Below, in pieces: positions 1-64,000 of a stretch of 64,000 nucleotides of DNA. Origin of the DNA: an uncultured Clostridia bacterium. GTDB taxonomy: Bacteria; Bacillota; Clostridia; Christensenellales; Borkfalkiaceae. The stretch covers positions 62,001 through 126,000 of the forward strand of contig CALVPT010000002.1 in the NCBI GenBank assembly GCA_944354125.1. Direction: 5' to 3'. The notes beneath the pieces are model-generated. The model did not search any database. It saw only the letters and a program-made list of their open reading frames with translations, and was not told where the DNA came from. The translations under genes were made by a program, and so were the position numbers. The first letter of the stretch is position 1, and the number at the start of each line of letters is the position of its first letter.

Positions 1-1085
1 CGCGCCATGAGGTCGCCTTCGGCGGATATGCCCTGCGTCCTCAGTCCGTTGACGAGCGAAAACGCCTTTGCCCTGGACGCATCGTCCATGCCTGCTATAT
101 ACACTTCGGGCACGGGAGCTTCGGGGAAGGGAACGCCCGTGTTTTCCATGAGGAGCACCAGCCTTTCCAGCCCTGCGGCAAAGCCTATTGCAGGCACGTT
201 GCCGCCGCCGAGTTCGGAAATAAGCCCGTCGTATCTGCCTCCGCCGCATACCGTGCCCTGCGCGCCTATCGAGGTGGACACGAATTCAAACACCGTACGC
301 GTATAGTAGTCAAGTCCCCTGACTATGTCGGGATTTACCGCATACTCTACACCCAGTCCGTCCAAAAGGGTCTTTACCCTCTCGAAATGCGCCCTGCAAT
401 CGGGGCAGAGATAGTCGAGTATCTTTGGAGCGTTTGCCGTAATCTTTTTGCACCTCTCCTCCTTGCAGTCTATCATTCGGAGGGGATTCTTATCGAAACG
501 CTCGTTGCAGGTTGCGCACATCTCGCCGAGATGAGGGCGGAAATAGTCCTTGAGCGCCCTGTTGTATTCGGCGCGGCAGCTCTTGCAGCCTATCGAATTT
601 ATCTCCAGACGGGTATCCCTGATGCCCAGCTTTTTTAAGAAAGATGACGCCGCAAAGATGACTTCGGCATCGGCTTCGGGCGCGGAAGTGCCGAACACCT
701 CTATGCCGAACTGGTGGAACTCCCTCAGTCTTCCCGCCTGCGGTCTTTCATAGCGGTAGCAGGGGGCAATGTAATATGCCTTCAATGGAAGCGGAGCGTT
801 TGCAAGTCCGTTTTCTATGAACATTCTCGCCGCTCCTGCCGTGCCTTCGGGCTTTAAGGTTATGCTCCTGCCGCCCTTGTCCTCGAAGGTGTACATCTCC
901 TTGGTGACGACGTCGGTCGTCTCGCCTACGCCCCTCAAAAAGAGTTCGGTATGCTCGAACACGGGTGTGCGAATTTCCCTTATGTTGAAGTCCTTTGCAA
1001 CCTCTCTAGCCGCATTTTCGATGAACTGCCACTTGTACGATTCCGAAGGCAGGACGTCCTTTGTTCCTTTGGGTATGTTTATCAT
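1..1085 (-). CDS. hisS: Histidyl-tRNA synthetase, 3' end cut by window edge
   Basis: Charges tRNA-His with histidine in the cytoplasm (class II synthetase). The visible 361 residues start MINIPKGTKD, the usual HisRS N terminus, behind a good AAAGGAG site. The class II motif 2 loop is seen at about residues 110-126 (YRYERPQAGRLREFHQF). The substrate segments PEGTAGAAR (about 79-87), the HisA box RGLDYYTRTV and a GGGRYDGL stretch follow. The C-terminal anticodon-binding domain lies outside the window. It stands downstream of hslU on the same strand, where Bacillus has codY. The gap is filled by a palindrome-rich element whose left edge touches the ribosome binding site. Identity is secure; only the end is missing. 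Confidence 0.97.
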   Translation of the reverse strand, partial: MINIPKGTKDVLPSESYKWQFIENAAREVAKDFNIREIRTPVFEHTELFLRGVGETTDVVTKEMYTFEDKGGRSITLKPEGTAGAARMFIENGLANAPLPLKAYYIAPCYRYERPQAGRLREFHQFGIEVFGTSAPEADAEVIFAASSFLKKLGIRDTRLEINSIGCKSCRAEYNRALKDYFRPHLGEMCATCNERFDKNPLRMIDCKEERCKKITANAPKILDYLCPDCRAHFERVKTLLDGLGVEYAVNPDIVRGLDYYTRTVFEFVSTSIGAQGTVCGGGRYDGLISELGGGNVPAIGFAAGLERLVLLMENTGVPFPEAPVPEVYIAGMDDASRAKAFSLVNGLRTQGISAEGDLMA

Positions 1086-1095
1086 AAAATTCTCC

Positions 1096-1344
1096 TTTCG
1101 TAAATTTGTTGCTTAGTCAGCAACAAATTTGACGAGTTGTAGCGGCACTACTTCTTAAGTAATACCGGGCGCAAGCAAAATCACAATTTTGCGCCGGCGC
1201 ACCACATTTGTGGCTTCGCCACCTCGGTAGGTGAAGGCGGCGCAATTATTATATTTGAGAGCGTTTTAAGATTGCGCCGCCGAGGGCAACGCCCTTGAAA
1301 TCGTACAATTTTGTTTGCGACACCAGCAAACAAAATTTACGAAA
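1096..1344. repeat. MITE-like element with imperfect terminal inverted repeats
   Basis: This 249-bp gap between hslU and hisS has related ends. The left end reads TTTCGTAAATTTGTTGC (1096-1112); the reverse complement of the right end (1326-1344) reads TTTCGTAAATTTTGTTTGC, differing only by single-base indels. Each end is also its own hairpin: an 11-bp perfect stem at 1102-1112/1120-1130, and a 12-bp perfect stem at 1307-1318/1326-1337, each with a 7-base loop. Inside is an 11-bp stem GGCGGCGCAAT (1236-1246/1271-1281). No open reading frame is seen in it. It could be a small non-autonomous mobile element, or a complex terminator/processing structure. A related arm is at 10674-10708. Confidence 0.5.
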
Positions 1345-1347
1345 TCC

Positions 1348-2658
1348 TTATATTATATATTTTCTCATATCCCTGCTCTTAATCATCTTTGCAAGGTGAT
1401 CTTCGACGTATGCCGCATCGATTTTTAAAGTTACTATGGGATAGTCGTTGCCGCCTGCATTGTAGGATATATCCTCGAGCAGGTATTCCATTACCGTATG
1501 CAGTCTTCTTGCGCCGATGTCCTCGCTGGTGGCGTTGGCATCTTCGGCAATCTCGGCAATCTTTTCGATGGCGTCGGGCATGAACTGCAGGTCGATGTTG
1601 TCGACCGAAAGCAGAGCCGCGTACTGCATTGTTATGGCGTTCTGCGGCTGGGTAAGGATATTTATGAAATCCTGCTTTGTCAGGCTCTTCAGCTCCACGA
1701 GAATGGGGAATCTGCCCTGAAGTTCGGGGATTAAGTCCTCCACCTTGGACACGTGGAAGGCGCCTGCCGCTATGAACAGTATATAGTCGGTCTTTATGGG
1801 GCCGTATTTGGTCATTACCGTACAGCCTTCGACTATGGGCAGAATATCCCTCTGCACGCCCTCGCGACTGACGTCCGCGCCCTGATTGCCCTTGCCAGCA
1901 ATCTTGTCTATTTCGTCTATGAAGATTATGCCGTCGTTTTCCGCCCTGCGGATTGCCTCGGCATTGACCGCATCGTTGTCTATGAGCTTATCCGCCTCCT
2001 CGGCAATGAGAAGGTTCTTTGCCTCCTTGACGGTTATGCGGCGCTTTTTGCGCTTGTTCATGCCGAGCCCCTGGAATACAGAGCCGAGGTCTATCGCCGC
2101 GCCCTGACCGGGAGAAAGCTCCAACGGCTTGGGCATATCGTTGACCTCTATTTCGATGACGGTGGAGTCGTATTTGCCCGCGTGTATGCCGTCGACGAGG
2201 TTCTGGGTATATACCTCCTTGGACATCTCGCCGCGGTCTTCCTTGAGGCTTTCGGCAAGCACCGTGGCAATGCGCCTTTCGGCTATCGCCGTGGCCTTAT
2301 AGCTGACCTCCTGCATCTTCTCTTCCTTGACAAGCCTTATGGCGCTCTCCGCAAGGTCGCGCACCATGCTCTCGACGTCCCTGCCGACATAGCCGACTTC
2401 GGTGTACTTTGTCGCCTCTACCTTTAAGAAAGGTGCCTTGACGAGCTTTGCAAGCCTTCTTGCAATCTCCGTCTTGCCGACGCCCGTGGGGCCTTTCATT
2501 ATTATGTTCTTGGGCGTCACTTCGTCCTGAAGCTCGGGCGAAAGCTGTGAGCGGCGGTAGCGGTTCCTCAGCGCTATTGCAACCGCCTTTTTAGCCTCGT
2601 CCTGACCTATGATGTATTTATTGAGTTCGTGTACTATCTGCTTGGGTGTTAAATCCAT
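1348..2658 (-). CDS. hslU: ATP-dependent protease ATPase subunit HslU (ClpY)
   Basis: This AAA+ unfoldase feeds proteins into the HslV peptidase in the cytoplasm. The 436-residue length is normal for the family. Visible are the Walker A GPTGVGKT at 56-63, the pore loop GYVGRD at 89-94, the Walker B IIFIDEIDKI near 250, and the C-terminal sensor region ending DMRKYII, a tail of the kind that docks into HslV. It lies 46 bases downstream of hslV on the same strand, as in the Bacillus clpQ-clpY pair. A CATATG palindrome sits in that short gap. Nothing appears broken. Confidence 0.97.
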   Translation of the reverse strand: MDLTPKQIVHELNKYIIGQDEAKKAVAIALRNRYRRSQLSPELQDEVTPKNIIMKGPTGVGKTEIARRLAKLVKAPFLKVEATKYTEVGYVGRDVESMVRDLAESAIRLVKEEKMQEVSYKATAIAERRIATVLAESLKEDRGEMSKEVYTQNLVDGIHAGKYDSTVIEIEVNDMPKPLELSPGQGAAIDLGSVFQGLGMNKRKKRRITVKEAKNLLIAEEADKLIDNDAVNAEAIRRAENDGIIFIDEIDKIAGKGNQGADVSREGVQRDILPIVEGCTVMTKYGPIKTDYILFIAAGAFHVSKVEDLIPELQGRFPILVELKSLTKQDFINILTQPQNAITMQYAALLSVDNIDLQFMPDAIEKIAEIAEDANATSEDIGARRLHTVMEYLLEDISYNAGGNDYPIVTLKIDAAYVEDHLAKMIKSRDMRKYII

Positions 2659-2676
2659 AATATGACCTCATTGAAT

Positions 2677-2690
2677 GCGGCATATGCCGC
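2677..2690. repeat. CATATG-centred palindrome after hslV
   Basis: GCGGCATATGCCGC is a perfect 14-bp palindrome 14 bases past the hslV stop. It belongs to a set of similar palindromes that follow stop codons at 13993, 17761, 25995 and 55874. Confidence 0.6.
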
Positions 2691-2704
2691 AACTTACGCA
2701 AAAG

Positions 2705-3244
2705 TTATACGCTTTCAACCTTGATGTTGTCGTTGGTGTAGACACATATTTCGCTGGCGATTTTAAGCGACTTTACGGCTATTTCCTCGGCGGAAAAGTC
2801 GGTGTTCTGCACGAGCGCCCTTGCCGCCGCAAGCGCATAGTTGCCGCCGCTGCCGATTGCCGCTATGCCGTCGTCGGGCTCGATAACTTCGCCCGTGCCC
2901 GAGATTATGAGCATCGTCTGGCTGTCGGCGACTATCATGAGCGCCTCCAGCTTTCTGCCCATCTTGTCGGCCCTCCACAGCTCTGCAAGCTCTACCGCCG
3001 AGCGCATGAGATTGCCCGAAAATTTATTAAGCATGCCCTCGAATTTTTCCGAGAGCGAAAACGCATCCGACACCGAGCCGGCAAAGCCCAGAATGACCTT
3101 ATCGCCGTAGATGCGCCTTACCTTCGTAGCGCTGCTCTTGAAGATGACGCTCTCGCCCATGGTGACCTGTCCGTCGCCTGCGATTGCCGTCTTTCCGTTC
3201 CTCTTGACTCCGCAGATTGTCGTTGCGTGAAATTCTACTGACAT
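2705..3244 (-). CDS. hslV: ATP-dependent protease proteolytic subunit HslV (ClpQ)
   Basis: A threonine peptidase of the proteasome beta-subunit fold that assembles with HslU. It has 179 residues, the usual size. The protein begins [14 protein letters not shown], so a seven-residue propeptide would be removed to expose Thr8 as the N-terminal nucleophile. The segment [18 protein letters not shown] is the conserved late glycine-rich motif. The start codon has an AGGAG site and overlaps the end of trmFO by 10 bases, suggesting translational coupling. Order trmFO-hslV-hslU matches other Firmicutes, except that xerC, present there in Bacillus, is missing here. Confidence 0.97.
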
Positions 3245-4536
3245 AATTTCTCCTTATATTCCCTTACGCCGTCGAGCGCGCGTTGCGCCACGAAAGCGTA
3301 CCTCTGTTTTTTATCCCTTATCGGCGTTTCCGACGATTTGAGTATGCCGAAGTTGGCGTTCATCGGTTGAAAATTTTCATTTGCCCCCGATATATGTGCC
3401 GACAAAGCGCCCAGCACGGTGGTCGCGGGCGGCACGATTGCCTTCTTGCCCGAAAGCTTGCGCGCCATGTGCACGGCGGCGAGAAGTCCGCTTGCCGCAG
3501 ATTCCACATAGCCTTCCACGCCCGTCATCTGCCCCGCGAAGAACACGAGCGGCTGACCTTTGAGCGAGAAATCGGGCTCAAGCGCCTTGGGCGAATTTAT
3601 GAAAGTGTTGCGGTGCATGACGCCGTATCTTAAAAACTCCGCGTTCTTCAGCGCCGGAATGAGCGAGAACACCCTCTTCTGCTCGCCGAACTTAAGGTTT
3701 GTCTGGCAGCCGACGAGGTTGTATGCCGTGCCGAACTCGTTCTCCTTGCGGAGCTGCAGGACGGCATAGAACCTATTGCCGTTTTCGTCCCTCAGTCCCA
3801 CGGGCTTGAACGGGCCGTAGCGCAGGGTATCCTCGCCGCGCGATGCCATAACCTCGAGCGGCATGCACCCTTCGAATATCTCCCCTTTCTCGAAATCGTG
3901 GAGAATGGTGCGCTCCGCGTGGGTAAGTTCGTACACAAACTGCCCGTACGTATCCTTATCCAGCGGACAGTTGAGATAGTCGTCGCCGCCCTTTCCGTAC
4001 CTGTCGCCGAAAAAAGCGCAGGACATATCTACGCTGTCGCGCGCAACTATGGGTGCGGACGCATCGTAAAAGTGCAGGTTTTCGCCGCCGAGAAGGGCGC
4101 ATATGTCATCTGACAGCGCCTCGGTGGTGAGCGGTCCCGTAGCTATTATGCAGGGCGCAACGGGCACTTTTTTTATCTCTTCGGATATGACGGTTATGTT
4201 TTGCTCCGCCTTTATCCTATCCGTAATGTATTCAGAAAATTTATCCCTGTCGACGGCGAGCGCGCCGCCTGCAGGTATCTTTGAATACTCCGCCGCCTCC
4301 ATCATGAGAGAGCCGATAATGCGCATCTCTTCTTTTAAAAGGCCGCAGGCGTTGGAGTAAGGGTCGCTGCCCTTGAGCGAGTTGGAGCAGACGAGTTCGC
4401 CGAAATTCGCGCTCTTGTGCGCGGGGGTGAAACTGTTGGGTTTGATGTCGTAGAGCTCTACCTTAAAGCCCTGTCTTGCAAGGTGGTATGCCGCCTCGCA
4501 CCCTGCGAGTCCCGCCCCTATGACCTTAATTTTCAT
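3235..4536 (-). CDS. trmFO: tRNA m5U54 methyltransferase, folate/FAD-dependent
   Basis: Methylates uridine 54 of the tRNA T-loop using methylenetetrahydrofolate and FAD. The 433-residue protein opens with the FAD-binding fold [17 protein letters not shown]. It has the family signature around Cys50 ([15 protein letters not shown]), a second conserved cysteine region [16 protein letters not shown], and the C-terminal [17 protein letters not shown] motif that contacts FAD. The gene overlaps the 3' end of topA by 11 bases and hslV by 10 bases, so the three are probably one transcript. Formerly called gid or gidA-small. Confidence 0.96.
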
Positions 4537-6856
4537 CCTCTTCCTGCGGTACGGGTGCTGAGTAGTCGCAATTTTTGTCCGAGCACCTTATCTGCTTGCC
4601 GCGCCTTACGAGGTATTTGCCGCACTTGGGGCACTTGTCGCCCGTGGGGACGTCCCAGCTCAAGAACTTGCAGTCGGGATAGCCCGTGCAGCCGAAGTAA
4701 ATCTTGCCCGTCTTTGAGCGCATTCTGCGCATGGGCTTGCCGCATTCGGGACACTTGCCCTCGGTATGCTCGCCCTGACGGGGATTGCCGTCCGCCACTT
4801 CCGCCGTCTGCTTTGCGCCGCAGACGGGGCACTCCTTATAGTTGCCGTACTTGCCCTTTTTGAGGAGCATGTACGCGCCGCACTCCTTGCACTTTTCGTC
4901 GGTTATCTTGGCGTCTATGGGGAGTATGGACGAACATTCGGGATAGTTGGGGCAGGCGAGGAATTTGCCGTATTTGCCGCTCTTTACGACCATGTTGGCG
5001 CCGCACTTGGGGCAACGGACGTCCGAAATTTCAGCCTCGCTCTCGCTGATTATGTTGGAGCAGTTGGGATAGTTGGAGCAGGCAAGGTATTTGCCGTACT
5101 TGCCCGAGCGCCTTATCATGGGGCTGCCGCACTTTTCGCACTTTATGTCCGTGACCTCGTCGCCGTCGCACGCCGCCTTTTTGAGTTTTTCGGCAAAACC
5201 GGGATAGAAATCGGCGATTATCTTGTGCCAGTCCACGCCGCCGTCCTCTATCTTGTCGAGTTCCTCCTCCATCTTGGCGGTGAACCCTACGTCCATTATG
5301 TCGTCGAAGTAGTGCACGAGCATATCCGTAATCTTATACGCCACTTCGGTGGGCACCATGTATTTGCCGTCCTTTTCGATGTAGTGGCGCTTGTTTAGCA
5401 CGGAGATTATTGAGGCATACGTAGAAGGTCTGCCTATGCCCTTTTCGTCCATCGCCTTGACGAGCGATGCGTCCGTGTACCTGAGAGGGGGACGGGTGAA
5501 CTTCTGTTCCTTGGAGAGGTCGTTGAGGTTAAGCGCATCGCCCTCGGTAAGGGGAGGCAGGAGCTTGCCGCTCTCCTCCTCGTCGTTTTCGCCCGTGGGT
5601 GCCTGCTGATATGCGGCGGTGAAGCCTGCAAACAGCAGCGCCTTGCCGCTTGCCTTGAAGACGTAGCCGTTGCTGTCCGCCTCTATCTGCATGGAATTAT
5701 ATTTTGCCTCTGCCATCTGCGATGCCACGAAGCGGTCGTAGATGAGCTTGTATATGTTGTAGTGTTTCTTGTCGAGGAACTGCCTCACGCTTGCAGGCGT
5801 AACCGAAAGATTGATGGGCCTTATAGCCTCGTGCGCGTCCTGCGCGCCCTTTTTGGTAGCATATATGTTGGGCTTCTGGGGCGCATATTCCTCGCCGTAG
5901 GTGCTCTTTATGAACTCTAAGGCGTTCTGCTGAGCCTCGACGGCTATTCTTACCGAGTCGGTTCTTATATAGGTTATGAGCGCTATGTGGTCGCCGCCTA
6001 CGTCCATGCCCTCATAGAGGTGCTGGGCGACGAGCATGGTCTCGGGCGAGGACATTCCGAACTTATTGGACGCGTCCTGCTGGAGGGACGAGGTGGTGAA
6101 GGGCGCGGGCGCGTGCTGCTTAGTAACGCCGCTCTTTACCTTTATGACCTTGAAGTTGCCTGCCTTTATTGCAGCTTCTGCCGCCTCCGCCTGCTCCGCA
6201 GTTATGCTCTTTCCGCTCTTTTTGAGCTGATATGTCGCCTTGAAGGGCGCATATTTTGCCGCGGTATCCTGAAGATTTGCCGTGAACGTATAGTATTCGT
6301 CGGGCTTGAACGCGGCAATCTCCCTCTCCCTGTCGACGATAAGTCTGAGGGCGACCGACTGCACTCTGCCTGCCGAAAGTCCGTCCTGAATGCGGCTGTT
6401 GAGAAGGGGCGAGAGCTTATAGCCCACCAGTCTGTCCAAAACCCTTCTCGCCTGCTGTGCGTCAACGAGGTTATAGTCTATCTTTCTCGGCTTTGTCAGC
6501 GCCTCCTGCACGGCTCTGGGCGAAATTTCGTTGAATTCCACCCTGTTTGCGCCCTCGGGGTCCATTCCGAGCACGGTCTGAAGATGCCAGCTTATCGCCT
6601 CTCCCTCGCGGTCGGGGTCGGTTGCAAGGTAGACTTTGCCTGCCTTTTTGGCCTCTTCGGACAGCCTCTTTATGACGTCCTTTTTGCTTGCCGTTATCTC
6701 ATAGCGCGGCTCGAAATTATCGGTAATCTTTACGCCGAGCGTCTTTTCGGGCAGATCCCTGACGTGTCCGCCGGATGCATCCACGCGGAACTTGCCCTTT
6801 AAGTACTTGGAAATGGTCTTTGCTTTTGAAGGTGATTCGACTATGATTAAATCCAT
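4526..6856 (-). CDS. topA: DNA topoisomerase I
   Basis: Type IA topoisomerase that relaxes negative supercoils. It has 776 residues, a little longer than many. Seen in order: N-terminal Toprim (MDLIIVESPSKAKTISKYL; LATDPDREGEAISWHL), the SAGRVQSVALRLIVDRE segment, and the active-site tyrosine region TYIRTDSVRI near residue 296. A C-terminal tail of five zinc-ribbon-like repeats starts CEKCGSPM, CPKCGANM, CKECGAYM, CPECGKPM and CPKCGKYL. The last repeat is short. It follows dprA by 22 bases on the same strand, the usual Firmicutes neighbour. Confidence 0.97.
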   Translation of the reverse strand: MDLIIVESPSKAKTISKYLKGKFRVDASGGHVRDLPEKTLGVKITDNFEPRYEITASKKDVIKRLSEEAKKAGKVYLATDPDREGEAISWHLQTVLGMDPEGANRVEFNEISPRAVQEALTKPRKIDYNLVDAQQARRVLDRLVGYKLSPLLNSRIQDGLSAGRVQSVALRLIVDREREIAAFKPDEYYTFTANLQDTAAKYAPFKATYQLKKSGKSITAEQAEAAEAAIKAGNFKVIKVKSGVTKQHAPAPFTTSSLQQDASNKFGMSSPETMLVAQHLYEGMDVGGDHIALITYIRTDSVRIAVEAQQNALEFIKSTYGEEYAPQKPNIYATKKGAQDAHEAIRPINLSVTPASVRQFLDKKHYNIYKLIYDRFVASQMAEAKYNSMQIEADSNGYVFKASGKALLFAGFTAAYQQAPTGENDEEESGKLLPPLTEGDALNLNDLSKEQKFTRPPLRYTDASLVKAMDEKGIGRPSTYASIISVLNKRHYIEKDGKYMVPTEVAYKITDMLVHYFDDIMDVGFTAKMEEELDKIEDGGVDWHKIIADFYPGFAEKLKKAACDGDEVTDIKCEKCGSPMIRRSGKYGKYLACSNYPNCSNIISESEAEISDVRCPKCGANMVVKSGKYGKFLACPNYPECSSILPIDAKITDEKCKECGAYMLLKKGKYGNYKECPVCGAKQTAEVADGNPRQGEHTEGKCPECGKPMRRMRSKTGKIYFGCTGYPDCKFLSWDVPTGDKCPKCGKYLVRRGKQIRCSDKNCDYSAPVPQEEDEN

Positions 6857-6878
6857 CTTTCTATACCGTTGAATATTT

Positions 6879-7952
6879 TTATACGGCGGCGTACTTATTG
6901 CCGCCCGTCCTTATTATCAGTCCTTTGATTTCGAGAAGCGAGCATATCGCGCCCACATCCCTGAGCGATTTGCCCGTCACCCTGGCTATCTCCGAGGCGT
7001 GAACTTCGCCCCCTCCGCGTATGGCGCCGAATACCGCCGCCTCCTCCGCGCTTAAGTCGGGAGATTGCTCTACGGGCAATTCTAACCCGAACAGAGAAAA
7101 AATGTCAAGCGCATTTTCGCAAAGATATGCACCTTTTTTTATGAGAGCGTTGCAACCCTCGCCCGAGGCCACGCCGAGAGAGTAGGGAAATGCGAGGACG
7201 TCCCTGCCGTAATCGGCGGCATATGACGCCGTGCTGAGCGCTCCGCTCCTTTCCGCCGCGGACACGACGAGCGTGCCGCCCGTAAGCCCCGCGATTATGC
7301 GGTTGCGGAGAATGAAGGTATACCTCTGCGCCTTGAATTTCGGCGGAAACTCGCTTACCGAAAGCCCCTTAGCCTCAACCTTTGCAAGCAAAGAGGCGTG
7401 CGCCGCGCAGCCCGAATCGTGGCCGCCGGGGAGTACGGCTATTATCCTGCCCGAGGCAAGCGCGCCCTTTATCGCCGCGCTGTCAGCGCCGTCGGCAACA
7501 CCCGTGACGACAGTCAGCTTTCGGGTGAGCTCGCCGCATATCTTGCTGCACTCCTCGAGCGCCTGCGGCGTGCTCCTGCGCGAGCCGACGACTGCCACCT
7601 TTTTATCGCTGAGCAGCTGCACGTTGCCGCGCGCGTAGAGAACGAGCGGCGGTACTGGGATATTCTTAAGTTCCTCGGGATACAGCCCGCTTTTGAGCGT
7701 CACGCAGGAAATTGCGCGCCGTGCAAGCGAATCCAAGACCTTTTCCGCGTACTTAGAATCAGAAAATTTGTCCCTTAATTTATTATATACTCCGTCGCCG
7801 AGCGTTTTAATCAGAATGTCGGCATATTTTTGCCTTTTATCGCCCTGCAAATTGGTTGAGGCGAGAAAATATTTCTTCTGCTTATATGTAAGTTCTGAAA
7901 AGCTGTCGGCGATTATGAGCGCCCTTTCGTCGGGAGAATATTCAGAAATCAT
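6879..7952 (-). CDS. dprA: DNA-processing protein DprA/Smf
   Basis: A Rossmann-fold protein that loads RecA on incoming single-stranded DNA in competent bacteria. The 357-residue reading begins MISEYSPDERALI at 7952. This start overlaps the yifB stop by four bases (ATGA), and the longer frame upstream is only yifB read out of frame. The core motifs VAVVGSRRSTPQA, VTGVADGADSAA, AVLPGGHDSGCAA and FILRNRIIAGLTGGTLVV are visible. A small winged-helix-like domain forms the C terminus (HASEIARVTGKSLRDVG). It sits between yifB and topA, so co-expression is likely. Confidence 0.95.
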   Translation of the reverse strand: MISEYSPDERALIIADSFSELTYKQKKYFLASTNLQGDKRQKYADILIKTLGDGVYNKLRDKFSDSKYAEKVLDSLARRAISCVTLKSGLYPEELKNIPVPPLVLYARGNVQLLSDKKVAVVGSRRSTPQALEECSKICGELTRKLTVVTGVADGADSAAIKGALASGRIIAVLPGGHDSGCAAHASLLAKVEAKGLSVSEFPPKFKAQRYTFILRNRIIAGLTGGTLVVSAAERSGALSTASYAADYGRDVLAFPYSLGVASGEGCNALIKKGAYLCENALDIFSLFGLELPVEQSPDLSAEEAAVFGAIRGGGEVHASEIARVTGKSLRDVGAICSLLEIKGLIIRTGGNKYAAV

Positions 7953-9484
7953 AGCCTGCCTGCCGAACTGTCGAAATTGCGGTATCCCGTCGCCTCGAGC
8001 ACGTGACGGGGCAGAATCTGCTCCGACATGTCCAGATCGGCTATGGTGCGCGCGACCTTTATAATCCTCGAGCGGGCCCTCGCCGAAAGATTGAGCCGCT
8101 CGAACGCCGAGCGCAGAATGGCCTCGCACTCGGGCGAAAGATGACAATATTTCTTTATCTGCAATTCGCCCATGTCGGCGTTGACCTCTATGCCCGTCTC
8201 TTCGCGGAAGCGTTCGCGCTGGACAGAGCGTGCGCGCTCCACCCTTGCCTTTATCTCCGCGCTGCTCTCCGCCGCCTCCGACGAGGACAGCGCGTCATAG
8301 CCGACGTCGTCGACTTCGACCTGCAGATCTATCCTGTCGAGAAGGGGTCCCGACACCCTGCTCCTGTACTTTCTTATCTGCGACGGCGAGCAGGTGCAGA
8401 CCCTTGTGCTGCTGCCGAAATTGCCGCACGGGCAGGGATTCATGCTGGCGCACAGCATGAAGTCGGCGGGAAATGTAACCGCGCCGCCCGCCCTGGTTAT
8501 GGTGATTACGCCGTCCTCGAGCGGCTGGCGCAGAGCCTCGAGCGCGCTCCTGGAATATTCGGGAAGTTCGTCCATGAACAGCACTCCGCGGTGCGCCTTG
8601 GAAATTTCGCCGGGGGTTATCCTCGAATGGCCGCCGCCGCACAGCGATGCCGTCGTAGCCGTGTGATGGGGCGTGCGGAAGGGGCGGAGCGCCACTATGC
8701 CCTCCTTGCCCAGCTCGCCCGAAACCGAGAGAATTTTGGTGACTTCCAGCGCCTCCCTGAAGGTCATGTCGGGCATTATCGTGGGTATGCACCGCGCGAG
8801 CATGGTCTTTCCCGTCCCAGGAGGACCTGACAGCAGTATGTTGTGTCCGCCTGCCACGGCTATCTCGAGGGCGCGCTTTGCCACTTCCTGCCCCTTTACG
8901 AGGTTCATGTCGCAGTTGTAGGTCACCTCTTCAGCGACGTCCTCGAACTTCCTTATTGCTACGGGGCTTAACTTTTCCCTGCCTTCCAGAAGGTCGCACA
9001 CCTCGCGCAGGGTCTGGGGGGCATAGACCTCGATTCCCTCGATAAAGCTCGCCTCGGCGGCGTTTGCCGAGGGAATTATGAACTTTTTATACCCTGCCTG
9101 TCTTGCCGAAATGAGCACGGCGAGTATGCCCGTAACCGCCCTGAGCGTTCCGTCGAGCGCCAGTTCGCCGAGCATTACAATTCCGTCGGCATTAGCCGAA
9201 AGCTGTTCGCTTGCGCGCAGTATGGATATGGCTATGGGCAGGTCGTAGTGGCTGCCCTCCTTCTTTATGTCGGCAGGGGCAAGGTTTACGGTTATCTTGT
9301 TTACGGGGAAGCGCATTCCCGAGTTGCGTATTGCCGAAAATATCCTCTCCTTGCTCTCCTTTACGGCGGCATCGGGGAGGCCGACCAGCTCGTACCTGAC
9401 CATACCCTTGTTTATGTCCGTTTCGACTTCGACGGGAACGCCGTCCAGCCCGATGAGGGCGTAACTTGTTATCTTAGAAAGCAT
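7949..9484 (-). CDS. YifB/ComM-family Mg-chelatase-like AAA+ ATPase
   Basis: A 511-residue member of the YifB/ComM family. ComM in Gram-negatives is a branch-migration helicase used in natural transformation; the role in Clostridia is less clear. Seen are an N-terminal Lon-protease-like (ChlI) domain, the Walker A GPPGTGKTMLAR near 219, the MDELPEYSRSALEALRQPLE segment and the C-terminal helical domain ARSRIIKVARTIADLDMS. A four-cysteine stretch CASMNPCPCGN...CTC is typical of the family. It overlaps dprA by four bases, which fits a shared role in DNA uptake or recombination. Confidence 0.92.
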   Translation of the reverse strand: MLSKITSYALIGLDGVPVEVETDINKGMVRYELVGLPDAAVKESKERIFSAIRNSGMRFPVNKITVNLAPADIKKEGSHYDLPIAISILRASEQLSANADGIVMLGELALDGTLRAVTGILAVLISARQAGYKKFIIPSANAAEASFIEGIEVYAPQTLREVCDLLEGREKLSPVAIRKFEDVAEEVTYNCDMNLVKGQEVAKRALEIAVAGGHNILLSGPPGTGKTMLARCIPTIMPDMTFREALEVTKILSVSGELGKEGIVALRPFRTPHHTATTASLCGGGHSRITPGEISKAHRGVLFMDELPEYSRSALEALRQPLEDGVITITRAGGAVTFPADFMLCASMNPCPCGNFGSSTRVCTCSPSQIRKYRSRVSGPLLDRIDLQVEVDDVGYDALSSSEAAESSAEIKARVERARSVQRERFREETGIEVNADMGELQIKKYCHLSPECEAILRSAFERLNLSARARSRIIKVARTIADLDMSEQILPRHVLEATGYRNFDSSAGRL

Positions 9485-9566
9485 ACTTCATCCTCGGTAA
9501 ACGCGCATATAATGTCAATCGGCGGCATATTTGCAAAAACAGCGCCGCGACTGTGCGCAATAAATT

Positions 9567-9597
9567 AAAAGCTCCCGCGCATGGCAGGAGCTTTTTT
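9567..9597 (-). terminator. Terminator after rplS (can act both ways)
   Basis: A nine-base stem AAAAGCTCC/GGAGCTTTT with an 11-base loop, flanked by A-rich and T-rich runs. It lies 3 bases beyond the rplS stop on the minus strand. Confidence 0.8.
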
Positions 9598-9599
9598 AA

Positions 9600-9944
9600 T
9601 TACTTGATTTCGGTTATCTTTGCAGCCTTACCGGTAAGACCTCTCAGGTAGTAGAGCTTAGCCCTTCTTACCTTACCCTTCTTTACTACGGTAACGGAAG
9701 CTATCTTGGGGCTGTGAACGGGGAACGTCCTCTCCACGCCTACGCCGAACGAAAGACGACGTACGGTGAAGCTTTCGCGGATGCCGCCGTGCTTCTTTGC
9801 GATTACAACGCCCTCAAAGTTCTGAATTCTTTCCTTCGTACCTTCGATGACCTTGAAGCCGACCCTTACGGTGTCGCCTACGCTGAATTCGGGTACGCTT
9901 TCCTTCATTCCTTCCTTTTCGATTGCCTCAATAAGTTTGCTCAT
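9600..9944 (-). CDS. rplS: 50S ribosomal protein L19
   Basis: Structural protein of the large subunit at the 30S-50S interface. The 114 residues show the L19 signatures [42 protein letters not shown] and [20 protein letters not shown]. In Bacillus it follows trmD directly. Here it is moved past rbgA, rnhB and yraN and forms its own unit with a leader hairpin (9968-10000) and a terminator (9567-9597). A GGAGGACAAG site stands before the ATG. Confidence 0.97.
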
Positions 9945-9967
9945 CTGACTTGTCCTCCATAAACCAA

Positions 9968-10000
9968 GTATTCTTGCGCATCTTCCGCGCAGAGGAATAC
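9968..10000 (-). promoter_or_regulatory. Hairpin in rplS leader, candidate L19 leader
   Basis: In the rplS 5' leader GTATTC pairs with GAATAC, enclosing an inner TGCGC/GCGCA stem with a six-base loop. It ends 24 bases before the start codon. Structured L19 leaders that bind their own protein are known in Firmicutes; this is a candidate by position and shape only. The rest of the 9945-10230 gap shows no gene. Confidence 0.45.
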
Positions 10001-10230
10001 CCGAAGTCGTTATTGTTTTTCTTGTTTTGCCATATTATCTTAACAGACGCCGCATAAAAAGGCAACCATTTTCAGGGGGTATGTCGCAATTTTCACAAAA
10101 GAATTTTACGAGCGACGAAAGCCGCCGTCTGCCGCATTCCCTCCGCGTATCTTGCTACATGCGCCGCCATTACATATATAATATGTATATAGCCTTTTCG
10201 CCGAGCCCTTTAAGAGCGTAAACGGAGGCG

Positions 10231-10611
10231 TTAAAATTCGCCGCCCTCGAAGGCGTTTTCTATGTGATTTATCCCCTCTTTGGTCACCTCTATCACGTCG
10301 AAGCGCACGGTCACGTCCCTTTCGCGCTCCGAAAAATAGAACTGCGCACAGCGGACATACCGACGCATGCGGTCAGCGTCCACCGCCTCGGACGGGGTGC
10401 CGAATCTGTCCGAAGAGCGCGTCTTGACCTCTGCAAAGGCGACGACGTCCCCTCGTTCGGCTATGATATCCACCTCGCCGAAGGGGCACCTGTAATTTCT
10501 CGCGATTATATTATATCCCTGATTTTTGAGATACTTTGCCGCCCTGCCCTCTCCGAAAAAGCCCAGCCGACGCTTTATGCCCTTTATTGCCAACTCCACA
10601 CTCCTTTTCAA
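10231..10611 (-). CDS. YraN family (UPF0102) nuclease-fold protein
   Basis: A 126-residue protein of the YraN family, which has the PD-(D/E)XK nuclease-like fold and no settled role. The core is readable: GEGRAAKYLKNQGYNIIARN, then FGEVDIIAE and FAEVKTRSSDRFG, giving the D...ExK pattern of the active site. In Firmicutes it typically sits just after rnhB, as here. The start ATG lies 90 bases downstream of rnhB, and a palindromic repeat (10674-10708) occupies the gap. Confidence 0.9.
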   Translation of the reverse strand: MKRSVELAIKGIKRRLGFFGEGRAAKYLKNQGYNIIARNYRCPFGEVDIIAERGDVVAFAEVKTRSSDRFGTPSEAVDADRMRRYVRCAQFYFSERERDVTVRFDVIEVTKEGINHIENAFEGGEF

Positions 10612-10673
10612 GCGTCTTTACCTTGCAGAAAAAAATCATAATTATCGACAAGGCGGAAAAACGCCCTCGCCCG

Positions 10674-10708
10674 ATTTGTTTTCGTCACCAGAAAACAAAT
10701 TTACGACA
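10674..10708. repeat. Palindrome related to the ends of the 1096-1344 element
   Basis: A perfect 10-bp inverted repeat ATTTGTTTTC/GAAAACAAAT with loop GTCACCA, followed by TTACGACAAAG. The arm, loop (compare GACACCA at 1319-1325) and TTTACGA flank match the right end of the element at 1096-1344. It overlaps the rnhB stop codon, so it may also serve as a transcript end. Confidence 0.55.
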
Positions 10709-11321
10709 AAGTAATTTTTTTCGTAAAGCTCCTTCTGTGAATGGGGCAGAGGCCGAACGCCTTTATCGCCGCTATGTGCTCCGCCGTGCCGTAGCCGACG
10801 TTCTTTTTGAAGCCGTACTGCGGATAGAGCGCGTCGTATTCCTCCATAAGTCCGTCCCTGTACACCTTGGCGACGATTGACGCCGCACCTATCGAATAGG
10901 ACAACGCATCGCCCTTTACTATCGAGCGCTGGGGAACGGAAATGTCCAGCGTCATATTGCCGTCGGTTATGACGTAGTCGGGCGCAATTTCAAGCCCCTC
11001 GACGGCGTTTTTCATGCACAGCCGAGTCGCCTGAAGTATATTTATGTCGTCGATTTCCTGCGGTTCGATGCGGCATATGTTGCAGGCAATTGCATTTTTT
11101 AGTATCTTTTCGGACAGCTCGGCGCGCTTTTTCGCGGACAGCTTTTTACTGTCGTCCACTCCGATTATTATGTCGTCGAGCGGCATTATTACCGCCGCGC
11201 ACACGACGGGTCCCGCAAGCGGTCCTCTGCCCACCTCGTCGACGCCGCAGATATATCTTGCGCCGCCTAAGATTAGTTCCCTCTCCGTCTTAAGTTTTAA
11301 ATCAACGTCATAGGGTTTCAT
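10701..11321 (-). CDS. rnhB: Ribonuclease HII
   Basis: Removes ribonucleotides from RNA-DNA hybrids. The 206 residues carry the RNase HII active-site motifs YICGVDEVGRGPLAGPVV (acidic D and E), DDSKKLSAKKR and SYSIGAASIVAKVYRD. It ends with TAA inside a palindromic repeat. The start lies 3 bases after the rbgA stop, so rbgA-rnhB are a coupled pair as in Bacillus. Confidence 0.96.
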   Translation of the reverse strand: MKPYDVDLKLKTERELILGGARYICGVDEVGRGPLAGPVVCAAVIMPLDDIIIGVDDSKKLSAKKRAELSEKILKNAIACNICRIEPQEIDDINILQATRLCMKNAVEGLEIAPDYVITDGNMTLDISVPQRSIVKGDALSYSIGAASIVAKVYRDGLMEEYDALYPQYGFKKNVGYGTAEHIAAIKAFGLCPIHRRSFTKKITLS

Positions 11322-11324
11322 ATG

Positions 11325-12179
11325 TCAGTACTCCAGCCCCTCGGCATCCGAAAGGTCGTCGAGCGTGACGGCGCCCACTCTGCCTTTGCGGAAGTCGTCG
11401 ATTATGGCGCGTTCGCCGCGCTCGTAGTCGTAGTCGCCGCCCTTGACCATGAATCCGCGGCGCGAGCACAGCCTTTCGAGCATTTCGAGCGGAGTGCCGC
11501 CCTCTATGCCGTAACGCTCGGCAAGTTTTTGGGGATATTTATTCCACAACTCCTCCAAAAGAGCCAGCGCGAGGTCGTCCATCGGCACTATGTCGTCGTT
11601 TAAACTGCCGACGTATGCCAGTCTTGCCGCAAGGCGCTGGTTGTCGAACGACGGGGGAGTCGTGCCGGGGGTATCCAGAAGTTCGCATCCGTCCAGCCTT
11701 ATCCACTGCTTGCCGCGCGTGACGCCTGCCTTGTTGCCCGTCTGCGTCCTCGCCGCGCCTGCAACCAGATTAATTACCGTGCTCTTGCCCGTGTTGGGCA
11801 CGCCGCACACCATGAACCTGAAGGTCTTGACATAGCCCTTGTCGAGGTTCTTTTGCCGCTTTTCGGCGACCAGCTTTGCCATTGCCCCCGTAATATTGCG
11901 CCGCGAACGGCTATCCGTGGCGTTGAGCCGTACCGCCTCCGCGCCGCAATCTCTTATATATCTGACGAATGCGTCCGCGCCGCCGTCGGCGAGGTCGCCC
12001 TTGTTGAGAACGTACAGAACGGGCTTTGCGCCGAACATCTTTTTAAGTTTCGGGTTGAACGACGCCGCAGGACAGCGCGCATCGAGGACATAGATTATGC
12101 CGTCGCACAGCGCGACGTTTTCCTCCATCATCCTCATTGCCTTGGCCATATGGCCGGGGAACCACTGTAAAAGCTTCAT
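11325..12179 (-). CDS. rbgA: Ribosome biogenesis GTPase RbgA (YlqF)
   Basis: A circularly permuted GTPase needed for late 50S assembly. In its 284 residues the G4 motif (YVLNKGDLAD) comes first, then G1 (GVPNTGKSTVINLVAG) and G3 (LLDTPGTT), which is the permuted order. The N terminus MKLLQWFPGHMAKAMRMMEE is the conserved family start. Neighbours trmD and rnhB are the usual ones. The start lies 3 bases after the trmD stop. Confidence 0.96.
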   Translation of the reverse strand: MKLLQWFPGHMAKAMRMMEENVALCDGIIYVLDARCPAASFNPKLKKMFGAKPVLYVLNKGDLADGGADAFVRYIRDCGAEAVRLNATDSRSRRNITGAMAKLVAEKRQKNLDKGYVKTFRFMVCGVPNTGKSTVINLVAGAARTQTGNKAGVTRGKQWIRLDGCELLDTPGTTPPSFDNQRLAARLAYVGSLNDDIVPMDDLALALLEELWNKYPQKLAERYGIEGGTPLEMLERLCSRRGFMVKGGDYDYERGERAIIDDFRKGRVGAVTLDDLSDAEGLEY

Positions 12180-12182
12180 ATA

Positions 12183-12854
12183 TCAGTCTCTCTTCAATAA
12201 ATCGGGACGGCGTTCGCGCGTAATCTTCTCGCTCTGCTCCCTGCGCCACCTGTCAATTTCGGCATGATTGCCGGAAAGCAACACCTCGGGCACGCTTACG
12301 CCCCTGTAAACGGCGGGACGGGTATACTGCGGATATTCCAAAAGTCCGTCCGAAAAGCTCTCGTCGACGAGCGAGCCGCCCGAAATTACGCCGTCGACAT
12401 ACCGCGCGACGCAGTCGCATATGACCATTGCAGGCAGCTCTCCGCCCGTCAGCACGTAGTCGCCGATGGATATTTCCTCGTCGATGTACATGTCGATTGC
12501 GCGCTGGTCAACGCCCTCGTAGTGTCCGCAGAGTATGACCAGCTCCTCCTGCGAGGCAAGGCTTTGCACCTTTTCCTGCGTAAGCGTCCTGCCCTTGGGC
12601 GAAACGTACAGCCTGAGCGCCCTGTGCTCCGGGTCGACCGCCTCAATGCAGCTCCCTATGGGCTGGGGCATCATTACCATTCCCGCGCCGCCGCCGAAGG
12701 GATAGTCGTCGCACTTAGAGTGCTTGTTTTCGGCATAGTCGCGTATGTTTACGGCTTTGATTTCGAGCTTGCCGCTCTCCACCGCCCTGCCGATTATGCT
12801 CTGGTGCATGGGCGCGAACATCTCGGGGAAGAGCGTAAGTATGGTTATCTTCAT
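12183..12854 (-). CDS. trmD: tRNA (guanine-37-N1)-methyltransferase
   Basis: SPOUT-fold enzyme that methylates G37 next to the anticodon using SAM, preventing +1 frameshifts. The 223 residues begin MKITILTLFPEMFAP. They show DYPFGGGAGMVMMPQP, the knot region LVILCGHYEGVDQRA and SIGDYVLTGGELPAM. The start at 12854 overlaps the rimM stop by four bases (ATGA); the longer frame upstream is an out-of-frame reading of rimM. The C terminus RRPDLLKRD is normal. Confidence 0.97.
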   Translation of the reverse strand: MKITILTLFPEMFAPMHQSIIGRAVESGKLEIKAVNIRDYAENKHSKCDDYPFGGGAGMVMMPQPIGSCIEAVDPEHRALRLYVSPKGRTLTQEKVQSLASQEELVILCGHYEGVDQRAIDMYIDEEISIGDYVLTGGELPAMVICDCVARYVDGVISGGSLVDESFSDGLLEYPQYTRPAVYRGVSVPEVLLSGNHAEIDRWRREQSEKITRERRPDLLKRD

Positions 12855-13366
12855 CTGTCTACCGCCACCTCTTGCAGCCTTTTTCCGCTGACGGTGACGA
12901 CCTTTGCGGCCACGTCGACGTTGAGTATGACTCCGTCCGCCGCGACGAAGGCAAACTTCTTGCCGTCGTCCTCGGTGACCTCGTATATGTCCGTCCTGGC
13001 AGGCGTTATGTCGGTAACCGTGCCGAGCGGCTTGCCCTCCTCGGTAACCGCCCTGCAGCCGATTACGTCGACGATGTAGAAGGTGTTTTCGGGCAGCTCG
13101 GGCGCATCCTCCCTTGCGGCCAGAAGTTCCTTGCCGCGCAGAAGTTCCGCCGCGTTCCTGTCGGCAATGCCCGACAGCGCGACTATGGCGCTGTCCCCCG
13201 CGAGGGGACGCACCTTGAGCACTTTGTGGCAATTGCCGTCTATATATACCCTGCCGAACGCCTGAATGTCCTCGGGATAGTCTGTAAGCGTAATAACCTT
13301 GACTTCTCCCCTGATGCCCTGGGGTTTAACTATCTTTGCTACTGTCAACCACTCTTCCATAGCCAT
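12851..13366 (-). CDS. rimM: 16S rRNA processing protein RimM
   Basis: Assembly factor for the 30S head that binds S19. The 171 residues have the N-terminal RimM barrel (LTVAKIVKPQGIRGEVKVI) and the C-terminal PRC barrel (NTFYIVDVIGCRAVTEEGKPLG). It lies between khpA and trmD, overlapping trmD by four bases. The window order khpA-rimM-trmD matches Bacillus apart from the missing ylqD. Confidence 0.95.
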   Translation of the reverse strand: MAMEEWLTVAKIVKPQGIRGEVKVITLTDYPEDIQAFGRVYIDGNCHKVLKVRPLAGDSAIVALSGIADRNAAELLRGKELLAAREDAPELPENTFYIVDVIGCRAVTEEGKPLGTVTDITPARTDIYEVTEDDGKKFAFVAADGVILNVDVAAKVVTVSGKRLQEVAVDR

Positions 13367-13384
13367 AATATGAAAGAAAAAGGC

Positions 13385-13627
13385 TTACGCCTTTTCCTTT
13401 ATCTCGATAAAATATTTCTTGCTTTCTCTGGGCGTGTATGCGGAAACGATGGTGCGGAGCGCCTTGGCTATCTTGCCCTGCTTGCCGATTACCTTGCCCA
13501 TGTCGGACGAGTCGAGAAGAACGGTGACTTCTATCGCGTTCTCCTTTTCCTCTACCTTGTATTCGATTACGTCCTTCTTGTCGGCGAAACGCTCGACGAC
13601 ATACTTGATGAGCTGAAGCGTATCCAT
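13385..13627 (-). CDS. khpA: KhpA-type KH-domain RNA-binding protein (YlqC)
   Basis: A small RNA-binding protein of 80 residues; in other Firmicutes KhpA pairs with KhpB (Jag) and affects cell elongation. The single KH domain shows the GxxG loop in DSSDMGKVIGKQGKIAKALR. It is 3 bases after rpsP and 18 before rimM, the standard position. Confidence 0.92.
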   Translation of the reverse strand: MDTLQLIKYVVERFADKKDVIEYKVEEKENAIEVTVLLDSSDMGKVIGKQGKIAKALRTIVSAYTPRESKKYFIEIKEKA

Positions 13628-13630
13628 CTA

Positions 13631-13927
13631 TTACTTCTTCTTTTTCTTGTCGTTGGTCTTGGGTGCGGAAAGCTTGGTGCTCTGCTCCATAGCGCCAACC
13701 TTTACGAGGTAGCTCTTTACCGTCTCGGTAGGCTGAACGCCCTTGGAAAGCCAGCTCTTAGCCTTCTCTACGTCGATGTTGACTTCTGCGGGGTTCTTGG
13801 TAGGGTCGATGTAGCCGACCTTATCGATGTATTCGCCCGACTGAGCCTTTCTCGAATCGATAACTACTACTCTGTAGAAGGGGGACTTCTTGTCGCCCAT
13901 TCTCGTCAATCTCATTTTAACTGCCAT
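13631..13927 (-). CDS. rpsP: 30S ribosomal protein S16
   Basis: Structural protein of the small subunit. The 98 residues start MAVKMRLTRMGDKKSPFYRV, the S16 signature, with VIDSRKAQSGEYIDKVGYID following. The tail is lysine-rich (NDKKKKK). A clear AAAGGAG site precedes the ATG. It is downstream of ffh and upstream of khpA. Confidence 0.97.
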   Translation of the reverse strand: MAVKMRLTRMGDKKSPFYRVVVIDSRKAQSGEYIDKVGYIDPTKNPAEVNIDVEKAKSWLSKGVQPTETVKSYLVKVGAMEQSTKLSAPKTNDKKKKK

Positions 13928-13992
13928 TGTGATTTCTCCTTTGAGCCTCTCGGCTAAAAATATATAAAAATTTCATTTTTTGTCCATTGAGT

Positions 13993-14006
13993 GGCACATA
14001 TGTGCC
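13993..14006. repeat. CATATG-centred palindrome after ffh
   Basis: GGCACATATGTGCC, a perfect 14-bp palindrome 16 bases past the ffh stop. The identical sequence occurs at 17761 and, within a longer palindrome, at 25999. Confidence 0.65.
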
Positions 14007-14022
14007 GACGAATACCCTTTTA

Positions 14023-15336
14023 TCAGATGAAAGGCAATCTTCTTCTGCCGCCCTTAAGCTGCTTCATTACGAGTTTTGTCTGCTCGAACTGCTTCAAAAG
14101 CGTGTTTATTTCCTGCACGGTGGTGCCGCTGCCTGCGGCTATCCTCTTCTTTCTGGAGGCGTTTATTATCGAGGGGTCTGTCCTTTCCGCCTTGGTCATG
14201 GAAAGGATTATCGCCTTGGTGCGCTCCATCTTGCTCTCGTCAATGTCGCCCTCCTTTATCTTTCCGCCGAGGCCGGGCATCATTGAGACGAGCGCCTGCG
14301 CGCCGCCCATTTTCTTCATGCTCTCGAACTGCACGAGGAAATCTTCCAGCGTGAATGCGTTTTCGAGCATCTTCTTCTGCATCTTTTTGGCTTCCTCTTC
14401 GGAAACGGCCTCCTGCGCCTTTTCGATGAGGGTCAGAACGTCGCCCATTCCGAGTATTCTGGACGCCATTCTGTCGGGATAGAAATATTCGAGGTCGGTG
14501 AGCTTTTCGCCCACGCCTATGAACTTGATGGGCTTGCCCGTTACGGCCTTTATCGAAAGGCAGGCGCCGCCGCGCGTGTCGCCGTCGAGCTTTGTAAGCA
14601 CTATGCCCGTAACTTCGAGCCGCTCGTTGAAGGTCTTTGCAACGTTTACCGCCACCTGACCCATCATGGCGTCGACGACGAGCAGAATTTCATTGACCTC
14701 CACCGCCGCCTTTATCCTCTCGAGCTCCTGCATGAGCGCCTCGTCTATCTCGAGTCGGCCTGCCGTATCGATTATTACCGTATCGTAGCCCATACTCATT
14801 GCATAATCTATGGCCTGCTTAGCTGTCTTTACGGGGTCCTGGGTGCCCTTTTCGAACACCTCGGCGCCGACGTTCTTGCCGACGACTTTAAGCTGGTTTA
14901 TAGCTGCGGGTCTGTATATGTCGCAGCCGACGAGAAGGGGCTTTTTGCCTCCCTTTTTGAGAAGGAGCGCAAGCTTGCCGCACAGCGTCGTCTTGCCCGC
15001 GCCCTGAAGGCCGCACATCATTATGACCGTGGGGGGCTTGGGCGCAACCATGAGCTTGGAATTGGACGAACCCATGAGCGCTATGAGCTCTTCGTTGACT
15101 ATCTTGATTACCTGCTGGGCAGGGTTCAGACTCTTTAAAATTTCCTGACCGACGGCCTTTTCGGAGACGTTTGCGCAGAACTCCTTGGCGACTTTGACGT
15201 TTACGTCCGCCTCCAGAAGGGCCACGCGCACCTCCCTCATTGCCGTCTTTATCTCGAGCTCGGTAAGTCTGCCGTGCTTGGTCAGTTTTGAAAATATATG
15301 ATTTAATCTCTCTGAAAGCGATGCGAACAGCGCCAT
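14023..15336 (-). CDS. ffh: Signal recognition particle GTPase Ffh
   Basis: Binds signal sequences on the ribosome and hands nascent chains to FtsY and SecYEG. The 437 residues contain the N domain, the G domain with GLQGAGKTTLCGKLA near 107, DTAGR and TKLDGDTRGGACLS, then the methionine-rich M domain with SMMPGLGGKIK and the RNA-binding SGTTVQEINTLL. The tail after RRRLPFI is short. It abuts ylxM by a one-base overlap (15336). ftsY, its usual partner, is not in the window. Confidence 0.97.
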   Translation of the reverse strand: MALFASLSERLNHIFSKLTKHGRLTELEIKTAMREVRVALLEADVNVKVAKEFCANVSEKAVGQEILKSLNPAQQVIKIVNEELIALMGSSNSKLMVAPKPPTVIMMCGLQGAGKTTLCGKLALLLKKGGKKPLLVGCDIYRPAAINQLKVVGKNVGAEVFEKGTQDPVKTAKQAIDYAMSMGYDTVIIDTAGRLEIDEALMQELERIKAAVEVNEILLVVDAMMGQVAVNVAKTFNERLEVTGIVLTKLDGDTRGGACLSIKAVTGKPIKFIGVGEKLTDLEYFYPDRMASRILGMGDVLTLIEKAQEAVSEEEAKKMQKKMLENAFTLEDFLVQFESMKKMGGAQALVSMMPGLGGKIKEGDIDESKMERTKAIILSMTKAERTDPSIINASRKKRIAAGSGTTVQEINTLLKQFEQTKLVMKQLKGGRRRLPFI

Positions 15337-15725
15337 TACTGCTCCTTTTCAAGCATTGCGGCTTTGACTTCTTCGCCGTAATCCCTGTCTATGATTTGAT
15401 TCAGCCCGTCAATCTCCTTAGAGTATTCGGGGTGCGCGGCGGCAAACCTTTCGCCCCAGCGCGCTATGTCGTTGAGCCTGAAAGAGGTGTCGAGGTCGCC
15501 TTCGGTAAGCAGCTTTTCAAGCCCGAGCTTTTCTTCGACCGACGCAAGCTCCTTTCTGCACTGCGAAAGACAGTCAGAAACGCCCTGACGGGAAATCCCC
15601 TTCTGTTCGGCTATCTCGGACACCGTCAAATCGAGGTTGAAATACATGTCCGTAATCTCGCGCTGTGTAGGCGTGAGAAGTCCGCCGTACAGATCCCAGA
15701 GGCGCATGAACCTTATTTTATCCAT
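15336..15725 (-). CDS. ylxM: YlxM family helix-turn-helix protein
   Basis: A 129-residue sigma-70-region-4-like protein found beside ffh in Firmicutes; in Streptococcus it modulates the SRP pathway. The start MDKIRFMRLWDLYGGLLTP and the helix-turn-helix LTVSEIAEQKGISRQGVSDCL are clear. It is the first gene of the ylxM-ffh-rpsP-khpA-rimM-trmD-rbgA-rnhB group, behind a consensus promoter (15756-15784). Confidence 0.93.
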   Translation of the reverse strand: MDKIRFMRLWDLYGGLLTPTQREITDMYFNLDLTVSEIAEQKGISRQGVSDCLSQCRKELASVEEKLGLEKLLTEGDLDTSFRLNDIARWGERFAAAHPEYSKEIDGLNQIIDRDYGEEVKAAMLEKEQ

Positions 15726-15755
15726 TTTATCCGCCTCCGCCTCTTTTTCCGTTTA

Positions 15756-15784
15756 ATTATAACGTCTGGCGCAAAAGTTGTCAA
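15756..15784 (-). promoter_or_regulatory. Consensus promoter of the ylxM-ffh operon
   Basis: On the minus strand TTGACA (15784-15779), a 17-base spacer, and TATAAT (15761-15756), both perfect boxes, 31 bases before the ylxM ATG. An inverted repeat TCAAGT/ACTTGA (15781-15798) overlaps the -35 box and could be an operator. Confidence 0.85.
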
Positions 15785-15961
15785 GTGATTTTACTTGACT
15801 AATATAGAGACGAAGCATATTTTTTCGAGTTAATTTATAACTAATTATTTTATATTTTTACACTTTTTTGCATAACGGCAGACGTTCGGGAATAAATGTT
15901 GACTGATTATGCAATAAATGTTACCATCTATTACGATTTATGTAATATCGGGGGAAAAGGT

Positions 15962-16195
15962 ATGATGAGGAAGACGATAAACGGGGTGACATACGACACT
16001 CAGCGCGCGACGATGGACAAGAAGTTTACCTGCGGAGCGCCGGGCGACCCCTTCGGATATGAAGAGACGCTGTACATAACCATTGACGGCAAGTACTTCG
16101 TATACACCAACGGAGGCGCAAATTCGCGCTATCCCAAGGAGGACATAACCCCCATAGAGAGGGAAAAGGTCAAGGACTGGATGCTTTCCAGATAA
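15962..16195 (+). CDS. Small hypothetical protein
   Basis: About 77 residues starting MMRKTINGVTYDTQRATMDK; not recognised as a named family. It is predicted soluble, with a short beta-rich core (EETLYITIDGKYFVYTNGG) and a charged C terminus. The ATG at 15962 follows a GGGGGAAAAGG site, whereas the in-frame upstream ATG has none. A terminator follows. It lies alone between the ylxM promoter and mscS. Confidence 0.7.
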   Translation: MMRKTINGVTYDTQRATMDKKFTCGAPGDPFGYEETLYITIDGKYFVYTNGGANSRYPKEDITPIEREKVKDWMLSR

Positions 16196-16221
16196 TTTAT
16201 TTCCATAATCTGACGACTTCA

Positions 16222-16254
16222 GGCGGCGCATTTACCCAATGCGGCGCCTTTTTT
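16222..16254 (+). terminator. Probable terminator after the small hypothetical gene
   Basis: An imperfect GC-rich stem around GGCGGCGCATT/AATGCGGCGCC followed by six T, 27 bases after the stop. Confidence 0.6.
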
Positions 16255-16275
16255 GCGCCATTTCTGCCGCGGATG

Positions 16276-16304
16276 TTGCAAAATTACTGCGTTGCGGTTA
16301 TAAT
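16276..16304 (+). promoter_or_regulatory. Promoter of mscS
   Basis: TTGCAA (16276-16281), 17-base spacer, TATAAT (16299-16304); 57 bases before the mscS ATG. Confidence 0.75.
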
Positions 16305-16361
16305 GATGTTGTATGATCGCGCGTTTGCGGCCATAATAATAAAAAATCAGAGGACAAAACA

Positions 16362-17261
16362 ATGCTTTCCAATCTGCTTGCGGACGAAACCGCCCAGACG
16401 ACTTCCTTCGACTGGGGCGCGCTGCTCAACGCGGTAGTTCAGTGGATGACTACGACGGGCATAAGGCTGGTCATAGCCATCGTGATAATGATTATCTCGT
16501 TCAAGATAGTCAACCTGTTCACCAAACGACTGTATAAGCGCCTGCACAAGAAGAACGTGGACGAAACAATAGCCAGAGTCGGCTCCCAGGCGCTGAGAGT
16601 CGTACTCAAACTGCTCATACTCGTATGCCTTGTGGGCTACGTGGGAATAGAGACGGCATCCATCTCCGCCGTAATAGCCTCCATAGGAGTAGGCATTTCG
16701 CTGGCCGTGCAGGGCACGCTTTCCAACTTTGCAGGCGGCGTCATAATAATAGTCATGCGCCCCTTCAAGATAGGCGACTATATCACCTCCAATGGCGAGT
16801 CGGGCACGGTAGAGGACATTAAGCTGTTCTACACTCACATAGTCACGACCGACAACAAGGGCGTGGTCATACCCAACGGCCAGCTGGCCAACAACGTCAT
16901 AGTCAACGCCTCCGCAAAGGATACGCGCAGGGTCGACCTGGTCGTATCCGTGGCATACGGCAGCGACGTTCAGGAAGTAAGGCGCCTCATACTCGAGGTA
17001 TGCAACGCCAACGAACTGGCATTTACCGACCCCGCTCCCTTTACAGAGCTCAGCAACATGGGCGACAGCTCGCTGGACTTCACCGTAAGGGTCTGGTGCA
17101 ACAGTGGCGACTACTGGACGGTATACTACTCGCTGCTCTCCACCATCTTAAGCACTTTAGAGGAGAACGGCATAGAGATACCTTTCAATCAGCTGGACGT
17201 CAATTTGAAATCTCTGCCCGAGAACGCCAAAAGCACGGCCGAAAAATCGGACGCAAACTGA
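16362..17261 (+). CDS. Small-conductance mechanosensitive channel, MscS family
   Basis: Membrane channel that opens under tension and releases solutes on osmotic downshock. The 299 residues show three hydrophobic helices in the first 130. TM3 and its hinge then run SLAVQGTLSNFAGGVIIIV, followed by the beta-domain signature RPFKIGDYI and VVIPNGQLANNVIVNAS. Length matches the short E. coli MscS type. An own promoter lies upstream. The next gene follows after 43 bases and may be co-transcribed. Confidence 0.93.
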   Translation: MLSNLLADETAQTTSFDWGALLNAVVQWMTTTGIRLVIAIVIMIISFKIVNLFTKRLYKRLHKKNVDETIARVGSQALRVVLKLLILVCLVGYVGIETASISAVIASIGVGISLAVQGTLSNFAGGVIIIVMRPFKIGDYITSNGESGTVEDIKLFYTHIVTTDNKGVVIPNGQLANNVIVNASAKDTRRVDLVVSVAYGSDVQEVRRLILEVCNANELAFTDPAPFTELSNMGDSSLDFTVRVWCNSGDYWTVYYSLLSTILSTLEENGIEIPFNQLDVNLKSLPENAKSTAEKSDAN

Positions 17262-17304
17262 AAGCAGAGACAGACATCTGACAAATTAAAAACGAGGTGA
17301 TTTT

Positions 17305-17748
17305 ATGGACGAAGAAAAGAAGAACGACACCGAGGAAACAAAACCCAAGGTAGGCAAGATTAAGGGCTTTTTCAAAAAAGTAGGACAAAAGCTGGACGAC
17401 GCCACTTATGACTATCGTCTTAAGGCCGACTTTGACAAGAACCACCCTGCCTACGGAGTGTTCGGCGGCACGGCGATTATTGACCTGACGCCCGACATCA
17501 CCGCCGAAGAACACCTTGACGAGGACTACATCATTACCCTTTCCGACCACGACGCAATTAAGAAAGGCAACCTCATTCAGCGCTACGCCACGGGCGAGGT
17601 ATTCCACATAGCGCTGGTCGAACGCGTAAAGCTGAACGTGCCGTTTGCAGGCAAGGACAACGAGGTAGACGCGCTTAAAGTATGCCTCGGCGACCACGCC
17701 GAAAAGGTGGACGTAATAAAGGTAGGCGACAGCTATTACCTGAAATGA
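17305..17748 (+). CDS. Hypothetical protein, 147 residues
   Basis: Not recognised. The first 45 residues are lysine- and glutamate-rich (MDEEKKNDTEETKPK) and could form an amphipathic helix (IKGFFKKVGQKLDDATYDYRLK). The rest is a compact alpha/beta stretch with no transmembrane segment or metal-binding motif. An AACGAGGTG site precedes the ATG. It follows mscS by 43 bases without a terminator between them and ends before a strong one, so the two probably form a pair. Confidence 0.75.
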   Translation: MDEEKKNDTEETKPKVGKIKGFFKKVGQKLDDATYDYRLKADFDKNHPAYGVFGGTAIIDLTPDITAEEHLDEDYIITLSDHDAIKKGNLIQRYATGEVFHIALVERVKLNVPFAGKDNEVDALKVCLGDHAEKVDVIKVGDSYYLK

Positions 17749-17760
17749 CCGCCGTTAGAC

Positions 17761-17774
17761 GGCACATATGTGCC
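17761..17774. repeat. CATATG-centred palindrome after the 147-residue gene
   Basis: GGCACATATGTGCC, 12 bases past the stop at 17748; the same 14 bases as at 13993 and 25999. Confidence 0.65.
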
Positions 17775-17825
17775 GCTTAAGCACTAAAAAGCGAGCGCAG
17801 ATTGCAACATTTTCGAACAAAGAAA

Positions 17826-17874
17826 GCGGCGCCCTGCGGACGATAAAAGTCCGCAGGGCGCCGCCCCCTTTTTT
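17826..17874 (+). terminator. Strong terminator of the mscS unit
   Basis: A perfect 16-bp GC-rich stem (17826-17841 with 17849-17864), a seven-base loop and then CCCC plus six T. Confidence 0.9.
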
Positions 17875-18140
17875 AATGCCGCATATCTTGCGTCAAAAAT
17901 TTGAATTTCCTCGGCTATAAAGCCTACGGCACGTCCGTTTTATGAGTTGCCATATTTTTTGAACGCTATTTTTAACACAACCCATGCGCGTTTGAGATTT
18001 ATTGCCTTTCATGAGGCATTTGTCCGCGCGGTTGCAGGTCTTTACCTCCGCGCTCCATTCAAACGCGGATTATACGCAGCATACTGCCGCACCAATCGCA
18101 AAATTGCGGCCTGAGACCGACGGCGGATAATGCGGAAAAA
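17875..18140. other. Intergenic stretch without a recognised gene
   Basis: About 266 bases between the terminator and the putative RNA gene. It contains short inverted repeats such as GCAAAATTGC near 18100. A 30-codon minus-strand frame here lacks a ribosome binding site. No promoter, tRNA or known RNA was recognised. Confidence 0.4.
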
Positions 18141-18143
18141 GAG

Positions 18144-18581
18144 CAAAAAGTAAACCCTGCATATAAGCCTATGCAGGGTAGAATAGGTGATATTAAGTTT
18201 TAATTTTCGGAAATCGCCTTCCTACGGTTTCTTACTTTGGATTATACCTTAACAGAACCTTTCTGTTTCAACCTAACCGTCTTTGGAAATCAGATTTCTC
18301 CTTGAGCATAGTACATCGGAGTTTACCTCACTTTTTCTTCGTTGGCTCTGCAAAACAATTTAATCATGATAATTAAATCCTCCTTTTGCGAGACTCTTAA
18401 GTTTGGTATATCTTAAACGGGCGGTTGCTATAAGCTATCCGCTCATGAGCCACTTAGAAACTTGATTTTTTTACTATTAACTGAACCTTGACCGGCTCTC
18501 GCCGCTACTTGTATTTCATAATAGCTTACTCCCGTATTAATGTCGCGCGCCAACATTTTTTGTAAGTTATTTTCTTTTTGT
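18144..18581 (-). ncRNA. Putative structured RNA of about 440 nt
   Basis: The unit has its own promoter (18588-18615) and ends in a textbook terminator with a 10-bp stem ACCCTGCATA/TATGCAGGGT (18154-18179) and a T-run. In between, many local hairpins can be read. AACAGAA/TTCTGTT has a three-base loop. ACGGTT/AACCGT encloses it. GAAATC/GATTTC is another. One hairpin pairs 18350-18355 with 18384-18389 and 18358-18364 with 18372-18378, leaving GGAGG (18379-18383) in a bulge. It does not carry the conserved motifs I know for tmRNA, RNase P RNA, SRP RNA or 6S RNA. It is divergent from the antiporter gene. A 14-codon ORF lies inside. Function unknown. Confidence 0.6.
18323..18367 (-). CDS. Possible 14-residue ORF inside the putative RNA
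   Basis: ATG at 18367 follows an AAAGGAGG site (18387-18379) by eleven bases and reads MIKLFCRANEEKVR before TAA. The ribosome binding site lies in the bulge of a hairpin that also holds the start codon, so translation would depend on folding. Either a real mini-gene (then the unit is an mRNA) or chance within a structured RNA. Confidence 0.35.
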   Translation of the reverse strand: MIKLFCRANEEKVR

Positions 18582-18587
18582 ACTTTA

Positions 18588-18615
18588 AGTATAGCATATA
18601 AAAATCATTTGTCAA
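18588..18615 (-). promoter_or_regulatory. Promoter of the putative structured RNA
   Basis: Minus strand TTGACA (18615-18610), 16-base spacer, TATACT (18593-18588). Transcription would begin near 18581. Confidence 0.8.
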
Positions 18616-18764
18616 TACCTTTTTTTAAATTTCTTATTGTTTTCACATAAATTATGTTTATACATCACATTATAAGAAATTATGTATAATCGTTTACCAT
18701 TTTTTTTGTTCTCTGTTATAATAGATAAGATATTTTTCACTATAAGATTTATTGGAGCGTGATT

Positions 18765-20186
18765 ATGATACCTTTTGCTATCGACAGCGGGCTCGGTTTT
18801 GCAATCGTACTCGCGGTAATCCTGTTCTTCACGAAGTTCTTCGGACTTCTGTTCAGGCATTACGGACTTCCCCAGGTACTCGGCTACATAGTTGCCGGCA
18901 TACTTGTAGGCCCCGCCATCTTCGGCGAATTCTGCGGATTCTGCCTCATCGGCTTCGAGAGCGATGCCTATACCCCCCTCTTCCTGCTCAAGGGAACTGT
19001 TGACGGCGAGGCATTCTCGATAGGCACCGACGGCCTTGAGATTTTCTCCAAGATAGGCGTGCTCTTCCTCATGTTCTCTACGGGTCTCGAGACGGACATA
19101 AAGGCACTTCGCCAGACAGGCCTTGCCGCAACGCTCATGGCGTGCGCGGGCGTTGCCGTTCCCATGGTGCTGGGCGTGCTCATCTGTCTGCCCTTCGGCG
19201 ACATAGGACTCGGCCCCCAGAACATCTACCGCTGCATCTTCGTCGGCGCAATCCTTACGGCTACTTCGGTTGCAATAACCGTATCGGTTTTGAAGGAGCT
19301 CGGCAAGATTTCGACTAAGCTCGGCACGACGATAGTTTCTGCGGCAATCATAGACGACATAATAGGCATCATAGTTCTGTCGGTAGTGAGCGGCATCGCA
19401 AAGAGCGGTGCGGCAGACGCTACGGTAGGCGGCTTCGAGGGATTCAAGGCTACCCCTTACGGCACCATTATAATGATAGTCGCATTCTTCGCAGTCGCAC
19501 TCGGTCTGGGCTTCGGCGTATCCAAGCTCTTCCGCTGGATGGAGAGAAGATGGCCCAACACCCACAGACTCCCCGTATTCTCCATAGTCGTATGCTTCTT
19601 CTACGCATGGCTGGCAGAGGAAATCTTCGGAGTTGCAGACATAACCGGCGCATTCCTTGCAGGCATAATCCTCTCCACGGCGCACAGGTCGAGCATATAC
19701 ACCGACAAGAAGGTCGACGTAAATACATATACAATGTTCGCGCCCGTGTTCTTTGCGAACATAGGCATAAGCAACATAACCTTTGCAGGCATGAACGGAC
19801 AGATTATTCTGTTTGCCTTCCTTGCTGTACTGATGGGACTTATAGGCAAGGTAATCGGCTGCGGCGCAGTTGCCAAGGCATTCAAGTATAACCTCAAGGA
19901 GAGCACGATTGCAGGCGTAGGCATGATGGCCAGGGGCGAAGTTGCACTGATAGTCACCGCCACCGCCACCAGCTCGGAGCTCGGCGCAAACGCCCTGCCC
20001 GGCGAGTTCATGATAATGACCGTGCTCCTCATACTCGTATCGTCCATACTCACGCCCATACTTTTGAAGCTGCTCTATAAGGAGCATAAGCCCGACCTTC
20101 CCGAAGGCGGCGAAAAGGCTCCCGAGGAAAGCGTGACGGGCACAGAAGTTGCGGCTGAGCAGGCAGCTACCGCAAACAACGGCTGA
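18765..20186 (+). CDS. Cation/proton antiporter, CPA2 family
   Basis: A 473-residue membrane protein with about 12 hydrophobic segments, exchanging Na+ or K+ for protons. Family marks are the N-terminal LPQVLGYIVAGILVGP, the polar ion-path stretch ILTATSVAITVSVLKELG in the middle, DDIIGIIVLSVV, and MMARGEVALIVTATA near 390. The hydrophilic tail after residue 440 is short (no TrkA-N domain). The ATG at 18765 sits 7 bases after a GGAG site; a GTG six bases earlier is less likely. It is divergent from the putative RNA gene and ends before a strong terminator. Confidence 0.9.
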   Translation: MIPFAIDSGLGFAIVLAVILFFTKFFGLLFRHYGLPQVLGYIVAGILVGPAIFGEFCGFCLIGFESDAYTPLFLLKGTVDGEAFSIGTDGLEIFSKIGVLFLMFSTGLETDIKALRQTGLAATLMACAGVAVPMVLGVLICLPFGDIGLGPQNIYRCIFVGAILTATSVAITVSVLKELGKISTKLGTTIVSAAIIDDIIGIIVLSVVSGIAKSGAADATVGGFEGFKATPYGTIIMIVAFFAVALGLGFGVSKLFRWMERRWPNTHRLPVFSIVVCFFYAWLAEEIFGVADITGAFLAGIILSTAHRSSIYTDKKVDVNTYTMFAPVFFANIGISNITFAGMNGQIILFAFLAVLMGLIGKVIGCGAVAKAFKYNLKESTIAGVGMMARGEVALIVTATATSSELGANALPGEFMIMTVLLILVSSILTPILLKLLYKEHKPDLPEGGEKAPEESVTGTEVAAEQAATANNG

Positions 20187-20204
20187 TTAAAATAAACTTA
20201 AGGC

Positions 20205-20244
20205 GGCGCGCCTCCGAAGGACAGTTCTTCGGAGGCGCGCCTTT
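20205..20244 (+). terminator. Terminator after the antiporter
   Basis: A perfect 15-bp stem (20205-20219 with 20227-20241) with seven-base loop then TTTAT; it may also end yfbR transcripts from the other side. Confidence 0.85.
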
Positions 20245-20335
20245 ATGTTTTACACTATTAAATTGCAAAATTATCAGGACGGCGGCTGCACGGCGGCGAA
20301 CCGTCCGCTACAGGACACAGACCGCAAAGCAGGTT

Positions 20336-20923
20336 TCAGATGCCGCCGTCGAGCTCGTCTAGGGTGAGCAAAAAACTGGGTACAAACTTTTCGAAGAAGT
20401 ACTCCACCTCCGGCAGATTGCGCGCGTGCAGATCCTCCTCTATGCTCTTTTTTGCCTTTTCGAACTCCTTGTTTCCGCACTTGAGCTCCTCCAGGCACTT
20501 GATATAAGCCGACAGCCTGTCCGCCGCCTTGACGAGGGCATATTCCTTGGAAGTCGTGTCGGGCTTGAGGCAGGGCGAAAGCTCATTTGCGAGCTCGTCG
20601 GGCAGCATTTCAAGCAGGGTGTCGCACGCTCTGTCCTCAAGGCTCTTGTATGCGCCGTGAATGGAATTGTTGAAATACTTTATGGGCGTGGGGAGATCGC
20701 CCGTCATTACCTCGCTCGATTCGTGATAGATTGCATAGAGCACGCACTTGTCCGCGTCTACGTTGCCGCCGAACACCTTGTTATTTATTATGGCGAGGGC
20801 GTGGGAAAAGAGCGCTACCTGCTGGGAGTGCTCCATTATGTTCTCCTCCCTGACGGAGCGCATGAGCGACCAGCGCCTGATGTACTTCATTCTGTCGAGA
20901 AAGGCGTAAAAGTTATAGGCCAT
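20336..20923 (-). CDS. yfbR: 5'-deoxynucleotidase YfbR-like, HD domain with Asp-to-Glu change
   Basis: The family dephosphorylates deoxynucleoside 5'-monophosphates. The 195-residue protein aligns end to end with E. coli YfbR from memory: NVSEHSLQVA there, NIMEHSQQVA here; VLTGDLPTPVKYFN there, VMTGDLPTPIKYFN here; and ALVKAADRLSAYIKCLEEL near the end. The metal-binding pair His-Asp of the HD signature reads His-Glu here (YHESSEV). Glutamate can still bind metal, so activity may persist. The gene stands alone between two terminators. Confidence 0.88.
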   Translation of the reverse strand: MAYNFYAFLDRMKYIRRWSLMRSVREENIMEHSQQVALFSHALAIINNKVFGGNVDADKCVLYAIYHESSEVMTGDLPTPIKYFNNSIHGAYKSLEDRACDTLLEMLPDELANELSPCLKPDTTSKEYALVKAADRLSAYIKCLEELKCGNKEFEKAKKSIEEDLHARNLPEVEYFFEKFVPSFLLTLDELDGGI

Positions 20924-21003
20924 TTTATAAACCTCTTAAAATCATTTTAACTATTATACACCATAGCGCGCGCCATTTCAATCTATAGCGCGCAAAAAAA
21001 TAT

Positions 21004-21040
21004 GCCGCCCTGCCCGAAAATACGGGCAGGGCGGCTTTTA
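21004..21040 (-). terminator. Terminator after clpB (can act both ways)
   Basis: A perfect 13-bp stem GCCGCCCTGCCCG (21004-21016 with 21023-21035), six-base loop, followed on the minus strand by ATATTTTTTT. Confidence 0.85.
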
Positions 21041-21065
21041 TATTGTTGACTTATTGCCTCGGCGG

Positions 21066-23639
21066 TCAGGCGCGGATATAGAGTCCGTTGTCGCCTGCAT
21101 CCAGAGTTATCTCTGTCTCCGCCTGGGGATTCTTTTCTATTATGAACTTCGCTATGGGCGTTTCGGCATGAGATTGCAGATATCTCTTCAGCGGTCTTGC
21201 GCCGTAGACGTTGTCGCAGCCGTTGCGCGCGATGTAGTCCTTTGCCGCATCCGTAACCTTGAGTTTTAAGTTCTCGGCATTGAGCCTTGCCTCCAGCCTC
21301 TTCAGGAGAATTTCGACAATGCCCTTTACGTTTTCGTCGGTCAGCGGCTTGAACATTATGATTTCGTCAAGTCTGTTGAGGAACTCGGGGCGGAAGTACT
21401 GCTTTAAGAGCGCGTTGACCTTTGCCCTTGCGCTGTCGGATATTTCGCCGTTTTCTATGCCGTCGATTATGTCCGAAGAGCCGATGTTCGAGGTAAGAAT
21501 GATTATTGTATTCTTGAAGTCGACCGTCCTGCCCTGGGAGTCGGTTACTCTGCCGTCGTCGAGAATCTGGAGGAGAATGTTGAACACGTCGGGATGCGCC
21601 TTTTCGATTTCATCGAAGAGCACTATCGAATAGGGCTTTCTCCTTACGGCTTCTGTAAGCGTGCCGCCCTCCTCGTAGCCGACATATCCGGGAGGCGCGC
21701 CTACCAGACGGGATACGGAGAACTTTTCCATGTACTCCGACATATCTATCCTTATGATATTCTTCTCGTCGTCGAAGAGATTTTCGGCAAGCGACTTTGC
21801 AAGTTCGGTCTTGCCGACGCCCGTGGGGCCGAGGAAGAGGAACGAACCTATGGGACGAGCGGGGTCGGATATGCCAGCCCTTGCCCTTAAGATTGCCTCC
21901 GATACCTTTGTGACGGCCTCGTCCTGACCGATTACACGCTTATGCAGCTGCTCGCCGAGGTGCAGAATCTTCTGCCTTTCACCCTCTTTGAGGCGCGCTA
22001 TGGGTATGCCCGTCCAGCGCGAAACTATCTTGTTTATCTGCTCTTCGGTGACTTCGTCCTGCAGAAGGTCGCCGCTCGAACGCTCCTTGAGCGCCTTTAG
22101 CTCGGCCTCGAGCTTGGGCATTTCGCCGTATCTCAGCCTTGCCGCCCTTTCGAGGTCGCCGTTGGCGGTAGCCGAATCTATCTCGCCGCGCAGGTTATCT
22201 ATCTTTTCCTTGAGCTGCTTTTCGCTGTCGATGTTGCGCTTTTCGTCGTCCCACTTGGTCTTGAGTTCGCGGAATCTGTCCTTGAGCTCGGCAAGCTCCT
22301 TCTTAAGCGCCTCCAGACGCGCCTCCGAAAGGTTATCCTTTTCCTTGGAAAGCGCCTTTTCCTCAATCTCGAGCTGAACTATCTTTCTGTTCATGGCATC
22401 CATGTCCGAGGGCATGGAGTCGATTTCCGTCCTGAGCATTGCAGCCGCCTCGTCGACGAGGTCGATTGCCTTATCGGGAAGGAAACGGTCGGTTATATAT
22501 CGGTTGGACAGCGTCGCCGCCGCGACGAGTGCGTTATCGTGTATGCGCACGCCGTGGAAGATTTCAAACCTCTCCTTGAGTCCCCTCAGTATGGATATGG
22601 TGTCCTCCACCGTAGGTTCGTTTACGGTAACGGGCTGGAAACGCCTTGCGAGCGCCGCGTCCTTTTCGATATATTTCCTGTATTCGTCGAGGGTGGTCGC
22701 ACCTATGCAGTGCAGCTCGCCCCTCGCAAGCATGGGCTTTAAAAGATTGCCCGCATCCATTGCGCCGTCGCTCTTGCCTGCGCCGACGACGGTATGCAGT
22801 TCATCTATGAAGAGCAGTATTCCGCCCTCCGACTTCCTGACCTCTTCGAGCACGGCCTTCAGCCTTTCCTCGAATTCGCCCCTGTACTTTGCGCCCGCAA
22901 TGAGCGCACCCATATCCAGCGAAAAGAGCGTCTTATCCTTGAGCCCTTCGGGCACGTCGCCCTTGACTATACGCTGGGCAAGTCCCTCGGCTATCGCCGT
23001 CTTGCCGACGCCAGGTTCGCCTATGAGAACGGGGTTGTTCTTGGTCTTACGCGAAAGAATTCTTATTACGTTTCTTATTTCCTCATCCCTGCCGATTACC
23101 GGTTCGAGCTTGTGCTTTCTTGCTGCGGCGGTGAGGTCGGTGCCGTATTTTTCAAGCGCCTCATAGGTGTCCTCGGGGTTATCCGTCTTGACGGACGTAT
23201 TGCCCCTGACCTTCTTTAGCTGTGCGAGAAAGGCATTTTTGTCGACGTTGAAGCGCCTGAAGAGCGACTGCATTCTCCTGTCCTCGCAGTCGATGAGCGC
23301 AAGGAAGAGATGTTCGACGGAGATGTAGTCGTCGTGCATGCTTTCGGCAAGCTTTTCCGCCGCCGTGAATACCTTGTTGAGTTCGCCCGATATATATACA
23401 TTGCCCGCGCCCGAGCCGTAGACCTTGGGCAGGCCGACTATTTCGTCCTTGCAGGCAGAGGCAAGTCCCTGAGCGTCTACCCCGGCCCTCGTCAGAATAC
23501 GGGCGATGAGCCCGTCTGCGTCGAGCAGGGCATATGCGAGGTGCACGCACTCTATCTGGCTGTTGCCGTACTCTGCGGCAACGCTCTCCGCACGGGTAAT
23601 AGCCTGAATACTGTTCTTTGTAAAGCGGTTACTATCCAT
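21066..23639 (-). CDS. clpB: ATP-dependent disaggregase ClpB
   Basis: Hsp100 chaperone that rescues aggregated protein with DnaK. The 857 residues comprise an N-terminal double-Clp domain, AAA1 with [15 protein letters not shown], a long coiled-coil middle domain (about 400-520, rich in E and K), and AAA2 with [15 protein letters not shown]. The start is the ATG at 23639 after a GGAGG site; the nine upstream codons in frame lack one. No CIRCE inverted repeat or clear CtsR site is visible upstream. A TATTAT-type -10 lies about 60 bases before the gene. Confidence 0.96.
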
Positions 23640-23907
23640 AGTTTCAACCTCCTCATTCCGTCGCAATCTGTCCGCCGACGGTGGCGTGAATTTTTCTTAC
23701 GATAGATTTATAATACATTTTTCACGCTTTTAAACACTTCGTAAAATATTTTTTGCGTTCGTTTTTTTGCCGCCTGCCAATGCAGACAGGGAAAGCATTG
23801 CGAGGACGGCGCGCACGCGTTCCTGAATATTTCGACGGCGCGCGCGTTGGTTTTCGGGCGCGTGCGCGCGAGGAAGAAATTGCCTCTGCGGCATTTTTGC
23901 AAAGGAA
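23640..23907. other. Intergenic stretch between clpB and the sensor kinase
   Basis: Promoter region for two divergent genes. It holds an 11-bp GC-rich inverted repeat GCGCGCACGCG (23809-23819 with 23859-23869) around a 39-base spacer, and an AT-rich part next to clpB. No gene was seen. Confidence 0.4.
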
Positions 23908-23936
23908 TTGACGGGAATATTTTATTCTGTTATAAT
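23908..23936 (+). promoter_or_regulatory. Consensus promoter giving a leaderless kinase transcript
   Basis: TTGACG (23908-23913), 17-base spacer, perfect TATAAT (23931-23936). The ATG of the kinase begins six bases after the -10 box, where transcription should start, so the mRNA would have no or almost no leader. Confidence 0.75.
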
Positions 23937-23942
23937 CTATCC

Positions 23943-25325
23943 ATGAAGTACAAAAGACAGCTTGCCGCGGCGATGGAATTCCTGCTGATTGTGACGGGAA
24001 CGATAATAGCCGTCACGTACGACGCGGCAAAAAACGAGCAATCGCAGACATTCAGGGACATAGTTCCGCTGCTGTGCACGGCGGCGCTGATAATGCTCGC
24101 CCTTATTGTGCTCATAGAGATAATTGCCTGCATAAAGCTCGAGGGGTCGACGTACCACACCGTACTGATTGCCGTTGCGCTGATGCTGTATTTCATATGT
24201 TCGACGGACACGGCCAGCGTGTTCGACATGATCGGGCTGTACTTTCATCCGCCCGTCGCCGAAATATTCAGCTTTGTATTCTTCGAGTGCATTATTATTT
24301 CGGTATTCTACTTTTTCAACTATCTGTACAAGCCGCAAATAAAGCCTGCATTCGTAATACTCACCATCTGTATTTGCGCCTTTACGCTCATAAGCTTCAT
24401 ACTGTTGCAGGACAGGCGGTTGCAATACATACCCTTCTTCACATTCGCCGCATATTCGCTCATCTTTTTCGCGTGGCTGAGTCACAGAATAGTGCGCCTG
24501 AAAAAGGACGACTTCACCTTTTACATGACCTCGTTTATCCTGTGCGCGGTGTACGGGGCGCAGATAGTATACGTTCTGGACAAGAGCGAGCTCATTTCGG
24601 TGACTACCTCGGGATATTCGGTAGTCTATATGTTCTTCGTCATCCTCGTCTTTATAATAATCTATTTCCTCTTCATCATAAGGACGGCGTTCCAGGCGAG
24701 CGAGTATAAACTGCAGGTCAACACCCTCAAGTCAGAAATTCTCAGGGAGCAGATAAAGCCGCACTTCATATTCAATTCGCTGACCACAATAAAGTCGCTC
24801 TATCATAAGGACCTGAGCGAGGGCGACCACGCAATCAGTCTGTTTTCGCGGCACCTGCGCTCCAACGTGGAGGCGGCGGATACCGACCTCATTCCCTTTG
24901 AAAGGGAGCTGGACAACATTCAGAACTACATAGAGCTTGAAAACACCAAGTACGACAAGAAGTTTACCGTCATATACGACATAGACGTCACCGAGTTTTA
25001 CGTACCCGTACTCTCCCTTCAACCCTTCGTCGAAAACGCCATAAAGTACAGCAAGGTCAACTGCTCGGAGGACGGATACATAGAGATATCCTCCTACGAG
25101 AGCGGCGGCGAGATACTTTTAGAGATATCCGACAACGGCGCGGGATTCGAGGAGAGCGACGTAAAGCCCACCTCCTGCGGAATTAAAAATTCGAGGGAAC
25201 GATTCAGAATTTTAATGGACGCGACGATAGACATACAGAGCCGCAAGGGCGAGGGCACGCGCGTGACAATTCACATAAAAAAGCCGAAGGACCACGGCGG
25301 AAAGCCGCCCGAAGCCGAAAGTTGA
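23943..25325 (+). CDS. LytS/YehU-type sensor histidine kinase, no partner regulator nearby
   Basis: A 460-residue membrane sensor kinase. The first 240 residues hold about seven hydrophobic helices. Then come the His_kinase domain with the phosphorylated histidine in REQIKPHFIFNSLTTIKSL, the N box region LSLQPFVENAIKYS and the G box LEISDNGAGFEES with GIKNSRERFRIL. The architecture fits LytS relatives that work with LytTR regulators, but neither neighbour is a response regulator. No ribosome binding site precedes the ATG. The next gene is rubrerythrin, 46 bases on, perhaps on the same transcript. Confidence 0.88.
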   Translation: MKYKRQLAAAMEFLLIVTGTIIAVTYDAAKNEQSQTFRDIVPLLCTAALIMLALIVLIEIIACIKLEGSTYHTVLIAVALMLYFICSTDTASVFDMIGLYFHPPVAEIFSFVFFECIIISVFYFFNYLYKPQIKPAFVILTICICAFTLISFILLQDRRLQYIPFFTFAAYSLIFFAWLSHRIVRLKKDDFTFYMTSFILCAVYGAQIVYVLDKSELISVTTSGYSVVYMFFVILVFIIIYFLFIIRTAFQASEYKLQVNTLKSEILREQIKPHFIFNSLTTIKSLYHKDLSEGDHAISLFSRHLRSNVEAADTDLIPFERELDNIQNYIELENTKYDKKFTVIYDIDVTEFYVPVLSLQPFVENAIKYSKVNCSEDGYIEISSYESGGEILLEISDNGAGFEESDVKPTSCGIKNSRERFRILMDATIDIQSRKGEGTRVTIHIKKPKDHGGKPPEAES

Positions 25326-25371
25326 AGATAAAAAATAAAATTTATAATATATAATATAAGGAGTAAACATT

Positions 25372-25917
25372 ATGAAAAAGAAGAACCCCTATGCAGGCAC
25401 CAAGACTGAAAAGAACCTGTGGGAGGCATTTGCAGGCGAATCGCAGGCGAGGAATAAGTACACCTACTTTGCATCGGTGGCAAAGAAAGCCGGCTACGAG
25501 CAGATAGCCGAACTCTTTTTAAAGACGGCTGAAAACGAAAAGGAGCACGCAAAGCTGTGGTTCAAGGCGCTCGGCGAGCTGGGCGACACAGCTGAAAACC
25601 TTCTGCACGCCGCCGAGGGCGAGAACGCCGAATGGACGGACATGTACGAGCGCATGGCGCGCGATGCCGAAGAAGAGGGATTCAGCGATTTGGCCGCACA
25701 GTTCCGCGGCGTTGCGGCAATAGAGAAGTCGCACGAGGAGAGATACCGCGCGCTTTTGCACAACGTGGAGGCAAAGGAAGTATTTGAAAAGAGCGGCGTC
25801 ACCGTGTGGGAGTGCCGCAACTGCGGACACATAGTCGTAGGCACCAAGGCGCCCGACGTATGCCCCGTATGCAATCACCCTCAGGCATATTTCGAAGTCA
25901 GAAAGGAAAACTACTGA
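25372..25917 (+). CDS. Rubrerythrin
   Basis: Reduces hydrogen peroxide in anaerobes, using a di-iron site and a rubredoxin-like iron. The 181 residues contain the ferritin-like four-helix bundle ([41 protein letters not shown]) with the usual Glu and His ligands. The C-terminal rubredoxin domain has CRNCGH and CPVCNHPQ. The short linker is normal. A strong AAGGAG site stands before the ATG. Its presence suggests an oxygen-sensitive lifestyle. Confidence 0.95.
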
Positions 25918-25947
25918 TTATAACGTTCTCGCCGCGACGGCGAAACA

Positions 25948-25985
25948 GGGGCGCCCGACTTAGAAAAGTCGGGCGCCCCCATTTT
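25948..25985 (+). terminator. Terminator shared by rubrerythrin and the polyamine operon
   Basis: A perfect 14-bp stem GGGGCGCCCGACTT (25948-25961 with 25966-25979), four-base loop, then CATTTTA. It lies between converging genes. Confidence 0.85.
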
Positions 25986-25994
25986 ACGGCTTAA

Positions 25995-26016
25995 GGGCGG
26001 CACATATGTGCCGCCC
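25995..26016. repeat. 22-bp CATATG-centred palindrome
   Basis: A perfect 22-bp palindrome with core GGCACATATGTGCC, 11 bases beyond the nspC stop on the minus strand. It is the longest member of the stop-proximal palindrome set. Confidence 0.65.
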
Positions 26017-26027
26017 TGTCATGATTT

Positions 26028-27233
26028 TCAGATATTTCCCAGTCGCATCTTGAAGTCGTCATAGCCGAACGACGCTATGCGGCTGAGCGTTCCGCCCCTG
26101 CCCCTCTTCCAGATGTCGGGCAGGGGCATTCCGTTGAATGTATTGTTCTTGCAGGTGGTATATATAGCCATGTCGCCGAACAGTACAATGTCGCCGATTT
26201 CGGGGCGTTTTGACAGTTCGTAGTCGCCTATGATATCGCCTGCAAGGCAGGTAGGCCCCGCAAACCTGACGCTTACGTTCCCCCCGTCGCCGTTGTCCAG
26301 AAGGGGCGGCGTGTACGGCATTTCGATTACGTCGGGCATATGGCAGGCGGCGCTGACGTCTGTTATTGCAGTGGTTATGCCGCAATTTTCGACGACGTCC
26401 AGCACGCGCGATGCCAGAAAGCCTGCATTGAGCGCGACAGCCTCGCCAGGTTCGAGATAAACCTGAACGCCCCATTTGCCGTGAGCCTCGACGAGAATTC
26501 TCTCCAGCCGCGCGATGTCGTAGCCGCTTTTCGTTATGTGGTGACCGCCGCCCATGTTCAGCCATCTGAGCTTTGGCAGAACGTCGGCGAACTGTTCCTC
26601 CACCGCCCTGTAAGTCACCTCCAACGCGTCCGAGTCCTGTTCGCACAGCGTATGGAAGTGCAGACCGTCGAGAAGAGATATGAGCTCCTCCGTCATCTCC
26701 TTGTCCCACGCCGCGCGCGTCGTGCCCAGGCGGCTGCCGTCTGCGCAGGGGTCATATATGGCGTGCCCCTCCTGCGTGGATATGCGGGGATTTATCCTCA
26801 GCCCCACGCTCTTGCCGCGCGCCTTTGCGCGCGCCCCGAACTTTTTAAGCTGTGAGGGAGAATTGAATACTATGTGGTCGGCGTAAGACAACAGCTCTTC
26901 GAACTCGTCGTCGCGGTAGGCGGCGCAGAATACGTGCACCTCGCCGCAGGGCATCTCCTCTTTGCCGAGGCGCGCCTCAAAAAGTCCGCTCGCCTCTGTA
27001 CCGCTGAGATACTCCGATATGAGCGGATAGAAAGCAAAGTTGGAAAAAGCCTTCTGCGCGAGCAATATCTTTGCGCCCGTGCGCTCCGAAACGCCCTTGA
27101 GTATTTTAAGATTGTCTTCGAGCGCGCCCTCGTCTATTATGTAGCAGGGCGTCTTAAGCCCCCCGAAGAGCTTTTCGGGACTTGCACCCCCGAGCGCTTT
27201 AAATACGGGCGAATTTATCGGCTGTCCCTTCAT
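26028..27233 (-). CDS. nspC: Carboxynorspermidine/carboxyspermidine decarboxylase (NspC-like)
   Basis: A PLP enzyme of the alanine-racemase fold that removes CO2 from carboxyspermidine to give spermidine. The 401 residues show the PLP lysine in ILLAQKAFSNFAFYPLISEY, the glycine-rich phosphate loop NMGGGHHITK, and the active-site cysteine motif GPTCLAGDIIGDYEL. It overlaps the start region of the upstream CASDH gene by one base and is the last gene of the polyamine operon. A related decarboxylase acts on carboxyaminopropylagmatine in some bacteria; sequence reading alone cannot separate the two. Confidence 0.9.
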   Translation of the reverse strand: MKGQPINSPVFKALGGASPEKLFGGLKTPCYIIDEGALEDNLKILKGVSERTGAKILLAQKAFSNFAFYPLISEYLSGTEASGLFEARLGKEEMPCGEVHVFCAAYRDDEFEELLSYADHIVFNSPSQLKKFGARAKARGKSVGLRINPRISTQEGHAIYDPCADGSRLGTTRAAWDKEMTEELISLLDGLHFHTLCEQDSDALEVTYRAVEEQFADVLPKLRWLNMGGGHHITKSGYDIARLERILVEAHGKWGVQVYLEPGEAVALNAGFLASRVLDVVENCGITTAITDVSAACHMPDVIEMPYTPPLLDNGDGGNVSVRFAGPTCLAGDIIGDYELSKRPEIGDIVLFGDMAIYTTCKNNTFNGMPLPDIWKRGRGGTLSRIASFGYDDFKMRLGNI

Positions 27234-28492
27234 CAGTCCACCAGTTCGGGGTTATCGCTCTCTTTATAGGGCAGACCGTACTTAAAGAGCGCCTCGAGGA
27301 AGGGATCGGGGTCGAACTCCTCGACGGTATGCACTCCCGTCTTAGTCCACTTGCCCGTAAGCAGCATGAGCGCGCCGCACATTGCAGGGACGCCCGTGGT
27401 ATAACTTATCGCCTGACTTCCCACTTCCCTGTAACATTCCTGATGGTCGCAGACGTTGTAGATATAGTAACTCCTCTTCTTTCCGTCCTTTTCGCCCGTG
27501 AATATGCAGCCGATATTGGTCTTGCCGTGCGTTCTGGGGCCGAGCGTTGCAGGGTCGGGAAGGAGCGCCTTCAGAAACTTTATGGGCACTATCTCCCTTC
27601 CCTCGAACATTATGGGGGTCGTAGAGAGCATTCCCACGTCCTCGAGGCACTTCATGTGCGTGAGGTAGCTCTGACCGAAGGTCATGAAAAAGCGTATTCT
27701 CTTAGCCTCGGGGATATTTACTGCTATGGACTCGATTTCCTCGTGGTGGAGAAGATACATATCCTTTTTGCCCACCTCGTCGAAGTCGTACTCCCTCTTT
27801 ATGCTCATGGCAGGTATTTCCACCCACTTGCCGTCCTGCCAGTAGCTGCCCGGTGCGGACACTTCGCGAAGATTTACTTCGGGATTGAAGTTGGTGGCAA
27901 AGGCATAGCCGTGGTCGCCGCCGTTGCAGTCGAGTATGTCTATGGTGTCGATTTTGTCGAACTTATGCTTCTTTGCATATGCGCAGTACGCCTGGGTTAC
28001 GCCCGGGTCGAAGCCGCAGCCGAGGAGCGCGACAAGCCCCGCCTTTTCGAACTTTTTCCTGTATGCCCACTGCCACGAGTAGTCGAAATATGCCGAAAAG
28101 CCCTTTTCTTTGCACCTCTTTTCGTATATCTTTCTCCACTCGGGGTCGTCGGTATCCTCGGGCTCGTAGTTGGCGGTATCCAGATAGTTGACGCCGCAGG
28201 CAAGGCAGGCGTCCATTATGGTTAAATCCTGATAGGGCAGCGCGATGTTCATTACGAGGTCGGGCTTGTAGCTTTTTATGAGCGCGATGACCTCCTCCGT
28301 CCTGTCGGCGTCCACTTTTGCGGTGGTTATCCTTGTCGCCGTCCTGCCCTTAAGGCTTTCGGCGAGCTTGTCGCACTTTTCCTTGGTTCTGCTTGCAATG
28401 CAGATATCCGTAAACACCTCGCTGACCTGACAGCACTTTCTTATTGCGACGTTTGCCACGCCGCCGCAGCCTATAATCAATACTTTGCTCAT
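27233..28492 (-). CDS. Carboxynorspermidine synthase-like (CASDH) saccharopine-dehydrogenase family
   Basis: An NADPH-dependent enzyme that joins aspartate semialdehyde to a diamine (putrescine) to form carboxyspermidine. The 419 residues begin with a Rossmann loop KVLIIGCGGVANVAIRKC. They carry family segments NIALPYQDLTIMDACLACGVNYLDTANYEPE and LLGCGFDPGVTQAYCAY. It is in the operon with nspC, its obligate partner, 21 bases after speB. Agmatine-using relatives (CAPADH) are an alternative. Confidence 0.9.
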   Translation of the reverse strand: MSKVLIIGCGGVANVAIRKCCQVSEVFTDICIASRTKEKCDKLAESLKGRTATRITTAKVDADRTEEVIALIKSYKPDLVMNIALPYQDLTIMDACLACGVNYLDTANYEPEDTDDPEWRKIYEKRCKEKGFSAYFDYSWQWAYRKKFEKAGLVALLGCGFDPGVTQAYCAYAKKHKFDKIDTIDILDCNGGDHGYAFATNFNPEVNLREVSAPGSYWQDGKWVEIPAMSIKREYDFDEVGKKDMYLLHHEEIESIAVNIPEAKRIRFFMTFGQSYLTHMKCLEDVGMLSTTPIMFEGREIVPIKFLKALLPDPATLGPRTHGKTNIGCIFTGEKDGKKRSYYIYNVCDHQECYREVGSQAISYTTGVPAMCGALMLLTGKWTKTGVHTVEEFDPDPFLEALFKYGLPYKESDNPELVD

Positions 28493-28513
28493 AATAATCT
28501 CCGTAAATTTTAT

Positions 28514-29371
28514 TTATTTGTTGAGTGCGAGTAAAAACTCCCTGAGTACCTTGCACGCCATTGCAGTGGACGCGCCGCTTGCATCCAGCGAGGGCGCAAG
28601 CTCGTTGACGTCCGCGCCGACGACGTTGAGGGTGCAGACCCTGACAAGCGCAGCCAGGAGCTCTTTGAACGTCACGCCGCCCGCTTCGGGAGTGCCCGTG
28701 CCCGAAAAACAAGAGGGGTCGAGACAGTCGAGGTCGACGGTTATGTATACGGGCACGCCGCTTTCCTCGAGCTTTGCCACCGTGTCGTCGAGCCCGTCGA
28801 AGGAGAAGGGATGCATATGGGTATGCGCCCTTGCAAACTCAAACTCCGACCTGTCGCCGCTCCTTATGCAGAACTGGTGTATTTTTCCGTCGCCGACGAG
28901 CTCGTGACAGCGCCTTATGACGCAGGCGTGCGAGAGCTTTGCGCCGAGGTAGTCGTCCCTAAGGTCTGCGTGAGCGTCGAAATGAATCATATTGAGGTCG
29001 GGATATGCCTTGAATACCTCCCTCACCGCGCCCAGGGTCACCAGGTGTTCGCCGCCTATCAGGAAGGGGAATTTGCCGTCTTTGAGTATGCGCGAAGTGC
29101 GCGCCGAGATGTCTTTGAGCGCCAGTCTGCTGTCGCCCAAGCACAGCTCCAGATCTCCGCTGTCGAATACCTTTATGTCGGTCAGATCTCTGTCCTGATA
29201 GGGGCTGTACGTCTCTATTCCGAAACTCTCCGCGCGCATTGCCGACGGACCGAAACGCGCGCCCGGGCGGTAGCTTGTAGTGCAGTCGAAGGGCGCGCCG
29301 AAAAGGACGATATCCGCGTCCTTATAGTCCGAATCGCAGGCTATGAATGTCTGTACGTTTGGCTTTAACAT
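28514..29371 (-). CDS. speB: Agmatinase-like ureohydrolase
   Basis: Manganese enzyme of the arginase fold, expected to hydrolyse agmatine to putrescine and urea. In its 285 residues the metal-binding motifs are complete: GGEHLVTLGAV, MIHFDAHADLRDDYLG and VDLDCLDPS. The GGEH form occurs in Bacillus SpeB. The gene lies one base after speE. If the operon uses the aminopropylagmatine route, the same enzyme class would act on aminopropylagmatine and yield spermidine directly. Confidence 0.9.
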   Translation of the reverse strand: MLKPNVQTFIACDSDYKDADIVLFGAPFDCTTSYRPGARFGPSAMRAESFGIETYSPYQDRDLTDIKVFDSGDLELCLGDSRLALKDISARTSRILKDGKFPFLIGGEHLVTLGAVREVFKAYPDLNMIHFDAHADLRDDYLGAKLSHACVIRRCHELVGDGKIHQFCIRSGDRSEFEFARAHTHMHPFSFDGLDDTVAKLEESGVPVYITVDLDCLDPSCFSGTGTPEAGGVTFKELLAALVRVCTLNVVGADVNELAPSLDASGASTAMACKVLREFLLALNK

Positions 29372-29372
29372 A

Positions 29373-30224
29373 TCACTCTACCTCCTTGAGCATTCTCTCC
29401 AGAAAGGCAGGCAGATAGAACGAGCCTATGTGCAGCCTTGTCGTATAGTAGTTCGTCGTCAGCCCCAGCGCTTCCCACCTGTCGGCGCGGAAGTCGTCTA
29501 TGGGGTGATATTTTTTGCTGGCAAAGCCGAACAGCCAGTAGCCTGCGGCATATGTGGGGATATGCGCCTGGTACACCCTGCTTATGGGGAAAGTGCTGAC
29601 TATCCTGTGGTGCGAGCGGCGCATTGCGTCGGCGTCGTGTTTATAGAAGGGGCTGCCCTGCTGATTGACCATTATTCCGTCGTCCCTGAGCGCATTGTAG
29701 CATACGCCGTAGAATTCGCGCGTGAAGTAGCCCTCAAGCGGACCGAACGGGTCGGTGGTATCGACGATTATGAGGTCGTAATTTGCGTGGCAACGGCGCA
29801 AAAACCTCAATGCGTTGTCGTAATATATGTGCACGCGCTCGTTGTCCATCTCCCTTGCGTTTTCGGGAAGGTATACCCTGCAGACGTCTATTACGTCGGG
29901 GTCCATCTCGACGAGGTCGATCTTTTCAATCGTCTTATAGCGCACGAGCTCCCTTACGACTCCGCCGTCGCCCGCGCCTATCACGAGGACGTCGCGTATG
30001 TCGGGATGCACGGACATGGGCACGTGGGTTATCATCTCGTCGTAGATAAATTCGTCCCTTTCGGTTAAAAGCACGTTGCCGTCGAGGGCGAGCACTCTGC
30101 CGAATTCGGGCGTATCGAAGACGTCTATCTGCTGATAGCTCGACTTCTTTGAATAGAGGTGTCTGTTGACCCTTATGCTGTGTTTTACGTCGGGGGCGTG
30201 AAATTCGCTGAACCAGAGTTCCAT
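29373..30224 (-). CDS. speE: Spermidine synthase-like aminopropyltransferase
   Basis: Transfers an aminopropyl group from decarboxylated SAM to a diamine. The 283-residue protein has the N-terminal ELWFSEFHAPDVKHSIRVN strand region. The SAM-binding motif VLVIGAGDGGVVREL is at about 79, with DLVEMDPDVIDVCRVYLP and IIVDTTDPFGPLEG following. The donor needs SAM decarboxylase (SpeD), which is not in this operon. Having SpeE beside the CASDH-CASDC pair means two spermidine routes in one operon, or a SpeE with a changed role. It starts 13 bases after the decarboxylase gene. Confidence 0.9.
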   Translation of the reverse strand: MELWFSEFHAPDVKHSIRVNRHLYSKKSSYQQIDVFDTPEFGRVLALDGNVLLTERDEFIYDEMITHVPMSVHPDIRDVLVIGAGDGGVVRELVRYKTIEKIDLVEMDPDVIDVCRVYLPENAREMDNERVHIYYDNALRFLRRCHANYDLIIVDTTDPFGPLEGYFTREFYGVCYNALRDDGIMVNQQGSPFYKHDADAMRRSHHRIVSTFPISRVYQAHIPTYAAGYWLFGFASKKYHPIDDFRADRWEALGLTTNYYTTRLHIGSFYLPAFLERMLKEVE

Positions 30225-30237
30225 TTGCCCATTCTCC

Positions 30238-31692
30238 TTATGCGAGCACGTTTATGTTTTCTATTTCGGGGTCCTCGGGACCTGTCATTGAACAGCCCTT
30301 GGCCTTGGCGTATTCGATATACTGAATAATCTCGCCCGTCACCCTTTCGCCGGGGGCGAGGATGGGAATTCCCGGGGGATAGCACATTATGAACTCGCTG
30401 CATACGCAGCCTATGCTGTCCTTCAGCGGCACGCTCTTTTTGTTGGCATAGAACGCCTGCTGGGGGCTTATTACGACCTCGGGCGCGAGATATTCCTGAC
30501 TTAAGAGGCCGTAGCTGTCCTTCTGGTACCTTCTGCGGATTTCGGCAAGCGCGCTTACAAGCCTTTCGAGTTCCTGCATTCTGTCGCCTATCGAGAGATA
30601 TGCAAGTATGTTGCCTATGTCGCCGAACTCTATCTGAATGTCGTATTCGTCCCTGAGAAGGTCGTATACCTCAATGCCTGCAAGTCCTATGTCGCGCGTG
30701 TGCACGCTGAGCTTGGTGGAGTCGAAATCGAATATGGAATCGCCATTTATGAGCTCCCTGCCGAACGCATAATAGCCGCCGACGGCGTTTATCTCCTCCC
30801 TTGCGTAGTTTGCCATCTCGACGACTCTCTTGAAGACCTGCCTGCCCTTAAGGGCGAGGTTGCGCCTGCTTATGTCAAGGCTGGACATCAGAAGATAGCT
30901 GCCCGAAGTCGTCTGGGTGAGGTTTATGATCTGGCGGACGTAGCCGCTGTTTATGTCCGGGCCCGTGAGGAGCAGGCTGGACTGCGTAAGACTTCCGCCG
31001 CTCTTGTGCATGGATACGGCCGCCATGTCGGCGCCCGCAGCCATGGCGGAGACGGGCATGTTTTCGCCGAAATAGAAGTGCGTGCCGTGCGCCTCGTCCG
31101 CAAGGCAGTACATGCCTGCGCGGTGAGCCATGCCGACTATGGCTTTAAGGTCGCTGCATATGCCGTAGTATGTGGGATTGTTGACGAGGACGGCGACGGC
31201 GTCTGGGTGCGCGGCGATTGCCTTTGCGACCTGCTCCCTCTTCATGCCGAGGGATATGCCGAGCTTGACGTCTACTTCGGGATTGACATATACGGGAATG
31301 GCGCCGCAGAGTACGAGCGCGTTGATAACGCTCCTGTGGACGTTTCTGGGCAGAATTATCTTGTCACCCCTCTTGCAGACCGAGAGTATCATGCTCTGCA
31401 CGGCGCTCGTCGTGCCGCCTACCATAAGAAAGGCGTGGGCGGCGCCGAAAGCCTCGGCGGCGAGCTCCTCCGCCTCCCTTATGACCGATACGGGATGACA
31501 GAGGTTGTCCAGCGGCTTCATTGAGTTGACGTCTATGGATACGCACTGTTCGCCGAGGAATGCCGTAAGTTCGGGGTTGCCCCTGCCGCGCTTATGCCCG
31601 GGGACGTCGAAGGGCACTACCCTCATTTCCCTGAACATCTGCAGCGCCTCGTATATGGGCGCTCTGCTCTGATTCAATATTTTGCTCTCCAC
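30238..31692 (-). CDS. speA: PLP-dependent arginine (Orn/Lys/Arg) decarboxylase
   Basis: Fold-type I PLP decarboxylase, most likely making agmatine from arginine because an agmatinase follows. About 484 residues. Early motif VVPFDVPGHKRGRGNPEL; PLP site DEAHGTHFYFGE and the Schiff-base lysine in VSMHKSGGSLTQSS. A frame from ATG 31743 is open, but it has no ribosome binding site and its first codons form a terminator hairpin. I therefore prefer GTG at 31692 with GAGG upstream, or TTG at 31677. It heads the polyamine operon behind a long leader. Lysine or ornithine as substrate cannot be excluded. Confidence 0.87.
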   Translation of the reverse strand: MESKILNQSRAPIYEALQMFREMRVVPFDVPGHKRGRGNPELTAFLGEQCVSIDVNSMKPLDNLCHPVSVIREAEELAAEAFGAAHAFLMVGGTTSAVQSMILSVCKRGDKIILPRNVHRSVINALVLCGAIPVYVNPEVDVKLGISLGMKREQVAKAIAAHPDAVAVLVNNPTYYGICSDLKAIVGMAHRAGMYCLADEAHGTHFYFGENMPVSAMAAGADMAAVSMHKSGGSLTQSSLLLTGPDINSGYVRQIINLTQTTSGSYLLMSSLDISRRNLALKGRQVFKRVVEMANYAREEINAVGGYYAFGRELINGDSIFDFDSTKLSVHTRDIGLAGIEVYDLLRDEYDIQIEFGDIGNILAYLSIGDRMQELERLVSALAEIRRRYQKDSYGLLSQEYLAPEVVISPQQAFYANKKSVPLKDSIGCVCSEFIMCYPPGIPILAPGERVTGEIIQYIEYAKAKGCSMTGPEDPEIENINVLA

Positions 31693-31707
31693 CTTCTGTA
31701 CCTCACG

Positions 31708-31741
31708 AAAAAAGCGCAAGCTGCATAAACACAACTTGCGC
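31708..31741 (-). terminator. Terminator hairpin in the leader of the polyamine operon
   Basis: On the minus strand GCGCAAG/CTTGCGC (31741-31735 with 31720-31714) is followed directly by six T (31713-31708), just before the ribosome binding site of speA. Its place at the end of a long leader suggests transcription attenuation. Confidence 0.75.
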
Positions 31742-32077
31742 ATAAAAAAATCACATTCCTGTCCGTATCGGCGGATAACTCAGGCCGACGACGCAGAGAA
31801 GACCTCCGCGGATAATAACGTCTTGAATGGATTGGCATACAGAGTCTATATTTGCAAACAATTTTACTACTCTTATTGACCGTTTCACAAGTTTGCGCGT
31901 CTACGCATTTCGGTTATAAAGTAACCAACTTATAAAATTTGAGCTTTTAACTCAATCAATAAGGCGGAAAACCGCCTATCGGCAGCGGACCCGGCTGTCC
32001 GTATGGCCTCGACTTTAATTACTTAAAGTGGTCCTTTGATAATTGCTTGGAAGACTCTATGCAATAGAAGTTATCCG
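31742..32077 (-). ncRNA. Structured leader of the polyamine operon, candidate riboswitch or attenuator
   Basis: About 335 nt run from the promoter start to the terminator hairpin, with no gene. Long-range pairing closes it: AGTTATCCG (32069-32077) is the exact complement of CGGATAACT (31772-31780). Inside that, AGACTCTATGC (32052-32062) pairs with 31835-31847 with only a two-base bulge. Local hairpins include AGGCGG/CCGCCT, TTGAG/CTCAA and ACTTTAA/TTAAAGT. The stretch ATACGGACAG occurs twice. It does not show the conserved motifs I know for SAM, lysine, T-box, TPP, cobalamin or guanidine-I leaders. The ligand is unknown; a polyamine, arginine or SAM would fit the genes. Confidence 0.6.
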
Positions 32078-32083
32078 ACTATG

Positions 32084-32112
32084 ATTATATTTTGTGCGCG
32101 CCCCTTTGTCAA
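32084..32112 (-). promoter_or_regulatory. Perfect consensus promoter of the polyamine operon
   Basis: Minus strand TTGACA (32112-32107), 17-base spacer, TATAAT (32089-32084). Confidence 0.9.
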
Positions 32113-32226
32113 TTGTTTTGAGGCACAATATTATTTTTTCGCGCGGACAATCGGGCGGAACCATGCGCATATGCGCGCAAATCGCTTCGGTTACATATTT
32201 TTCACATTCAAAACCCCCGAAAATGC

Positions 32227-32255
32227 TTGAATTAAGGGGCGAAAAAAGCTATTAT
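32227..32255 (+). promoter_or_regulatory. Promoter of the acyltransferase-symporter pair
   Basis: TTGAAT (32227-32232), 17-base spacer, TATTAT (32250-32255), 45 bases before the ATG at 32300. Confidence 0.65.
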
Positions 32256-32299
32256 AGTATTATTATAAAGTAATAATTCAAGCGGAGGCGATACTGAAG

Positions 32300-33481
32300 A
32301 TGAAGGGCAAAAAGAAGACCTGGCACAAAAAAAGACACGCGTTTTACTTTCAGCTTCAGCGCTTTTTAGTCGGCATTTACGTCAGATTCGCCTACCGTTA
32401 CCGCGGCAAAAAATTTGACGACGGCGGCAGACAGTACCTGTACGTATTCAACCACCAGACGCCGCTAGACCAACACCTTTTATATCTTTCGCTGAGAAGA
32501 CTGCCCTACACGCTGGCAAGCGAGGACCTGTTCACGATGGGGCTGGTTTCAAAGATAATTAAGCACGCGCACGCGCCCATACCCATAAAGAAGTCGGAAA
32601 ACGACTTCACGGCGGTTAAGACCTGCGTGAGAATTGTAAAAGAGGGCTGTTCGATAGCCCTTTCGCCCGAGGGAAACAGGACGTTTACGGGCGAGACTGT
32701 GCACATAAAGCCGTCGGTTGCAAAGCTGATAAAGCTTTTAAGGCTCCCCGTTGCGGTATTCATTGTCCGCGGCGGATACGGCGTCATTCCCAGATATGCA
32801 GACAAGCCCCGACGCGGCAGAGTGACGGGCAGCGTCGAGAGAGTAATAGAGTACGAGGAGTACAAAAACCTTTCGGACGAGGAGTTGTATAACCTTATAA
32901 AGGACGCCCTTCACGTAGACGAGAGCGAGACCTCCCGTACCACTTCGCCGCGCAGGGCGGAATTCATGGAGAGGGCGGTATACGTATGCCCCTCCTGCGG
33001 CGCCGTGGGCACCATACATTCGGAGGGCAACCGCATAGGCTGCTCGCATTGCGGAATTTCGGCAGAGGTCGGAGAGGACATGCACTTTGGTCCCTCCTTC
33101 CCCGTAAGGACTGTAAAGGAATGGACGGACAGGCAAAACGAATGGGTCAACGCCCTCGAAGTCGACGGTAGCGGTAAGGCAATATTTGCCGAGCGCGTCA
33201 GACTGAGGGTACTCCTTAGGAAAGAGGGCAAAAAGCAGGTACTTGCCGAGGACGCGGAGGCGCGCATATTTGCGGACAGGCTGGAGGTGGGCGACTATAC
33301 CTTTGCCTATCCCGAAGTGACGGCAATGACCGTATGCGGCAGAAAGCGGCTTGACTTCTACCTGGGCGGAAAGACGTATCAGCTGACGGCAGGCAATACC
33401 TTCTGCGCACTGAAATATGTAAACATATATTACAACTATAAAAATAAAAAGGAGAACGGCGATGGTTTTCTCGGCATTTAG
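32300..33481 (+). CDS. PlsC-type acyltransferase with C-terminal zinc ribbon
   Basis: The N-terminal 210 residues are a 1-acylglycerol-3-phosphate acyltransferase-like domain: the catalytic NHQTPLDQ (HX4D) near residue 52 and SPEGNRTFTG (EGxR-like) near 120. After residue 220 comes a zinc ribbon CPSCGAVGTIHSEGN...CSHCGISAEVG, then about 130 residues of beta-rich sequence with no named family. The added ribbon and tail are unusual for PlsC. There is no clear membrane helix, only a basic N terminus (KGKKKTWHKKRH). A GGAGG site is 11 bases before the ATG. The 3' end overlaps the next gene by 20 bases. Confidence 0.82.
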   Translation: MKGKKKTWHKKRHAFYFQLQRFLVGIYVRFAYRYRGKKFDDGGRQYLYVFNHQTPLDQHLLYLSLRRLPYTLASEDLFTMGLVSKIIKHAHAPIPIKKSENDFTAVKTCVRIVKEGCSIALSPEGNRTFTGETVHIKPSVAKLIKLLRLPVAVFIVRGGYGVIPRYADKPRRGRVTGSVERVIEYEEYKNLSDEELYNLIKDALHVDESETSRTTSPRRAEFMERAVYVCPSCGAVGTIHSEGNRIGCSHCGISAEVGEDMHFGPSFPVRTVKEWTDRQNEWVNALEVDGSGKAIFAERVRLRVLLRKEGKKQVLAEDAEARIFADRLEVGDYTFAYPEVTAMTVCGRKRLDFYLGGKTYQLTAGNTFCALKYVNIYYNYKNKKENGDGFLGI

Positions 33482-34949
33482 CGTGTGGTCGTTCGTGCTG
33501 ATTGTGGCAGTACTGTTGTTCAGCCTGCTGCTCGCCAGCACGCTGAAGAGGTTTATCCCCGCGCTTGAAAAGTCACTCATCCCCTCATCGGTACTCGGCG
33601 GCATAATACTGCTGATAATTTCGACCATTACATACTTTGCGGCAGGCGAATACCTGTTCAACATGAGCATATTCAGCCCCATGGAGAGCGAAGAGGCATA
33701 TACGGGCATGGAGGTTCTGGAGCTCATTACATACCACTGCCTGGGTCTTGGCTTTATCGCCATGGGCATGCGCAGCTCCAAGAAGAAGTTCACCAAGCGC
33801 CGCGCAGGCGAGGTGTTCGATTCTGGCGTAATCACTGTAAGCACCTACCTCTTGCAGGCGTTTTTCGGCATAGCCATCACGATGATTGCTATAAGCGCGT
33901 TCCACGTCAGCGGACTTATTGACGCCTCAGGCATACTGCTCGCCTTCGGCTTCGGCCAGGGCACGGGTCAGGCGCTCAACTACGGCGTAATATATGAAGA
34001 TTACGGTCTGGAAGGCGGCGGAAACTTCGGCCTTACCATTGCGGCGCTCGGCTTCCTGGTAGCGTGCATAGTAGGCGTAATCTACATGAACGTAATGAGG
34101 AAAAAGGGCAAGATAACCATAGTCAAGGAGGAGAAAAAGTCCGAACTTGCGGACTACGAGGACGAGAACGAAATACCCGTCGTCGCCTCCATGGACAAGT
34201 TCACCGTTCAGTTTGCCATAGTTTTGATAGTCTACGCCGTATCCTACCTCATCATGGCAGGACTTTCGGCGCTCCTCCCCTCACTCGAGAACGTGCTCTT
34301 CGGCTTTAACTTCCTGATAGGCACCCTGCTCACGGTACCCGTAAAGGCGCTGCTCAACAAGTTACAGCAGAAAAAGATAATAAAGCAGCAGATAGTAAAC
34401 AACTTCATGATGAACCGCATAGGCGGCTTTGCATTCGACCTGATGATAGTTTCGGGCGTGGCGGCAATACAGCTGCCCCTGCTTAAGGACCACTGGGCGG
34501 TGCTCCTCATTCTCGCCGTCGTAGGCGCGGTCATAACCTTCGTATACGTATACCTGACCTCCAAGACGCTCTTCCCCGGGTATGTAAACGAGCAGTTCCT
34601 TGCAATGTTCGGCATGCTTACGGGCACAGCGAGCACGGGCATCATCCTGTTGCGCGAGATTGACGGCTCCTACCGCTCGCCTGCAAGCGAAAACCTGGTA
34701 TACCAGAGTCTGCCCGCAATCGTGTTCGGTTTCCCCCTCATGTTCCTTGCGACATACGCCTGCCTGGGCAGGACGGAATGTCTTATCACGTTCGCCGTAA
34801 TATTCCTGTTTTTCATCGTGCTGAACGTAATATTATACCGCAGACAGATTTTCAGAAAGTGGCTAAAAAAAGCCCCTTGTACCGATGCCGACGGACAGGC
34901 TGAAGGCGCGGAAACGACCTGCGACCAATCCGGCGACGACAAAAATTAA
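33462..34949 (+). CDS. Sodium/glutamate symporter family protein (GltS-like)
   Basis: A 495-residue membrane protein with about 12 hydrophobic segments, resembling the ESS (GltS) family that imports glutamate with sodium. Clues are the N-terminal KSLIPSSVLGGIIL, the re-entrant-loop-like AFGFGQGTGQALNYG, and GMLTGTASTGIILLREID in the second half, mirroring the first. A hydrophilic loop (about 205-245) splits the halves. The ATG lies inside the upstream gene with its own AAGGAG site. It ends before a 20-bp-stem terminator. The substrate is not certain. Confidence 0.85.
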   Translation: MVFSAFSVWSFVLIVAVLLFSLLLASTLKRFIPALEKSLIPSSVLGGIILLIISTITYFAAGEYLFNMSIFSPMESEEAYTGMEVLELITYHCLGLGFIAMGMRSSKKKFTKRRAGEVFDSGVITVSTYLLQAFFGIAITMIAISAFHVSGLIDASGILLAFGFGQGTGQALNYGVIYEDYGLEGGGNFGLTIAALGFLVACIVGVIYMNVMRKKGKITIVKEEKKSELADYEDENEIPVVASMDKFTVQFAIVLIVYAVSYLIMAGLSALLPSLENVLFGFNFLIGTLLTVPVKALLNKLQQKKIIKQQIVNNFMMNRIGGFAFDLMIVSGVAAIQLPLLKDHWAVLLILAVVGAVITFVYVYLTSKTLFPGYVNEQFLAMFGMLTGTASTGIILLREIDGSYRSPASENLVYQSLPAIVFGFPLMFLATYACLGRTECLITFAVIFLFFIVLNVILYRRQIFRKWLKKAPCTDADGQAEGAETTCDQSGDDKN

Positions 34950-34986
34950 ATTGCTCCCTTCAATGTCTGCAACCAAGCAACAAATG

Positions 34987-35033
34987 AATGAGTCGGGGCG
35001 CGCAGAGAACTCTGCGCGCCCCGACTCATTTTA
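34987..35033 (+). terminator. Very long terminator hairpin after the symporter
   Basis: A perfect 20-bp stem (34987-35006 with 35011-35030) with a four-base loop, then TTAATTTT; between converging genes and able to work both ways. Confidence 0.88.
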
Positions 35034-35065
35034 ATTTTACCTGTTATATGCGGCATACTGCGCGG

Positions 35066-35695
35066 TCAATCGAAATTTCCGAAGATTTCGGCAATGCTTT
35101 TCTCGCGCTCGGTAAGCAGTTTTTCGGCATCCGTGCCCTTGAGCACGGCGTGTTTGAATACGCTGTTGTTCTTCATCATCTCGCCGAAGGTGACGGGGGC
35201 AAAGCCGTTGACGTCCACCCCTGCGTTCAGCGCGGTCGGACGGCACAGAACGGGCATATAGTCCGCCCTGCGCACGTTGTTGTGCACGTGCCCGAACACG
35301 TCAAAACCCATTCGCACGGAGCCCTCGATGCGGCTGTTCTTCCACTCCAGCAAGGGATAGTGGCAGAGAGTTATGTTGCGGCTTTCTATGCTCTCCTCGG
35401 CATATTTGCTGACCGAGACAAAGTATTTGCCGACGTCGATGCGGCTGAGCATTCCGCCGTCGTGATTGCCGACAATGAGCACCTTTTTGCCCCTGAGGCG
35501 CGACAGGTACTCCTCCGCCCTCTTGCCGTCCCAAATCAGGTCGCCGACTATGTACACCTTGTCGTTGCCCCTGACCTTTGCGTTCCAGTTGGCTATCAGC
35601 GTCTCGTCCATTTCCTCCGTCGACGAAAATGGTCTGTGGCACAGCGCTATAACGCTGTTATGTCCCAAATGCAGGTCGGATGTAAAATAAATCAT
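35066..35695 (-). CDS. Calcineurin-like metallophosphoesterase
   Basis: A 209-residue phosphoesterase. It starts MIYFTSDLHLGHNSVI (D-x-H metal motif); GDLIWDG, VGNHDGG, LCHYPLLEW and FGHVHNN complete the two-metal site. Its substrate cannot be told; small stand-alone members often act on nucleotides or unknown phosphodiesters. The ATG at 35695 overlaps the stop of the upstream membrane-protein gene by four bases (ATGA), so the two are coupled; the longer frame upstream is not real. Confidence 0.9.
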   Translation of the reverse strand: MIYFTSDLHLGHNSVIALCHRPFSSTEEMDETLIANWNAKVRGNDKVYIVGDLIWDGKRAEEYLSRLRGKKVLIVGNHDGGMLSRIDVGKYFVSVSKYAEESIESRNITLCHYPLLEWKNSRIEGSVRMGFDVFGHVHNNVRRADYMPVLCRPTALNAGVDVNGFAPVTFGEMMKNNSVFKHAVLKGTDAEKLLTEREKSIAEIFGNFD

Positions 35696-36420
35696 TGCCT
35701 GTCCCCCTCGTCTCCCGCTGTGCAGGCGGATGCGTCCTCTTTGGCACCTTCTCCCGAAGATTGAGCGCTGATGCTTAAATCGTTTGCCGCAGGGACAAAC
35801 GAGCCGTACAGCCTGCCGCCCGTCCTGCCGTCGACAAAGAGCGATAAAAAGAAGATTGCCGCGCCTATCACGGCGACGACGATGTCGAGAATGGTATCGG
35901 TCATGGGGTTCTGCCCTTCGGCCATGCCCTTCCAGCCCTGCGCATTGTTGCCGAAAATGAGGTCTGTATAGTATTCGAAAATCTCCCACAGCGCCGCAAA
36001 ACCGAGCACGGAGAGAACAATGAGCGCATACATTCCCCACTTATTCAGCGCCTGTCCGCCCCAGCGCAGAATGAAATAGTACATGAATACGGCGCACCAT
36101 ACGCCGAAAAAGGTGTGCAGAAATTTATCGTAATAGGGTACCCATACATACGCATCGAGCGCCGTGCCGAAGTCTATGGCAAGTATTATCTGCAACGCGA
36201 CGATTACGTGCATGAAATAGGGGATACGTATGCGTGCTATGCGTTCCGCGATGATCATCGCAAGGGGAACTAACGCCGCCGTCAGCTGAAGATAGACGAG
36301 CGTTCTCGCCTCGCCCGCGACCAGGGGATGGCAGATTGCGGCGATTGCCGCAAATACGACGCAGGCGGCAAACGGAAGCCACCTTATTATTTTGCTCCTG
36401 AGGTTATTGTCCTTGTCCAT
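35692..36420 (-). CDS. YjdF/DUF2238-like membrane protein
   Basis: A 242-residue protein with about six hydrophobic helices and a polar tail (last 45 residues). The conserved blocks YYDKFLHTFFGVWCA, FAALWEIFEYYTDLIFG and NPMTDTILDIVVAVIGA match the DUF2238 family of unknown function. It is translationally coupled to the phosphoesterase. A GGGGG-rich site stands before the ATG. Confidence 0.8.
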   Translation of the reverse strand: MDKDNNLRSKIIRWLPFAACVVFAAIAAICHPLVAGEARTLVYLQLTAALVPLAMIIAERIARIRIPYFMHVIVALQIILAIDFGTALDAYVWVPYYDKFLHTFFGVWCAVFMYYFILRWGGQALNKWGMYALIVLSVLGFAALWEIFEYYTDLIFGNNAQGWKGMAEGQNPMTDTILDIVVAVIGAAIFFLSLFVDGRTGGRLYGSFVPAANDLSISAQSSGEGAKEDASACTAGDEGDRQ

Positions 36421-36467
36421 TTTATCCCCCTTGCCATTCTACGCTGAAGCCTTTTTTAAGCTTAAAC

Positions 36468-36499
36468 GGCCGACGGAGTTACGCCGTACTCCGTCGGCC
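36468..36499 (-). terminator. Terminator after the LRR lipoprotein
   Basis: A 12-bp perfect stem GGCCGACGGAGT (36468-36479 with 36488-36499) and eight-base loop, 16 bases past the stop of the minus-strand lipoprotein gene. Confidence 0.75.
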
Positions 36500-36515
36500 C
36501 ATAAAATATTCTGTA

Positions 36516-37319
36516 CTATTTCAATGACGGATATTCGGCATTGAAATGCACCGTCACGCTGTCCGAAAGCACGTCGGACTTTTCAAGCCTTACTTCCTCA
36601 TATTCGTCCCCGTCGTCCTCCGACTTCTGCATTTCAAAGAAATACAGCTCGTTCCACTGCTCCTCGCTGCCCGTAAAGTATATGTCGCTTATGCGGTTGC
36701 CGCTGAGCGCCGTGGAATGTATTTTAGTAAGCGTAGAGGGAAGATATACCTCCTTCAGGCTTGTATCCGTGTAGACTGTCCCCGCGGCGTTGACCACGCT
36801 GTTGACGAACACCTTTTCGTTGAGCACCTCTATGTCCGCCCTTACTACGGCAACTTCGAGATTGCTGCAATAGGCAAAGGCGAGAGAGTCGAGGAAGGTG
36901 ACCGATTGGGGTATGACTATCTGCTTTAAGCTGTCGCACATGCCGAATGCGCCGTAGCCGATATACGTCACGCTTTCGGGTATGGTGAAGTAGGAAAACA
37001 GGCATTTGGAAAACGCCCTGTCGCCTATTCTGGTTATGCCCTCGGGCAGGGTGACGTTAAGAAGGCGCGTACAGCCCATAAACGCCTCCTCGCCGATCTC
37101 CTTTACGGGCAGCGCCACGCCGTCTTCGGCAGGATAGGTTGCAGGCACTTCATATTCCCTGAGTGCGCCCTTGTTGCCGCTGACTCCGCTGACTATATAG
37201 TAAGTTCCGTCCTCGGAAAGGGTGAAGTTGACTTCCGCCTCTCCGCATCCCGAAAAGGCTGCAAGCGATAAAGCGGCTAATGCCGCGGCGCATATGCCGC
37301 AAAAAAGTTTTTTGAACAT
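36516..37319 (-). CDS. Lipoprotein with BspA-type leucine-rich repeats
   Basis: A secreted surface protein of about 267 residues. The signal peptide MFKKLFCGICAAALAALSLA runs into a lipobox ending AFSGC, so it would be lipid-anchored. After that come LRR_5 repeats such as IGEEAFMGCTRLLNVTLPEG, IGDRAFSKC, ITYIGYGAFGMCDSLKQIVI-like units and FLDSLAFAYCSNLEVAVV. BspA-like repeats often mediate adhesion in gut and oral bacteria. Another ATG two codons earlier (37325) is possible; neither has a clear ribosome site. The gene is monocistronic. Confidence 0.87.
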   Translation of the reverse strand: MFKKLFCGICAAALAALSLAAFSGCGEAEVNFTLSEDGTYYIVSGVSGNKGALREYEVPATYPAEDGVALPVKEIGEEAFMGCTRLLNVTLPEGITRIGDRAFSKCLFSYFTIPESVTYIGYGAFGMCDSLKQIVIPQSVTFLDSLAFAYCSNLEVAVVRADIEVLNEKVFVNSVVNAAGTVYTDTSLKEVYLPSTLTKIHSTALSGNRISDIYFTGSEEQWNELYFFEMQKSEDDGDEYEEVRLEKSDVLSDSVTVHFNAEYPSLK

Positions 37320-37393
37320 AGGCATATTCTACCACACCGCCGCGCATTTTGCAAGGGCAGAGGACAAACACAGGGCATTATGAATTGTGAAAT

Positions 37394-38350
37394 TTAACCG
37401 ACGACCTGCTCAAACACCCTCATGAAATTGCCGAGCGCAAACTTTTCGACTATGCGCTCAGGCACTCCGCTTTGCAAAACCGCCCTAAAAACTTCGGGCA
37501 CGTAGGTACAGTCGGCAATCTCCGCATACGGCACTATGCCGTCGAAGTCCGACCCGAGCGCGAGGACGTCCTCTCCGCCGACGTTCAAAAGATGCCAAAA
37601 TTGCGCTATGAAGTTCTGCACGGCGCTCCCCTCACCCAGAAAGTTCCGCGAGAAATTAAGACCTACTATGCCGCCGCTGTCGGCAATGCGCCCGATGAGC
37701 TCGTCGGGAAGATTGCGCGCAACGTTGCACACCGCACGGCAATCGGAATGGCTTGCGACGACGGGTTGTAAGGATATGTCCAACACCTCCTCCGCCGCGC
37801 CGTCGGGAAGGTGGGAAATGTCGACTATCATACGGCTTTGGTTCAGCGCAACGACGGCATCTTTCCCCGAAGGCGTAAGCCTTTCCGCGGCAAAGGCATT
37901 GGGGTTGTTCCACCGCAAAGACGCCATCTTTACGCCCATTGTCGCAAGTCTGAAAATGCCGCTTACATCGCCGCCGAGAAACCCGAGGTTTTCGACCGTG
38001 AGCACGGCGCCCGTCTTGCCGCGCGCCCTTGCCGCGAGCACGTCCGCCGCCCTGAACACGGGATAAAATTTACCCCTTCTTATCTCGTCAAAATAAAACG
38101 CCGTGTACTTTTCAAAGTCCGCGGCGGAATTTTTTCCCTCTGTAAAAATTGCAAAACACTGTACTGCACAGCCCGAAGATAAGAGCTTTTGTCCGCTTAC
38201 CTGCCCCGAAAACGACGCAAGGCGTGCACCCTCGCCGCAACAGGCCGTCACGCTGTCGCAGTGCATATCTGCGTACGCTATCTGCGGCAGATGAGCTTTA
38301 ATATCTTCCTTATGGGCTTTGGCGGCTTTACGCATATAACGGTCATACAT
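37394..38350 (-). CDS. Membrane dipeptidase family (M19) hydrolase
   Basis: A zinc dipeptidase of the renal-dipeptidase family, about 318 residues. Motifs: YADMHCDSVTACC (metal HxD), AVLTVENLGFL, ASHSDCRAVCNVARNLPDEL and LALGSDFDGIV. The start is uncertain: GTG 38353, ATG 38350 and ATG 38335 are all in frame, and all overlap or abut the thiN stop. No signal peptide is seen, so it is likely cytoplasmic. Confidence 0.9.
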   Translation of the reverse strand: MYDRYMRKAAKAHKEDIKAHLPQIAYADMHCDSVTACCGEGARLASFSGQVSGQKLLSSGCAVQCFAIFTEGKNSAADFEKYTAFYFDEIRRGKFYPVFRAADVLAARARGKTGAVLTVENLGFLGGDVSGIFRLATMGVKMASLRWNNPNAFAAERLTPSGKDAVVALNQSRMIVDISHLPDGAAEEVLDISLQPVVASHSDCRAVCNVARNLPDELIGRIADSGGIVGLNFSRNFLGEGSAVQNFIAQFWHLLNVGGEDVLALGSDFDGIVPYAEIADCTYVPEVFRAVLQSGVPERIVEKFALGNFMRVFEQVVG

Positions 38351-38954
38351 CACCCCTGTTTATTATTATCAGGACGAAGTCGCCCTCCGCCACTTCGATA
38401 TGGGCGCTTTCGCTGACGGCGACGTTGGAGACGCCGATGCACTGCCCGTAGCAAAGTTTGGGAGGATATGAATACTTCAGTCCTGCACTACCCATTATAT
38501 GCGCCTCGCCTCCGAAAGGAAACACCGACAGCGTTGCGCCGTCGTTCCCGTCGAGGTTTACCCTGCCGAAGCCGACGAATATGCGCGAATATGCGGTTAT
38601 CATCTCCGCCCTTGCGCCGCGCTTTGCGGCGAGATACAATAGCTGGATATTGCCCAGGAAGTGGTCCTCCCTCTTTCCGCCTCCGCCGTATATCTCTATT
38701 TGGTCTACCCCTGCGTCCAATAGCTTAATCATGGCTATTTCGCCGTCGGTATAGTCCTTTTCGGCAGGATATATCTCCTCGGGCGCAGGCGTGGGAATGT
38801 ACGGAAGGCTGTCGAAGTCGCCGACGTTTTTATCTATTCTTACTTTTCCGTGCACCCAGGCATAGGCGCCGTCGCAGCAGACGACGAGCGCGTCGCTGTC
38901 GTCTATGCGCCCTTCATACGGCTCGCCGTTTAAAAGCAGTATTCCCCTCTTCAT
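38343..38954 (-). CDS. thiN: Thiamine pyrophosphokinase
   Basis: Makes thiamine diphosphate from thiamine and ATP. In 203 residues: VVCCDGAYAW, VGDFDSLPY, AEKDYTDGEIAMIKLL and IYGGGGKREDHFLGNIQLL are the conserved substrate-binding motifs of the family. It follows rpe directly, as in Bacillus. It ends inside the start of the dipeptidase gene. Confidence 0.94.
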   Translation of the reverse strand: MKRGILLLNGEPYEGRIDDSDALVVCCDGAYAWVHGKVRIDKNVGDFDSLPYIPTPAPEEIYPAEKDYTDGEIAMIKLLDAGVDQIEIYGGGGKREDHFLGNIQLLYLAAKRGARAEMITAYSRIFVGFGRVNLDGNDGATLSVFPFGGEAHIMGSAGLKYSYPPKLCYGQCIGVSNVAVSESAHIEVAEGDFVLIIINRGDV

Positions 38955-38955
38955 T

Positions 38956-39618
38956 TCAGCCCCTTAAAGCGGATATGGCTGACGCCATGTCCTCGGCGCC
39001 GAACACAGCCGAGCCTGCGACAAGCACGTTTGCGCCCGCCGCGCGGATTTCAGCCGCGTTTTTAAGGTTAACTCCGCCGTCTATTTCAATATCGAGGTCG
39101 CCTTTGCCTATTCTTGCGGCATACTCCCTAGCCTTTTTTACGTTGTCGAGCGCCGTCGGAATGAACTTCTGACCGCCGTAGCCGGGGAATACCGACATTA
39201 TGAGCAACATGTCGCAGATATCGAACACGTCGAAGATGCGCTCGACGTCCGTGTCGGGATTGACGACCGCGCCGCACTTTATGCCGTATGACTTTATGAG
39301 TTCGAGCGTCTCCTTAAGATACGTCGGGGAAATCTTTGCGCACGCCTCATAGTGCACGGTTATTATGTCCGCGCCGGCCTCGGCAAAGAACTTTATCTGC
39401 GTCTTGGGGTGCTCTATCATCAGGTGCACGTCGAGCGGCAGCCTTGTGAGCGGACGGATATTTTTTACCATCTGACCGCCGAAGGTTATGGGGCCGACGA
39501 AAGAGCCGTCCATCACGTCGCAGTGCACCAGGTCCGCGCCCGAACGCTCAAGTTTTTTTATTGCCTCGCCCATCGCCGAGAAGTCCGCCGAAAGAATGGA
39601 AGGTGCAATCTTAACCAT
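38956..39618 (-). CDS. rpe: Ribulose-phosphate 3-epimerase
   Basis: Interconverts ribulose 5-phosphate and xylulose 5-phosphate in the pentose phosphate pathway. The 220 residues are a TIM barrel: IAPSILSADFSAMGEAI, VHCDVMDGSFV, LDVHLMIEHP, LIMSVFPGYGGQKFI and DIEIDGGVNLKNA. It sits between rlmN and thiN. The genes prpC, prkC and rsgA that lie between rlmN and rpe in Bacillus are absent here. Confidence 0.97.
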   Translation of the reverse strand: MVKIAPSILSADFSAMGEAIKKLERSGADLVHCDVMDGSFVGPITFGGQMVKNIRPLTRLPLDVHLMIEHPKTQIKFFAEAGADIITVHYEACAKISPTYLKETLELIKSYGIKCGAVVNPDTDVERIFDVFDICDMLLIMSVFPGYGGQKFIPTALDNVKKAREYAARIGKGDLDIEIDGGVNLKNAAEIRAAGANVLVAGSAVFGAEDMASAISALRG

Positions 39619-39668
39619 AAAATTTTATCTCCTTAGTTGAAGTTATGCGGCTGCAATTCTGCCGCTTT

Positions 39669-40709
39669 CTACTCCTCTCCGTCCAGATAGCCTGCACGGA
39701 GCTGACCGCACGCGCCGCCTATGTCAGAACCTATCTGCCTCCTTAAAGTGGCAGACAGTCCCCCTTTTTCCAGAAGGCCTAAAAAGCGGTACGCCTGTTT
39801 GTCGCCGAGCGCCTTTAAATTCCTCTCCTTTACCTCGTTGAGCCTTATGAGGTTGACGTGGCAGGGTCTGCCCTTTAAAAGCTGAATGAGTTCTTCCGCG
39901 TGGCGCGCGTCACAGTTTTCGCCCTCTATGAGAGAGTATTCGAAGATATACCGCCGCCCCGTCTTTTCGAAGTAGTTTGAGCAGGCGTCGAGTATGTCCT
40001 TTATCTTATACTTCTTTGCGATGGGCATAGTGCGCGCCCTCTCCTCGTCCGTCGTGTTGTGAAGGGATACGGTAAGATTTATCGGCAGTCCCTCCTTTGC
40101 GAGGTCGTACATTCTCTCCACCAGTCCGCAGGTCGACAGCGAGATGTTGCGCGCCGAAATGTTCAGCCCCTCTTCCGCGGTGACGTTTCTTAAAAACTTT
40201 ATGACGTTGTCGTAGTTGTCGAGCGGCTCTCCGCTGCCCATAAGGACTATGTTGGTTACGCCCCTCGTCTTCCCCTGCGCGTGCAGGGCGTTGACGACGA
40301 GTACCTGCGAGAGTATCTCGCCCGCCGACAGATCTCTTATTCTGCCGTTTAAGGTGCTTGCGCAGAACTTACAGCCCATGCGGCAGCCGACCTGCGTGGA
40401 TACGCACTGCGTGTTGCCGTACTTGTACTTCATTAAAACGCCCTCTATTATGTTGCCGTCGGCAAGGCGGAAGAGGTATTTTTCGGTGCCGTCCGCGCCG
40501 AAATACGTCTTTATTATTTCAACGGGGCAGTCTTCGAACCTTTCGAGAAGTTTTGCCTTAAAATCTGCCGAAAGAGCGGGAATTTCCGAAAGGCGCTTGC
40601 CCTTGTTTATTCCGTCGAAGAGCTGTTTTGCCCTGAACTTTTTTTCGCCGAGGGAGAGCACCAGCTCCTCTGCCCCGGCATAATTCAAATCCTGTAAAAT
40701 TTCTTTCAT
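39669..40709 (-). CDS. rlmN: 23S rRNA A2503 / tRNA methyltransferase RlmN
   Basis: Radical-SAM enzyme that methylates C2 of adenine 2503 of 23S rRNA. The 346 residues show the Cys triad GCRMGCKFCASTLNG, VLMGSGEPLDNYDNV, SLHNTTDEERARTMPI, and the C-terminal catalytic cysteine region QIGSDIGGACGQLRA. It overlaps rsmB by four bases. The gap to rpe holds a small GCGGC/GCCGC hairpin. Confidence 0.97.
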   Translation of the reverse strand: MKEILQDLNYAGAEELVLSLGEKKFRAKQLFDGINKGKRLSEIPALSADFKAKLLERFEDCPVEIIKTYFGADGTEKYLFRLADGNIIEGVLMKYKYGNTQCVSTQVGCRMGCKFCASTLNGRIRDLSAGEILSQVLVVNALHAQGKTRGVTNIVLMGSGEPLDNYDNVIKFLRNVTAEEGLNISARNISLSTCGLVERMYDLAKEGLPINLTVSLHNTTDEERARTMPIAKKYKIKDILDACSNYFEKTGRRYIFEYSLIEGENCDARHAEELIQLLKGRPCHVNLIRLNEVKERNLKALGDKQAYRFLGLLEKGGLSATLRRQIGSDIGGACGQLRAGYLDGEE

Positions 40710-41926
40710 TTTCTTTTAAAAGCCGTAACGAAAAAGCCTGCGCCCAGCGAGATATGCGGCAAAAACTGCAGACCGTATTTGGTCTTTTTGTGCGCAAGCG
40801 GAGATGAGGGAATTTCAAGCTCGAACTCGGGATGGGCGGCGGCGAAGGCATATGCCACGCTGTCGTTCTCCTCGGGAAGCACCGAACAGGTAGAATAGTA
40901 CAGCCTGCCGCCCTGCTTTACGTACCTTGAGCAATTGTCGAGTATGGCAAGCTGGGTTGCGGTAAGCGAGGCTATGTCCTCTTCCTTTCTGTTCAAGAGG
41001 ATGTCGGGGTTTTCGTTTATTACCCCCGTGCCCGAACAGGGGCAGTCGCACAGCACGCCGTCGAACGCGCCCTCGAACGAAGGGTTGAATACAGTTGCAT
41101 CGCCGACCTCGGCAAAGACGTTCTTTGCGCCCATTCTGCGCACGTAGTCGTCGATGAGCTCTTTTCTGTGAGGGTGAAGTTCGCACGCGACGACCTTTTT
41201 GCACTTTTCGGCAAGATATACGCTCTTGCCGCCAGGCGCCGCGCAGGCGTCGAGCAGGTTTTCGCAGGGGGATACGACGTTGCAGATTGCCACCGAACCC
41301 ACAGACTGAAAGGTATAGTCGCCCGCAAAAAAGCTCTCGTCGCGGACAAAGTTGGGGAAGATGTATACCCCCTTGAAGGGCGTATCTGTGTGGGGCGAAG
41401 AGAGACATCGCTCCTCGCCGCGCACGAAGCGCACAGAAAGTCCCGACGACGGCGTTGAAAGTATGTCCTTGGCCTCGCCCTTGTAGCTCCTTTTAAGCCG
41501 CTTTACAAGCCACAGCGGCGCCGAACAGCTGACTGAGAGCGCCTCGTCTGCCTTTTCGGGCAGGGCTGGCAGGGTATAACTGCGCAGAAAGCTGTTTACA
41601 AAGCCCGCCGCGCCGCCCTTGCCCAGCTTTTTGGCAAGTTCAACCGCGCTGTCTACGACCATATAGTCGTGCTTGCCCATGCACTCGAGCATATAGAGCG
41701 CAATCTTGAGTATGAGCCTTATCGCCGCCTTGGGTGTCGAGTGCGCATTGCCCGAAATTATATAGCTTAAATATATGTCCTTTTCGAGCACGCCGTAACA
41801 TATCCTTACCGTCCGCGCCTTGTTGAGCGGTTCGACGGGCGTTTCGGCGATGGCCTGTTTTAAGTATTTGCCCCCCGAATATACCTTGGCGAGTATGAAA
41901 TAGGGGTCTGCGAGCGGATTAGTCAA
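40706..41926 (-). CDS. rsmB: 16S rRNA m5C967 methyltransferase
   Basis: SAM-dependent enzyme of the NOL1/NOP2/Sun family. The 406 residues include an N-terminal NusB-like helical domain (1-135) and the catalytic domain with LLDACAAPGGKSVYLAEKC (SAM loop), CDCPCSGTGVINENPD (nucleophile region) and RLYYSTCSVLPEENDSV. It is coupled to fmt (8-base overlap) and to rlmN (4-base overlap). Confidence 0.95.
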   Translation of the reverse strand: MTNPLADPYFILAKVYSGGKYLKQAIAETPVEPLNKARTVRICYGVLEKDIYLSYIISGNAHSTPKAAIRLILKIALYMLECMGKHDYMVVDSAVELAKKLGKGGAAGFVNSFLRSYTLPALPEKADEALSVSCSAPLWLVKRLKRSYKGEAKDILSTPSSGLSVRFVRGEERCLSSPHTDTPFKGVYIFPNFVRDESFFAGDYTFQSVGSVAICNVVSPCENLLDACAAPGGKSVYLAEKCKKVVACELHPHRKELIDDYVRRMGAKNVFAEVGDATVFNPSFEGAFDGVLCDCPCSGTGVINENPDILLNRKEEDIASLTATQLAILDNCSRYVKQGGRLYYSTCSVLPEENDSVAYAFAAAHPEFELEIPSSPLAHKKTKYGLQFLPHISLGAGFFVTAFKRK

Positions 41927-42833
41927 GATAGTCGCCTGCCTTTATCTTTCTGCCGTTGACGGCGTCTGCGGCGCATATCGGCTTACCGCCCGAAAACTGA
42001 ATGAGCGTTACGTTTACCGCGCCTTTGCCGCAGGCAACGACTATGCCGCGCTTGTCTGCGGAGAGCACCGTGCCGACTTCGCCCGAGCCCTCGCAGGGGG
42101 TTGCCCTGAGAAGATTTACGGCACTGCCCGAAAGATTGCAGTATGCCGCAGGCGAAGGGCTCATTGCGTTTATAAGTCGCGCAACCTCCTCACCGCTCTT
42201 TGTAAAGTCGACCTCAGCGTCGGCCTTTGTTATCTTTTTGCAGTATGTCGCCCTGGCCTCGTCCTGGACGAGCAGCTGATTTTCCCCTCTCTCGAGGAGA
42301 TCCACAGCCTCCAGCGCCGCCTGAGCCGAAAGAGCGGACAGCTCCTCTGAAAGCTCGCCGCAGGTCTTGCCCGAAACGGACGCGCGCTTTACGAGCAGTA
42401 TTCCGCCGCAGTCGAGCGCGAGCTCGGTCTTCATTACGGTAACCCCAGTATATTCGCAGCCTGCAAGTATTGCCGACTGAATGGGGCTGGCTCCCCTGAA
42501 AAGGGGCAAAAGCGAGGCGTGAAGGTTATACACGCCCTGCCCGAACGCGTCGAGAATGGGCTGCGTCAGAATCTGACCGTATGCACAGGTTATCATGAGG
42601 TCTGCCCCGAGCGCGCGGAGCTCATCTGCGTGGTCACGTATTTTGGGATAGTCGATGACGGGTATGCCGAGCGACAGCGCATAGCTCTTGACGGGCGTAG
42701 GCGTCAGTATCTTTTTCCTGCCCGTAGGCTTGTCGGGCTGGGTGACGACGGCGACTATTTGCTTGCCTGCCCCGACCAGCGCCTTCAGGGGCGCAACCGC
42801 GTACTGCGGCGAACCTGCGTAGACAATCTTCAT
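41919..42833 (-). CDS. fmt: Methionyl-tRNA formyltransferase
   Basis: Formylates initiator Met-tRNA. In 304 residues: MKIVYAGSPQYAVAPLKAL, the active-site region GVYNLHASLLPLFRGASP (Asn-His) with upstream CAYGQILTQPILDA, and TGVTVMKTELALDCGG. A C-terminal OB-like domain follows. It begins 5 bases downstream of def, its functional partner. Confidence 0.96.
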   Translation of the reverse strand: MKIVYAGSPQYAVAPLKALVGAGKQIVAVVTQPDKPTGRKKILTPTPVKSYALSLGIPVIDYPKIRDHADELRALGADLMITCAYGQILTQPILDAFGQGVYNLHASLLPLFRGASPIQSAILAGCEYTGVTVMKTELALDCGGILLVKRASVSGKTCGELSEELSALSAQAALEAVDLLERGENQLLVQDEARATYCKKITKADAEVDFTKSGEEVARLINAMSPSPAAYCNLSGSAVNLLRATPCEGSGEVGTVLSADKRGIVVACGKGAVNVTLIQFSGGKPICAADAVNGRKIKAGDYLD

Positions 42834-42838
42834 TATTT

Positions 42839-43306
42839 TTACTCCTCGTCGTCCTTTACGTCGACGATATCCGTCGCCTTGTCGATGTAGAGTATGCCGT
42901 CGAGGTGGTCAAATTCGTGGCACATGCAACGCGCAAAAAAACCCTCGCCCGTCACCGTATGCTTTCTGCCGTGTCTGTCGCGGTATTCGGCCTTGACCTT
43001 GTTGGGGCGCGTGACGACGCCCTGTTTGCCCTTTACAGAGAGACAGCCCTCGGGACCCGTCTGTTCGCCCTTGACGGAGAGGATTTTGGGGTTAATCATC
43101 TCGAAATATCCCTCATCGAGGTCGATTACCACCACCCTCTTGCTTATGCCGACCTGGGGTGCGGCAAGTCCCGCTCCGTTTTCCTTTCTGACAGTATCCT
43201 TCATGTCGTCGAGGAGCGCGGCGAGCTCTCCGTCGAACTTTCTGACCTCCTCGCAAGGCGTGCGCAGCACTTCATCGCCAACCTGTACGACGTATCTCAA
43301 TGCCAT
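42839..43306 (-). CDS. def: Peptide deformylase
   Basis: Removes the formyl group from new proteins. The 155 residues carry the three motifs GAGLAAPQVGISKR, GPEGCLSVKGKQG and MCHEFDHLDGILYID (HEFDH replaces the usual HExDH with the same ligands). It lies between priA and fmt as in Bacillus. An AGGAGG site precedes the ATG. Confidence 0.96.
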   Translation of the reverse strand: MALRYVVQVGDEVLRTPCEEVRKFDGELAALLDDMKDTVRKENGAGLAAPQVGISKRVVVIDLDEGYFEMINPKILSVKGEQTGPEGCLSVKGKQGVVTRPNKVKAEYRDRHGRKHTVTGEGFFARCMCHEFDHLDGILYIDKATDIVDVKDDEE

Positions 43307-43369
43307 AAAAATATACCTCCTGCCCGTGACGGCAATGTAAATATTGTAAATTGCCCCCGTACTATGCCC

Positions 43370-45538
43370 TTACGAAAGGTTTACGGGGTTTTCCTCTATG
43401 TATACGAGCACGGACGGGGACGACGCCTCCGCCGCGATGTCGTATATCCTTGAAAGCAGCTTGTCCGACCTAAGGCGCATGAGCACCTGATAGCGCACCT
43501 TGCCCTGAATCTTCTTTATGGGCGAGTGCATCTTGTTGAGGAAGATAAATTCGTTCGGGGCGGCCGCCCTGAGCTCTTCGACGGCAAAATATGCCGTCTT
43601 AAGCGCCTCCAGCGCCGCTTTGTCCTCCTCGGCGACGACCATCACCCTGCATATCAGCGAATAGGGCGGAAAGAGCGCCGCCTTTCTCATCTTTATCTCG
43701 TTTTCGAAAAAGCCGATGTAGTCGTAGTTTACGGCAAAGCGCAGAATGTAGTTGTCGGGCGAGTAGGTCTGAAGCACTACTTTGCCCTTTGCGCCCGCCC
43801 TGCCGCTTCTGCCTGCCACCTGCGTTATGAGCTGAAAGGTGCGTTCGCCGCTGCGATAGTCCGAAAAATGCAGGCTCATGTCGGCATCCAGAATGCCCAC
43901 GAGCGTGACCGACGGGAAGTCGTGCCCCTTGGCTATCATCTGCGTGCCGACGAGTATGTCCGCCTCCCTGTCGGCAAACCGCCTGAGTATCTTATAGTGC
44001 CCGTCCTTGCCCGTGACGGTGTCGTTATCCATCCTTAAAATGCGCGCCGAGGGGAAGAGTTCCTTGAGCTCCGCCACCACCCTCTGCGTGCCCGTGCCGC
44101 TGTACCTTAAATGTCTGCCGCCGCACTCGGGACAGGCGTCGAGCATGCGGTATCTTGCGCCGCAGTAGTGACACTTGAGGCAATTTTCCTCGCTGTGATA
44201 TGTCAGCGAGACGTCGCAGTTTTCGCACTTTGCGACATATCCGCAGTCGGTGCATATGACCGTCTGAGAATATCCCCTGCGGTTCAAAAATATTATTGCC
44301 TGATTGCCCGATGACAGCGCCTCCTCAAGCTCCGCCCTGAGCGCCCTTGACAGATTTGAGGGATTGCCGCGCCTAAGTTCCCTGCGCATGTCGGCAATCT
44401 CGATTTCGGGCATGGGCTTGCCGTTTATCCTCTCGGTTAAGGTGACAAGGCCGTATCTGCCCTCCCTGGCCTCGATATAGCTCTCGACGGAGGGCGTGGC
44501 GCTGCCGAGCACGAGCTTGCAGCCGTTATATTCCGCCCTCTTTTTTGCTATCTCTATGGTTGAATACCTGGGAGCCGTCTCCGAATTGTAGGAGGTGTCG
44601 TGTTCCTCGTCGATTATTATGACGCCCAGATTTTCGAGCGGCGCGAAGATGGCGGAGCGCGCGCCTATGGCAATTTTAGCCTCGCCCGAGCGCAGACGCC
44701 ACCATTCGTCGAACCTCTCCCCTGCCGACAGTCCGCTGTGCATTATGGCTGCCCGTGAGCCGAAACGCCGCCTGAGCTGGGAGAGCATCTGGGGCGTAAG
44801 CGATATTTCGGGCACCAAAAATATTGAGGACCTGCCCTCGGCGAGCTGACGGGCGATTAAAGTAAGATATATCTCCGTCTTGCCGCTGCCCGTGACGCCG
44901 TGAATGAGCTGCACGCTCTTGGGAGAAGCCGTAATGTATTCGACTGCCTGCCGCTGCGCGGGGGTGAGTATTTTGCCCTGTTCTTCGCCGCCCTCCTCGG
45001 GTATGGGCGTGCGGTTGCGCCTTATCTTGTATACCTCGGCAAGTCCCTTTTCTATGAGAGAATTTACTGCGCTGCGCGAATACTTGAGGCAAAAAGGCGT
45101 AAATTCCCTGTCACCGTCCTTCAATTCCCCGAGCGCGGCGAGCTGTTTTTTCGCCGAGGCGCGTATCTCCCCCTGCTCCCCCGTAGCGCGGATAAACTTT
45201 TTATATACCTCGCTGACCTTCCCGAGGCGCATTTCGGAGGGAATGAAGAGCCTGAGCGAAGCGGCCTTGGGCACGCGGTAACGCTCGGCTATGAAGTTCA
45301 TGAGCGAAAAGCATTCGGGCACGAGCGCGGGCTGTTCGTCGTAGACTTCGTATACCGCCTTGATTTTCTGCGCGTCGAAAGAGGGGGTATCGCTCAAGCC
45401 GATTACGAACCCCTCGAGTATTCTGCCGCCGAACGGCACTTTTACCCTGCACCCCACCTCTGTTTCGGGAGGGCAGGAATATTCAAACACCCTGTCGACC
45501 TGCGAATGGGCGATATCGACGATTACCTGTGCGTACAT
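43370..45538 (-). CDS. priA: Primosomal helicase PriA
   Basis: Restarts stalled replication forks by reloading the replicative helicase. The 722 residues show an N-terminal 3'-DNA-binding domain, Walker A LIHGVTGSGKTEIYLTL, the DEEHD box IIIDEEHDTSYNSETAPRY, eight-cysteine zinc region CTDCGYVAKCENCDVSL...CLKCHYCGARYRMLDACPECGG in pieces, and QVAGRSGRAGAKG. coaBC, which precedes it in Bacillus, is missing. Confidence 0.96.
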   Translation of the reverse strand: MYAQVIVDIAHSQVDRVFEYSCPPETEVGCRVKVPFGGRILEGFVIGLSDTPSFDAQKIKAVYEVYDEQPALVPECFSLMNFIAERYRVPKAASLRLFIPSEMRLGKVSEVYKKFIRATGEQGEIRASAKKQLAALGELKDGDREFTPFCLKYSRSAVNSLIEKGLAEVYKIRRNRTPIPEEGGEEQGKILTPAQRQAVEYITASPKSVQLIHGVTGSGKTEIYLTLIARQLAEGRSSIFLVPEISLTPQMLSQLRRRFGSRAAIMHSGLSAGERFDEWWRLRSGEAKIAIGARSAIFAPLENLGVIIIDEEHDTSYNSETAPRYSTIEIAKKRAEYNGCKLVLGSATPSVESYIEAREGRYGLVTLTERINGKPMPEIEIADMRRELRRGNPSNLSRALRAELEEALSSGNQAIIFLNRRGYSQTVICTDCGYVAKCENCDVSLTYHSEENCLKCHYCGARYRMLDACPECGGRHLRYSGTGTQRVVAELKELFPSARILRMDNDTVTGKDGHYKILRRFADREADILVGTQMIAKGHDFPSVTLVGILDADMSLHFSDYRSGERTFQLITQVAGRSGRAGAKGKVVLQTYSPDNYILRFAVNYDYIGFFENEIKMRKAALFPPYSLICRVMVVAEEDKAALEALKTAYFAVEELRAAAPNEFIFLNKMHSPIKKIQGKVRYQVLMRLRSDKLLSRIYDIAAEASSPSVLVYIEENPVNLS

Positions 45539-45607
45539 ACCCTTTTACACGTAAAGCGCGGAACAACTGACCGCGCCCGATTGCCTTAAAAAAGCCGCAT
45601 ATATGAA

Positions 45608-45631
45608 ATATTACGGCGCGAGCCGTAATAT
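45608..45631 (-). terminator. Hairpin after rpoZ
   Basis: A perfect 10-bp stem ATATTACGGC/GCCGTAATAT with GCGA loop, 10 bases past the rpoZ stop. On the minus strand a T-run appears about 20 bases farther on, so termination may be partial and allow priA expression. Confidence 0.55.
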
Positions 45632-45640
45632 CCTTTAGCT

Positions 45641-45862
45641 TTAGTCCTTGACCGACTTGATTTTGCCCTCTTCGATTTCCTCGCAGGCAAGGGCTATTTC
45701 CTTGAGCTTGCCGGGGTTTTCGTTGATGTTGTTTACGCTGTTCTGTTCAATGAGCTGACGGGCGCGCTTGGAGACCACTACGCAAAGTTCATAGCGCGAA
45801 GCGGGGTGACCGTCGTGACCGAGTTTTTCGATGAGAGAATCTACTGCGGGTACGTTAATCAT
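45641..45862 (-). CDS. rpoZ: RNA polymerase omega subunit
   Basis: Small subunit that helps assemble RNA polymerase. The 73 residues begin MINVPAVDSLIEKLG and include RYELCVVVSKRARQLIEQ, the conserved beta'-contacting helix. It overlaps gmk by four bases (ATGA). Confidence 0.9.
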   Translation of the reverse strand: MINVPAVDSLIEKLGHDGHPASRYELCVVVSKRARQLIEQNSVNNINENPGKLKEIALACEEIEEGKIKSVKD

Positions 45863-46419
45863 TTTTTTATATCTCCTTTTTCGAGTATTGCAATGACTTG
45901 CCCGACTGCCTTGCCGAGGTCGTCGTTAATTATTACATAGTCGTATTGGGGGCTCTTGGAGAGTTCGTAGTCGGCGCGCTGAACCCTGCGCTCTATGACT
46001 TCCTCGTCCTCCGTACCCCTGCCGCGCAGCCGTGTCAGGAGCGTCTGCCTGTCGGGCGGAGCTATCATGACGAGCACTGCGTCGGGATATGCCTTTTTTA
46101 CGTTGAGCGCGCCGTCTACGTCTATTTCGAGTATGACGTCGCCCTCCTTAAGTTTATCTTCGACGAACTTTCTGGGCGTGCCGTAATAGTTGTCGAAGTG
46201 CATCGAATATTCCAACAATCCGTTTTCTTCTATGAGCCTTATAAATCTTTCTTTGGTAAGGAAGAAGTAGCTCTTGCCGTCAACTTCGCCCTCTCTCGGC
46301 GCGCGCGTCGTGCAGGACACGGACAGAGCCGCCTTCCTGGACTTTAATATTTCGGCGACTATCGTGCCTTTGCCCACGCCCGAGGGACCTGATATGACGA
46401 GCAGCGTACCTTTACTCAA
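45859..46419 (-). CDS. gmk: Guanylate kinase
   Basis: Phosphorylates GMP to GDP. The 186 residues show the P loop LVISGPSGVGKGTIV, SCTTRAPREGEVDGKSYFFL and DNYYGTPRKFVEDKL. It overlaps yicC (8 bases) and rpoZ (4 bases), so the three genes are coupled. remA, between yicC and gmk in Bacillus, is absent. Confidence 0.97.
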   Translation of the reverse strand: MSKGTLLVISGPSGVGKGTIVAEILKSRKAALSVSCTTRAPREGEVDGKSYFFLTKERFIRLIEENGLLEYSMHFDNYYGTPRKFVEDKLKEGDVILEIDVDGALNVKKAYPDAVLVMIAPPDRQTLLTRLRGRGTEDEEVIERRVQRADYELSKSPQYDYVIINDDLGKAVGQVIAILEKGDIKK

Positions 46420-47287
46420 TATTCTGTACCTGTTCCCTTATTTTTTCTATTTCGTTTTTGAGCTCTAACCCGAGCTTCGTGATTATTATGTCGTTCGACT
46501 TGGAACAGAGAGTATTCGCCTCCCTGTTGAATTCCTGCACGAGGAAGTCGAGCTTTCTGCCCACAAGCTTGAGCTTGCATATCTCCCTGAACTGGGCGAT
46601 GTGCGAAGAGAGCCTTGTAAGTTCTTCGTCTATGTTGCTCTTGTCGGCAAATACCGCAACTTCTGTGAGCAGCCTGCCCTCGTCGGCATTTACGCCCTCG
46701 AGGTAGTTTCTGACCTTCTCCTCGAGCTTTGCCCTGTAGTCTGCGGCAACCAGCGGCGCCCTTTCTACTACCTTTGCGACGAGTTCTTCTATGGTGTCCA
46801 CCCTGGACAGCATGTCCTCGGCAAGCTTTTTGCCCTCTCTCTCCCTCATTGCGCCGAGATTTTCAAGCGCGGAGGAAAGCGCCGCCCTGAGCGCGGCTAT
46901 GAGTTCGTCGTCTGCGCCCGAGCTCTCTTCCGCCCTTACGACGTCGGGCTGACGCATGAGCGAGGAGACCGTGACGTCGTATGCCAGCGAGGGGAAAAGC
47001 TGTCTTATCCTTTCCGCCGCCTCGACGTACGCCTTTGCCGCGCCCTCGTCCAAAGTCAGGCTCTTTGCCCTTTCGCGCCTGTCCGTAAGCGTTACGAACA
47101 CGTCGGCGTGACCTCTTGTCAGCTTGTCCCTGACCATCGTGCGTATGACTTCCTCATACGCGACGAATATCCTCGGACTCTTGACGGCAATGTCGAGATA
47201 GCGGTTGTTCACCGTCTTGATTTCGACGGTCAGTTCTATTCCGCCGTCCCTGTATTCTCCCCTGCCGTAACCTGTCATGCTGTACAT
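46412..47287 (-). CDS. YicC/YloC family endoribonuclease-like protein
   Basis: 291 residues starting MYSMTGYGRGEYRDGGI, the universal start of the YicC family. YicC proteins are linked to RNA turnover; Bacillus YloC cleaves RNA in vitro. Conserved parts: EIKTVNNRYLDIAVKSPR near the N terminus and the C-terminal domain ELTRLSSHIAQF and KLDFLVQEFNREANTLCSKS. First gene of yicC-gmk-rpoZ behind a near-consensus promoter. Confidence 0.93.
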   Translation of the reverse strand: MYSMTGYGRGEYRDGGIELTVEIKTVNNRYLDIAVKSPRIFVAYEEVIRTMVRDKLTRGHADVFVTLTDRRERAKSLTLDEGAAKAYVEAAERIRQLFPSLAYDVTVSSLMRQPDVVRAEESSGADDELIAALRAALSSALENLGAMREREGKKLAEDMLSRVDTIEELVAKVVERAPLVAADYRAKLEEKVRNYLEGVNADEGRLLTEVAVFADKSNIDEELTRLSSHIAQFREICKLKLVGRKLDFLVQEFNREANTLCSKSNDIIITKLGLELKNEIEKIREQVQNIE

Positions 47288-47320
47288 AGCAAAAGCTCCA
47301 AACGATAATATTGCTTATAC

Positions 47321-47349
47321 ATTATACTATACCGCGCCGCAAAAGACAA
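47321..47349 (-). promoter_or_regulatory. Promoter of yicC-gmk-rpoZ
   Basis: Minus strand TTGTCT (47349-47344), 17-base spacer, TATAAT (47326-47321); 33 bases before the yicC ATG. Confidence 0.8.
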
Positions 47350-47379
47350 GCCCGTTTGCTCTCATGGGGCAAATTTTTT

Positions 47380-48042
47380 TCAATAGTCGCCCGACTCGCG
47401 CGGAATAAGCCCTCTTCTTCGCGACGTCACCAGGCGGTACGCGTTTTTCGGAACGGTCTCGAAGGTGCACACCGACTGGTTGGAGGTGGCGATTATGCCC
47501 GAAATGTCGGCAAAATACGCCGTCCCCGACGCGACCATGACGATGGGCACGCCGTACAGATAGGCATAACTCCTTATAATCAGCGGAGGAATTTCGTCCG
47601 ACACCTCGCGCATGACTGCCACGGCGAGGTTACAGCCGCATTCCGACAGCGACTTTATTATTTCAGGAAAACACAGGTCTCCGTCGACTATCACGCCCAC
47701 CTTATAGCCGCTTAAGGTATATATGCCCAGTCCCGCGCCGCACCGCACCTCGTCGCCGTCGAGGACGTTGAGCATATCCGATATGCCCAACAGTCTCCCC
47801 CTGTCCGCCGCAGCCACCGAACGGCGCTTTAGCCCTCGGCTGTCCGTCGTGCAACCGCATAGAATTGCGCACTTTTCGGAAAAGGACAGCCGCGCCATCT
47901 CGCCGAACTTATCCGTTCTGCCTGAAAGCTCGCTCTCGTAGTCGACCTCTCCGAGCGCCGAAAAGCCGAAGAGCGCGACGTCGCACTCGGGGATATGCAG
48001 CGGAGCGTCCGACCTGCTCCGCGGAAATACGCAGATTTTCAT
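47380..48042 (-). CDS. Nitrilase-fold protein without catalytic residues
   Basis: 220 residues resembling a short carbon-nitrogen hydrolase. The block GYKVGVIVDGDLCFPEII corresponds to the nitrilase nucleophile elbow (usual form GVxICYDLRFPE), but the catalytic cysteine position holds Asp. The lysine block, normally YRKxHL, reads GISDMLNVLDG here with no lysine. RSYAYLYGVPIVMVASG matches the family's later strand. If the alignment is right this is a pseudoenzyme, perhaps a binding or regulatory protein. It lies alone, divergent from the M1 peptidase and convergent with nothing obvious. Confidence 0.65.
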   Translation of the reverse strand: MKICVFPRSRSDAPLHIPECDVALFGFSALGEVDYESELSGRTDKFGEMARLSFSEKCAILCGCTTDSRGLKRRSVAAADRGRLLGISDMLNVLDGDEVRCGAGLGIYTLSGYKVGVIVDGDLCFPEIIKSLSECGCNLAVAVMREVSDEIPPLIIRSYAYLYGVPIVMVASGTAYFADISGIIATSNQSVCTFETVPKNAYRLVTSRRRGLIPRESGDY

Positions 48043-48110
48043 ACTCCCATACTATTTTGCGCCGCCGAAAAAGGTTACTTGTTCTATGCGGACGAGCTGA
48101 AGCATACTCT

Positions 48111-49565
48111 ATGAATATGAAAAAGACAACGGCTTTTATTCTCACCGCCGCGACGGCGGTTATGATTTTACCTGCGACCGCCTGCAAGAGTTCGGACGGG
48201 GACAAACTGAACAGCTATGAGATAACGGCGACGTATGACGGCGAAAATACGCTGGAGGGCGCAATGACCTTCACCTTCTTCAACGACACGGAGAGCGAGA
48301 TAAGCGACCTTAAATTCAACCTCTGGGGCAACGCCTACCGCGAGGGTGCAAAGTATTCGCCCATAAGCGAGGAGGCGGCGACAAAGGCATACTATGACGG
48401 CATCAGCTACGGCGAAATGACCGTAGAAGAGGTGACGGGCTGCGCAGGCTGGGAGACGGGCGGCGAGGACGAGAACATTCTGACCGTCACCCTGCCGGAA
48501 AGCGTATACCCCGACGAGAGCGCACGCATTTCTCTTACTTATACCCTTAAACTTGCCAATGTAAACCACCGCACGGGCGTGACGCAGAAAACCGTAAACC
48601 TGGGGAATTTCTATCCCGTGCTGTGCGCCTATGACGAGCAGGGATATGCGGAGTCGCCCTACTACTCCTCGGGCGACCCGTTCGTGTCCGAATGCGCCGA
48701 TTATTCGGTGACTTTCAACCTGCCCAAACAGTTCACCGCGGCGACCAGCGGCAAGGAGGTCAGCCGCACGGTAATGGGCGACACCTCGACGGCAAAGTAT
48801 GAACTCAGCTGCGCCAGGGACTTTGCGGCAGTTCTCTCCGACAACTTTAAGACCCGACAGATAAAGGCGGACGACTGCGACATAACCGTGTACTATACGG
48901 GCGAACAGCCGCCCGAAAACATAGCCGAATGCGCCGCCGAGAGCGCCGATTACTTTTCGGACACGTTCGGCAAATATGCCTACCCCACCCTCTCGGTAGT
49001 GATGACGCCGCTGACCGTCAGCGGCATGGAATACCCCGCGCTCGTCATGATAGCCGACGACCTGTCCGCCTCCGACGGCATTTACACTACCGTGCACGAG
49101 ACGGCGCACCAGTGGTGGTATGCAATGGTCGGAAACGACCAGGTAAACTGCGCCTGGCAGGACGAAGGGCTGGCGGAATACTCGACGCTGTGCTTCTTCG
49201 AAAACCACCCCTCTTACGGCTTCACGCGCACGGCAATGCTGGGCACGGCAACCAAGGCGTACAGGGCATATTTTTCGGTATATAACCAGATTTTCGGCAA
49301 GGCGGACACCACAATGACGAGGTCGCTCGGCGACTTTGCAAGCGACTACGAATATGCCAACATAGCCTACAACAAGGCGCTCATCATGTTCGAAACGCTG
49401 CGCACCTCCATGGGGGACGAGAAGTTCTTCGCCGCGCTGAAAAAGTACTTCGGCGAAAATAAATTTGCATTGGCGAAATCCGAGAACCTCATAGCCGCAT
49501 TCGACTCGCTCTATGACGTCGAAGGCATGATTGCAGGCTTTGTAGAGGGCAAGACGGTAATCTGA
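48111..49565 (+). CDS. M1 family metallopeptidase, lipoprotein
   Basis: A 484-residue extracytoplasmic zinc peptidase. The signal peptide ends ILPATACKSS, giving a lipobox, so the protein would be anchored outside the membrane. The catalytic motif HETAHQWWYAMVGND with the third ligand in WQDEGLAEYSTL (Glu) is complete, and GMEYPAL replaces the GAMEN exopeptidase motif, as in many bacterial M1 relatives. A beta-sandwich precedes the catalytic domain. The ATG at 48111 or 48117 lacks a strong ribosome site. A terminator follows. Confidence 0.88.
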   Translation: MNMKKTTAFILTAATAVMILPATACKSSDGDKLNSYEITATYDGENTLEGAMTFTFFNDTESEISDLKFNLWGNAYREGAKYSPISEEAATKAYYDGISYGEMTVEEVTGCAGWETGGEDENILTVTLPESVYPDESARISLTYTLKLANVNHRTGVTQKTVNLGNFYPVLCAYDEQGYAESPYYSSGDPFVSECADYSVTFNLPKQFTAATSGKEVSRTVMGDTSTAKYELSCARDFAAVLSDNFKTRQIKADDCDITVYYTGEQPPENIAECAAESADYFSDTFGKYAYPTLSVVMTPLTVSGMEYPALVMIADDLSASDGIYTTVHETAHQWWYAMVGNDQVNCAWQDEGLAEYSTLCFFENHPSYGFTRTAMLGTATKAYRAYFSVYNQIFGKADTTMTRSLGDFASDYEYANIAYNKALIMFETLRTSMGDEKFFAALKKYFGENKFALAKSENLIAAFDSLYDVEGMIAGFVEGKTVI

Positions 49566-49642
49566 TTGCGGAAGGACTGCCCCTCCGCCACAAACAAAAT
49601 TCAAGGCGGTCTGCCGCACTTTTTTGGGGCAGACATATGAGC

Positions 49643-49676
49643 GGGCGCCGCGGCTTAAAGTCGCGGCGCCCCTTTA
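49643..49676 (+). terminator. Terminator after the M1 peptidase
   Basis: A perfect 10-bp stem GGGCGCCGCG/CGCGGCGCCC with nine-base loop, then TTTAAAATTTTT. Confidence 0.8.
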
Positions 49677-49757
49677 AAATTTTTCTCGATATTGCCAAAA
49701 AACGCCGCATATTGCGCGCAAAGGGGCAATCGGCCGACATTTTCTTAGCATAATTTG

Positions 49758-49786
49758 TTGCAAATGCGAAATTAGTGGGATATAAT
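49758..49786 (+). promoter_or_regulatory. Promoter of the corA leader and corA
   Basis: TTGCAA (49758-49763), 17-base spacer, TATAAT (49781-49786). The transcript would start near 49793, leaving a leader of about 145 bases before corA. Confidence 0.78.
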
Positions 49787-49819
49787 AATATTATAGAAAG
49801 TTTTTTCGAAAGGGATTGT

Positions 49820-49870
49820 ATGGACGCTAACCCAAGTTTTAAGAGCAACTTAACTTACCTTTCCGCATGA
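49820..49870 (+). CDS. Possible 16-residue leader peptide upstream of corA
   Basis: ATG at 49820 follows AAAGGG by five bases and reads MDANPSFKSNLTYLSA then TGA. Between it and corA a hairpin with GATGCG/CGCATC and an inner AGGC/GCCT can form, just ahead of the corA GAGGTG site. Leader peptides that sense Mg or amino acids precede Mg transporters in some bacteria; this is a candidate only. Confidence 0.4.
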   Translation: MDANPSFKSNLTYLSA

Positions 49871-49937
49871 CTTTGACGGCCGTAATTTGCCCGAGATGCG
49901 GAGAGGCGTGCCTTTGCGCATCGAAAAGAGGTGAATT

Positions 49938-50915
49938 ATGGTCAATTATTTTGTTTCAGACGGCGGAAACGCATTGAGCCGTCTGGAAAATTTCAAGCCG
50001 CTTTGCTGGGTGGATATGATAAGCCCCACCGACGGCGAAGTGGAAAGCGTTTCGCGCGCCACGGGCGTGCCCGAGGACATGATAAATGCCGCGCTGGATG
50101 AAGAAGAGCGCGCGCGTACAGAATTTGACGAGGGCTGTTCGCTGTTCGTCGTCGACTGCCCCATAATCGAGGAGAGAGATTCGGGCGATACCTATTCCAC
50201 TCTGCCCCTCGCGATAATATATAACAAGACGTGCATAATAACCGTCTGCCTGAAGGGCAACCCCGTACTCAAGGACTTTATAACGGGCAGGGTCAAGGTG
50301 GCGTGCAATAAGCCCGTGCACTTTACGCTGAACTTCATGATGGGCAACGCCAAGCGCTTTTTGTACTGCCTTAAGCAGATAGACAGAAAGAGCCAGCGCG
50401 TTCAGGCGGAACTTGCAAAGACGCTGAAAAATCAGGATATATTGCAGCTTTTGGAGCTTGAGAACTCGCTCGTCTACTTCTCTACCTCCTTAAACTCCAA
50501 CTCCAAGGTGCACGAAAAGCTTGCCAAGGTCGAGGCCGTTGCCACCAGCGAGGAATATCAGGACCTGTATGACGACATGGCGATAGAGTCGGGACAGGCG
50601 GTTGAAATGTGTAAGATTTACAAGGATACGCTTTCCGTCTCGATGGACGCATACGGTTCGGTAATCTCAAACAACGCCAACGACACGATGAAAAAGCTGA
50701 CCATAATAACCATACTGCTTGCAATCCCCACCATGATTGCAGGGTTCTGGGGCATGAACATGCCCGTTCCCTTCCAGGGCATGGACGGACTTGTATGGTT
50801 CTGGCTGGTCGTCGGCGCCACGCTTGTACTCACCGCGGTTGCGGGGGTATTCATGGTACGCTCCAACATACTCAACAGAAAGCCCAAAAGGCGCAACAAG
50901 AGGAACAGAAAATAA
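49938..50915 (+). CDS. corA: CorA-family divalent cation transporter
   Basis: Pentameric Mg2+ (or Co2+/Ni2+) channel. The 325 residues contain a cytoplasmic N domain, a long helix (about 150-260), TM1 LTIITILLAIPTMIAGFWG, the pore signature GMN (in WGMNMPVPF) and TM2 FWLVVGATLVLTAVAGVFMV, ending in a basic tail. An AAGAGGTG site precedes the ATG. The FmdB-like gene begins directly after its stop codon. Confidence 0.93.
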   Translation: MVNYFVSDGGNALSRLENFKPLCWVDMISPTDGEVESVSRATGVPEDMINAALDEEERARTEFDEGCSLFVVDCPIIEERDSGDTYSTLPLAIIYNKTCIITVCLKGNPVLKDFITGRVKVACNKPVHFTLNFMMGNAKRFLYCLKQIDRKSQRVQAELAKTLKNQDILQLLELENSLVYFSTSLNSNSKVHEKLAKVEAVATSEEYQDLYDDMAIESGQAVEMCKIYKDTLSVSMDAYGSVISNNANDTMKKLTIITILLAIPTMIAGFWGMNMPVPFQGMDGLVWFWLVVGATLVLTAVAGVFMVRSNILNRKPKRRNKRNRK

Positions 50916-51113
50916 ATGCCTATTCTGCAATATAAATGCCCGATATGCGGCAAGGAATTTGAAGAACTTGTCAGAAAGCCGACGGACGAAGTGCTCTGTC
51001 CGGAGTGCGGCAAACCTGCCGAAAGGTGCTACAGCGGCACCATGTTTTCGGCGACGGGCAAGCCGGCGAAAAAATGCAGCGGCAACTGCAAGACCTGCGG
51101 CGGCTGCAGATAA
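50916..51113 (+). CDS. FmdB-like zinc ribbon protein
   Basis: 65 residues starting MPILQYKCPICGKEFEELV, with the CxxC pairs KCPICG and LCPECG of the FmdB regulatory-protein family (function poorly known), and an added cysteine-rich tail CSGNCKTCGGCR that could bind another metal ion. It follows corA with no gap and probably shares its transcript; a link to metal uptake is plausible but unproven. Confidence 0.85.
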   Translation: MPILQYKCPICGKEFEELVRKPTDEVLCPECGKPAERCYSGTMFSATGKPAKKCSGNCKTCGGCR

Positions 51114-51134
51114 AAATTGTAAATGCAACCATAA

Positions 51135-51175
51135 AAGCCCGTCCTCAGGAGAAGTTTTCTCCTGAGGACGGGCTT
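51135..51175 (+). terminator. Terminator of corA-fmdB
   Basis: A perfect 19-bp stem (51135-51153 with 51157-51175) with a three-base loop; downstream is AAATC rather than a long T-run. Confidence 0.75.
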
Positions 51176-51290
51176 AAATCATATTCACCGAACTCTAAAG
51201 CCCCCCTTCATTACGCGCAGCTATATCTAAGCCAAACCTAACCGCGTCTATAGTACCCCTGTAAAATAACAAAATTTCATAAACCCGTCG

Positions 51291-51746
51291 TCATTTGCCG
51301 CATTTTCTATTTTTTAGATATTCATCGATCAGCTCGTCGCAGTTGGAATTGATATATGTAAAGCTTACCACCCTTTTACCCGATTTCAAAAACTTCCAAC
51401 GGGTTAAGTTCGGGTGCTCCCATAGTTCAAGATCTTTGAATTCATATCTCTTTTTTATCCCCAAATAATTGCGGTACTCGAACCCGTTTTCGTCAAAGCG
51501 TATCCGCCACAATGTCCAAAAAAGAGCAATGCACAAAATTACAAGGGATACCGCCGGAAAGAAAACAAGTATAAACACCATAGTCTCATATGAAGTGTCA
51601 CCGGAAAATAAATAGCAAAACACCCCGATTCCCAAAAAAACTATCGCCGAAACCAACATTGTTAACCTGTAAATCAGCGGTATGGCAACTTCATTTTTCC
51701 TCGCGTTATCTGAACCGTTCAACAATTTAAATATAAAATTCCACAT
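51291..51746 (-). CDS. Small membrane protein with PH-like domain, hypothetical
   Basis: 151 residues with two hydrophobic helices (about 30-50 and 58-82), then a beta-rich part (IRFDENGFEYRNYLGIKKRYEF) that resembles bacterial PH-like domains. It is noticeably more AT-rich than its neighbours. Function unknown. It stands alone between the corA terminator and an AT-rich gap, which may point to recent acquisition. Confidence 0.65.
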   Translation of the reverse strand: MWNFIFKLLNGSDNARKNEVAIPLIYRLTMLVSAIVFLGIGVFCYLFSGDTSYETMVFILVFFPAVSLVILCIALFWTLWRIRFDENGFEYRNYLGIKKRYEFKDLELWEHPNLTRWKFLKSGKRVVSFTYINSNCDELIDEYLKNRKCGK

Positions 51747-52049
51747 AAAATCACTTAAAATTCAACTAAAGGCTAAGCGTTTAACAATATTTATTAACGA
51801 TTGTTTAACGACTGTAAATCATATTACTTCTCCGATTTTCTCCGCAATGAAAAACCGCGCCAATCGGTCATAGCTCAATACATATTTTAACATACAATCG
51901 CGCAATTGTAAACGGCATAAAATGCAATATCACTAACTTATCCGCCCCACGCGGCAAGGGCGGCAACAAAATAATTTTTAAACCCTGCGAATAAAAGATT
52001 AAGCCTCGGGCAATAACCCTTCCGTAATTTTTACGGGAGGAATTTTTTT
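51747..52049. other. AT-rich intergenic stretch
   Basis: About 300 bases with no gene. Contains repeated GTTTAAC-type words (51778-51815). At its right end is a CCGTAA/TTACGG hairpin (52022-52036) whose 3' arm overlaps the GGGAGG site of the next gene. Confidence 0.4.
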
Positions 52050-52484
52050 ATGCGCCCGATAGGCCGAACGGCATTCACGCTATTTATGTTTACGGCATTC
52101 GCCCTGCTGATTGCCCTGCTTGTCGTTCTGCCGCAAAGGCTTGCGTTCCGCGGCGCGGAGCAATACACCTTTTTTACGGGCAACACCTCCTCCGACTGCA
52201 GAATAGTTACGACAGATTGCAAGGACGCGCCATTGATAAGGCTGACGCTTGACAACGTATGCGGCGAGAGCGCGACATACCGGAATCTGGACATAGATAA
52301 ATTTTTGCAGTCGGTAAACGGCGAAGTGCTCTTTACCGAAACCCTTTCGGACAGCACCAACTACTACTGCCGTGCAGACCTGCCCTACTCCGTAGCCTTT
52401 TACGGACAGACGGTCAACCTGCACATATGCGTCAAGGAGAGCGGCGTAACCGTGGCATCGCCTATAATTTTCGGCGGCTATTAA
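52050..52484 (+). CDS. Exported or membrane-anchored hypothetical protein
   Basis: 144 residues; the N terminus MRPIGRTAFTLFMFTAFALL is one membrane helix or uncleaved signal (about 8-28), followed by an extracytoplasmic beta-rich domain with four cysteines (DCRIVTTDC, VCGES, YYCRADLPY). Not recognised. It lies 108 bases upstream of the SpoIIQ-like gene on the same strand. Confidence 0.65.
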   Translation: MRPIGRTAFTLFMFTAFALLIALLVVLPQRLAFRGAEQYTFFTGNTSSDCRIVTTDCKDAPLIRLTLDNVCGESATYRNLDIDKFLQSVNGEVLFTETLSDSTNYYCRADLPYSVAFYGQTVNLHICVKESGVTVASPIIFGGY

Positions 52485-52592
52485 ATTTTTAATTGCGCTG
52501 TATATCTAAGGCGACACCCGTCAATAATCTCTGTGCGGACAAACCTCAAATAAAATCAAATTAAAAATAAGTATAGACAAGGAGTTTAAACC

Positions 52593-53282
52593 ATGAACGA
52601 ACAAAAAAGGATGACAAGAAAGAAACTGCTGACAAGAGCGCTGATTATTGCAGCGTGCCTTATGGTCATTGCCGCCGTAACCGTGACGTGCGTATTTGCG
52701 GCAAACGACTGGGGCAGAAACTTTTCTACCGTCGACAAGGACGACAACACCCAGATTCAGAACCCCGACGACGACAAGGACGATGACGACCAGACGGGCG
52801 GAGACGATCAGACGGGCGGAGACAACGACGACGACCAGTCGGACGACGATACTCCCACCGCCACCGAAACGACCTTTGCCCTGCCCGTGAGCGACATCGA
52901 CATTGTGACGGGCTACGTATTCTGCAAGGACGTCACGCTCGGACACTATCACTTCCACAGCGGCCTTGACCTGGCGGCAGATGCTGGAACGGAGGTCGTA
53001 TCCTGCCTGGACGGCACAGTTGAAAGCATTGTGGTAGGCGACAGGCTCAACGGCACTACCGTGACCATATCGCACGACAACGGGCTTAAGACGGTATACT
53101 CCTTCATAGACGCCGCAGAAGGGCTTGAGGCAGGTCAGAGCGTAGAGCGCGGCGAGGTGATTGGCACCATTGCCGAGGCGAACGGCGCAGAAATGGCGCT
53201 CGGCCCCCACCTTCACTTTGCCGTATATGACGACGGCGAGCTGGCAAACCCCGAAGATTACCTTGAAATAGCCAAAAAATAA
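52593..53282 (+). CDS. M23 (LytM) domain protein, SpoIIQ-like
   Basis: 229 residues: a short cytoplasmic start, one membrane helix (about 15-37), an Asp-rich linker with a DDQTGGDDQTGGD repeat (55-90), and a LytM domain. The metal residues appear complete: HFHSGLDLAADAG (HxxxD) and GPHLHFAVYDDGE (HxH). The layout FALPVSD...GLDLAAD...GYVF-like start and NGLKTVYSFIDA resemble SpoIIQ, the forespore half of the SpoIIQ-SpoIIIAH channel. The Bacillus protein lost a zinc ligand; clostridial ones keep it. A general cell-wall endopeptidase is the alternative. Confidence 0.75.
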   Translation: MNEQKRMTRKKLLTRALIIAACLMVIAAVTVTCVFAANDWGRNFSTVDKDDNTQIQNPDDDKDDDDQTGGDDQTGGDNDDDQSDDDTPTATETTFALPVSDIDIVTGYVFCKDVTLGHYHFHSGLDLAADAGTEVVSCLDGTVESIVVGDRLNGTTVTISHDNGLKTVYSFIDAAEGLEAGQSVERGEVIGTIAEANGAEMALGPHLHFAVYDDGELANPEDYLEIAKK

Positions 53283-53308
53283 CCCTTCATATTCCTCATT
53301 CCCCCACA

Positions 53309-53347
53309 TTTCCGCAGGCGAGCATACTTGCCTGCGGAAATTTTTTT
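53309..53347 (+). terminator. Terminator after the SpoIIQ-like gene
   Basis: An 11-bp stem TTTCCGCAGGC/GCCTGCGGAAA with ten-base loop and a seven-T run. Confidence 0.88.
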
Positions 53348-53397
53348 ATACGTTTGAAAGGGGCGGAACGCGGTTATATAATAGCCGCGAAAGAAAA

Positions 53398-53458
53398 TGT
53401 GAGTTTTTAGGGAAATTTGATATTTTTGATAATTTTCAACAAAATTTTAAATCTCACA
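53398..53458. promoter_or_regulatory. Spaced inverted repeat upstream of the peptide cassette
   Basis: TGTGAG (53398-53403) and CTCACA (53453-53458) face each other in an AT-rich stretch, 89 bases before the -35 box of the cassette promoter. Possible regulator site or remnant; 53459-53546 shows no gene. Confidence 0.35.
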
Positions 53459-53546
53459 CTTTAAATTCACATTATTTATCGGCATTATCATATAGTTATG
53501 TTAATGGCAAACAAATTCAGCATTTATAAAAATTTTAATTTTGTTA

Positions 53547-53575
53547 TTGACTGACACAATCGCAGATGATATACT
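53547..53575 (+). promoter_or_regulatory. Promoter of the small-peptide cassette
   Basis: TTGACT (53547-53552), 17-base spacer, TATACT (53570-53575). The 85-base leader can form TCGGG/CCCGA (53586-53601) and TCAGG/CCTGA (53621-53639) hairpins before the first ribosome site. Confidence 0.8.
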
Positions 53576-53666
53576 ACAGGCGAAATCGGGAAAGGACCCG
53601 AGAAAAATTAAAAGACAACGTCAGGGTGATACGACCTGATTTGAAGATAAAAAGGAGGTCGATATA

Positions 53667-53765
53667 ATGGATATGTTATATGAAAGGCTCCCCGGTCTCG
53701 AAGAGAGAAACGAAATTTTCGGGGTCAGCCCCCTTTCTTACGTAGTTCTTGACTGCGCAAGATAA
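53667..53765 (+). CDS. Small peptide A, 32 residues
   Basis: Reads MDMLYERLPGLEE, then GVSPLSYVVLDCAR at the C terminus. An AAGGAGG site stands eight bases before the ATG. It aligns without gaps over all 32 residues with peptide C (54007-54105): LYE at 4-6, LP at 8-9, L at 11, GVSPL at 19-23 and YV at 25-26 are identical. The one cysteine (30) is not shared. No homologue is known to me. The pattern of an acidic N half, a GVSPL motif and a hydrophobic end would suit a signalling or modified-peptide precursor, but this is inference. Confidence 0.7.
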   Translation: MDMLYERLPGLEERNEIFGVSPLSYVVLDCAR

Positions 53766-53821
53766 TTACAAAAGCACAAACAAGGCGAAAATATATAAAA
53801 CAAATAAGGAGAGGTAATGTT

Positions 53822-53926
53822 ATGTACAGTTTATTCAAAAACTTTTTAGCTTCGATGAATATGGCAACCTGGACCGTACAGGGTTCTGCGAGCAAACGCC
53901 TTTCGAAGTGGTCTGAAATCGACTGA
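53822..53926 (+). CDS. Small peptide B, 34 residues
   Basis: Starts MYSLFKNFLASMNMATW and ends RLSKWSEID; amphipathic and basic in the middle (ASKRLSKW), with no cysteine. AAGGAGAGG lies eight bases before the ATG. Unrelated in sequence to peptides A and C but placed between them on the same strand, without a terminator between. The frame continues for 21 codons after the TGA to a TAA near 53990, which is probably chance. Function unknown; a membrane-active or partner peptide is possible. Confidence 0.6.
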   Translation: MYSLFKNFLASMNMATWTVQGSASKRLSKWSEID

Positions 53927-54006
53927 TTCATCAGCATGCACAGACACGCCCGTAAGGGCGCAACTATGCTCAGCAAAAAAACAATGTAAAAAAAGGAGGA
54001 GCTGTT

Positions 54007-54105
54007 ATGACGGATTTATACGAAAGTTTGCCTGAACTGGATAGCGATAAAAATGCGGTCGGCGTATCACCCCTCGCATATGTATTGTTTTCCCTGGGCA
54101 AATAA
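54007..54105 (+). CDS. Small peptide C, 32 residues, paralogue of peptide A
   Basis: Reads MTDLYESLPELDSD and ends GVSPLAYVLFSLGK. An AAAGGAGGAG site stands before the ATG. Fourteen of 32 positions match peptide A with no gap, and both are exactly 32 codons plus stop, which is strong evidence that both are real genes made by duplication. A strong terminator 31 bases further on closes the cassette. Confidence 0.7.
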   Translation: MTDLYESLPELDSDKNAVGVSPLAYVLFSLGK

Positions 54106-54135
54106 CCTATGACAAAGAGCTATGATTTAAGGCTA

Positions 54136-54173
54136 TGCGCCGCGGCTTGAACGAGCCGCGGCGCAATTTTTTT
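54136..54173 (+). terminator. Terminator of the peptide cassette
   Basis: A perfect 12-bp stem TGCGCCGCGGCT/AGCCGCGGCGCA, six-base loop and a seven-T run. Confidence 0.9.
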
Positions 54174-54235
54174 GTCTTTTACATATAAAAATAAGGGCAT
54201 CTTGCCTCCCGAGAAATTAAAAACGGGCGGCGGTA

Positions 54236-54264
54236 TTGAATTTTTAAACGGCAGATGGTATAAT
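54236..54264 (+). promoter_or_regulatory. Promoter of the AlbA_2-type gene
   Basis: TTGAAT (54236-54241), 17-base spacer, TATAAT (54259-54264), 20 bases before the ATG at 54285, giving a very short leader. Confidence 0.78.
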
Positions 54265-54284
54265 CCGTGTGACGGGGATAGCAT

Positions 54285-55661
54285 ATGATAGACTACCTTG
54301 AGATTGAAAAATACACCGAAAACAACCGCATAGAGGCTAAAAAGGCGCTGGGCGGCTTCCCCAAAAGCCTTTGGGAGACCTACTCTTCCTTTGCGAACAC
54401 GCTGGGCGGCGTTATACTTCTGGGAGTGGAGGAAAATGCCGACCACAGCCTTACGGCCGTAGATTTGCCTGACCGCGACAGGCTTTGCGAAATATTCTGG
54501 AAGACCGTGCGGAATAAAAACCGCGTGAGCGCCGTAGTGCTTGCGCCCAAGGACGTAAAGAAGGTCGACTACGAGGGCAAGCGCATAATAGTCATAACCG
54601 TGCCAAGGGCGGCGCGCTGCGACAGACCCGTATACATAGGCGACAACCCGTATACGGGCACCTACCTAAGAAACGGCGAGGGCGACTATCTGTGCGGACA
54701 GAAGCAGGTAAACGCCATGCTGAGGGAGGCGCGCGAGACCAAGGGCGACGCAAAGACGATAAAGGGCGGACTTTCCGCGCTGGATTTTGACTGCGTGCGC
54801 GACTATCGGCTAAGACTTGCCTCGCAGGGAGAAAGCGGCAATCTGAACGCCACCGACATAGGCTTTTTAAAGCGCATAGGCGCGGCGAAAGAGGGCAGGG
54901 ACGGACGGCTACACCCCACCGTGGCGGCGCTGTGGACGTTCGGCAGACGGGAGAGCATTCTGCGCCACTTCCCCTCCTTTTGCCTTTCCTATACCGACGA
55001 GGAGGGAACAATCTGTTCTGCGGACGAAGAACACGCCAACCTGTACTGCTTTTATTTTTCGGTGTGCGAGCGAATGGCGGCATATGCCGAGGGAATGAGC
55101 GTGTACAACGCGCTGTGCGAGGCGCTTTTCAACAGCCTTTCCAACGCCGACTATGCCGAAGGCGGCGGCGTTGAAATTATTAAGAGCGGCGAAAGCATAA
55201 CCTTTAAAAACGGCGGCAGATTCCGCACCGACCCTGACGCCGCAAAAAGGGGCGGAGTTTCCGACCCGAGAAACGAGGCGACGAGGGCGCTCTTTTTCAG
55301 GCTGGGGATAGGCAAGGGCTCGGGCAGCGGCATACCCGCAATATACTCGGCGTGGCGCAAAAAAGGCTGGAAAACGCCGACGTTCACCGAGCGGTTCGAC
55401 CCCGACGAGATTTCGCTTACGCTTACATTCAGCGGCGAAAAGACGGGCGGCGGAAAGATAAGCGGCTCAAGGAGCGGCGCAGTGACGCCCATGCAATATC
55501 CGCTTATAGTCGACTATCTGACCGAACACCCGACGACATCTGCCGGGGAACTTGCCGCGGCGCTCAACCTTGCCACGGACAGCGTAAAACACATTCTGGA
55601 GCGGATGAAAAAGAACGGAATAGTATCCTTTGACGGACACAATTACAGACTTAAAAGATAG
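54285..55661 (+). CDS. AlbA_2 (Schlafen-like) ATP-binding winged-helix protein
   Basis: 458 residues. The N-terminal AlbA_2 domain (about 5-130) starts EIEKYTENNRIEAKKALGGF and has SFANTLGGVILLGVEEN, the hallmark of these putative transcriptional regulators. A middle region has ATP-binding features (EALFNSLSNADYAEGGGVEI; GIGKGSGSGIPAIYSAWRKKGW). A C-terminal winged helix (TSAGELAAALNLATDSVKHIL) would bind DNA. Such proteins occur near mobile elements and defence genes, but also as house regulators. It directly follows the peptide cassette, so it could control it, though the two have separate promoters. Confidence 0.85.
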   Translation: MIDYLEIEKYTENNRIEAKKALGGFPKSLWETYSSFANTLGGVILLGVEENADHSLTAVDLPDRDRLCEIFWKTVRNKNRVSAVVLAPKDVKKVDYEGKRIIVITVPRAARCDRPVYIGDNPYTGTYLRNGEGDYLCGQKQVNAMLREARETKGDAKTIKGGLSALDFDCVRDYRLRLASQGESGNLNATDIGFLKRIGAAKEGRDGRLHPTVAALWTFGRRESILRHFPSFCLSYTDEEGTICSADEEHANLYCFYFSVCERMAAYAEGMSVYNALCEALFNSLSNADYAEGGGVEIIKSGESITFKNGGRFRTDPDAAKRGGVSDPRNEATRALFFRLGIGKGSGSGIPAIYSAWRKKGWKTPTFTERFDPDEISLTLTFSGEKTGGGKISGSRSGAVTPMQYPLIVDYLTEHPTTSAGELAAALNLATDSVKHILERMKKNGIVSFDGHNYRLKR

Positions 55662-55676
55662 GACGGTTGTATATGA

Positions 55677-55716
55677 GGCGGCGCCCCTGCAATTGCTGCA
55701 GGGGCGCCGCCTTTAG
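55677..55716 (+). terminator. Terminator after the AlbA_2-type gene
   Basis: A perfect 15-bp stem GGCGGCGCCCCTGCA (55677-55691 with 55697-55711), five-base loop and TTTAG. Confidence 0.82.
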
Positions 55717-55733
55717 ATTTATGCTTATCCTGG

Positions 55734-55818
55734 GCATATTACGGGGGGGGCAATTGCGTTAGTCCGCACATATCCGCCCCCGATTGCGCTGTTCATTGGT
55801 TGCCGCATATTACGGGGG
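55734..55818. repeat. Direct repeat GCATATTACGGGGG
   Basis: The 14 bases occur at 55734-55747 and again at 55805-55818. Between them CCGCCCCCGATTGCG partly mirrors the GGGGGCAATTGCG after the first copy. A near-palindrome CCGCCACATATATGGCGG lies at 55831-55848. No gene is present in this gap. Confidence 0.5.
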
Positions 55819-55873
55819 CAAACCAAATGACCGCCACATATATGGCGGTCAATTTATAAATTGCGTCAGTTAA

Positions 55874-55885
55874 GGCATATATGCC
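55874..55885. repeat. Short palindrome after the PatB-like gene
   Basis: GGCATATATGCC, a perfect 12-bp palindrome two bases past the stop of the minus-strand lyase gene; variant of the CATATG-centred set. Confidence 0.5.
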
Positions 55886-55887
55886 GC

Positions 55888-57078
55888 TCAATTGCCCTTT
55901 TTGAATGCTATATATTGCTCTATGCCGCTTTTCAGCCTTCCGAGACCGTCTTCAAGGCGTGCCCTAGGACAGGCGGTATTGAGTCTTAAAAAGTACCTGC
56001 CGTTGCCGCGGTACTGCGCCCCCGAAGAGAGCATAAGTCCCGTTCTCTTTCGTATGAACTCACAAAGCTCGTCGCTGTCCGAAGTGATTGCCGAGCAGTC
56101 TATCCATACGAGATAGGTACACCGCTGTTTTACGCACCTCAATGAGGGAATATTTTCGGCTATAAACTCTCTCACGCGCGCCTTATTGGCGTCGAGATAT
56201 TCCCTGGCCTCGTCCAGCCACTCCTCGCCGTCGTTGAGCGCGGCGACCGTAGCCGCGACGGCAAAGCAATTGGGTTCGGCGACCTCGTCGGAGTTGACGC
56301 CCCTTACGGCCTTGTTCCTGAGCGCCTCGTTTTCGGCATAGATTGCCGCCGACTGCATGCCTGCGATGTTGAACGTCTTGCTTGCAGAAAGGCAGGTGAC
56401 GCTTATTTCCGCCGCCTCTGCGCTGACCGAGGCAAAGGGCGTATATTCTACGCCTACGTCGGTAAGCGAGCAGTGAATCTCGTCCGAAATGACGGCGACG
56501 CCGTGCGCCCTGCACAATGCCGCAATGCATCTGAGCTCCTCCGCCGTCCATACGTTGCCGCAAGGGTTATGGGGATTGCAGAGAATGAAGAGCGTTGTGA
56601 GCGGACGCTTAAGCTTTTCCTCGAGGTCGGCAAAGTCTATATGATATTCTCCGTCCGCATAGACGAGGGGCACTTCCAGCGTGTGCCTGCCGGCATTTTC
56701 TATGCTGTGGAAGAATATGTCGTATACGGGCGTGAAAAGCGCGACGCTGTCGCCTATGTTGGTAAGCCGCCTAACGAGCGAGGAGATTGCAGGCACTATG
56801 CCCGTGGTGAAGGTGAGATACTCCCTCTTCATTTCCCAGCCGTGCCGCCTCTTCCAAAAGCCTGCGTAGGCCTCCGCCCACTCGTCAGGCACTATGTTAT
56901 AGCCGTATATTCCGTGTTCGGCGCGCCTTATTACAGCCGACTTTATGCAGGGCGCGCACTCGAAGTCCATATCGGCAACCCACATGGGCAGTTCGCCCTC
57001 GGCGACGTCCCACTTGAGCGATGCCGTGCCGCGCCTTTGCGTGAGTTTATCGAAATCGAATTTATGCCTGCTTTCCAC
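55888..57078 (-). CDS. PatB/MalY-type PLP aminotransferase or C-S lyase
   Basis: 396-residue fold-type I PLP enzyme. The opening RRGTASLKWDVAEGELPMWVADMDF is the PatB/MalY signature. NPHNPCGNVWTAEEL, the DEIHCSL motif and the Schiff-base lysine in CLSASKTFNIAGMQ follow. Family members cleave cystathionine or act as aminotransferases; which applies here is not readable. It overlaps the DUF3737 gene by 17 bases, so the two are translated together. Confidence 0.9.
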   Translation of the reverse strand: MESRHKFDFDKLTQRRGTASLKWDVAEGELPMWVADMDFECAPCIKSAVIRRAEHGIYGYNIVPDEWAEAYAGFWKRRHGWEMKREYLTFTTGIVPAISSLVRRLTNIGDSVALFTPVYDIFFHSIENAGRHTLEVPLVYADGEYHIDFADLEEKLKRPLTTLFILCNPHNPCGNVWTAEELRCIAALCRAHGVAVISDEIHCSLTDVGVEYTPFASVSAEAAEISVTCLSASKTFNIAGMQSAAIYAENEALRNKAVRGVNSDEVAEPNCFAVAATVAALNDGEEWLDEAREYLDANKARVREFIAENIPSLRCVKQRCTYLVWIDCSAITSDSDELCEFIRKRTGLMLSSGAQYRGNGRYFLRLNTACPRARLEDGLGRLKSGIEQYIAFKKGN

Positions 57079-57910
57079 GCGTTATTATCTCCGTAGCCGA
57101 GACGTCCACCTTGTCCGCCTCCATTATTATTTCCCCGTAGCCGTCGGCGCATATTCTGCCCGAGGAAGGGTTCTTCACGCTGTCGACCGTGCCGACTATG
57201 TCCGCTTCCACCGTCGAATATTCGAAGGCGAGCGTCGTATTTATTAGCCTGCAGTTTATAAGCTTAAGATTTTGTACGTAGCACAGCCCCTGAAGACTTT
57301 CGAGCGTACAGTTGATAAAGGTAAGATTTCTGGCGTTCCAGCCGAGGTATTCGCCCGATATGTAACTGTCCTTTACGGTGACGTTTTCGCTGTTCCAGAA
57401 CGCGTCCTTTGAAATGAGCCTGGACGAGGTGACGACGACGTTCTTTGCGCCGTCGAAGGAGTAGTTGCCGTCGAGCTCGAGCGCGTTGCAGGTGACGTCC
57501 TCCGAATTCATGAAAAAGTAGTCGCCCTTTGCCCTGACGCCGTCCAGCCTGACGCCCTTGCACGCCCACAGCGTCTCCGCCGCGTTGGGCATCTCGCAGT
57601 TTACAATCTCTATGTCCTCGCTGCGCCTGAAGGTCTTGGGCGCCTCTATGTTGCAATCTTTAAGCGAGATTGCGCGCGTATACCATATGCCTGCCCTGCC
57701 GTTTACCGTAAGGCGGCAATTTTTTATCCTGACGTTCTTTGAATACCAGACGGGATATTTCCAGTCGAACGTCGAGTTCATAATGAAGAGATCGGCGCTC
57801 TCCTTGAGGGGCGATTCGCCGTCGGCAAAGGTACAGCCGACTATCTCCAGCCCTCTGCTCTGAAAGAGCGCCCTCTCGCCCGTGAGCACTTTATCGCATA
57901 TTTTCTTCAT
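57062..57910 (-). CDS. DUF3737 beta-helix protein
   Basis: 282 residues of repeating short strands (VGCTFADGES, MNSTFDWKYPVWYSKNV, IKNCRLTVNGRAGIWYT, LKDCNIEAPKTF), typical of a right-handed beta-helix and of the DUF3737 family. No signal peptide, so cytoplasmic. The function is unknown. Its tight overlap with the PatB-type gene suggests a shared task, as the two families are often neighbours in Firmicutes to my knowledge. Confidence 0.87.
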   Translation of the reverse strand: MKKICDKVLTGERALFQSRGLEIVGCTFADGESPLKESADLFIMNSTFDWKYPVWYSKNVRIKNCRLTVNGRAGIWYTRAISLKDCNIEAPKTFRRSEDIEIVNCEMPNAAETLWACKGVRLDGVRAKGDYFFMNSEDVTCNALELDGNYSFDGAKNVVVTSSRLISKDAFWNSENVTVKDSYISGEYLGWNARNLTFINCTLESLQGLCYVQNLKLINCRLINTTLAFEYSTVEADIVGTVDSVKNPSSGRICADGYGEIIMEADKVDVSATEIITRGKQA

Positions 57911-57927
57911 TCGTAATTCCTTTCAAT

Positions 57928-58437
57928 TCAGATTTCGATGAGGTATCCCGCCGCGCGCAGAGCGTTTTCTATGGCGTCGAGTTTTTGTTCGCTCTCGGCG
58001 CAGACGGTATGATAGTGATAGCCGTCCGTGACGCTCATGAGCGGCTTGGAGGCGCCCGACTTCAAGGAACGATAAAGCTCCTCGGCGTGCGTAACCGTAG
58101 TCAGCCCGAGGTGCGCGGCTATCCTGCCGTATACCCTGTGGCTGACGGACACGTCCTCTATTCTGCCGCCGCCCGAAATTATTATCTCCGCCTCGTCGAC
58201 GAGCTGGTCGAGCGTATGGCGGCACTTGAACACGCGCGTGGTCAGGCTGTCGCCGTCCAGCATATAACCCCTGCTGGTCGAGATTACCTCGTGTCCGTTT
58301 GCGCGGAGTATGGCAATGTCCTGCACTATTACCTGACGGGAAACGCCGAACTTTTCGCTGAGCGCGCCTGCCGATACGGCAGACTTTGCCGCCGCGATGT
58401 ATTCTATTATCTGTTTGCGCCTGTCAGCGGCCTTCAC
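57928..58437 (-). CDS. niaR: NAD biosynthesis repressor NiaR (HTH + 3H domain)
   Basis: 169-residue regulator that represses NAD synthesis or niacin uptake when niacin is bound. The N-terminal winged helix SAGALSEKFGVSRQVIVQDI is followed by the 3H domain with its three histidine blocks SVSHRVYGRI, VTHAEELYRSL and DGYHYHTV. The start is GTG at 58437, overlapping the nadC stop as GTGA; the longer frame upstream is nadC out of frame. Its probable operator lies before nadB (60677-60718). Confidence 0.92.
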   Translation of the reverse strand: MKAADRRKQIIEYIAAAKSAVSAGALSEKFGVSRQVIVQDIAILRANGHEVISTSRGYMLDGDSLTTRVFKCRHTLDQLVDEAEIIISGGGRIEDVSVSHRVYGRIAAHLGLTTVTHAEELYRSLKSGASKPLMSVTDGYHYHTVCAESEQKLDAIENALRAAGYLIEI

Positions 58438-59297
58438 TTGTCGTCCTCCTCGGGGTGAAGCTCTTTGAGCGACAGGTCGAGTATGGGTGCGGAGTGGGTG
58501 AGCGCGCCCGACGACACGTAGTCCACGCCCGTATCCCTTATGTTTGCTATGTTTTCGAGCGTGACGTTGCCGCTGCATTCGGTTATCGCCCTGCCGTCTA
58601 TCATCTTTACCGCCTTTTTCATGTCCTCTACGGACATATTGTCGAGCATTATGATGTCGGCGCCTGCCTCCAGCGCCTCCCTGCACATGTCGAGATTTTC
58701 AACCTCGACCTCTATCTTGCGGACGAAGGGAGCATATGCCCTTGCCATCTCGACGGCCTTTTTTACGCCGCCAGCCGCGCCTATGTGGTTGTCCTTGAGG
58801 AGCACGCCGTCCGAAAGGTTATAGCGGTGATTGTTGCCGCCGCCCACCCTTACGGCATACTTTTCGAATACGCGCATGTTGGGCGTCGTCTTTCTGGTAT
58901 CGAGAAGTTTGGTCTTGCAGCCCTCCAAAAGCTTTGCAACGCTCCTCGTATAGGTTGCAATGCCGCTCATCCTCTGAAGGTAGTTCAAAGCCACTCTCTC
59001 ACCCGAGAGGAGCACCCTTATATCGCCCGAAACCACCGCCACGCGGTCGCCCTTTTTGACCTCGTCGCCCTCGTTTACGAATTTTGCGACGTTAGTATGT
59101 TCGTCAAGGAGTTTGAACGCCCTTTCGAATACGTTGAGGCCGCAGATTACGCCGTCCTGCTTGGCGATGAGCTTGACCATGCCCTTCTTGTATTCGGACA
59201 TTACGGCGTTGGTGGTGACGTCCTCGTTGCCTATATCCTCTTCGAGCGCCTGCTGAATGAGCCTGTCCATAATCATCTTTTCGGTGAGGTTGTTCAT
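58434..59297 (-). CDS. nadC: Nicotinate-nucleotide pyrophosphorylase
   Basis: Converts quinolinate and PRPP to nicotinate mononucleotide. The 287 residues show DVTTNAVM, RMSGIATYTRSVAKLL, LDTRKTTPNMRVFEKYAVRVGGG and the barrel end ADIIMLDNMSVEDM with SGNVTLENI. It begins 3 bases after nadB and overlaps niaR. Confidence 0.96.
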   Translation of the reverse strand: MNNLTEKMIMDRLIQQALEEDIGNEDVTTNAVMSEYKKGMVKLIAKQDGVICGLNVFERAFKLLDEHTNVAKFVNEGDEVKKGDRVAVVSGDIRVLLSGERVALNYLQRMSGIATYTRSVAKLLEGCKTKLLDTRKTTPNMRVFEKYAVRVGGGNNHRYNLSDGVLLKDNHIGAAGGVKKAVEMARAYAPFVRKIEVEVENLDMCREALEAGADIIMLDNMSVEDMKKAVKMIDGRAITECSGNVTLENIANIRDTGVDYVSSGALTHSAPILDLSLKELHPEEDDK

Positions 59298-59300
59298 ATA

Positions 59301-60641
59301 TCAGTTCTCCTTATAGTTTACGTTTATATCCTTGCCCTCTTGCGCCGCTTTAACCGCCTTTTTGACCTGGTTTTTATACCTTGCGAGCAGCTTTTTGGGC
59401 TCCTTATATTTTTCGCCGTCGAGTGCGCCCAGCGCGAGCGACTCCTGCCCTCTGTCCGTACGGGTAAAGCCCGAGCCTATGTCCTGTGCGGCGCGCTTTG
59501 CAAACAGCAGACTTTCGAGCAGGGAATTGGATGCGAGACGGTTCTTGCCGTGCACGCCGTTGCAGCACGTTTCGCCGACGGCATACAGCCTTGACATTGT
59601 CGTTCTGCCCTTGAGGTCGCTCCTTATGCCGCCCATGAAATAGTGGATTGCAGGCACGACGGGTATGCACTGGGTGAACACGTCATAGCCCTCCTCCCTG
59701 CACCTGTGGACGATTGCGGGGAAGTGCGCGGCTATCTTTTCGGCAGGTATGTGGCGCATATCCAGCCATACGAACTTGGTACCGTCCTTCTTCATCTGGG
59801 CAAATACCGCGTCCTTTACGACGTCGCGCGGCTTGAGCTCGTCGGTGAAGCGGTTGAAGTTCTTATCCAGAAGATATGCCCCCTCGCCCCTGACCGATTC
59901 GGAGATCAAAAAGCGCCTGCCCCTCTTCTTGGAATAGAGCGAAGTGGGGTGAACCTGAATGTAGTTTATCCTGTCTACCGCAACGCCGTGGTCGAGGCAG
60001 ATTGCCAGCGCATCGCCCTTAAGAATGCCGAAGTTGGTCGTATTGCCGAACGCGCCGCCGAGGCCGCCCGTCGCGAGCACGGTATAGTCTGCAAGCACGT
60101 CGTACACCTTGCCGCTCGCATTGTCTAAAGCGACTATGCCGTAGCAGCAGTTGTCGCGCTCTATTATGTCGAGCATTGTAACCTTTTCGGTTAAGACGAC
60201 GTTTTCAAGCTTTCTGACCGCGCGGAGAAGGGTTGTAGTAATCTCCTTGCCCGTGCTGTCCTCGTGATAGCATATTCTGGGCACGGAATGGCCGCCCTCC
60301 TTGGTGTAGGCAAAGGAGCCGTCCGCCTCGGTCGCAAACTCCACGCCGAGATTGACGAGGTCGCCTATGACCTCCTGCGAGCCCCTTATCATGCTGTCCA
60401 CCGCGGCAGGGTTGTTTTCGTAGTGGCCTGCGTGCATGGTATCTTCAAAATAGCTGTCGTAGTCCTCGTCGTTTTTGAGCCTGCATATGCCGCCCTGCGC
60501 CAGATAGCTGTCGCAGTCGGTTATCTTGCTCTTGCAGATGACGAGCACGCGCTTGTCGCGCGGAAGATTGAGGGCGCAGTTGAGTCCCGCCACTCCCGTG
60601 CCGACGATTATCACATCATATCTTTGATCGAGTAAATCCAT
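59301..60641 (-). CDS. nadB: L-aspartate oxidase
   Basis: FAD enzyme that makes iminoaspartate, first step of bacterial de novo NAD synthesis; anaerobes use fumarate as acceptor. The 446 residues start with DVIIVGTGVAGLNCAL (FAD fold). They show SYLAQGGICR, YTKEGGHSVPRICYHEDSTG and the active-site HYFMGGIRSDLKGRTT. At 446 residues it is shorter than E. coli NadB at the C terminus. The next step enzyme NadA is missing from this operon. Confidence 0.94.
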   Translation of the reverse strand: MDLLDQRYDVIIVGTGVAGLNCALNLPRDKRVLVICKSKITDCDSYLAQGGICRLKNDEDYDSYFEDTMHAGHYENNPAAVDSMIRGSQEVIGDLVNLGVEFATEADGSFAYTKEGGHSVPRICYHEDSTGKEITTTLLRAVRKLENVVLTEKVTMLDIIERDNCCYGIVALDNASGKVYDVLADYTVLATGGLGGAFGNTTNFGILKGDALAICLDHGVAVDRINYIQVHPTSLYSKKRGRRFLISESVRGEGAYLLDKNFNRFTDELKPRDVVKDAVFAQMKKDGTKFVWLDMRHIPAEKIAAHFPAIVHRCREEGYDVFTQCIPVVPAIHYFMGGIRSDLKGRTTMSRLYAVGETCCNGVHGKNRLASNSLLESLLFAKRAAQDIGSGFTRTDRGQESLALGALDGEKYKEPKKLLARYKNQVKKAVKAAQEGKDINVNYKEN

Positions 60642-60669
60642 AATGCCGCCTTGTAATGAAATTGTAAAA

Positions 60670-60698
60670 AGTATACATTAAAACTTTACACCTGTCAA
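60670..60698 (-). promoter_or_regulatory. Promoter of nadB-nadC-niaR
   Basis: Minus strand TTGACA (60698-60693), 17-base spacer, TATACT (60675-60670), 29 bases before the nadB ATG. Confidence 0.88.
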
Positions 60699-60718
60699 GT
60701 CATCTGTAAAGTTTTAAT
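60677..60718 (-). promoter_or_regulatory. Probable NiaR operator, 14-bp inverted repeat
   Basis: ATTAAAACTTTACA (60677-60690) is perfectly mirrored by TGTAAAGTTTTAAT (60705-60718), spacer 14. The repeat brackets the -35 box and fills the spacer, so a bound repressor would block RNA polymerase. NiaR, encoded by the last gene of the operon, is the natural candidate. Confidence 0.72.
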
Positions 60719-60819
60719 CAAAATGGCGCTTATGATAGCAATCGACATCAAAAGTCAAATTTTTTCGTAATCTTAAAGGGGGAAAGGCAAATAAGTTAAA
60801 GCGTAAGGAGAAAACGATT

Positions 60820-61251
60820 ATGAAAATAAGCAAACTTTACGGCAGACGCATAGAAGGCGGAGAGGGTCGCGCGGACGGAACTATACTCGGCGTGGACTTT
60901 GACGGGAGGAAGATATGCGGCATACTCGCCGCCGACGACGAACAGAGAGAATTTTACGTAGCCGCAGACGACCTTGTGCTGAAGCGCAATATCGGCTACA
61001 TAAGGGCGGCAAAAAAGCCCGCATCTTTCAACGGGCTCAAACTGGGCAGGGCGGCATATTCGGAGGACGGCATATTCCTGGGTTATATGGAGGATATAAC
61101 CGCAGACAACCTTACGCTGACCAAGGCTAAAATAGGCGCAAAGAACTATGCCTTCGACTGCCTTATATTGGGGGACGTAATCATAGTCCGCGGCAAGCGC
61201 CATGCCGAGATAGCCGCAAAGGACATGTTCATAGACGCGCTCTGCCGCTGA
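60820..61251 (+). CDS. PRC-barrel domain protein
   Basis: 143 residues built of two similar barrels: KISKLYGRRIEGGEG...GTILGVDFDGRKICGIL and KLGRAAYSEDGIFLGYMEDI. PRC barrels occur in RimM and in YlmC/YmxH proteins of spore-forming Firmicutes. The second half is followed by DVIIVRGKRHAEIAAKD. A TAAGGAG site precedes the ATG. It is divergent from nadB. Function unknown. Confidence 0.75.
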   Translation: MKISKLYGRRIEGGEGRADGTILGVDFDGRKICGILAADDEQREFYVAADDLVLKRNIGYIRAAKKPASFNGLKLGRAAYSEDGIFLGYMEDITADNLTLTKAKIGAKNYAFDCLILGDVIIVRGKRHAEIAAKDMFIDALCR

Positions 61252-61333
61252 ATTTCAAGGGCGGCAACAGCGCAACCCGAGCGCGGTCGCGGCGAGCCGA
61301 CGCGTTAAAAATCTTATAGGCAAAGCCTGCCTT

Positions 61334-61951
61334 TTACAAGTCGTACTTTGCCATGAGCTTTAAGAGGGCGTTGAACATCTCGTTTAATGCCTCCCCCTCC
61401 TCGGGGGAAAGCACGCCCTTTACCTTAAGCACGGTCAGCGCCGTCTTCATCTTTTCAAGCTCCTGCCTGTCCCCTCTGCCGAGGTTCTTCAAAAGCAGCT
61501 TGTCGGCGATGGACAGTGCGTGTTCGAGCCTTACGGCGCTCTGCGCGGGCGGAACGTCCGGCCTTGCGAACGCCGTGGGGTAGGGGCGCGGCGCCTCCTG
61601 CACCCTTACGGGAGGGCGCTCGGGCGGCTTTGAGGCGGTTTTCGGAGTGAGGGCGCACAAAAGACCGTATACGAGATAACCCAAAAGCCACATTGCGGCG
61701 GAGATTATGACCGCCTCCGTAAACGTAAAGCGCAGGCAAAAGATTGCCAGCGTGAGGGCGGCGAAGGCGTTATTTAGGTGAAAGAAGGGGCGTTTTTCCG
61801 CCGCCTTTACCCTCTTAGAGAGCAGTGCGCCCGCGAGGGGCAGAAGGCATATGGCGGCAAAACAGCAGACGTCGACGAGCGCGACGAGGGCAAAGTCGGC
61901 GGCATAGAGCCTGTCGAACAGCCTTTCAAGCAGGTCAATGATATCGTTCAT
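61334..61951 (-). CDS. Membrane protein, hypothetical
   Basis: 205 residues: three hydrophobic segments in the first 110 (ALVALVDVCCFAAICLLPLA; NAFAALTLAIFCLRFTF; AVIISAAMWLLGYLVYGLL), a Pro-rich linker (about 110-140) and a helical, charged C-terminal part (IADKLLLKNLGRGDRQELEK). Not recognised. It follows addA by 84 bases on the same strand, past a 12-bp inverted repeat. Confidence 0.7.
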   Translation of the reverse strand: MNDIIDLLERLFDRLYAADFALVALVDVCCFAAICLLPLAGALLSKRVKAAEKRPFFHLNNAFAALTLAIFCLRFTFTEAVIISAAMWLLGYLVYGLLCALTPKTASKPPERPPVRVQEAPRPYPTAFARPDVPPAQSAVRLEHALSIADKLLLKNLGRGDRQELEKMKTALTVLKVKGVLSPEEGEALNEMFNALLKLMAKYDL

Positions 61952-61969
61952 ACAGTGCAGATTATACCC

Positions 61970-62007
61970 AAAACGGCAAAGCGGAATATGTCTGTCTTTG
62001 CCGTTTT
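61970..62007. terminator. Inverted repeat after addA, weak terminator
   Basis: A perfect 12-bp repeat AAAACGGCAAAG/CTTTGCCGTTTT with 14-base loop, 28 bases past the addA stop. Only four T follow on either strand, so termination is uncertain. Confidence 0.45.
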
Positions 62008-62035
62008 ATGCTCTATTTTATACTTTGCCCGAACC

Positions 62036-64000
62036 TCAGTCGACGGGTATGCACCTGTTTGCGAATATGTTCACAACCGTCGTAGTTATGTCCTTGTCCT
62101 TCAGTCCGCAGACGGTAGCCGTCACCTGGCGGTAAAGTCTGAGCTGGGGGGCATATTTCTTTAAGATGTACTCGTCGCCGTGCGAGGAGAATTTATAGTC
62201 TATTATGTCGGCGTGCACCGCCCTGTCTCCCTCATACCTGACGGAAAGAAGGTCGATTGCGCCCTGCACTATGACGCCGTTGCCGTCGTCCTCCCCTACG
62301 CCGAGGGTCGCCTTTTCACCCCTTTCGAGCGCGCGGTATCCCCCCGAGGGCAGGCGGCATATGAATTCCCTCTCCCTGTACAGCGAACACCCCTTGCCGA
62401 AATCGAACACGGGCATAGAAAGTATGGTTTCCAGCCGCCCGACGTCCAGAAGCGAGCGCTGGGCGTCGGTAATGAGCCCCTCCCTGAGCCATTCGTTCAG
62501 CTGACGGGCTATGCCCTCCCCGTCCTTTACGGCAAAGTCGCACAGCTCCAGAAAACGGTGGTAGGCTATGCCGCGCTCTATGCCCGTCCTGCCGCCAGAG
62601 GGCGCGTCCTCGACGAAGAGTCTGGGGCTTAAATCGTCCTCGGAATCGAACCTTACGAGGCGCGACGCCGAACTCTTGACGGGCAGGTCGGCGCCGCTCT
62701 CGTGGGGATATGTGCGGACGAACTGCGCGACCAGCTCCTTTTCGAGCGCCTCGTCCGCCCTGCTCGTATCGAAACGCACTGCGCCCTCTCCGTCCTCCGT
62801 CGGGGCGACAGTCTGCAATGCCTCGGGGTCATACTGCGCTATGTCAAACAGCGACGAATAGCAGTCGGCGGAGATTGCCGACACGGCGTCGTATTCGGTG
62901 CTGCCAGAAAGGATATACAGCGAATACTTTGCGCGCGTGCAGGCAACATAGAACAGGTTTATCTCGTTGCCCAGCTCCTCCGCCCTTTCCTCTATCGCCA
63001 GAACGCGCCTGAGCATGGTATTGAAATATACTCCCTTTTCGACGTCGTAATACCGCGGCGCAAAGCCATACTTTTCGTCGAAGGGCATATCCGAAGAGGA
63101 ATCGCCCTCGAAGCTTTCGGAGATGTCGGCGACTATGACGACGGGAAACTCCAGCCCCTTGGAGGCGTGCATGGTCATGACGGTTATGCTGTTGGCCGTC
63201 GGCGAGGAGGGCATTGTCACCTCGAACGCGTTCGCCCTGAGCTTTGCAAGGAATGCCGCGAGCGACAGCTCGCCCGAGGGCGAGTATGCCTCGGACTGCA
63301 ATCTTCTCAGCGCCGCCATGCGCTCTGCGGAGGAGAACTTGCCGACAAAGCCGCCCTTTGCCGTAATCTCGTCTATGAGCGCCGCCGCGCCCAGATAGTC
63401 CGAAAGCCGCCTGAGCCTTTCGGCATCCTGCAGAAATTTATTTATCTTTATCGCCAGCCCGTCTATGTGGGTCTGCCCGTAGTTTACGACCAAATCGCGG
63501 AAGGGCGTTCCGCGCGGCACGCTGCCCGAAAGTATCCTTATTTCGGCAAGCTCCTCCTCCGAAAACGCGCCCAACGGCGACAGCATCGCCGAGGCGAGGG
63601 GGATATCCTGTCGGCTGTCGTCGATATACGAGAGCATGTCGAGTATCTGCCGTATTTCGGCGAGGTCGCAGATATTCTGTTCTGCCGCACCCCTCACCGA
63701 ATAGCCCTCCGCCGAGAGCACCCTGACTATTGCCTGCACGCTCTTGTTGGAGCGCTTTCTCGTCAGCACGCATATGTCGCCTGCCTCGACGCGCTTTTCC
63801 TGTCCCGAGTCGGGGTCGAAATAAGTTTCGCCGAGCGCCCTTTTGACGGCGGCGAGCACTGCCAGTCCGCCCGAGGGAATGAAGCTTACGCCGCCCCTGT
63901 GGCCGAGCACGGAATAGACGCCCTCCGCCTGTTCCCTCTCCTCCTTTGCCTTGTCGAAGAGCAGGATTTTCGCATTGCCGCGGTATCCTTCCCCGTAGCG
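62036..64000 (-). CDS. addA: Helicase-nuclease subunit AddA, 5' part outside window
   Basis: Subunit of the AddAB enzyme that processes double-strand breaks for RecA. The 654 visible residues begin in mid-protein; the frame is open to the window edge. Seen are the helicase motifs ICVLTRKRSNKS, ITVMTMHASKGLEFPVVIVAD and LFYVACTRAKYSLYIL, then the C-terminal RecB-type nuclease with GIAYHRFLELCDF, VQGAIDLLSVRY and DIIDYKFSS (D...DYK active site). Walker A and the N terminus lie outside. Confidence 0.94.
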   Translation of the reverse strand, partial: RYGEGYRGNAKILLFDKAKEEREQAEGVYSVLGHRGGVSFIPSGGLAVLAAVKRALGETYFDPDSGQEKRVEAGDICVLTRKRSNKSVQAIVRVLSAEGYSVRGAAEQNICDLAEIRQILDMLSYIDDSRQDIPLASAMLSPLGAFSEEELAEIRILSGSVPRGTPFRDLVVNYGQTHIDGLAIKINKFLQDAERLRRLSDYLGAAALIDEITAKGGFVGKFSSAERMAALRRLQSEAYSPSGELSLAAFLAKLRANAFEVTMPSSPTANSITVMTMHASKGLEFPVVIVADISESFEGDSSSDMPFDEKYGFAPRYYDVEKGVYFNTMLRRVLAIEERAEELGNEINLFYVACTRAKYSLYILSGSTEYDAVSAISADCYSSLFDIAQYDPEALQTVAPTEDGEGAVRFDTSRADEALEKELVAQFVRTYPHESGADLPVKSSASRLVRFDSEDDLSPRLFVEDAPSGGRTGIERGIAYHRFLELCDFAVKDGEGIARQLNEWLREGLITDAQRSLLDVGRLETILSMPVFDFGKGCSLYREREFICRLPSGGYRALERGEKATLGVGEDDGNGVIVQGAIDLLSVRYEGDRAVHADIIDYKFSSHGDEYILKKYAPQLRLYRQVTATVCGLKDKDITTTVVNIFANRCIPVD

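Follow-up and report, generated by a model that had tools for sequence, protein, structure and literature searches.

According to the available text of Salvail et al. 2023 (PMC10853860), the existence of convincing polyamine riboswitches was long in dispute and one class is known. This class is a spermidine riboswitch derived from SAM-I, an off switch that uses a terminator and an antiterminator and is found before ldcC, speE, speB and speD (PMC10853860). The pneumococcal RNA F59, also named srn235, SN20 or Spd-sr49, is placed between SP0915 and SP0916 in the available portions of three sources (PMC3395615, PMC4387999, PMC12323649). The listings in those portions give F59 as 82 nt (PMC3395615) and Spd-sr49 as 869478-869804, or 327 nt (PMC12323649). 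The available text of the latter dropped other entries as cis-regulators and retained Spd-sr49 (PMC12323649). Here, we compare with these systems the leader RNA of a polyamine operon.

The polyamine operon and its leader

The window (the whole 64,000-nt stretch of DNA that was analysed) contains an operon on the minus strand in the order speA-speE-speB-carboxynorspermidine synthase-nspC, downstream of a promoter, a leader and a terminator. The first gene is a speA-like Orn/Lys/Arg decarboxylase (30238-31692; Pfam PF01276, 240.8 bits). It is followed by speE, a polyamine aminopropyltransferase (29373-30224; NF002010, 354 bits, cutoff 260), and speB, an agmatinase (28514-29371; TIGR01230, 273 bits, cutoff 174). 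The last two genes are a carboxynorspermidine (carboxyspermidine) synthase-like gene (27233-28492; NF043000, 411.6 bits, under its cutoff of 800; PF16653, PF03435) and an nspC-like carboxynorspermidine decarboxylase gene (26028-27233; TIGR01047, 398.2 bits, just under its cutoff of 409). On sequence inspection, speA likely starts at the GTG at 31692-31690, with the ribosome-binding site GAGG at 31704-31701 (together 31690-31704, minus strand). The start at 31743 given by the ORF-listing program overlaps the terminator. A search for speD in the window's genome, which is 97% complete, was negative; the family model was positive in 8 of 14 control genomes. The stretch 26028-30224 thus combines speE and the carboxynorspermidine synthase/nspC pair in one operon, yet in a genome without detectable speD.

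The sequence-only reading had described a perfect promoter, a foldable leader and a terminator with six T ahead of speA, and all three were borne out. The sigma-70 promoter, TTGACA-N17-TATAAT (32112-32084, minus strand), agrees with the consensus at 12/12 positions, from which we infer a transcription start at ~32077. The leader folds better than 100/100 dinucleotide shuffles (z = −3.47). It ends in a GC-rich intrinsic terminator hairpin, GCGCAAGUUGU...GCAGCUUGCGC (31741-31714, minus strand; −16.9 kcal/mol), with a U6 tract directly 3' of it (31713-31708). We also observed a plus-strand promoter-like site, TTGTCA-17-TATTAT (10/12; 32106-32134), which overlaps the speA promoter and faces a gene at 32300. 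The two divergent promoters may compete with each other.

Extent, structure and variants of the conserved RNA

RF02440 (SpF59_sRNA, or ldcC RNA) was the only Rfam family matched at gathering in the 64-kb window (31979-32034, minus strand). The match scored 67.7 bits, above the gathering threshold of 37.2, and covered the whole model (1-54 of 54). With the leader searched at E ≤ 1, the only other match was a sub-threshold hit to DUF805 (19.5 bits, E = 0.62). The sequence-only reading had seen no motif of a known riboswitch class and had proposed an Rfam search. Taken as a denial of any known motif, that statement is wrong, as the search gives a catalogued one, RF02440. It holds for validated riboswitch classes, none of which was matched, and no known riboswitch class with another ligand was found in the window.

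We observed that conservation extends well past this match, from ~50 nt upstream to ~170 nt downstream of the core, with the 3' end at GACTC. The conserved RNA is ~235 nt long, and the 54-nt RF02440 model is one module of the whole. Loci were gathered from RF02440 matches (18/398 phylum and 42/301 family genomes) and from an exact 23-nt pattern, which gave at least 118 stretches. The core was located in 163 of the collected loci, pattern matches listed included; some loci duplicate one genome (e.g. L026 = L069). Two further RF02440 matches, L009 and L016, were missed by the exact pattern and fall outside the 163; both are followed by speD. The taxa among the pattern matches listed are Firmicutes (Bacilli, Clostridia and Negativicutes) and one Synergistaceae contig.

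A full-length covariance model of 235 positions, R1, was built from 23 loci; its helix P1b is weaker because the underlying alignment, A2, is off by one column around L076. In the window, R1 matched 31837-32068 on the minus strand (218.1 bits, E = 3.5e-62), an element of type A, with the P2 module. R1 also matched 87/87 sources run, all of which carry the full-length element. In the phylum sample R1 was found in 24/398 genomes and was negative in 374, compared with 18/398 for RF02440; in the family sample it was found in 73/301, compared with 42/301.

The structure was tested on an alignment made by MAFFT without structure (A1), on which a single 59-pair structure was written; 75 of the 146 usable loci were retained after removal of near-duplicates. 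Paired cells reached 89.7%, above the shuffled (83.9 ± 0.3%) and slid (at most 41.5%) controls. Changes on both sides occurred in 35/59 pairs (shuffled, 20.0 ± 2.3). The covariation score was 0.192 (shuffled, 0.108 ± 0.004; slid, at most 0.072; 0/500 shuffles as high). The 23-locus alignment showed the same trend in pairing and covariation. A conserved structured RNA with covariation, the check that the first reading had named for homologous leaders, is thus present. Covariation was strongest in the P2 outer pair, P2a, P3, P8 and some of P1. In P4 and P6 there is so little variation that covariation hardly tests them, and their support comes from pairing.

All helices lie on the minus strand. 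The closing helix P1a pairs GCATAGAGTCT (32062-32052) with AGACTCTGTATGC (31847-31835). It is the 11-bp long-range helix of the sequence-only reading, real with a 2-nt bulge, in the minimum free energy (MFE) fold and conserved. The 9-bp helix proposed with it fared differently: the complementary sequences CGGATAACT (32077-32069) and AGTTATCCG (31780-31772) are present, but they do not pair in the MFE fold. This helix was rejected as part of the conserved element, because among the close relatives printed only L035 keeps it. Inside P1, the P2 module (P2, P2a and P2b; 32034-31987) carries the near-invariant AGGCCATACGGACAGCCGGGTC and is optional in relatives. It is followed by the P3 hairpin AGGCGGUUUUCCGCCU (31977-31962), in which 6/6 pairs show changes on both sides in relatives. 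P4 pairs UUAUUGA (31962-31956) with UCAAUAA (31879-31873), and 98.5% of its cells are paired. Within P4 lie the P5 hairpin GAGUUAAAAGCUC (31953-31941; alignment helices 9-11), the P6 5' strand AUAAGU (31933-31928), the P7 hairpin GGUUACUUUAUAACC (31926-31912; alignment helices 13-14) and the P8 hairpin UGCGUAGACGCGCA (31907-31894). P6 pairs with ACUUGU at 31892-31887 (97.7% of cells paired; two pairs changed on both sides). P8 has changes on both sides in 5/5 pairs, with only 64.8% of cells paired in the structure-blind alignment. The conserved unpaired GAGUAGUAAAA (31872-31862) links P4 to P1 and is retained in loci without P2.

Just ahead of the terminator, at 31768-31759, the window holds an exact repeat of ATACGGACAG from the P2 module. 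This copy seemed a duplicated aptamer core, but the nearest relative, L035, has no copy there and we treated it as chance. When the exact motif was looked for over as much as 1,500 nt of downstream sequence, the other second copies of ACGGACAG among the matches listed were distant, at +984 (L023) and +1036 (L044).

We picked 20 family loci (L219-L238) by hand from the 31 genomes positive for R1 and negative for RF02440 (73 minus 42). The P2 module was missing in 20/20. By eye, these loci retain P4 and the P5/P6 region, together with the P1 strands, a hairpin resembling P3 and the 3' block CUUGU.AAA.G.UCAAUAAGAGUA.UAA; a few of them, such as L230, L236 and L238, have a changed P5 or P7. The gene that follows them is speA, speD or potA. 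In 14 loci without RF02440, Rfam matched no family except tRNA. Because relatives lack the module and keep the remainder, the RF02440 model sits on an optional module. Conservation as strict as that of the 23-nt block usually marks a ligand site. It is a puzzle that so near-invariant a module is cleanly gone in many relatives, while the gene context of the leader is unchanged.

The R1-only matches of the phylum sample were more varied than those of the family. L181 keeps the ACGGACA core with differing flanks, L182 has other sequence in place of the core, and L188 and L189 retain little beyond P1 and the 3' block. These last two, from one genus, are mini-versions (L188:1501-1746 and L189:1501-1707) that consist of P1, a ACUUGUGAA...AAUAAGAGUAGUAAAAG block and an arm of the CGCAAGUG type; a promoter-like site immediately precedes them and speD follows. 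They represent a switch that is either reduced to a minimum or in decay. One genome, G497, carries two copies of the element (C1:80749-80963 and C14:68968-69173), one RF02440-positive and the other module-less before speD (L237). The window's SpeA (30238-31692) is 93-96% identical to those of L021 and L035 and ~73-76% identical to those of the module-less loci L223-L233 from the same family/genus. This pattern of identity hints that operon and leader may have been transferred between lineages.

Gene context, predicted switching and rival explanations

The first downstream gene was polyamine-related in 151/151 classifiable loci, among 163 with pattern matches listed included; in the other 12 the DNA was too short for classification. 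It was a speA-type decarboxylase in 44, speD in 43, carboxynorspermidine synthase in 36 and potA in 28. These classes are single-linkage ORF clusters in which one representative each of speD, carboxynorspermidine synthase and potA was named by NCBIfam (TIGR03331, NF043000 under its cut-off, and NF043075). In the R1-only loci a polyamine gene was likewise first in 26/26 (speA 13, speD 7, potA 6). Spermidine is the shared product or cargo of speA, speD/speE, carboxynorspermidine synthase/nspC and potABC. Judged from gene context, spermidine is the most likely ligand, because import and two different synthesis routes share it. The sequence-only reading had named spermidine, agmatine, arginine or SAM. 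Gene context favours spermidine from that list and disfavours arginine and SAM, given the potA and carboxynorspermidine synthase contexts and the lack of a detected speD.

A terminator was present in 145/146 loci, taken as the most stable hairpin ahead of a U tract within ~344 nt; a few of these picks (such as L051, L061 and L032) probably lie in coding sequence. Hairpins of −15 kcal/mol or below were found in 59/75 non-redundant loci, compared with 6/75 shuffled. One strand of the element, made up of the P8 and P6 3' strands and with ACUUGUG at its end, is complementary to the terminator 5' arm and covaries with it. In the window the switch strand AACUUGUG (31893-31886, minus strand) has alternative partners: P6, or CGCAAGUU in the terminator 5' arm (31740-31733). 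In a blind scan of 74 loci, AACTTGTG ranked 1/219 among 8-nt element windows for complementarity to this arm. Its difference from shuffled arms was −2.94, against a mean of 0.01 (sd 0.62) over all windows. Because AACTTGTG is the P6 3' strand, P6 and the antiterminator pairing are mutually exclusive. An expression platform exclusive with the putative aptamer, as expected of a riboswitch, is thus in place on sequence evidence.

We compared each strand with its own arm and with arms swapped among loci (73 loci, L123 excluded). The mean duplex energy was −10.08 kcal/mol for own arms and −8.09 ± 0.23 for swapped arms (0/5000 as good), a difference inflated by the relatedness of the loci. Swaps within gene class gave −8.60 ± 0.22 against the same own-arm mean (0/5000 as good; 73 loci). 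Shuffled arms gave −5.37 ± 0.25 kcal/mol with an earlier strand placement that was misplaced in L071, L079 and L153. In these three loci UCUGUG replaces CUUGUG, and the arm is changed to match. The carboxynorspermidine synthase loci (n = 3 non-redundant) ran the other way, with own arms at −10.73, worse than swapped arms at −12.0. The module-less loci have a different terminator (AAGACGACC... in the majority), complementary to AAAGGUCACUU; the complementarity peak is shifted a few nt 5' of ACUUGUG, and AAAGGUCACUU overlaps the same strand.

These data suggest that the leader probably attenuates transcription in cis. Most likely it is a metabolite riboswitch, which shuts the polyamine operon at high levels of spermidine or a close polyamine. 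The attenuator or riboswitch architecture seen in the first reading is well supported by covariation, the conserved terminator and the covarying antiterminator. With ligand, the junction would be held closed and P6 would retain ACUUGUG, so that the terminator forms and transcription ends before speA. When ligand is absent, ACUUGUG would pair with the 5' arm of the terminator instead, letting RNA polymerase read through. The MFE fold of the window (−114.8) is the terminated one, and the forced-antiterminator fold is 7.8 kcal/mol worse. As the terminated fold is the more stable, read-through would need co-transcriptional trapping.

The alternative closest to this reading is a riboswitch for another ligand of the pathway, such as putrescine, agmatine, cadaverine, norspermidine or SAM-derived compounds. 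All of these belong to the pathways that the downstream genes serve or are close to them, but the speD, carboxynorspermidine synthase and potABC contexts have only the spermidine/polyamine end product in common. SAM, decarboxylated SAM and MTA are further disfavoured by the window's genome, where the lack of a detectable speD makes SAM-derived ligands unlikely. Putrescine and norspermidine keep some plausibility. Overall, we consider another ligand unlikely. An RNA-binding protein could also select between terminator and antiterminator with no metabolite involved. The near-invariant 23-nt P2 block could serve as its site, and the terminator/antiterminator logic is identical under either sensor. 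This is harder to reconcile with the loss of P2 in each of the 20 fetched loci that keep the remainder and the gene context, and none of the four first-gene classes (decarboxylase, speD, carboxynorspermidine synthase, potA) is a regulator. Known protein-binding attenuators such as pyr manage with a much smaller RNA, and a junction of ~160-235 nt is far above their needs. We regard a protein sensor as improbable.

Arginine and lysine are substrates of the operon enzymes and a terminator is present, which is what attenuation by a leader peptide or a T-box-like element responding to these amino acids would call for. The potA and carboxynorspermidine synthase contexts misfit such sensing. The leader has no uORF with an ATG and at least 8 codons and no conserved-ATG uORF, and its conserved TTG/GTG triplets fall inside conserved helices; a leader peptide was rejected on these grounds. 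No T-box was matched by Rfam in the window at gathering or in the leader at E ≤ 1, and the features of either mechanism were not found. Of all the alternatives, this one has the slimmest chance. Scarcely more probable is a trans-acting small RNA, as the SpF59_sRNA name implies and as the available sources catalogue the pneumococcal homologue (putative sRNA F59/srn235/Spd-sr49). Against this, wherever the downstream gene could be classified the RNA sits 5' of a polyamine gene, and the terminator covaries with the element strand of its own locus. We rejected a trans role as the main one on this cis placement and covariation. Where the Rfam type (Gene; sRNA) would have a stand-alone gene, we find what appears to be a full-length element 5' of polyamine genes. 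The 327 nt listed for the pneumococcal RNA in the available source is about what separates a transcription start from the leader terminator. A prematurely terminated leader would have this length, and the figure fits one ended at its own terminator.

Relation to described RNAs

For the riboswitch reading as a whole, we give about even weight to a specific model. The RNA would be a second natural spermidine/polyamine riboswitch class, unrelated to the first, built as a multi-helix junction with or without P2. Its sensing and switching core would lie in the 3' half, P2 would be an optional tuning or second-input domain, and the published 'sRNA' would be the terminated product. If this is true, a large, separate RNA guarding both spermidine synthesis and import would make the polyamine-riboswitch question directly testable, and the small-RNA label on RF02440 and on pneumococcal F59 would be corrected.

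The ldcC motif was reportedly described in an earlier paper. An open-literature search returned no account of it and found the RNA in sRNA lists alone; the original description lay outside that search, and part of the present account may be in print. Relative to Rfam, three things appear to be new: the architecture of the whole RNA, the branch that lacks the module, and an antiterminator that covaries. The P2 module of the window is a clear member of RF02440 (67.7 bits). In contrast to the 54-nt model, which Rfam types as gene/sRNA, the present RNA is ~235 nt long and has one branch without the Rfam module. The sRNA-gene description of RF02440 would not seem to fit this RNA. Going by the SpF59 name, the pneumococcal F59/srn235/Spd-sr49, located 5' of SP0916 in the available sources, is likely a homologue. 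It is treated as a putative small RNA there, whereas on the present reading it would be what a cis attenuator yields on termination.

Rfam gave no SAM-family match, either for the window at gathering or for the leader at E ≤ 1, and the leader does not show the SAM-I aptamer fold of the described spermidine class. As far as the available text describes that class (PMC10853860), the two RNAs share OFF logic, a terminator/antiterminator and the same kind of genes. They differ in that a SAM-I aptamer is present there and another sequence and architecture here, and in that the window-type RNA also precedes potA and carboxynorspermidine synthase.

Follow-up and report, generated by a model that had tools for sequence, protein, structure and literature searches.

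A conserved double-operator control region ahead of unrelated microprotein genes in a genus of uncultured gut Clostridia

Three open reading frames of 32, 34 and 32 codons lie between a promoter and an intrinsic terminator in DNA from an uncultured Clostridia bacterium. The locus raises the question of whether such short frames are genes at all and, if they are, what controls them and what their products do. The original prediction had described these frames together with their promoter and terminator, and every one of these elements was found where it had been placed. The window denotes the whole 64,000-nucleotide stretch analysed; its genus is taken as Candidatus Coproplasma because the records bearing the same promoter carry that name, and this genus presumably belongs to the GTDB family Borkfalkiaceae. 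The features of the locus, in window coordinates, are as follows.

52593-53282, plus strand: M23 peptidase gene, SpoIIQ-like (Peptidase_M23 match; the SpoIIQ match is weak, below the NCBIfam cutoff)
53466-53471, plus strand: TTCACA/TTAACA half-site, a possible third operator half, conserved in the alignment (consensus AaTTaACAtaaaTTA, some 42 bp 5' of the second operator)
53499-53513, unstranded: upstream operator TGTTA-N5-(T/A)AACA (TGTTAATGGCAAACA), from alignment and pattern search
53514-53541, plus strand: A/T-tract region between the operators, UP-element-like, with conserved AAAAtTTTT columns
53542-53556, unstranded: operator TGTTA-TTGAC-T(A/G)ACA over the -35 box, from alignment and pattern search
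53547-53575, plus strand: sigma-A promoter TTGACT-N17-TATACT with an extended -10 (TG), from the sequence and the genus-wide pattern
53586-53601, plus strand: leader hairpin TCGGG-AAAGGA-CCCGA, just 3' of the predicted start site
53621-53639, plus strand: second leader hairpin TCAGG..CCTGA, read from the sequence and similar in the leaders of the closest species (L143, L034)
53667-53765, plus strand: ORF A, 32 aa (MDMLYERLPGLEERNEIFGVSPLSYVVLDCAR), ATG start, AAGGAG-type site, A/C family
53822-53926, plus strand: ORF B, 34 aa (MYSLFKNFLASMNMATWTVQGSASKRLSKWSEID), ATG start, AAGGAG-type site, its own narrow family
54007-54105, plus strand: ORF C, 32 aa (MTDLYESLPELDSDKNAVGVSPLAYVLFSLGK), ATG start, AAGGAG-type site, A/C family, C-terminal Cys lost in its clade
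54136-54165, plus strand: intrinsic terminator, a 13-bp stem followed by a T-run

The three small genes and their relatives

The alignment of ORFs A and C runs gap-free through all 32 residues, 14 of which are identical. Their first relatives were found by tblastn throughout the genus, and a profile built from 35 members detects the A/C family in 72 of 93 genomes of Candidatus Coproplasma, at one to five copies each and with E-values down to 1e-19, which places the paralogy reported in the original prediction beyond chance. From 70 locus stretches, a few of them overlapping, 115 members were read, nearly all with an ATG start and a purine-rich Shine-Dalgarno site ahead of it. The family consensus is M-x-I-Y-E-x-L-N-E-L-D-E..G-V-S-P-L-S-Y-V-x-L-[ND]-C-A-R, and its most conserved stretch is the C-terminal part, which is kept across some 70 species. 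A Cys lies within the last 6 residues in 106 of the 110 members of the promoter set, and 95 of the 110 end in Arg. The near-invariant Cys is absent from ORF C of the window and from its orthologues in L034 and L203, these proteins ending in FSLGK, FNMGR and FTMGR.

Outside the genus, a profile search of 396 genomes of the order gave no A/C match of meaningful significance, only short and marginal ones, and none of the eight marginal matches checked was a Shine-Dalgarno-led relative. Neither A nor B nor C belongs to a Pfam, PHROGs or PADLOC family, in agreement with the earlier reading of the locus; the peptides give weak sub-threshold matches in these databases and nothing significant in the PDB. 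With respect to Pfam, PHROGs, PADLOC and the PDB, A/C is an orphan microprotein family, apparently restricted to the genus in the searches made. A search of Rfam over the cassette returned sub-threshold matches only, on the terminator and nearby sequence.

Purifying selection is evident in each of the three frames. Between the species of the window and those with the two closest cassettes, ORF A has dN of 0.07-0.09 against dS of 0.59-0.90 (dN/dS about 0.1), and ORF C has dN of 0.08-0.15 against dS of 0.36-0.59 (dN/dS about 0.15-0.3). Among moderately diverged A/C members the pooled pN/pS is 0.215, with pN below pS in 202 of 202 pairs. ORF B, which had been regarded as unrelated to the other two, indeed forms a separate and narrower family that is found in four species; it is also under selection, with dN of 0.20-0.24 against dS ranging from 0.92 to saturation (dN/dS about 0.2 or less, three species), and in one of the four (G018, L193) a B gene comes first after the same type of promoter. 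Judged by the distribution of homologues and the dN/dS and pN/pS values, the three ORFs are protein-coding genes under selection. The claim that they are real, selected peptides is therefore strongly supported by the genus-wide family and by purifying selection, and the two outcomes that had been named as speaking against it, a lack of homologues and a lack of purifying selection, were both looked for, with homologues and purifying selection being found.

The A/C proteins carry a net charge with a median of -4 and a range of -9 to -1, which comes mainly from their N-terminal half, and B, at +2, is the only peptide of the window that is not acidic. Maximum 19-residue hydropathy is 0.44-0.71 for A, B and C and peaks at 1.14 in the A/C family, in which no transmembrane segment is found. 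AlphaFold models A/C as two short helices with modest confidence (pLDDT 72, pTM 0.32). Leaderless bacteriocins, as in the four-peptide operon of aureocin A70, are of similar length (30-31 aa) and likewise stand in tandem (PMC6131525). The listed multi- and two-peptide leaderless bacteriocins are, however, cationic at +4 to +7, and genes for immunity and export accompany those that have been studied (PMC6131525); no such gene lies near the cassettes. Because A/C is acidic and nothing adjacent could give immunity or export, the bacteriocin-like identity allowed for in the original prediction is highly improbable.

The control region and the genes that follow it

The control region is conserved over about 90 bp. 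Eighty-two sites aligned at the -35 box have in common a TTAACA/TTCACA half-site, TGTTA-N5-TAACA, A/T tracts, TGTTA-TTGAC-TAACA and TGnTATACT, with the upstream palindrome at an identical offset in 71 of them. The spacing between the operators is fixed at 43 bp, or about four helical turns, and the double operator with this spacing occurs in 81 of 93 genus genomes, compared with none in the reversed control. The core promoter pattern is present in 80 of the 93, with one site in the window's own genome and essentially no matches in the reversed control. Exact promoter matches number 77 among 84,980 species genomes, and all but one are apparently in Candidatus Coproplasma, the records including Candidatus Coproplasma avicola, stercoripullorum, excrementipullorum, excrementavium and stercoravium. 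The single exception, in Candidatus Caccocola (L268), is not followed by a small ORF and was judged to be due to chance.

An origin from mobile elements was rejected, as viral contigs contained no promoter match and phages and plasmids no peptide match. The same searches bear on type I toxin-antitoxin or abortive-infection toxins, a reading that would suit genes which are small, multi-copy, arranged in tandem and apparently under tight operator control. Besides the missing phage, plasmid and viral-contig matches, it is contradicted by the lack of a PADLOC match, of a transmembrane helix (19-residue hydropathy maximum 1.1) and of a conserved antisense promoter, since a reverse promoter scoring at least 10/12 occurs in only 3 of 91 transcripts. 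The toxin set once suggested is accordingly very unlikely.

Hairpins are a regular feature of the 5' leader. Across 92 leaders, the initial 30 nt of each predicted transcript fold with a mean MFE of -6.7 kcal/mol, compared with -2.5 for shuffled sequences, and 76% of leaders but 18% of shuffles form a stem of 5 bp or longer. The stem sequences vary among species; it is the structure that is conserved. RNAalifold, applied to a MAFFT alignment of the leaders, returned no consensus structure, probably because the stems vary in both sequence and position, and the hairpins were therefore scored one by one against shuffles. In Firmicutes, a 5' hairpin shields mRNA, and these hairpins may do the same.

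Microprotein genes follow 91 of 92 promoter sites, the exception being the chance match in another genus. Within 190 nt of 84 of the 92 sites, an ORF of 17-60 aa opens with an ATG that has a strong Shine-Dalgarno site; for random positions drawn from the same loci the figure is 2.25%. Of the 188 small ORFs collected downstream of the promoter, 110 belong to the A/C family. The other 78, some of which are chance ORFs given the permissive collection step, include by our own grouping some 15-20 convincing and mutually unrelated families, such as MIYELFDDIKDC...FINAFLRTM, MYDFENLDNIEMME...FASMLMF, MFFTKLFGNMF...RFYRAFANM, MKFIQWLRYINSLL... and MKINFEKLSDYEERTDCLFPYFSLFLNSARQ. The MKINFEKLSDYEERTDCLFPYFSLFLNSARQ family, which may be a remote relative of A/C, takes the place of a recognisable A/C member beside the M23 gene in three genomes. 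Many of the other families have a hydrophobic start, a charged middle and a more hydrophobic end.

The M23 peptidase gene, which has its own terminator (53308-53341), indicates where the cassette usually sits on the chromosome: the distance from this gene to the start of the cassette downstream is about 300-500 nt in most genomes, and in three (G055, G450, G452) this site holds no cassette. The gene on the 3' side varies, and in the loci examined more closely it is often convergent, with a GntR-type N-terminus and a MocR-like length. Neighbours of cassettes comprise the M23 peptidase, CorA, a Schlafen/AlbA-like protein and MocR/GntR or LacI regulators. Seven loci (L181, L182, L184, L185, L188, L189, L192) have secondary cassettes, which belong to two peptide families, immediately 3' of a conserved LacI-type regulator gene; the promoter of that gene, read in six of the seven, carries GTGCATTTG motifs, often repeated. 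That no modification enzyme or exporter adjoins the genes, as originally observed for this locus, extends to cassettes at the M23 site and at the secondary loci, near which none was recognised.

Two further observations concern the surroundings. Positions 52050-52484 encode a protein of 144 aa whose N-terminus is hydrophobic and which matches nothing in Pfam or NCBIfam; throughout the genus it is syntenic with the M23 gene. At 31979-32034 on the minus strand, a match to Rfam RF02440 (SpF59/ldcC RNA, 67.7 bits) lies upstream of an Orn/Lys/Arg-decarboxylase-like gene (30238-31743, minus strand); this is a streptococcal RNA family, here in a distant Clostridia genus, and it is possibly a cis element of that decarboxylase.

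The operon is almost certainly real and regulated. Beyond this, there is about an even chance that it represents an exchangeable cassette, a conserved repressor-controlled slot into which unrelated microproteins of 20-45 residues have been swapped in evolution, so that the control region and not the protein defines the system. The earlier account had included neither the wider regulon nor the conservation of promoter, leader and operators. A conserved promoter can also find microprotein families that protein searches fail to connect.

A candidate regulator

A scan of several genomes for the exact operator led to a DeoR-family gene (P0001), the product of which matches Pfam HTH_DeoR and DeoRC and has an orthologue in 26 of 26 genomes tested. 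In 20 of the 26, TGTTA-N5-T[A/C]ACA stands just 5' of the Shine-Dalgarno site of deoR. Spacers of N4, N6, N7 and N8 occur at none of the 26 deoR promoters and N3 at two, and shuffles average 0.03. Because the regulator gene and the cassette promoter carry the same operator, as is expected of a DeoR-type regulon, P0001 is put forward with moderate confidence as the cassette's predicted repressor.

The DeoR gene is also present in the cassette-free genomes G055, G450 and G452, and therefore it either acts on further targets or is not what regulates the cassette. It falls just short of an even chance that another factor reads TGTTA-N5-TAACA, which would leave the account of the microproteins unchanged. 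In addition to the genomes with deoR and no cassette, an identical N5 site at an unrelated locus common to two species favours such a factor; on the other side, when N5 sites were compared between two genomes, that of the DeoR gene was the only one situated in a transcription-factor promoter in both. The unrelated site, TGTTATGACGTAACA, is found in the window's own genome (L319/L378, C2:149216) and in G473 (L379, C4:61281), between glycosyltransferase-like and LUD-like genes, and is possibly another target of the same regulator. In G028 and G473, TGTTACATAGTAACA/TGTTACTATGTAACA (L318, L333) lie just past the likely -10 of a pyruvate:ferredoxin-oxidoreductase-like gene, a possible metabolic link.

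Two other regulators were considered. The LacI-type protein encoded beside the secondary cassettes was rejected, as it has GTGCATTTG and no TGTTA-N5-TAACA in its own promoter, and Rex was set aside over the spacer of its site. The sites of both Rex and E. coli DeoR have spacers of 6 bp rather than 5, which counts against a DeoR-type reading of the operator as well; the E. coli DeoR half-sites are TGTTA..TAACA.

Most orphan microproteins lack a functional handle; here a shared operator joins some 15-20 unrelated families and names a candidate repressor, so that what induces these genes, and when they are expressed, can be addressed by direct experiment in a large genus of uncultured animal-gut bacteria.

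Possible functions and comparison with known systems

Modified-peptide (RiPP) precursors would have a helical N-terminal leader and a Cys-bearing C-terminal core, with the enzyme encoded elsewhere in the genome. The tandem genes and the frequencies of the C-terminal Cys and Arg are compatible with this, and the near-invariant Cys-Ala-Arg end, odd for a plain binding peptide, could point to processing or modification. Nevertheless, conservation is higher in the core than in the leader, ORF C and its orthologues dispense with the Cys, the families under the same promoter have no leader in common, and no enzyme was recognised near any cassette (M23 and secondary loci, with Pfam run on part of the neighbours outside the window). 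Given the conserved C-terminal part and the lack of a shared leader or nearby enzyme, this option of the original prediction is quite unlikely.

Leaderless secreted peptides, either phenol-soluble-modulin-like or serving communication, would instead leave the cell through an exporter encoded elsewhere and act on neighbours or as a cell-density signal. The lack of a leader, the tandem paralogues, the operator over the -35 box and the hydrophobic C-terminal parts are in keeping with secretion, and peptide sets turn over from species to species; such fast turnover of unrelated families under one promoter may fit externally directed peptides too. A class of leaderless communication peptides (LCPs) is known in Firmicutes, but these are mostly of 8-10 residues and adjoin their RRNPP receptor (PMC10518010); no RRNPP-family receptor was identified beside the cassettes, which have no receptor or transporter in common. 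Furthermore, the A/C family is strongly acidic, and the signal would sit in the C-terminal part, a part that is conserved between species instead of being specific to each. Secretion, and with it the signalling role allowed for in the original prediction, is on balance rather unlikely.

The best-supported account, still a tentative one, is that of an operon with high output, held in check by a predicted DeoR-type repressor, whose leaderless microproteins most likely work inside the cell through binding to partner proteins. E. coli DeoR represses by way of multiple palindromic operators that cooperate, and sugar phosphates release SugR, a regulator of the DeoR type (PMC2222622). In the model proposed, the P0001 orthologue would bind both operators cooperatively, block RNA polymerase and repress its own gene, until a sugar phosphate or similar metabolite released it; strong expression would then follow from hairpin-protected mRNA and strong ribosome sites. 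More speculatively, the A/C peptides might be two-helix acidic mini-proteins that bind a conserved partner through their conserved C-terminal tail, GVSPLSYVxLxCAR, and the other families, B included, might bind other partners under the same signal. The genes encode short conserved proteins under selection and with dedicated regulation, as is characteristic of regulatory microproteins, and the logic might resemble that of SgrT or other such proteins, in the form of an exchangeable set.

The likeness to SgrT and comparable regulatory microproteins (PMC3901232) consists of a small protein proposed to be intracellular, sugar-phosphate-induced and target-binding. SgrT is unrelated to the cassette proteins in sequence and, unlike them, has its coding region within a regulatory RNA. 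Rgg-SHP and RopB-LCP (PMC10518010) are similar in their tiny leaderless or short ORFs and inverted-repeat promoters, whereas the cassette has no adjacent RRNPP receptor and encodes longer peptides with a C-terminus conserved across species. Aureocin A70 (PMC6131525) also consists of tandem leaderless peptides of about 31 residues, but A/C is acidic rather than cationic, and the cassette includes no immunity or exporter gene.

Several palindromes at one promoter and a DeoR-family protein are shared with E. coli DeoR (PMC2222622), cooperative binding being described in E. coli and proposed here. The cassette differs in its 5-bp instead of 6-bp spacer, its fixed 43-bp spacing and its microprotein targets, and the binding is predicted. 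Finally, catalogued orphan small proteins (GMSC, PMC11364881; sORFdb, PMC11796252) are likewise short, conserved, unannotated and lineage-restricted, with good ribosome sites; compared with those families, the present ones are set apart by an operator, promoter and leader common to many unrelated families, which would make them one regulon.
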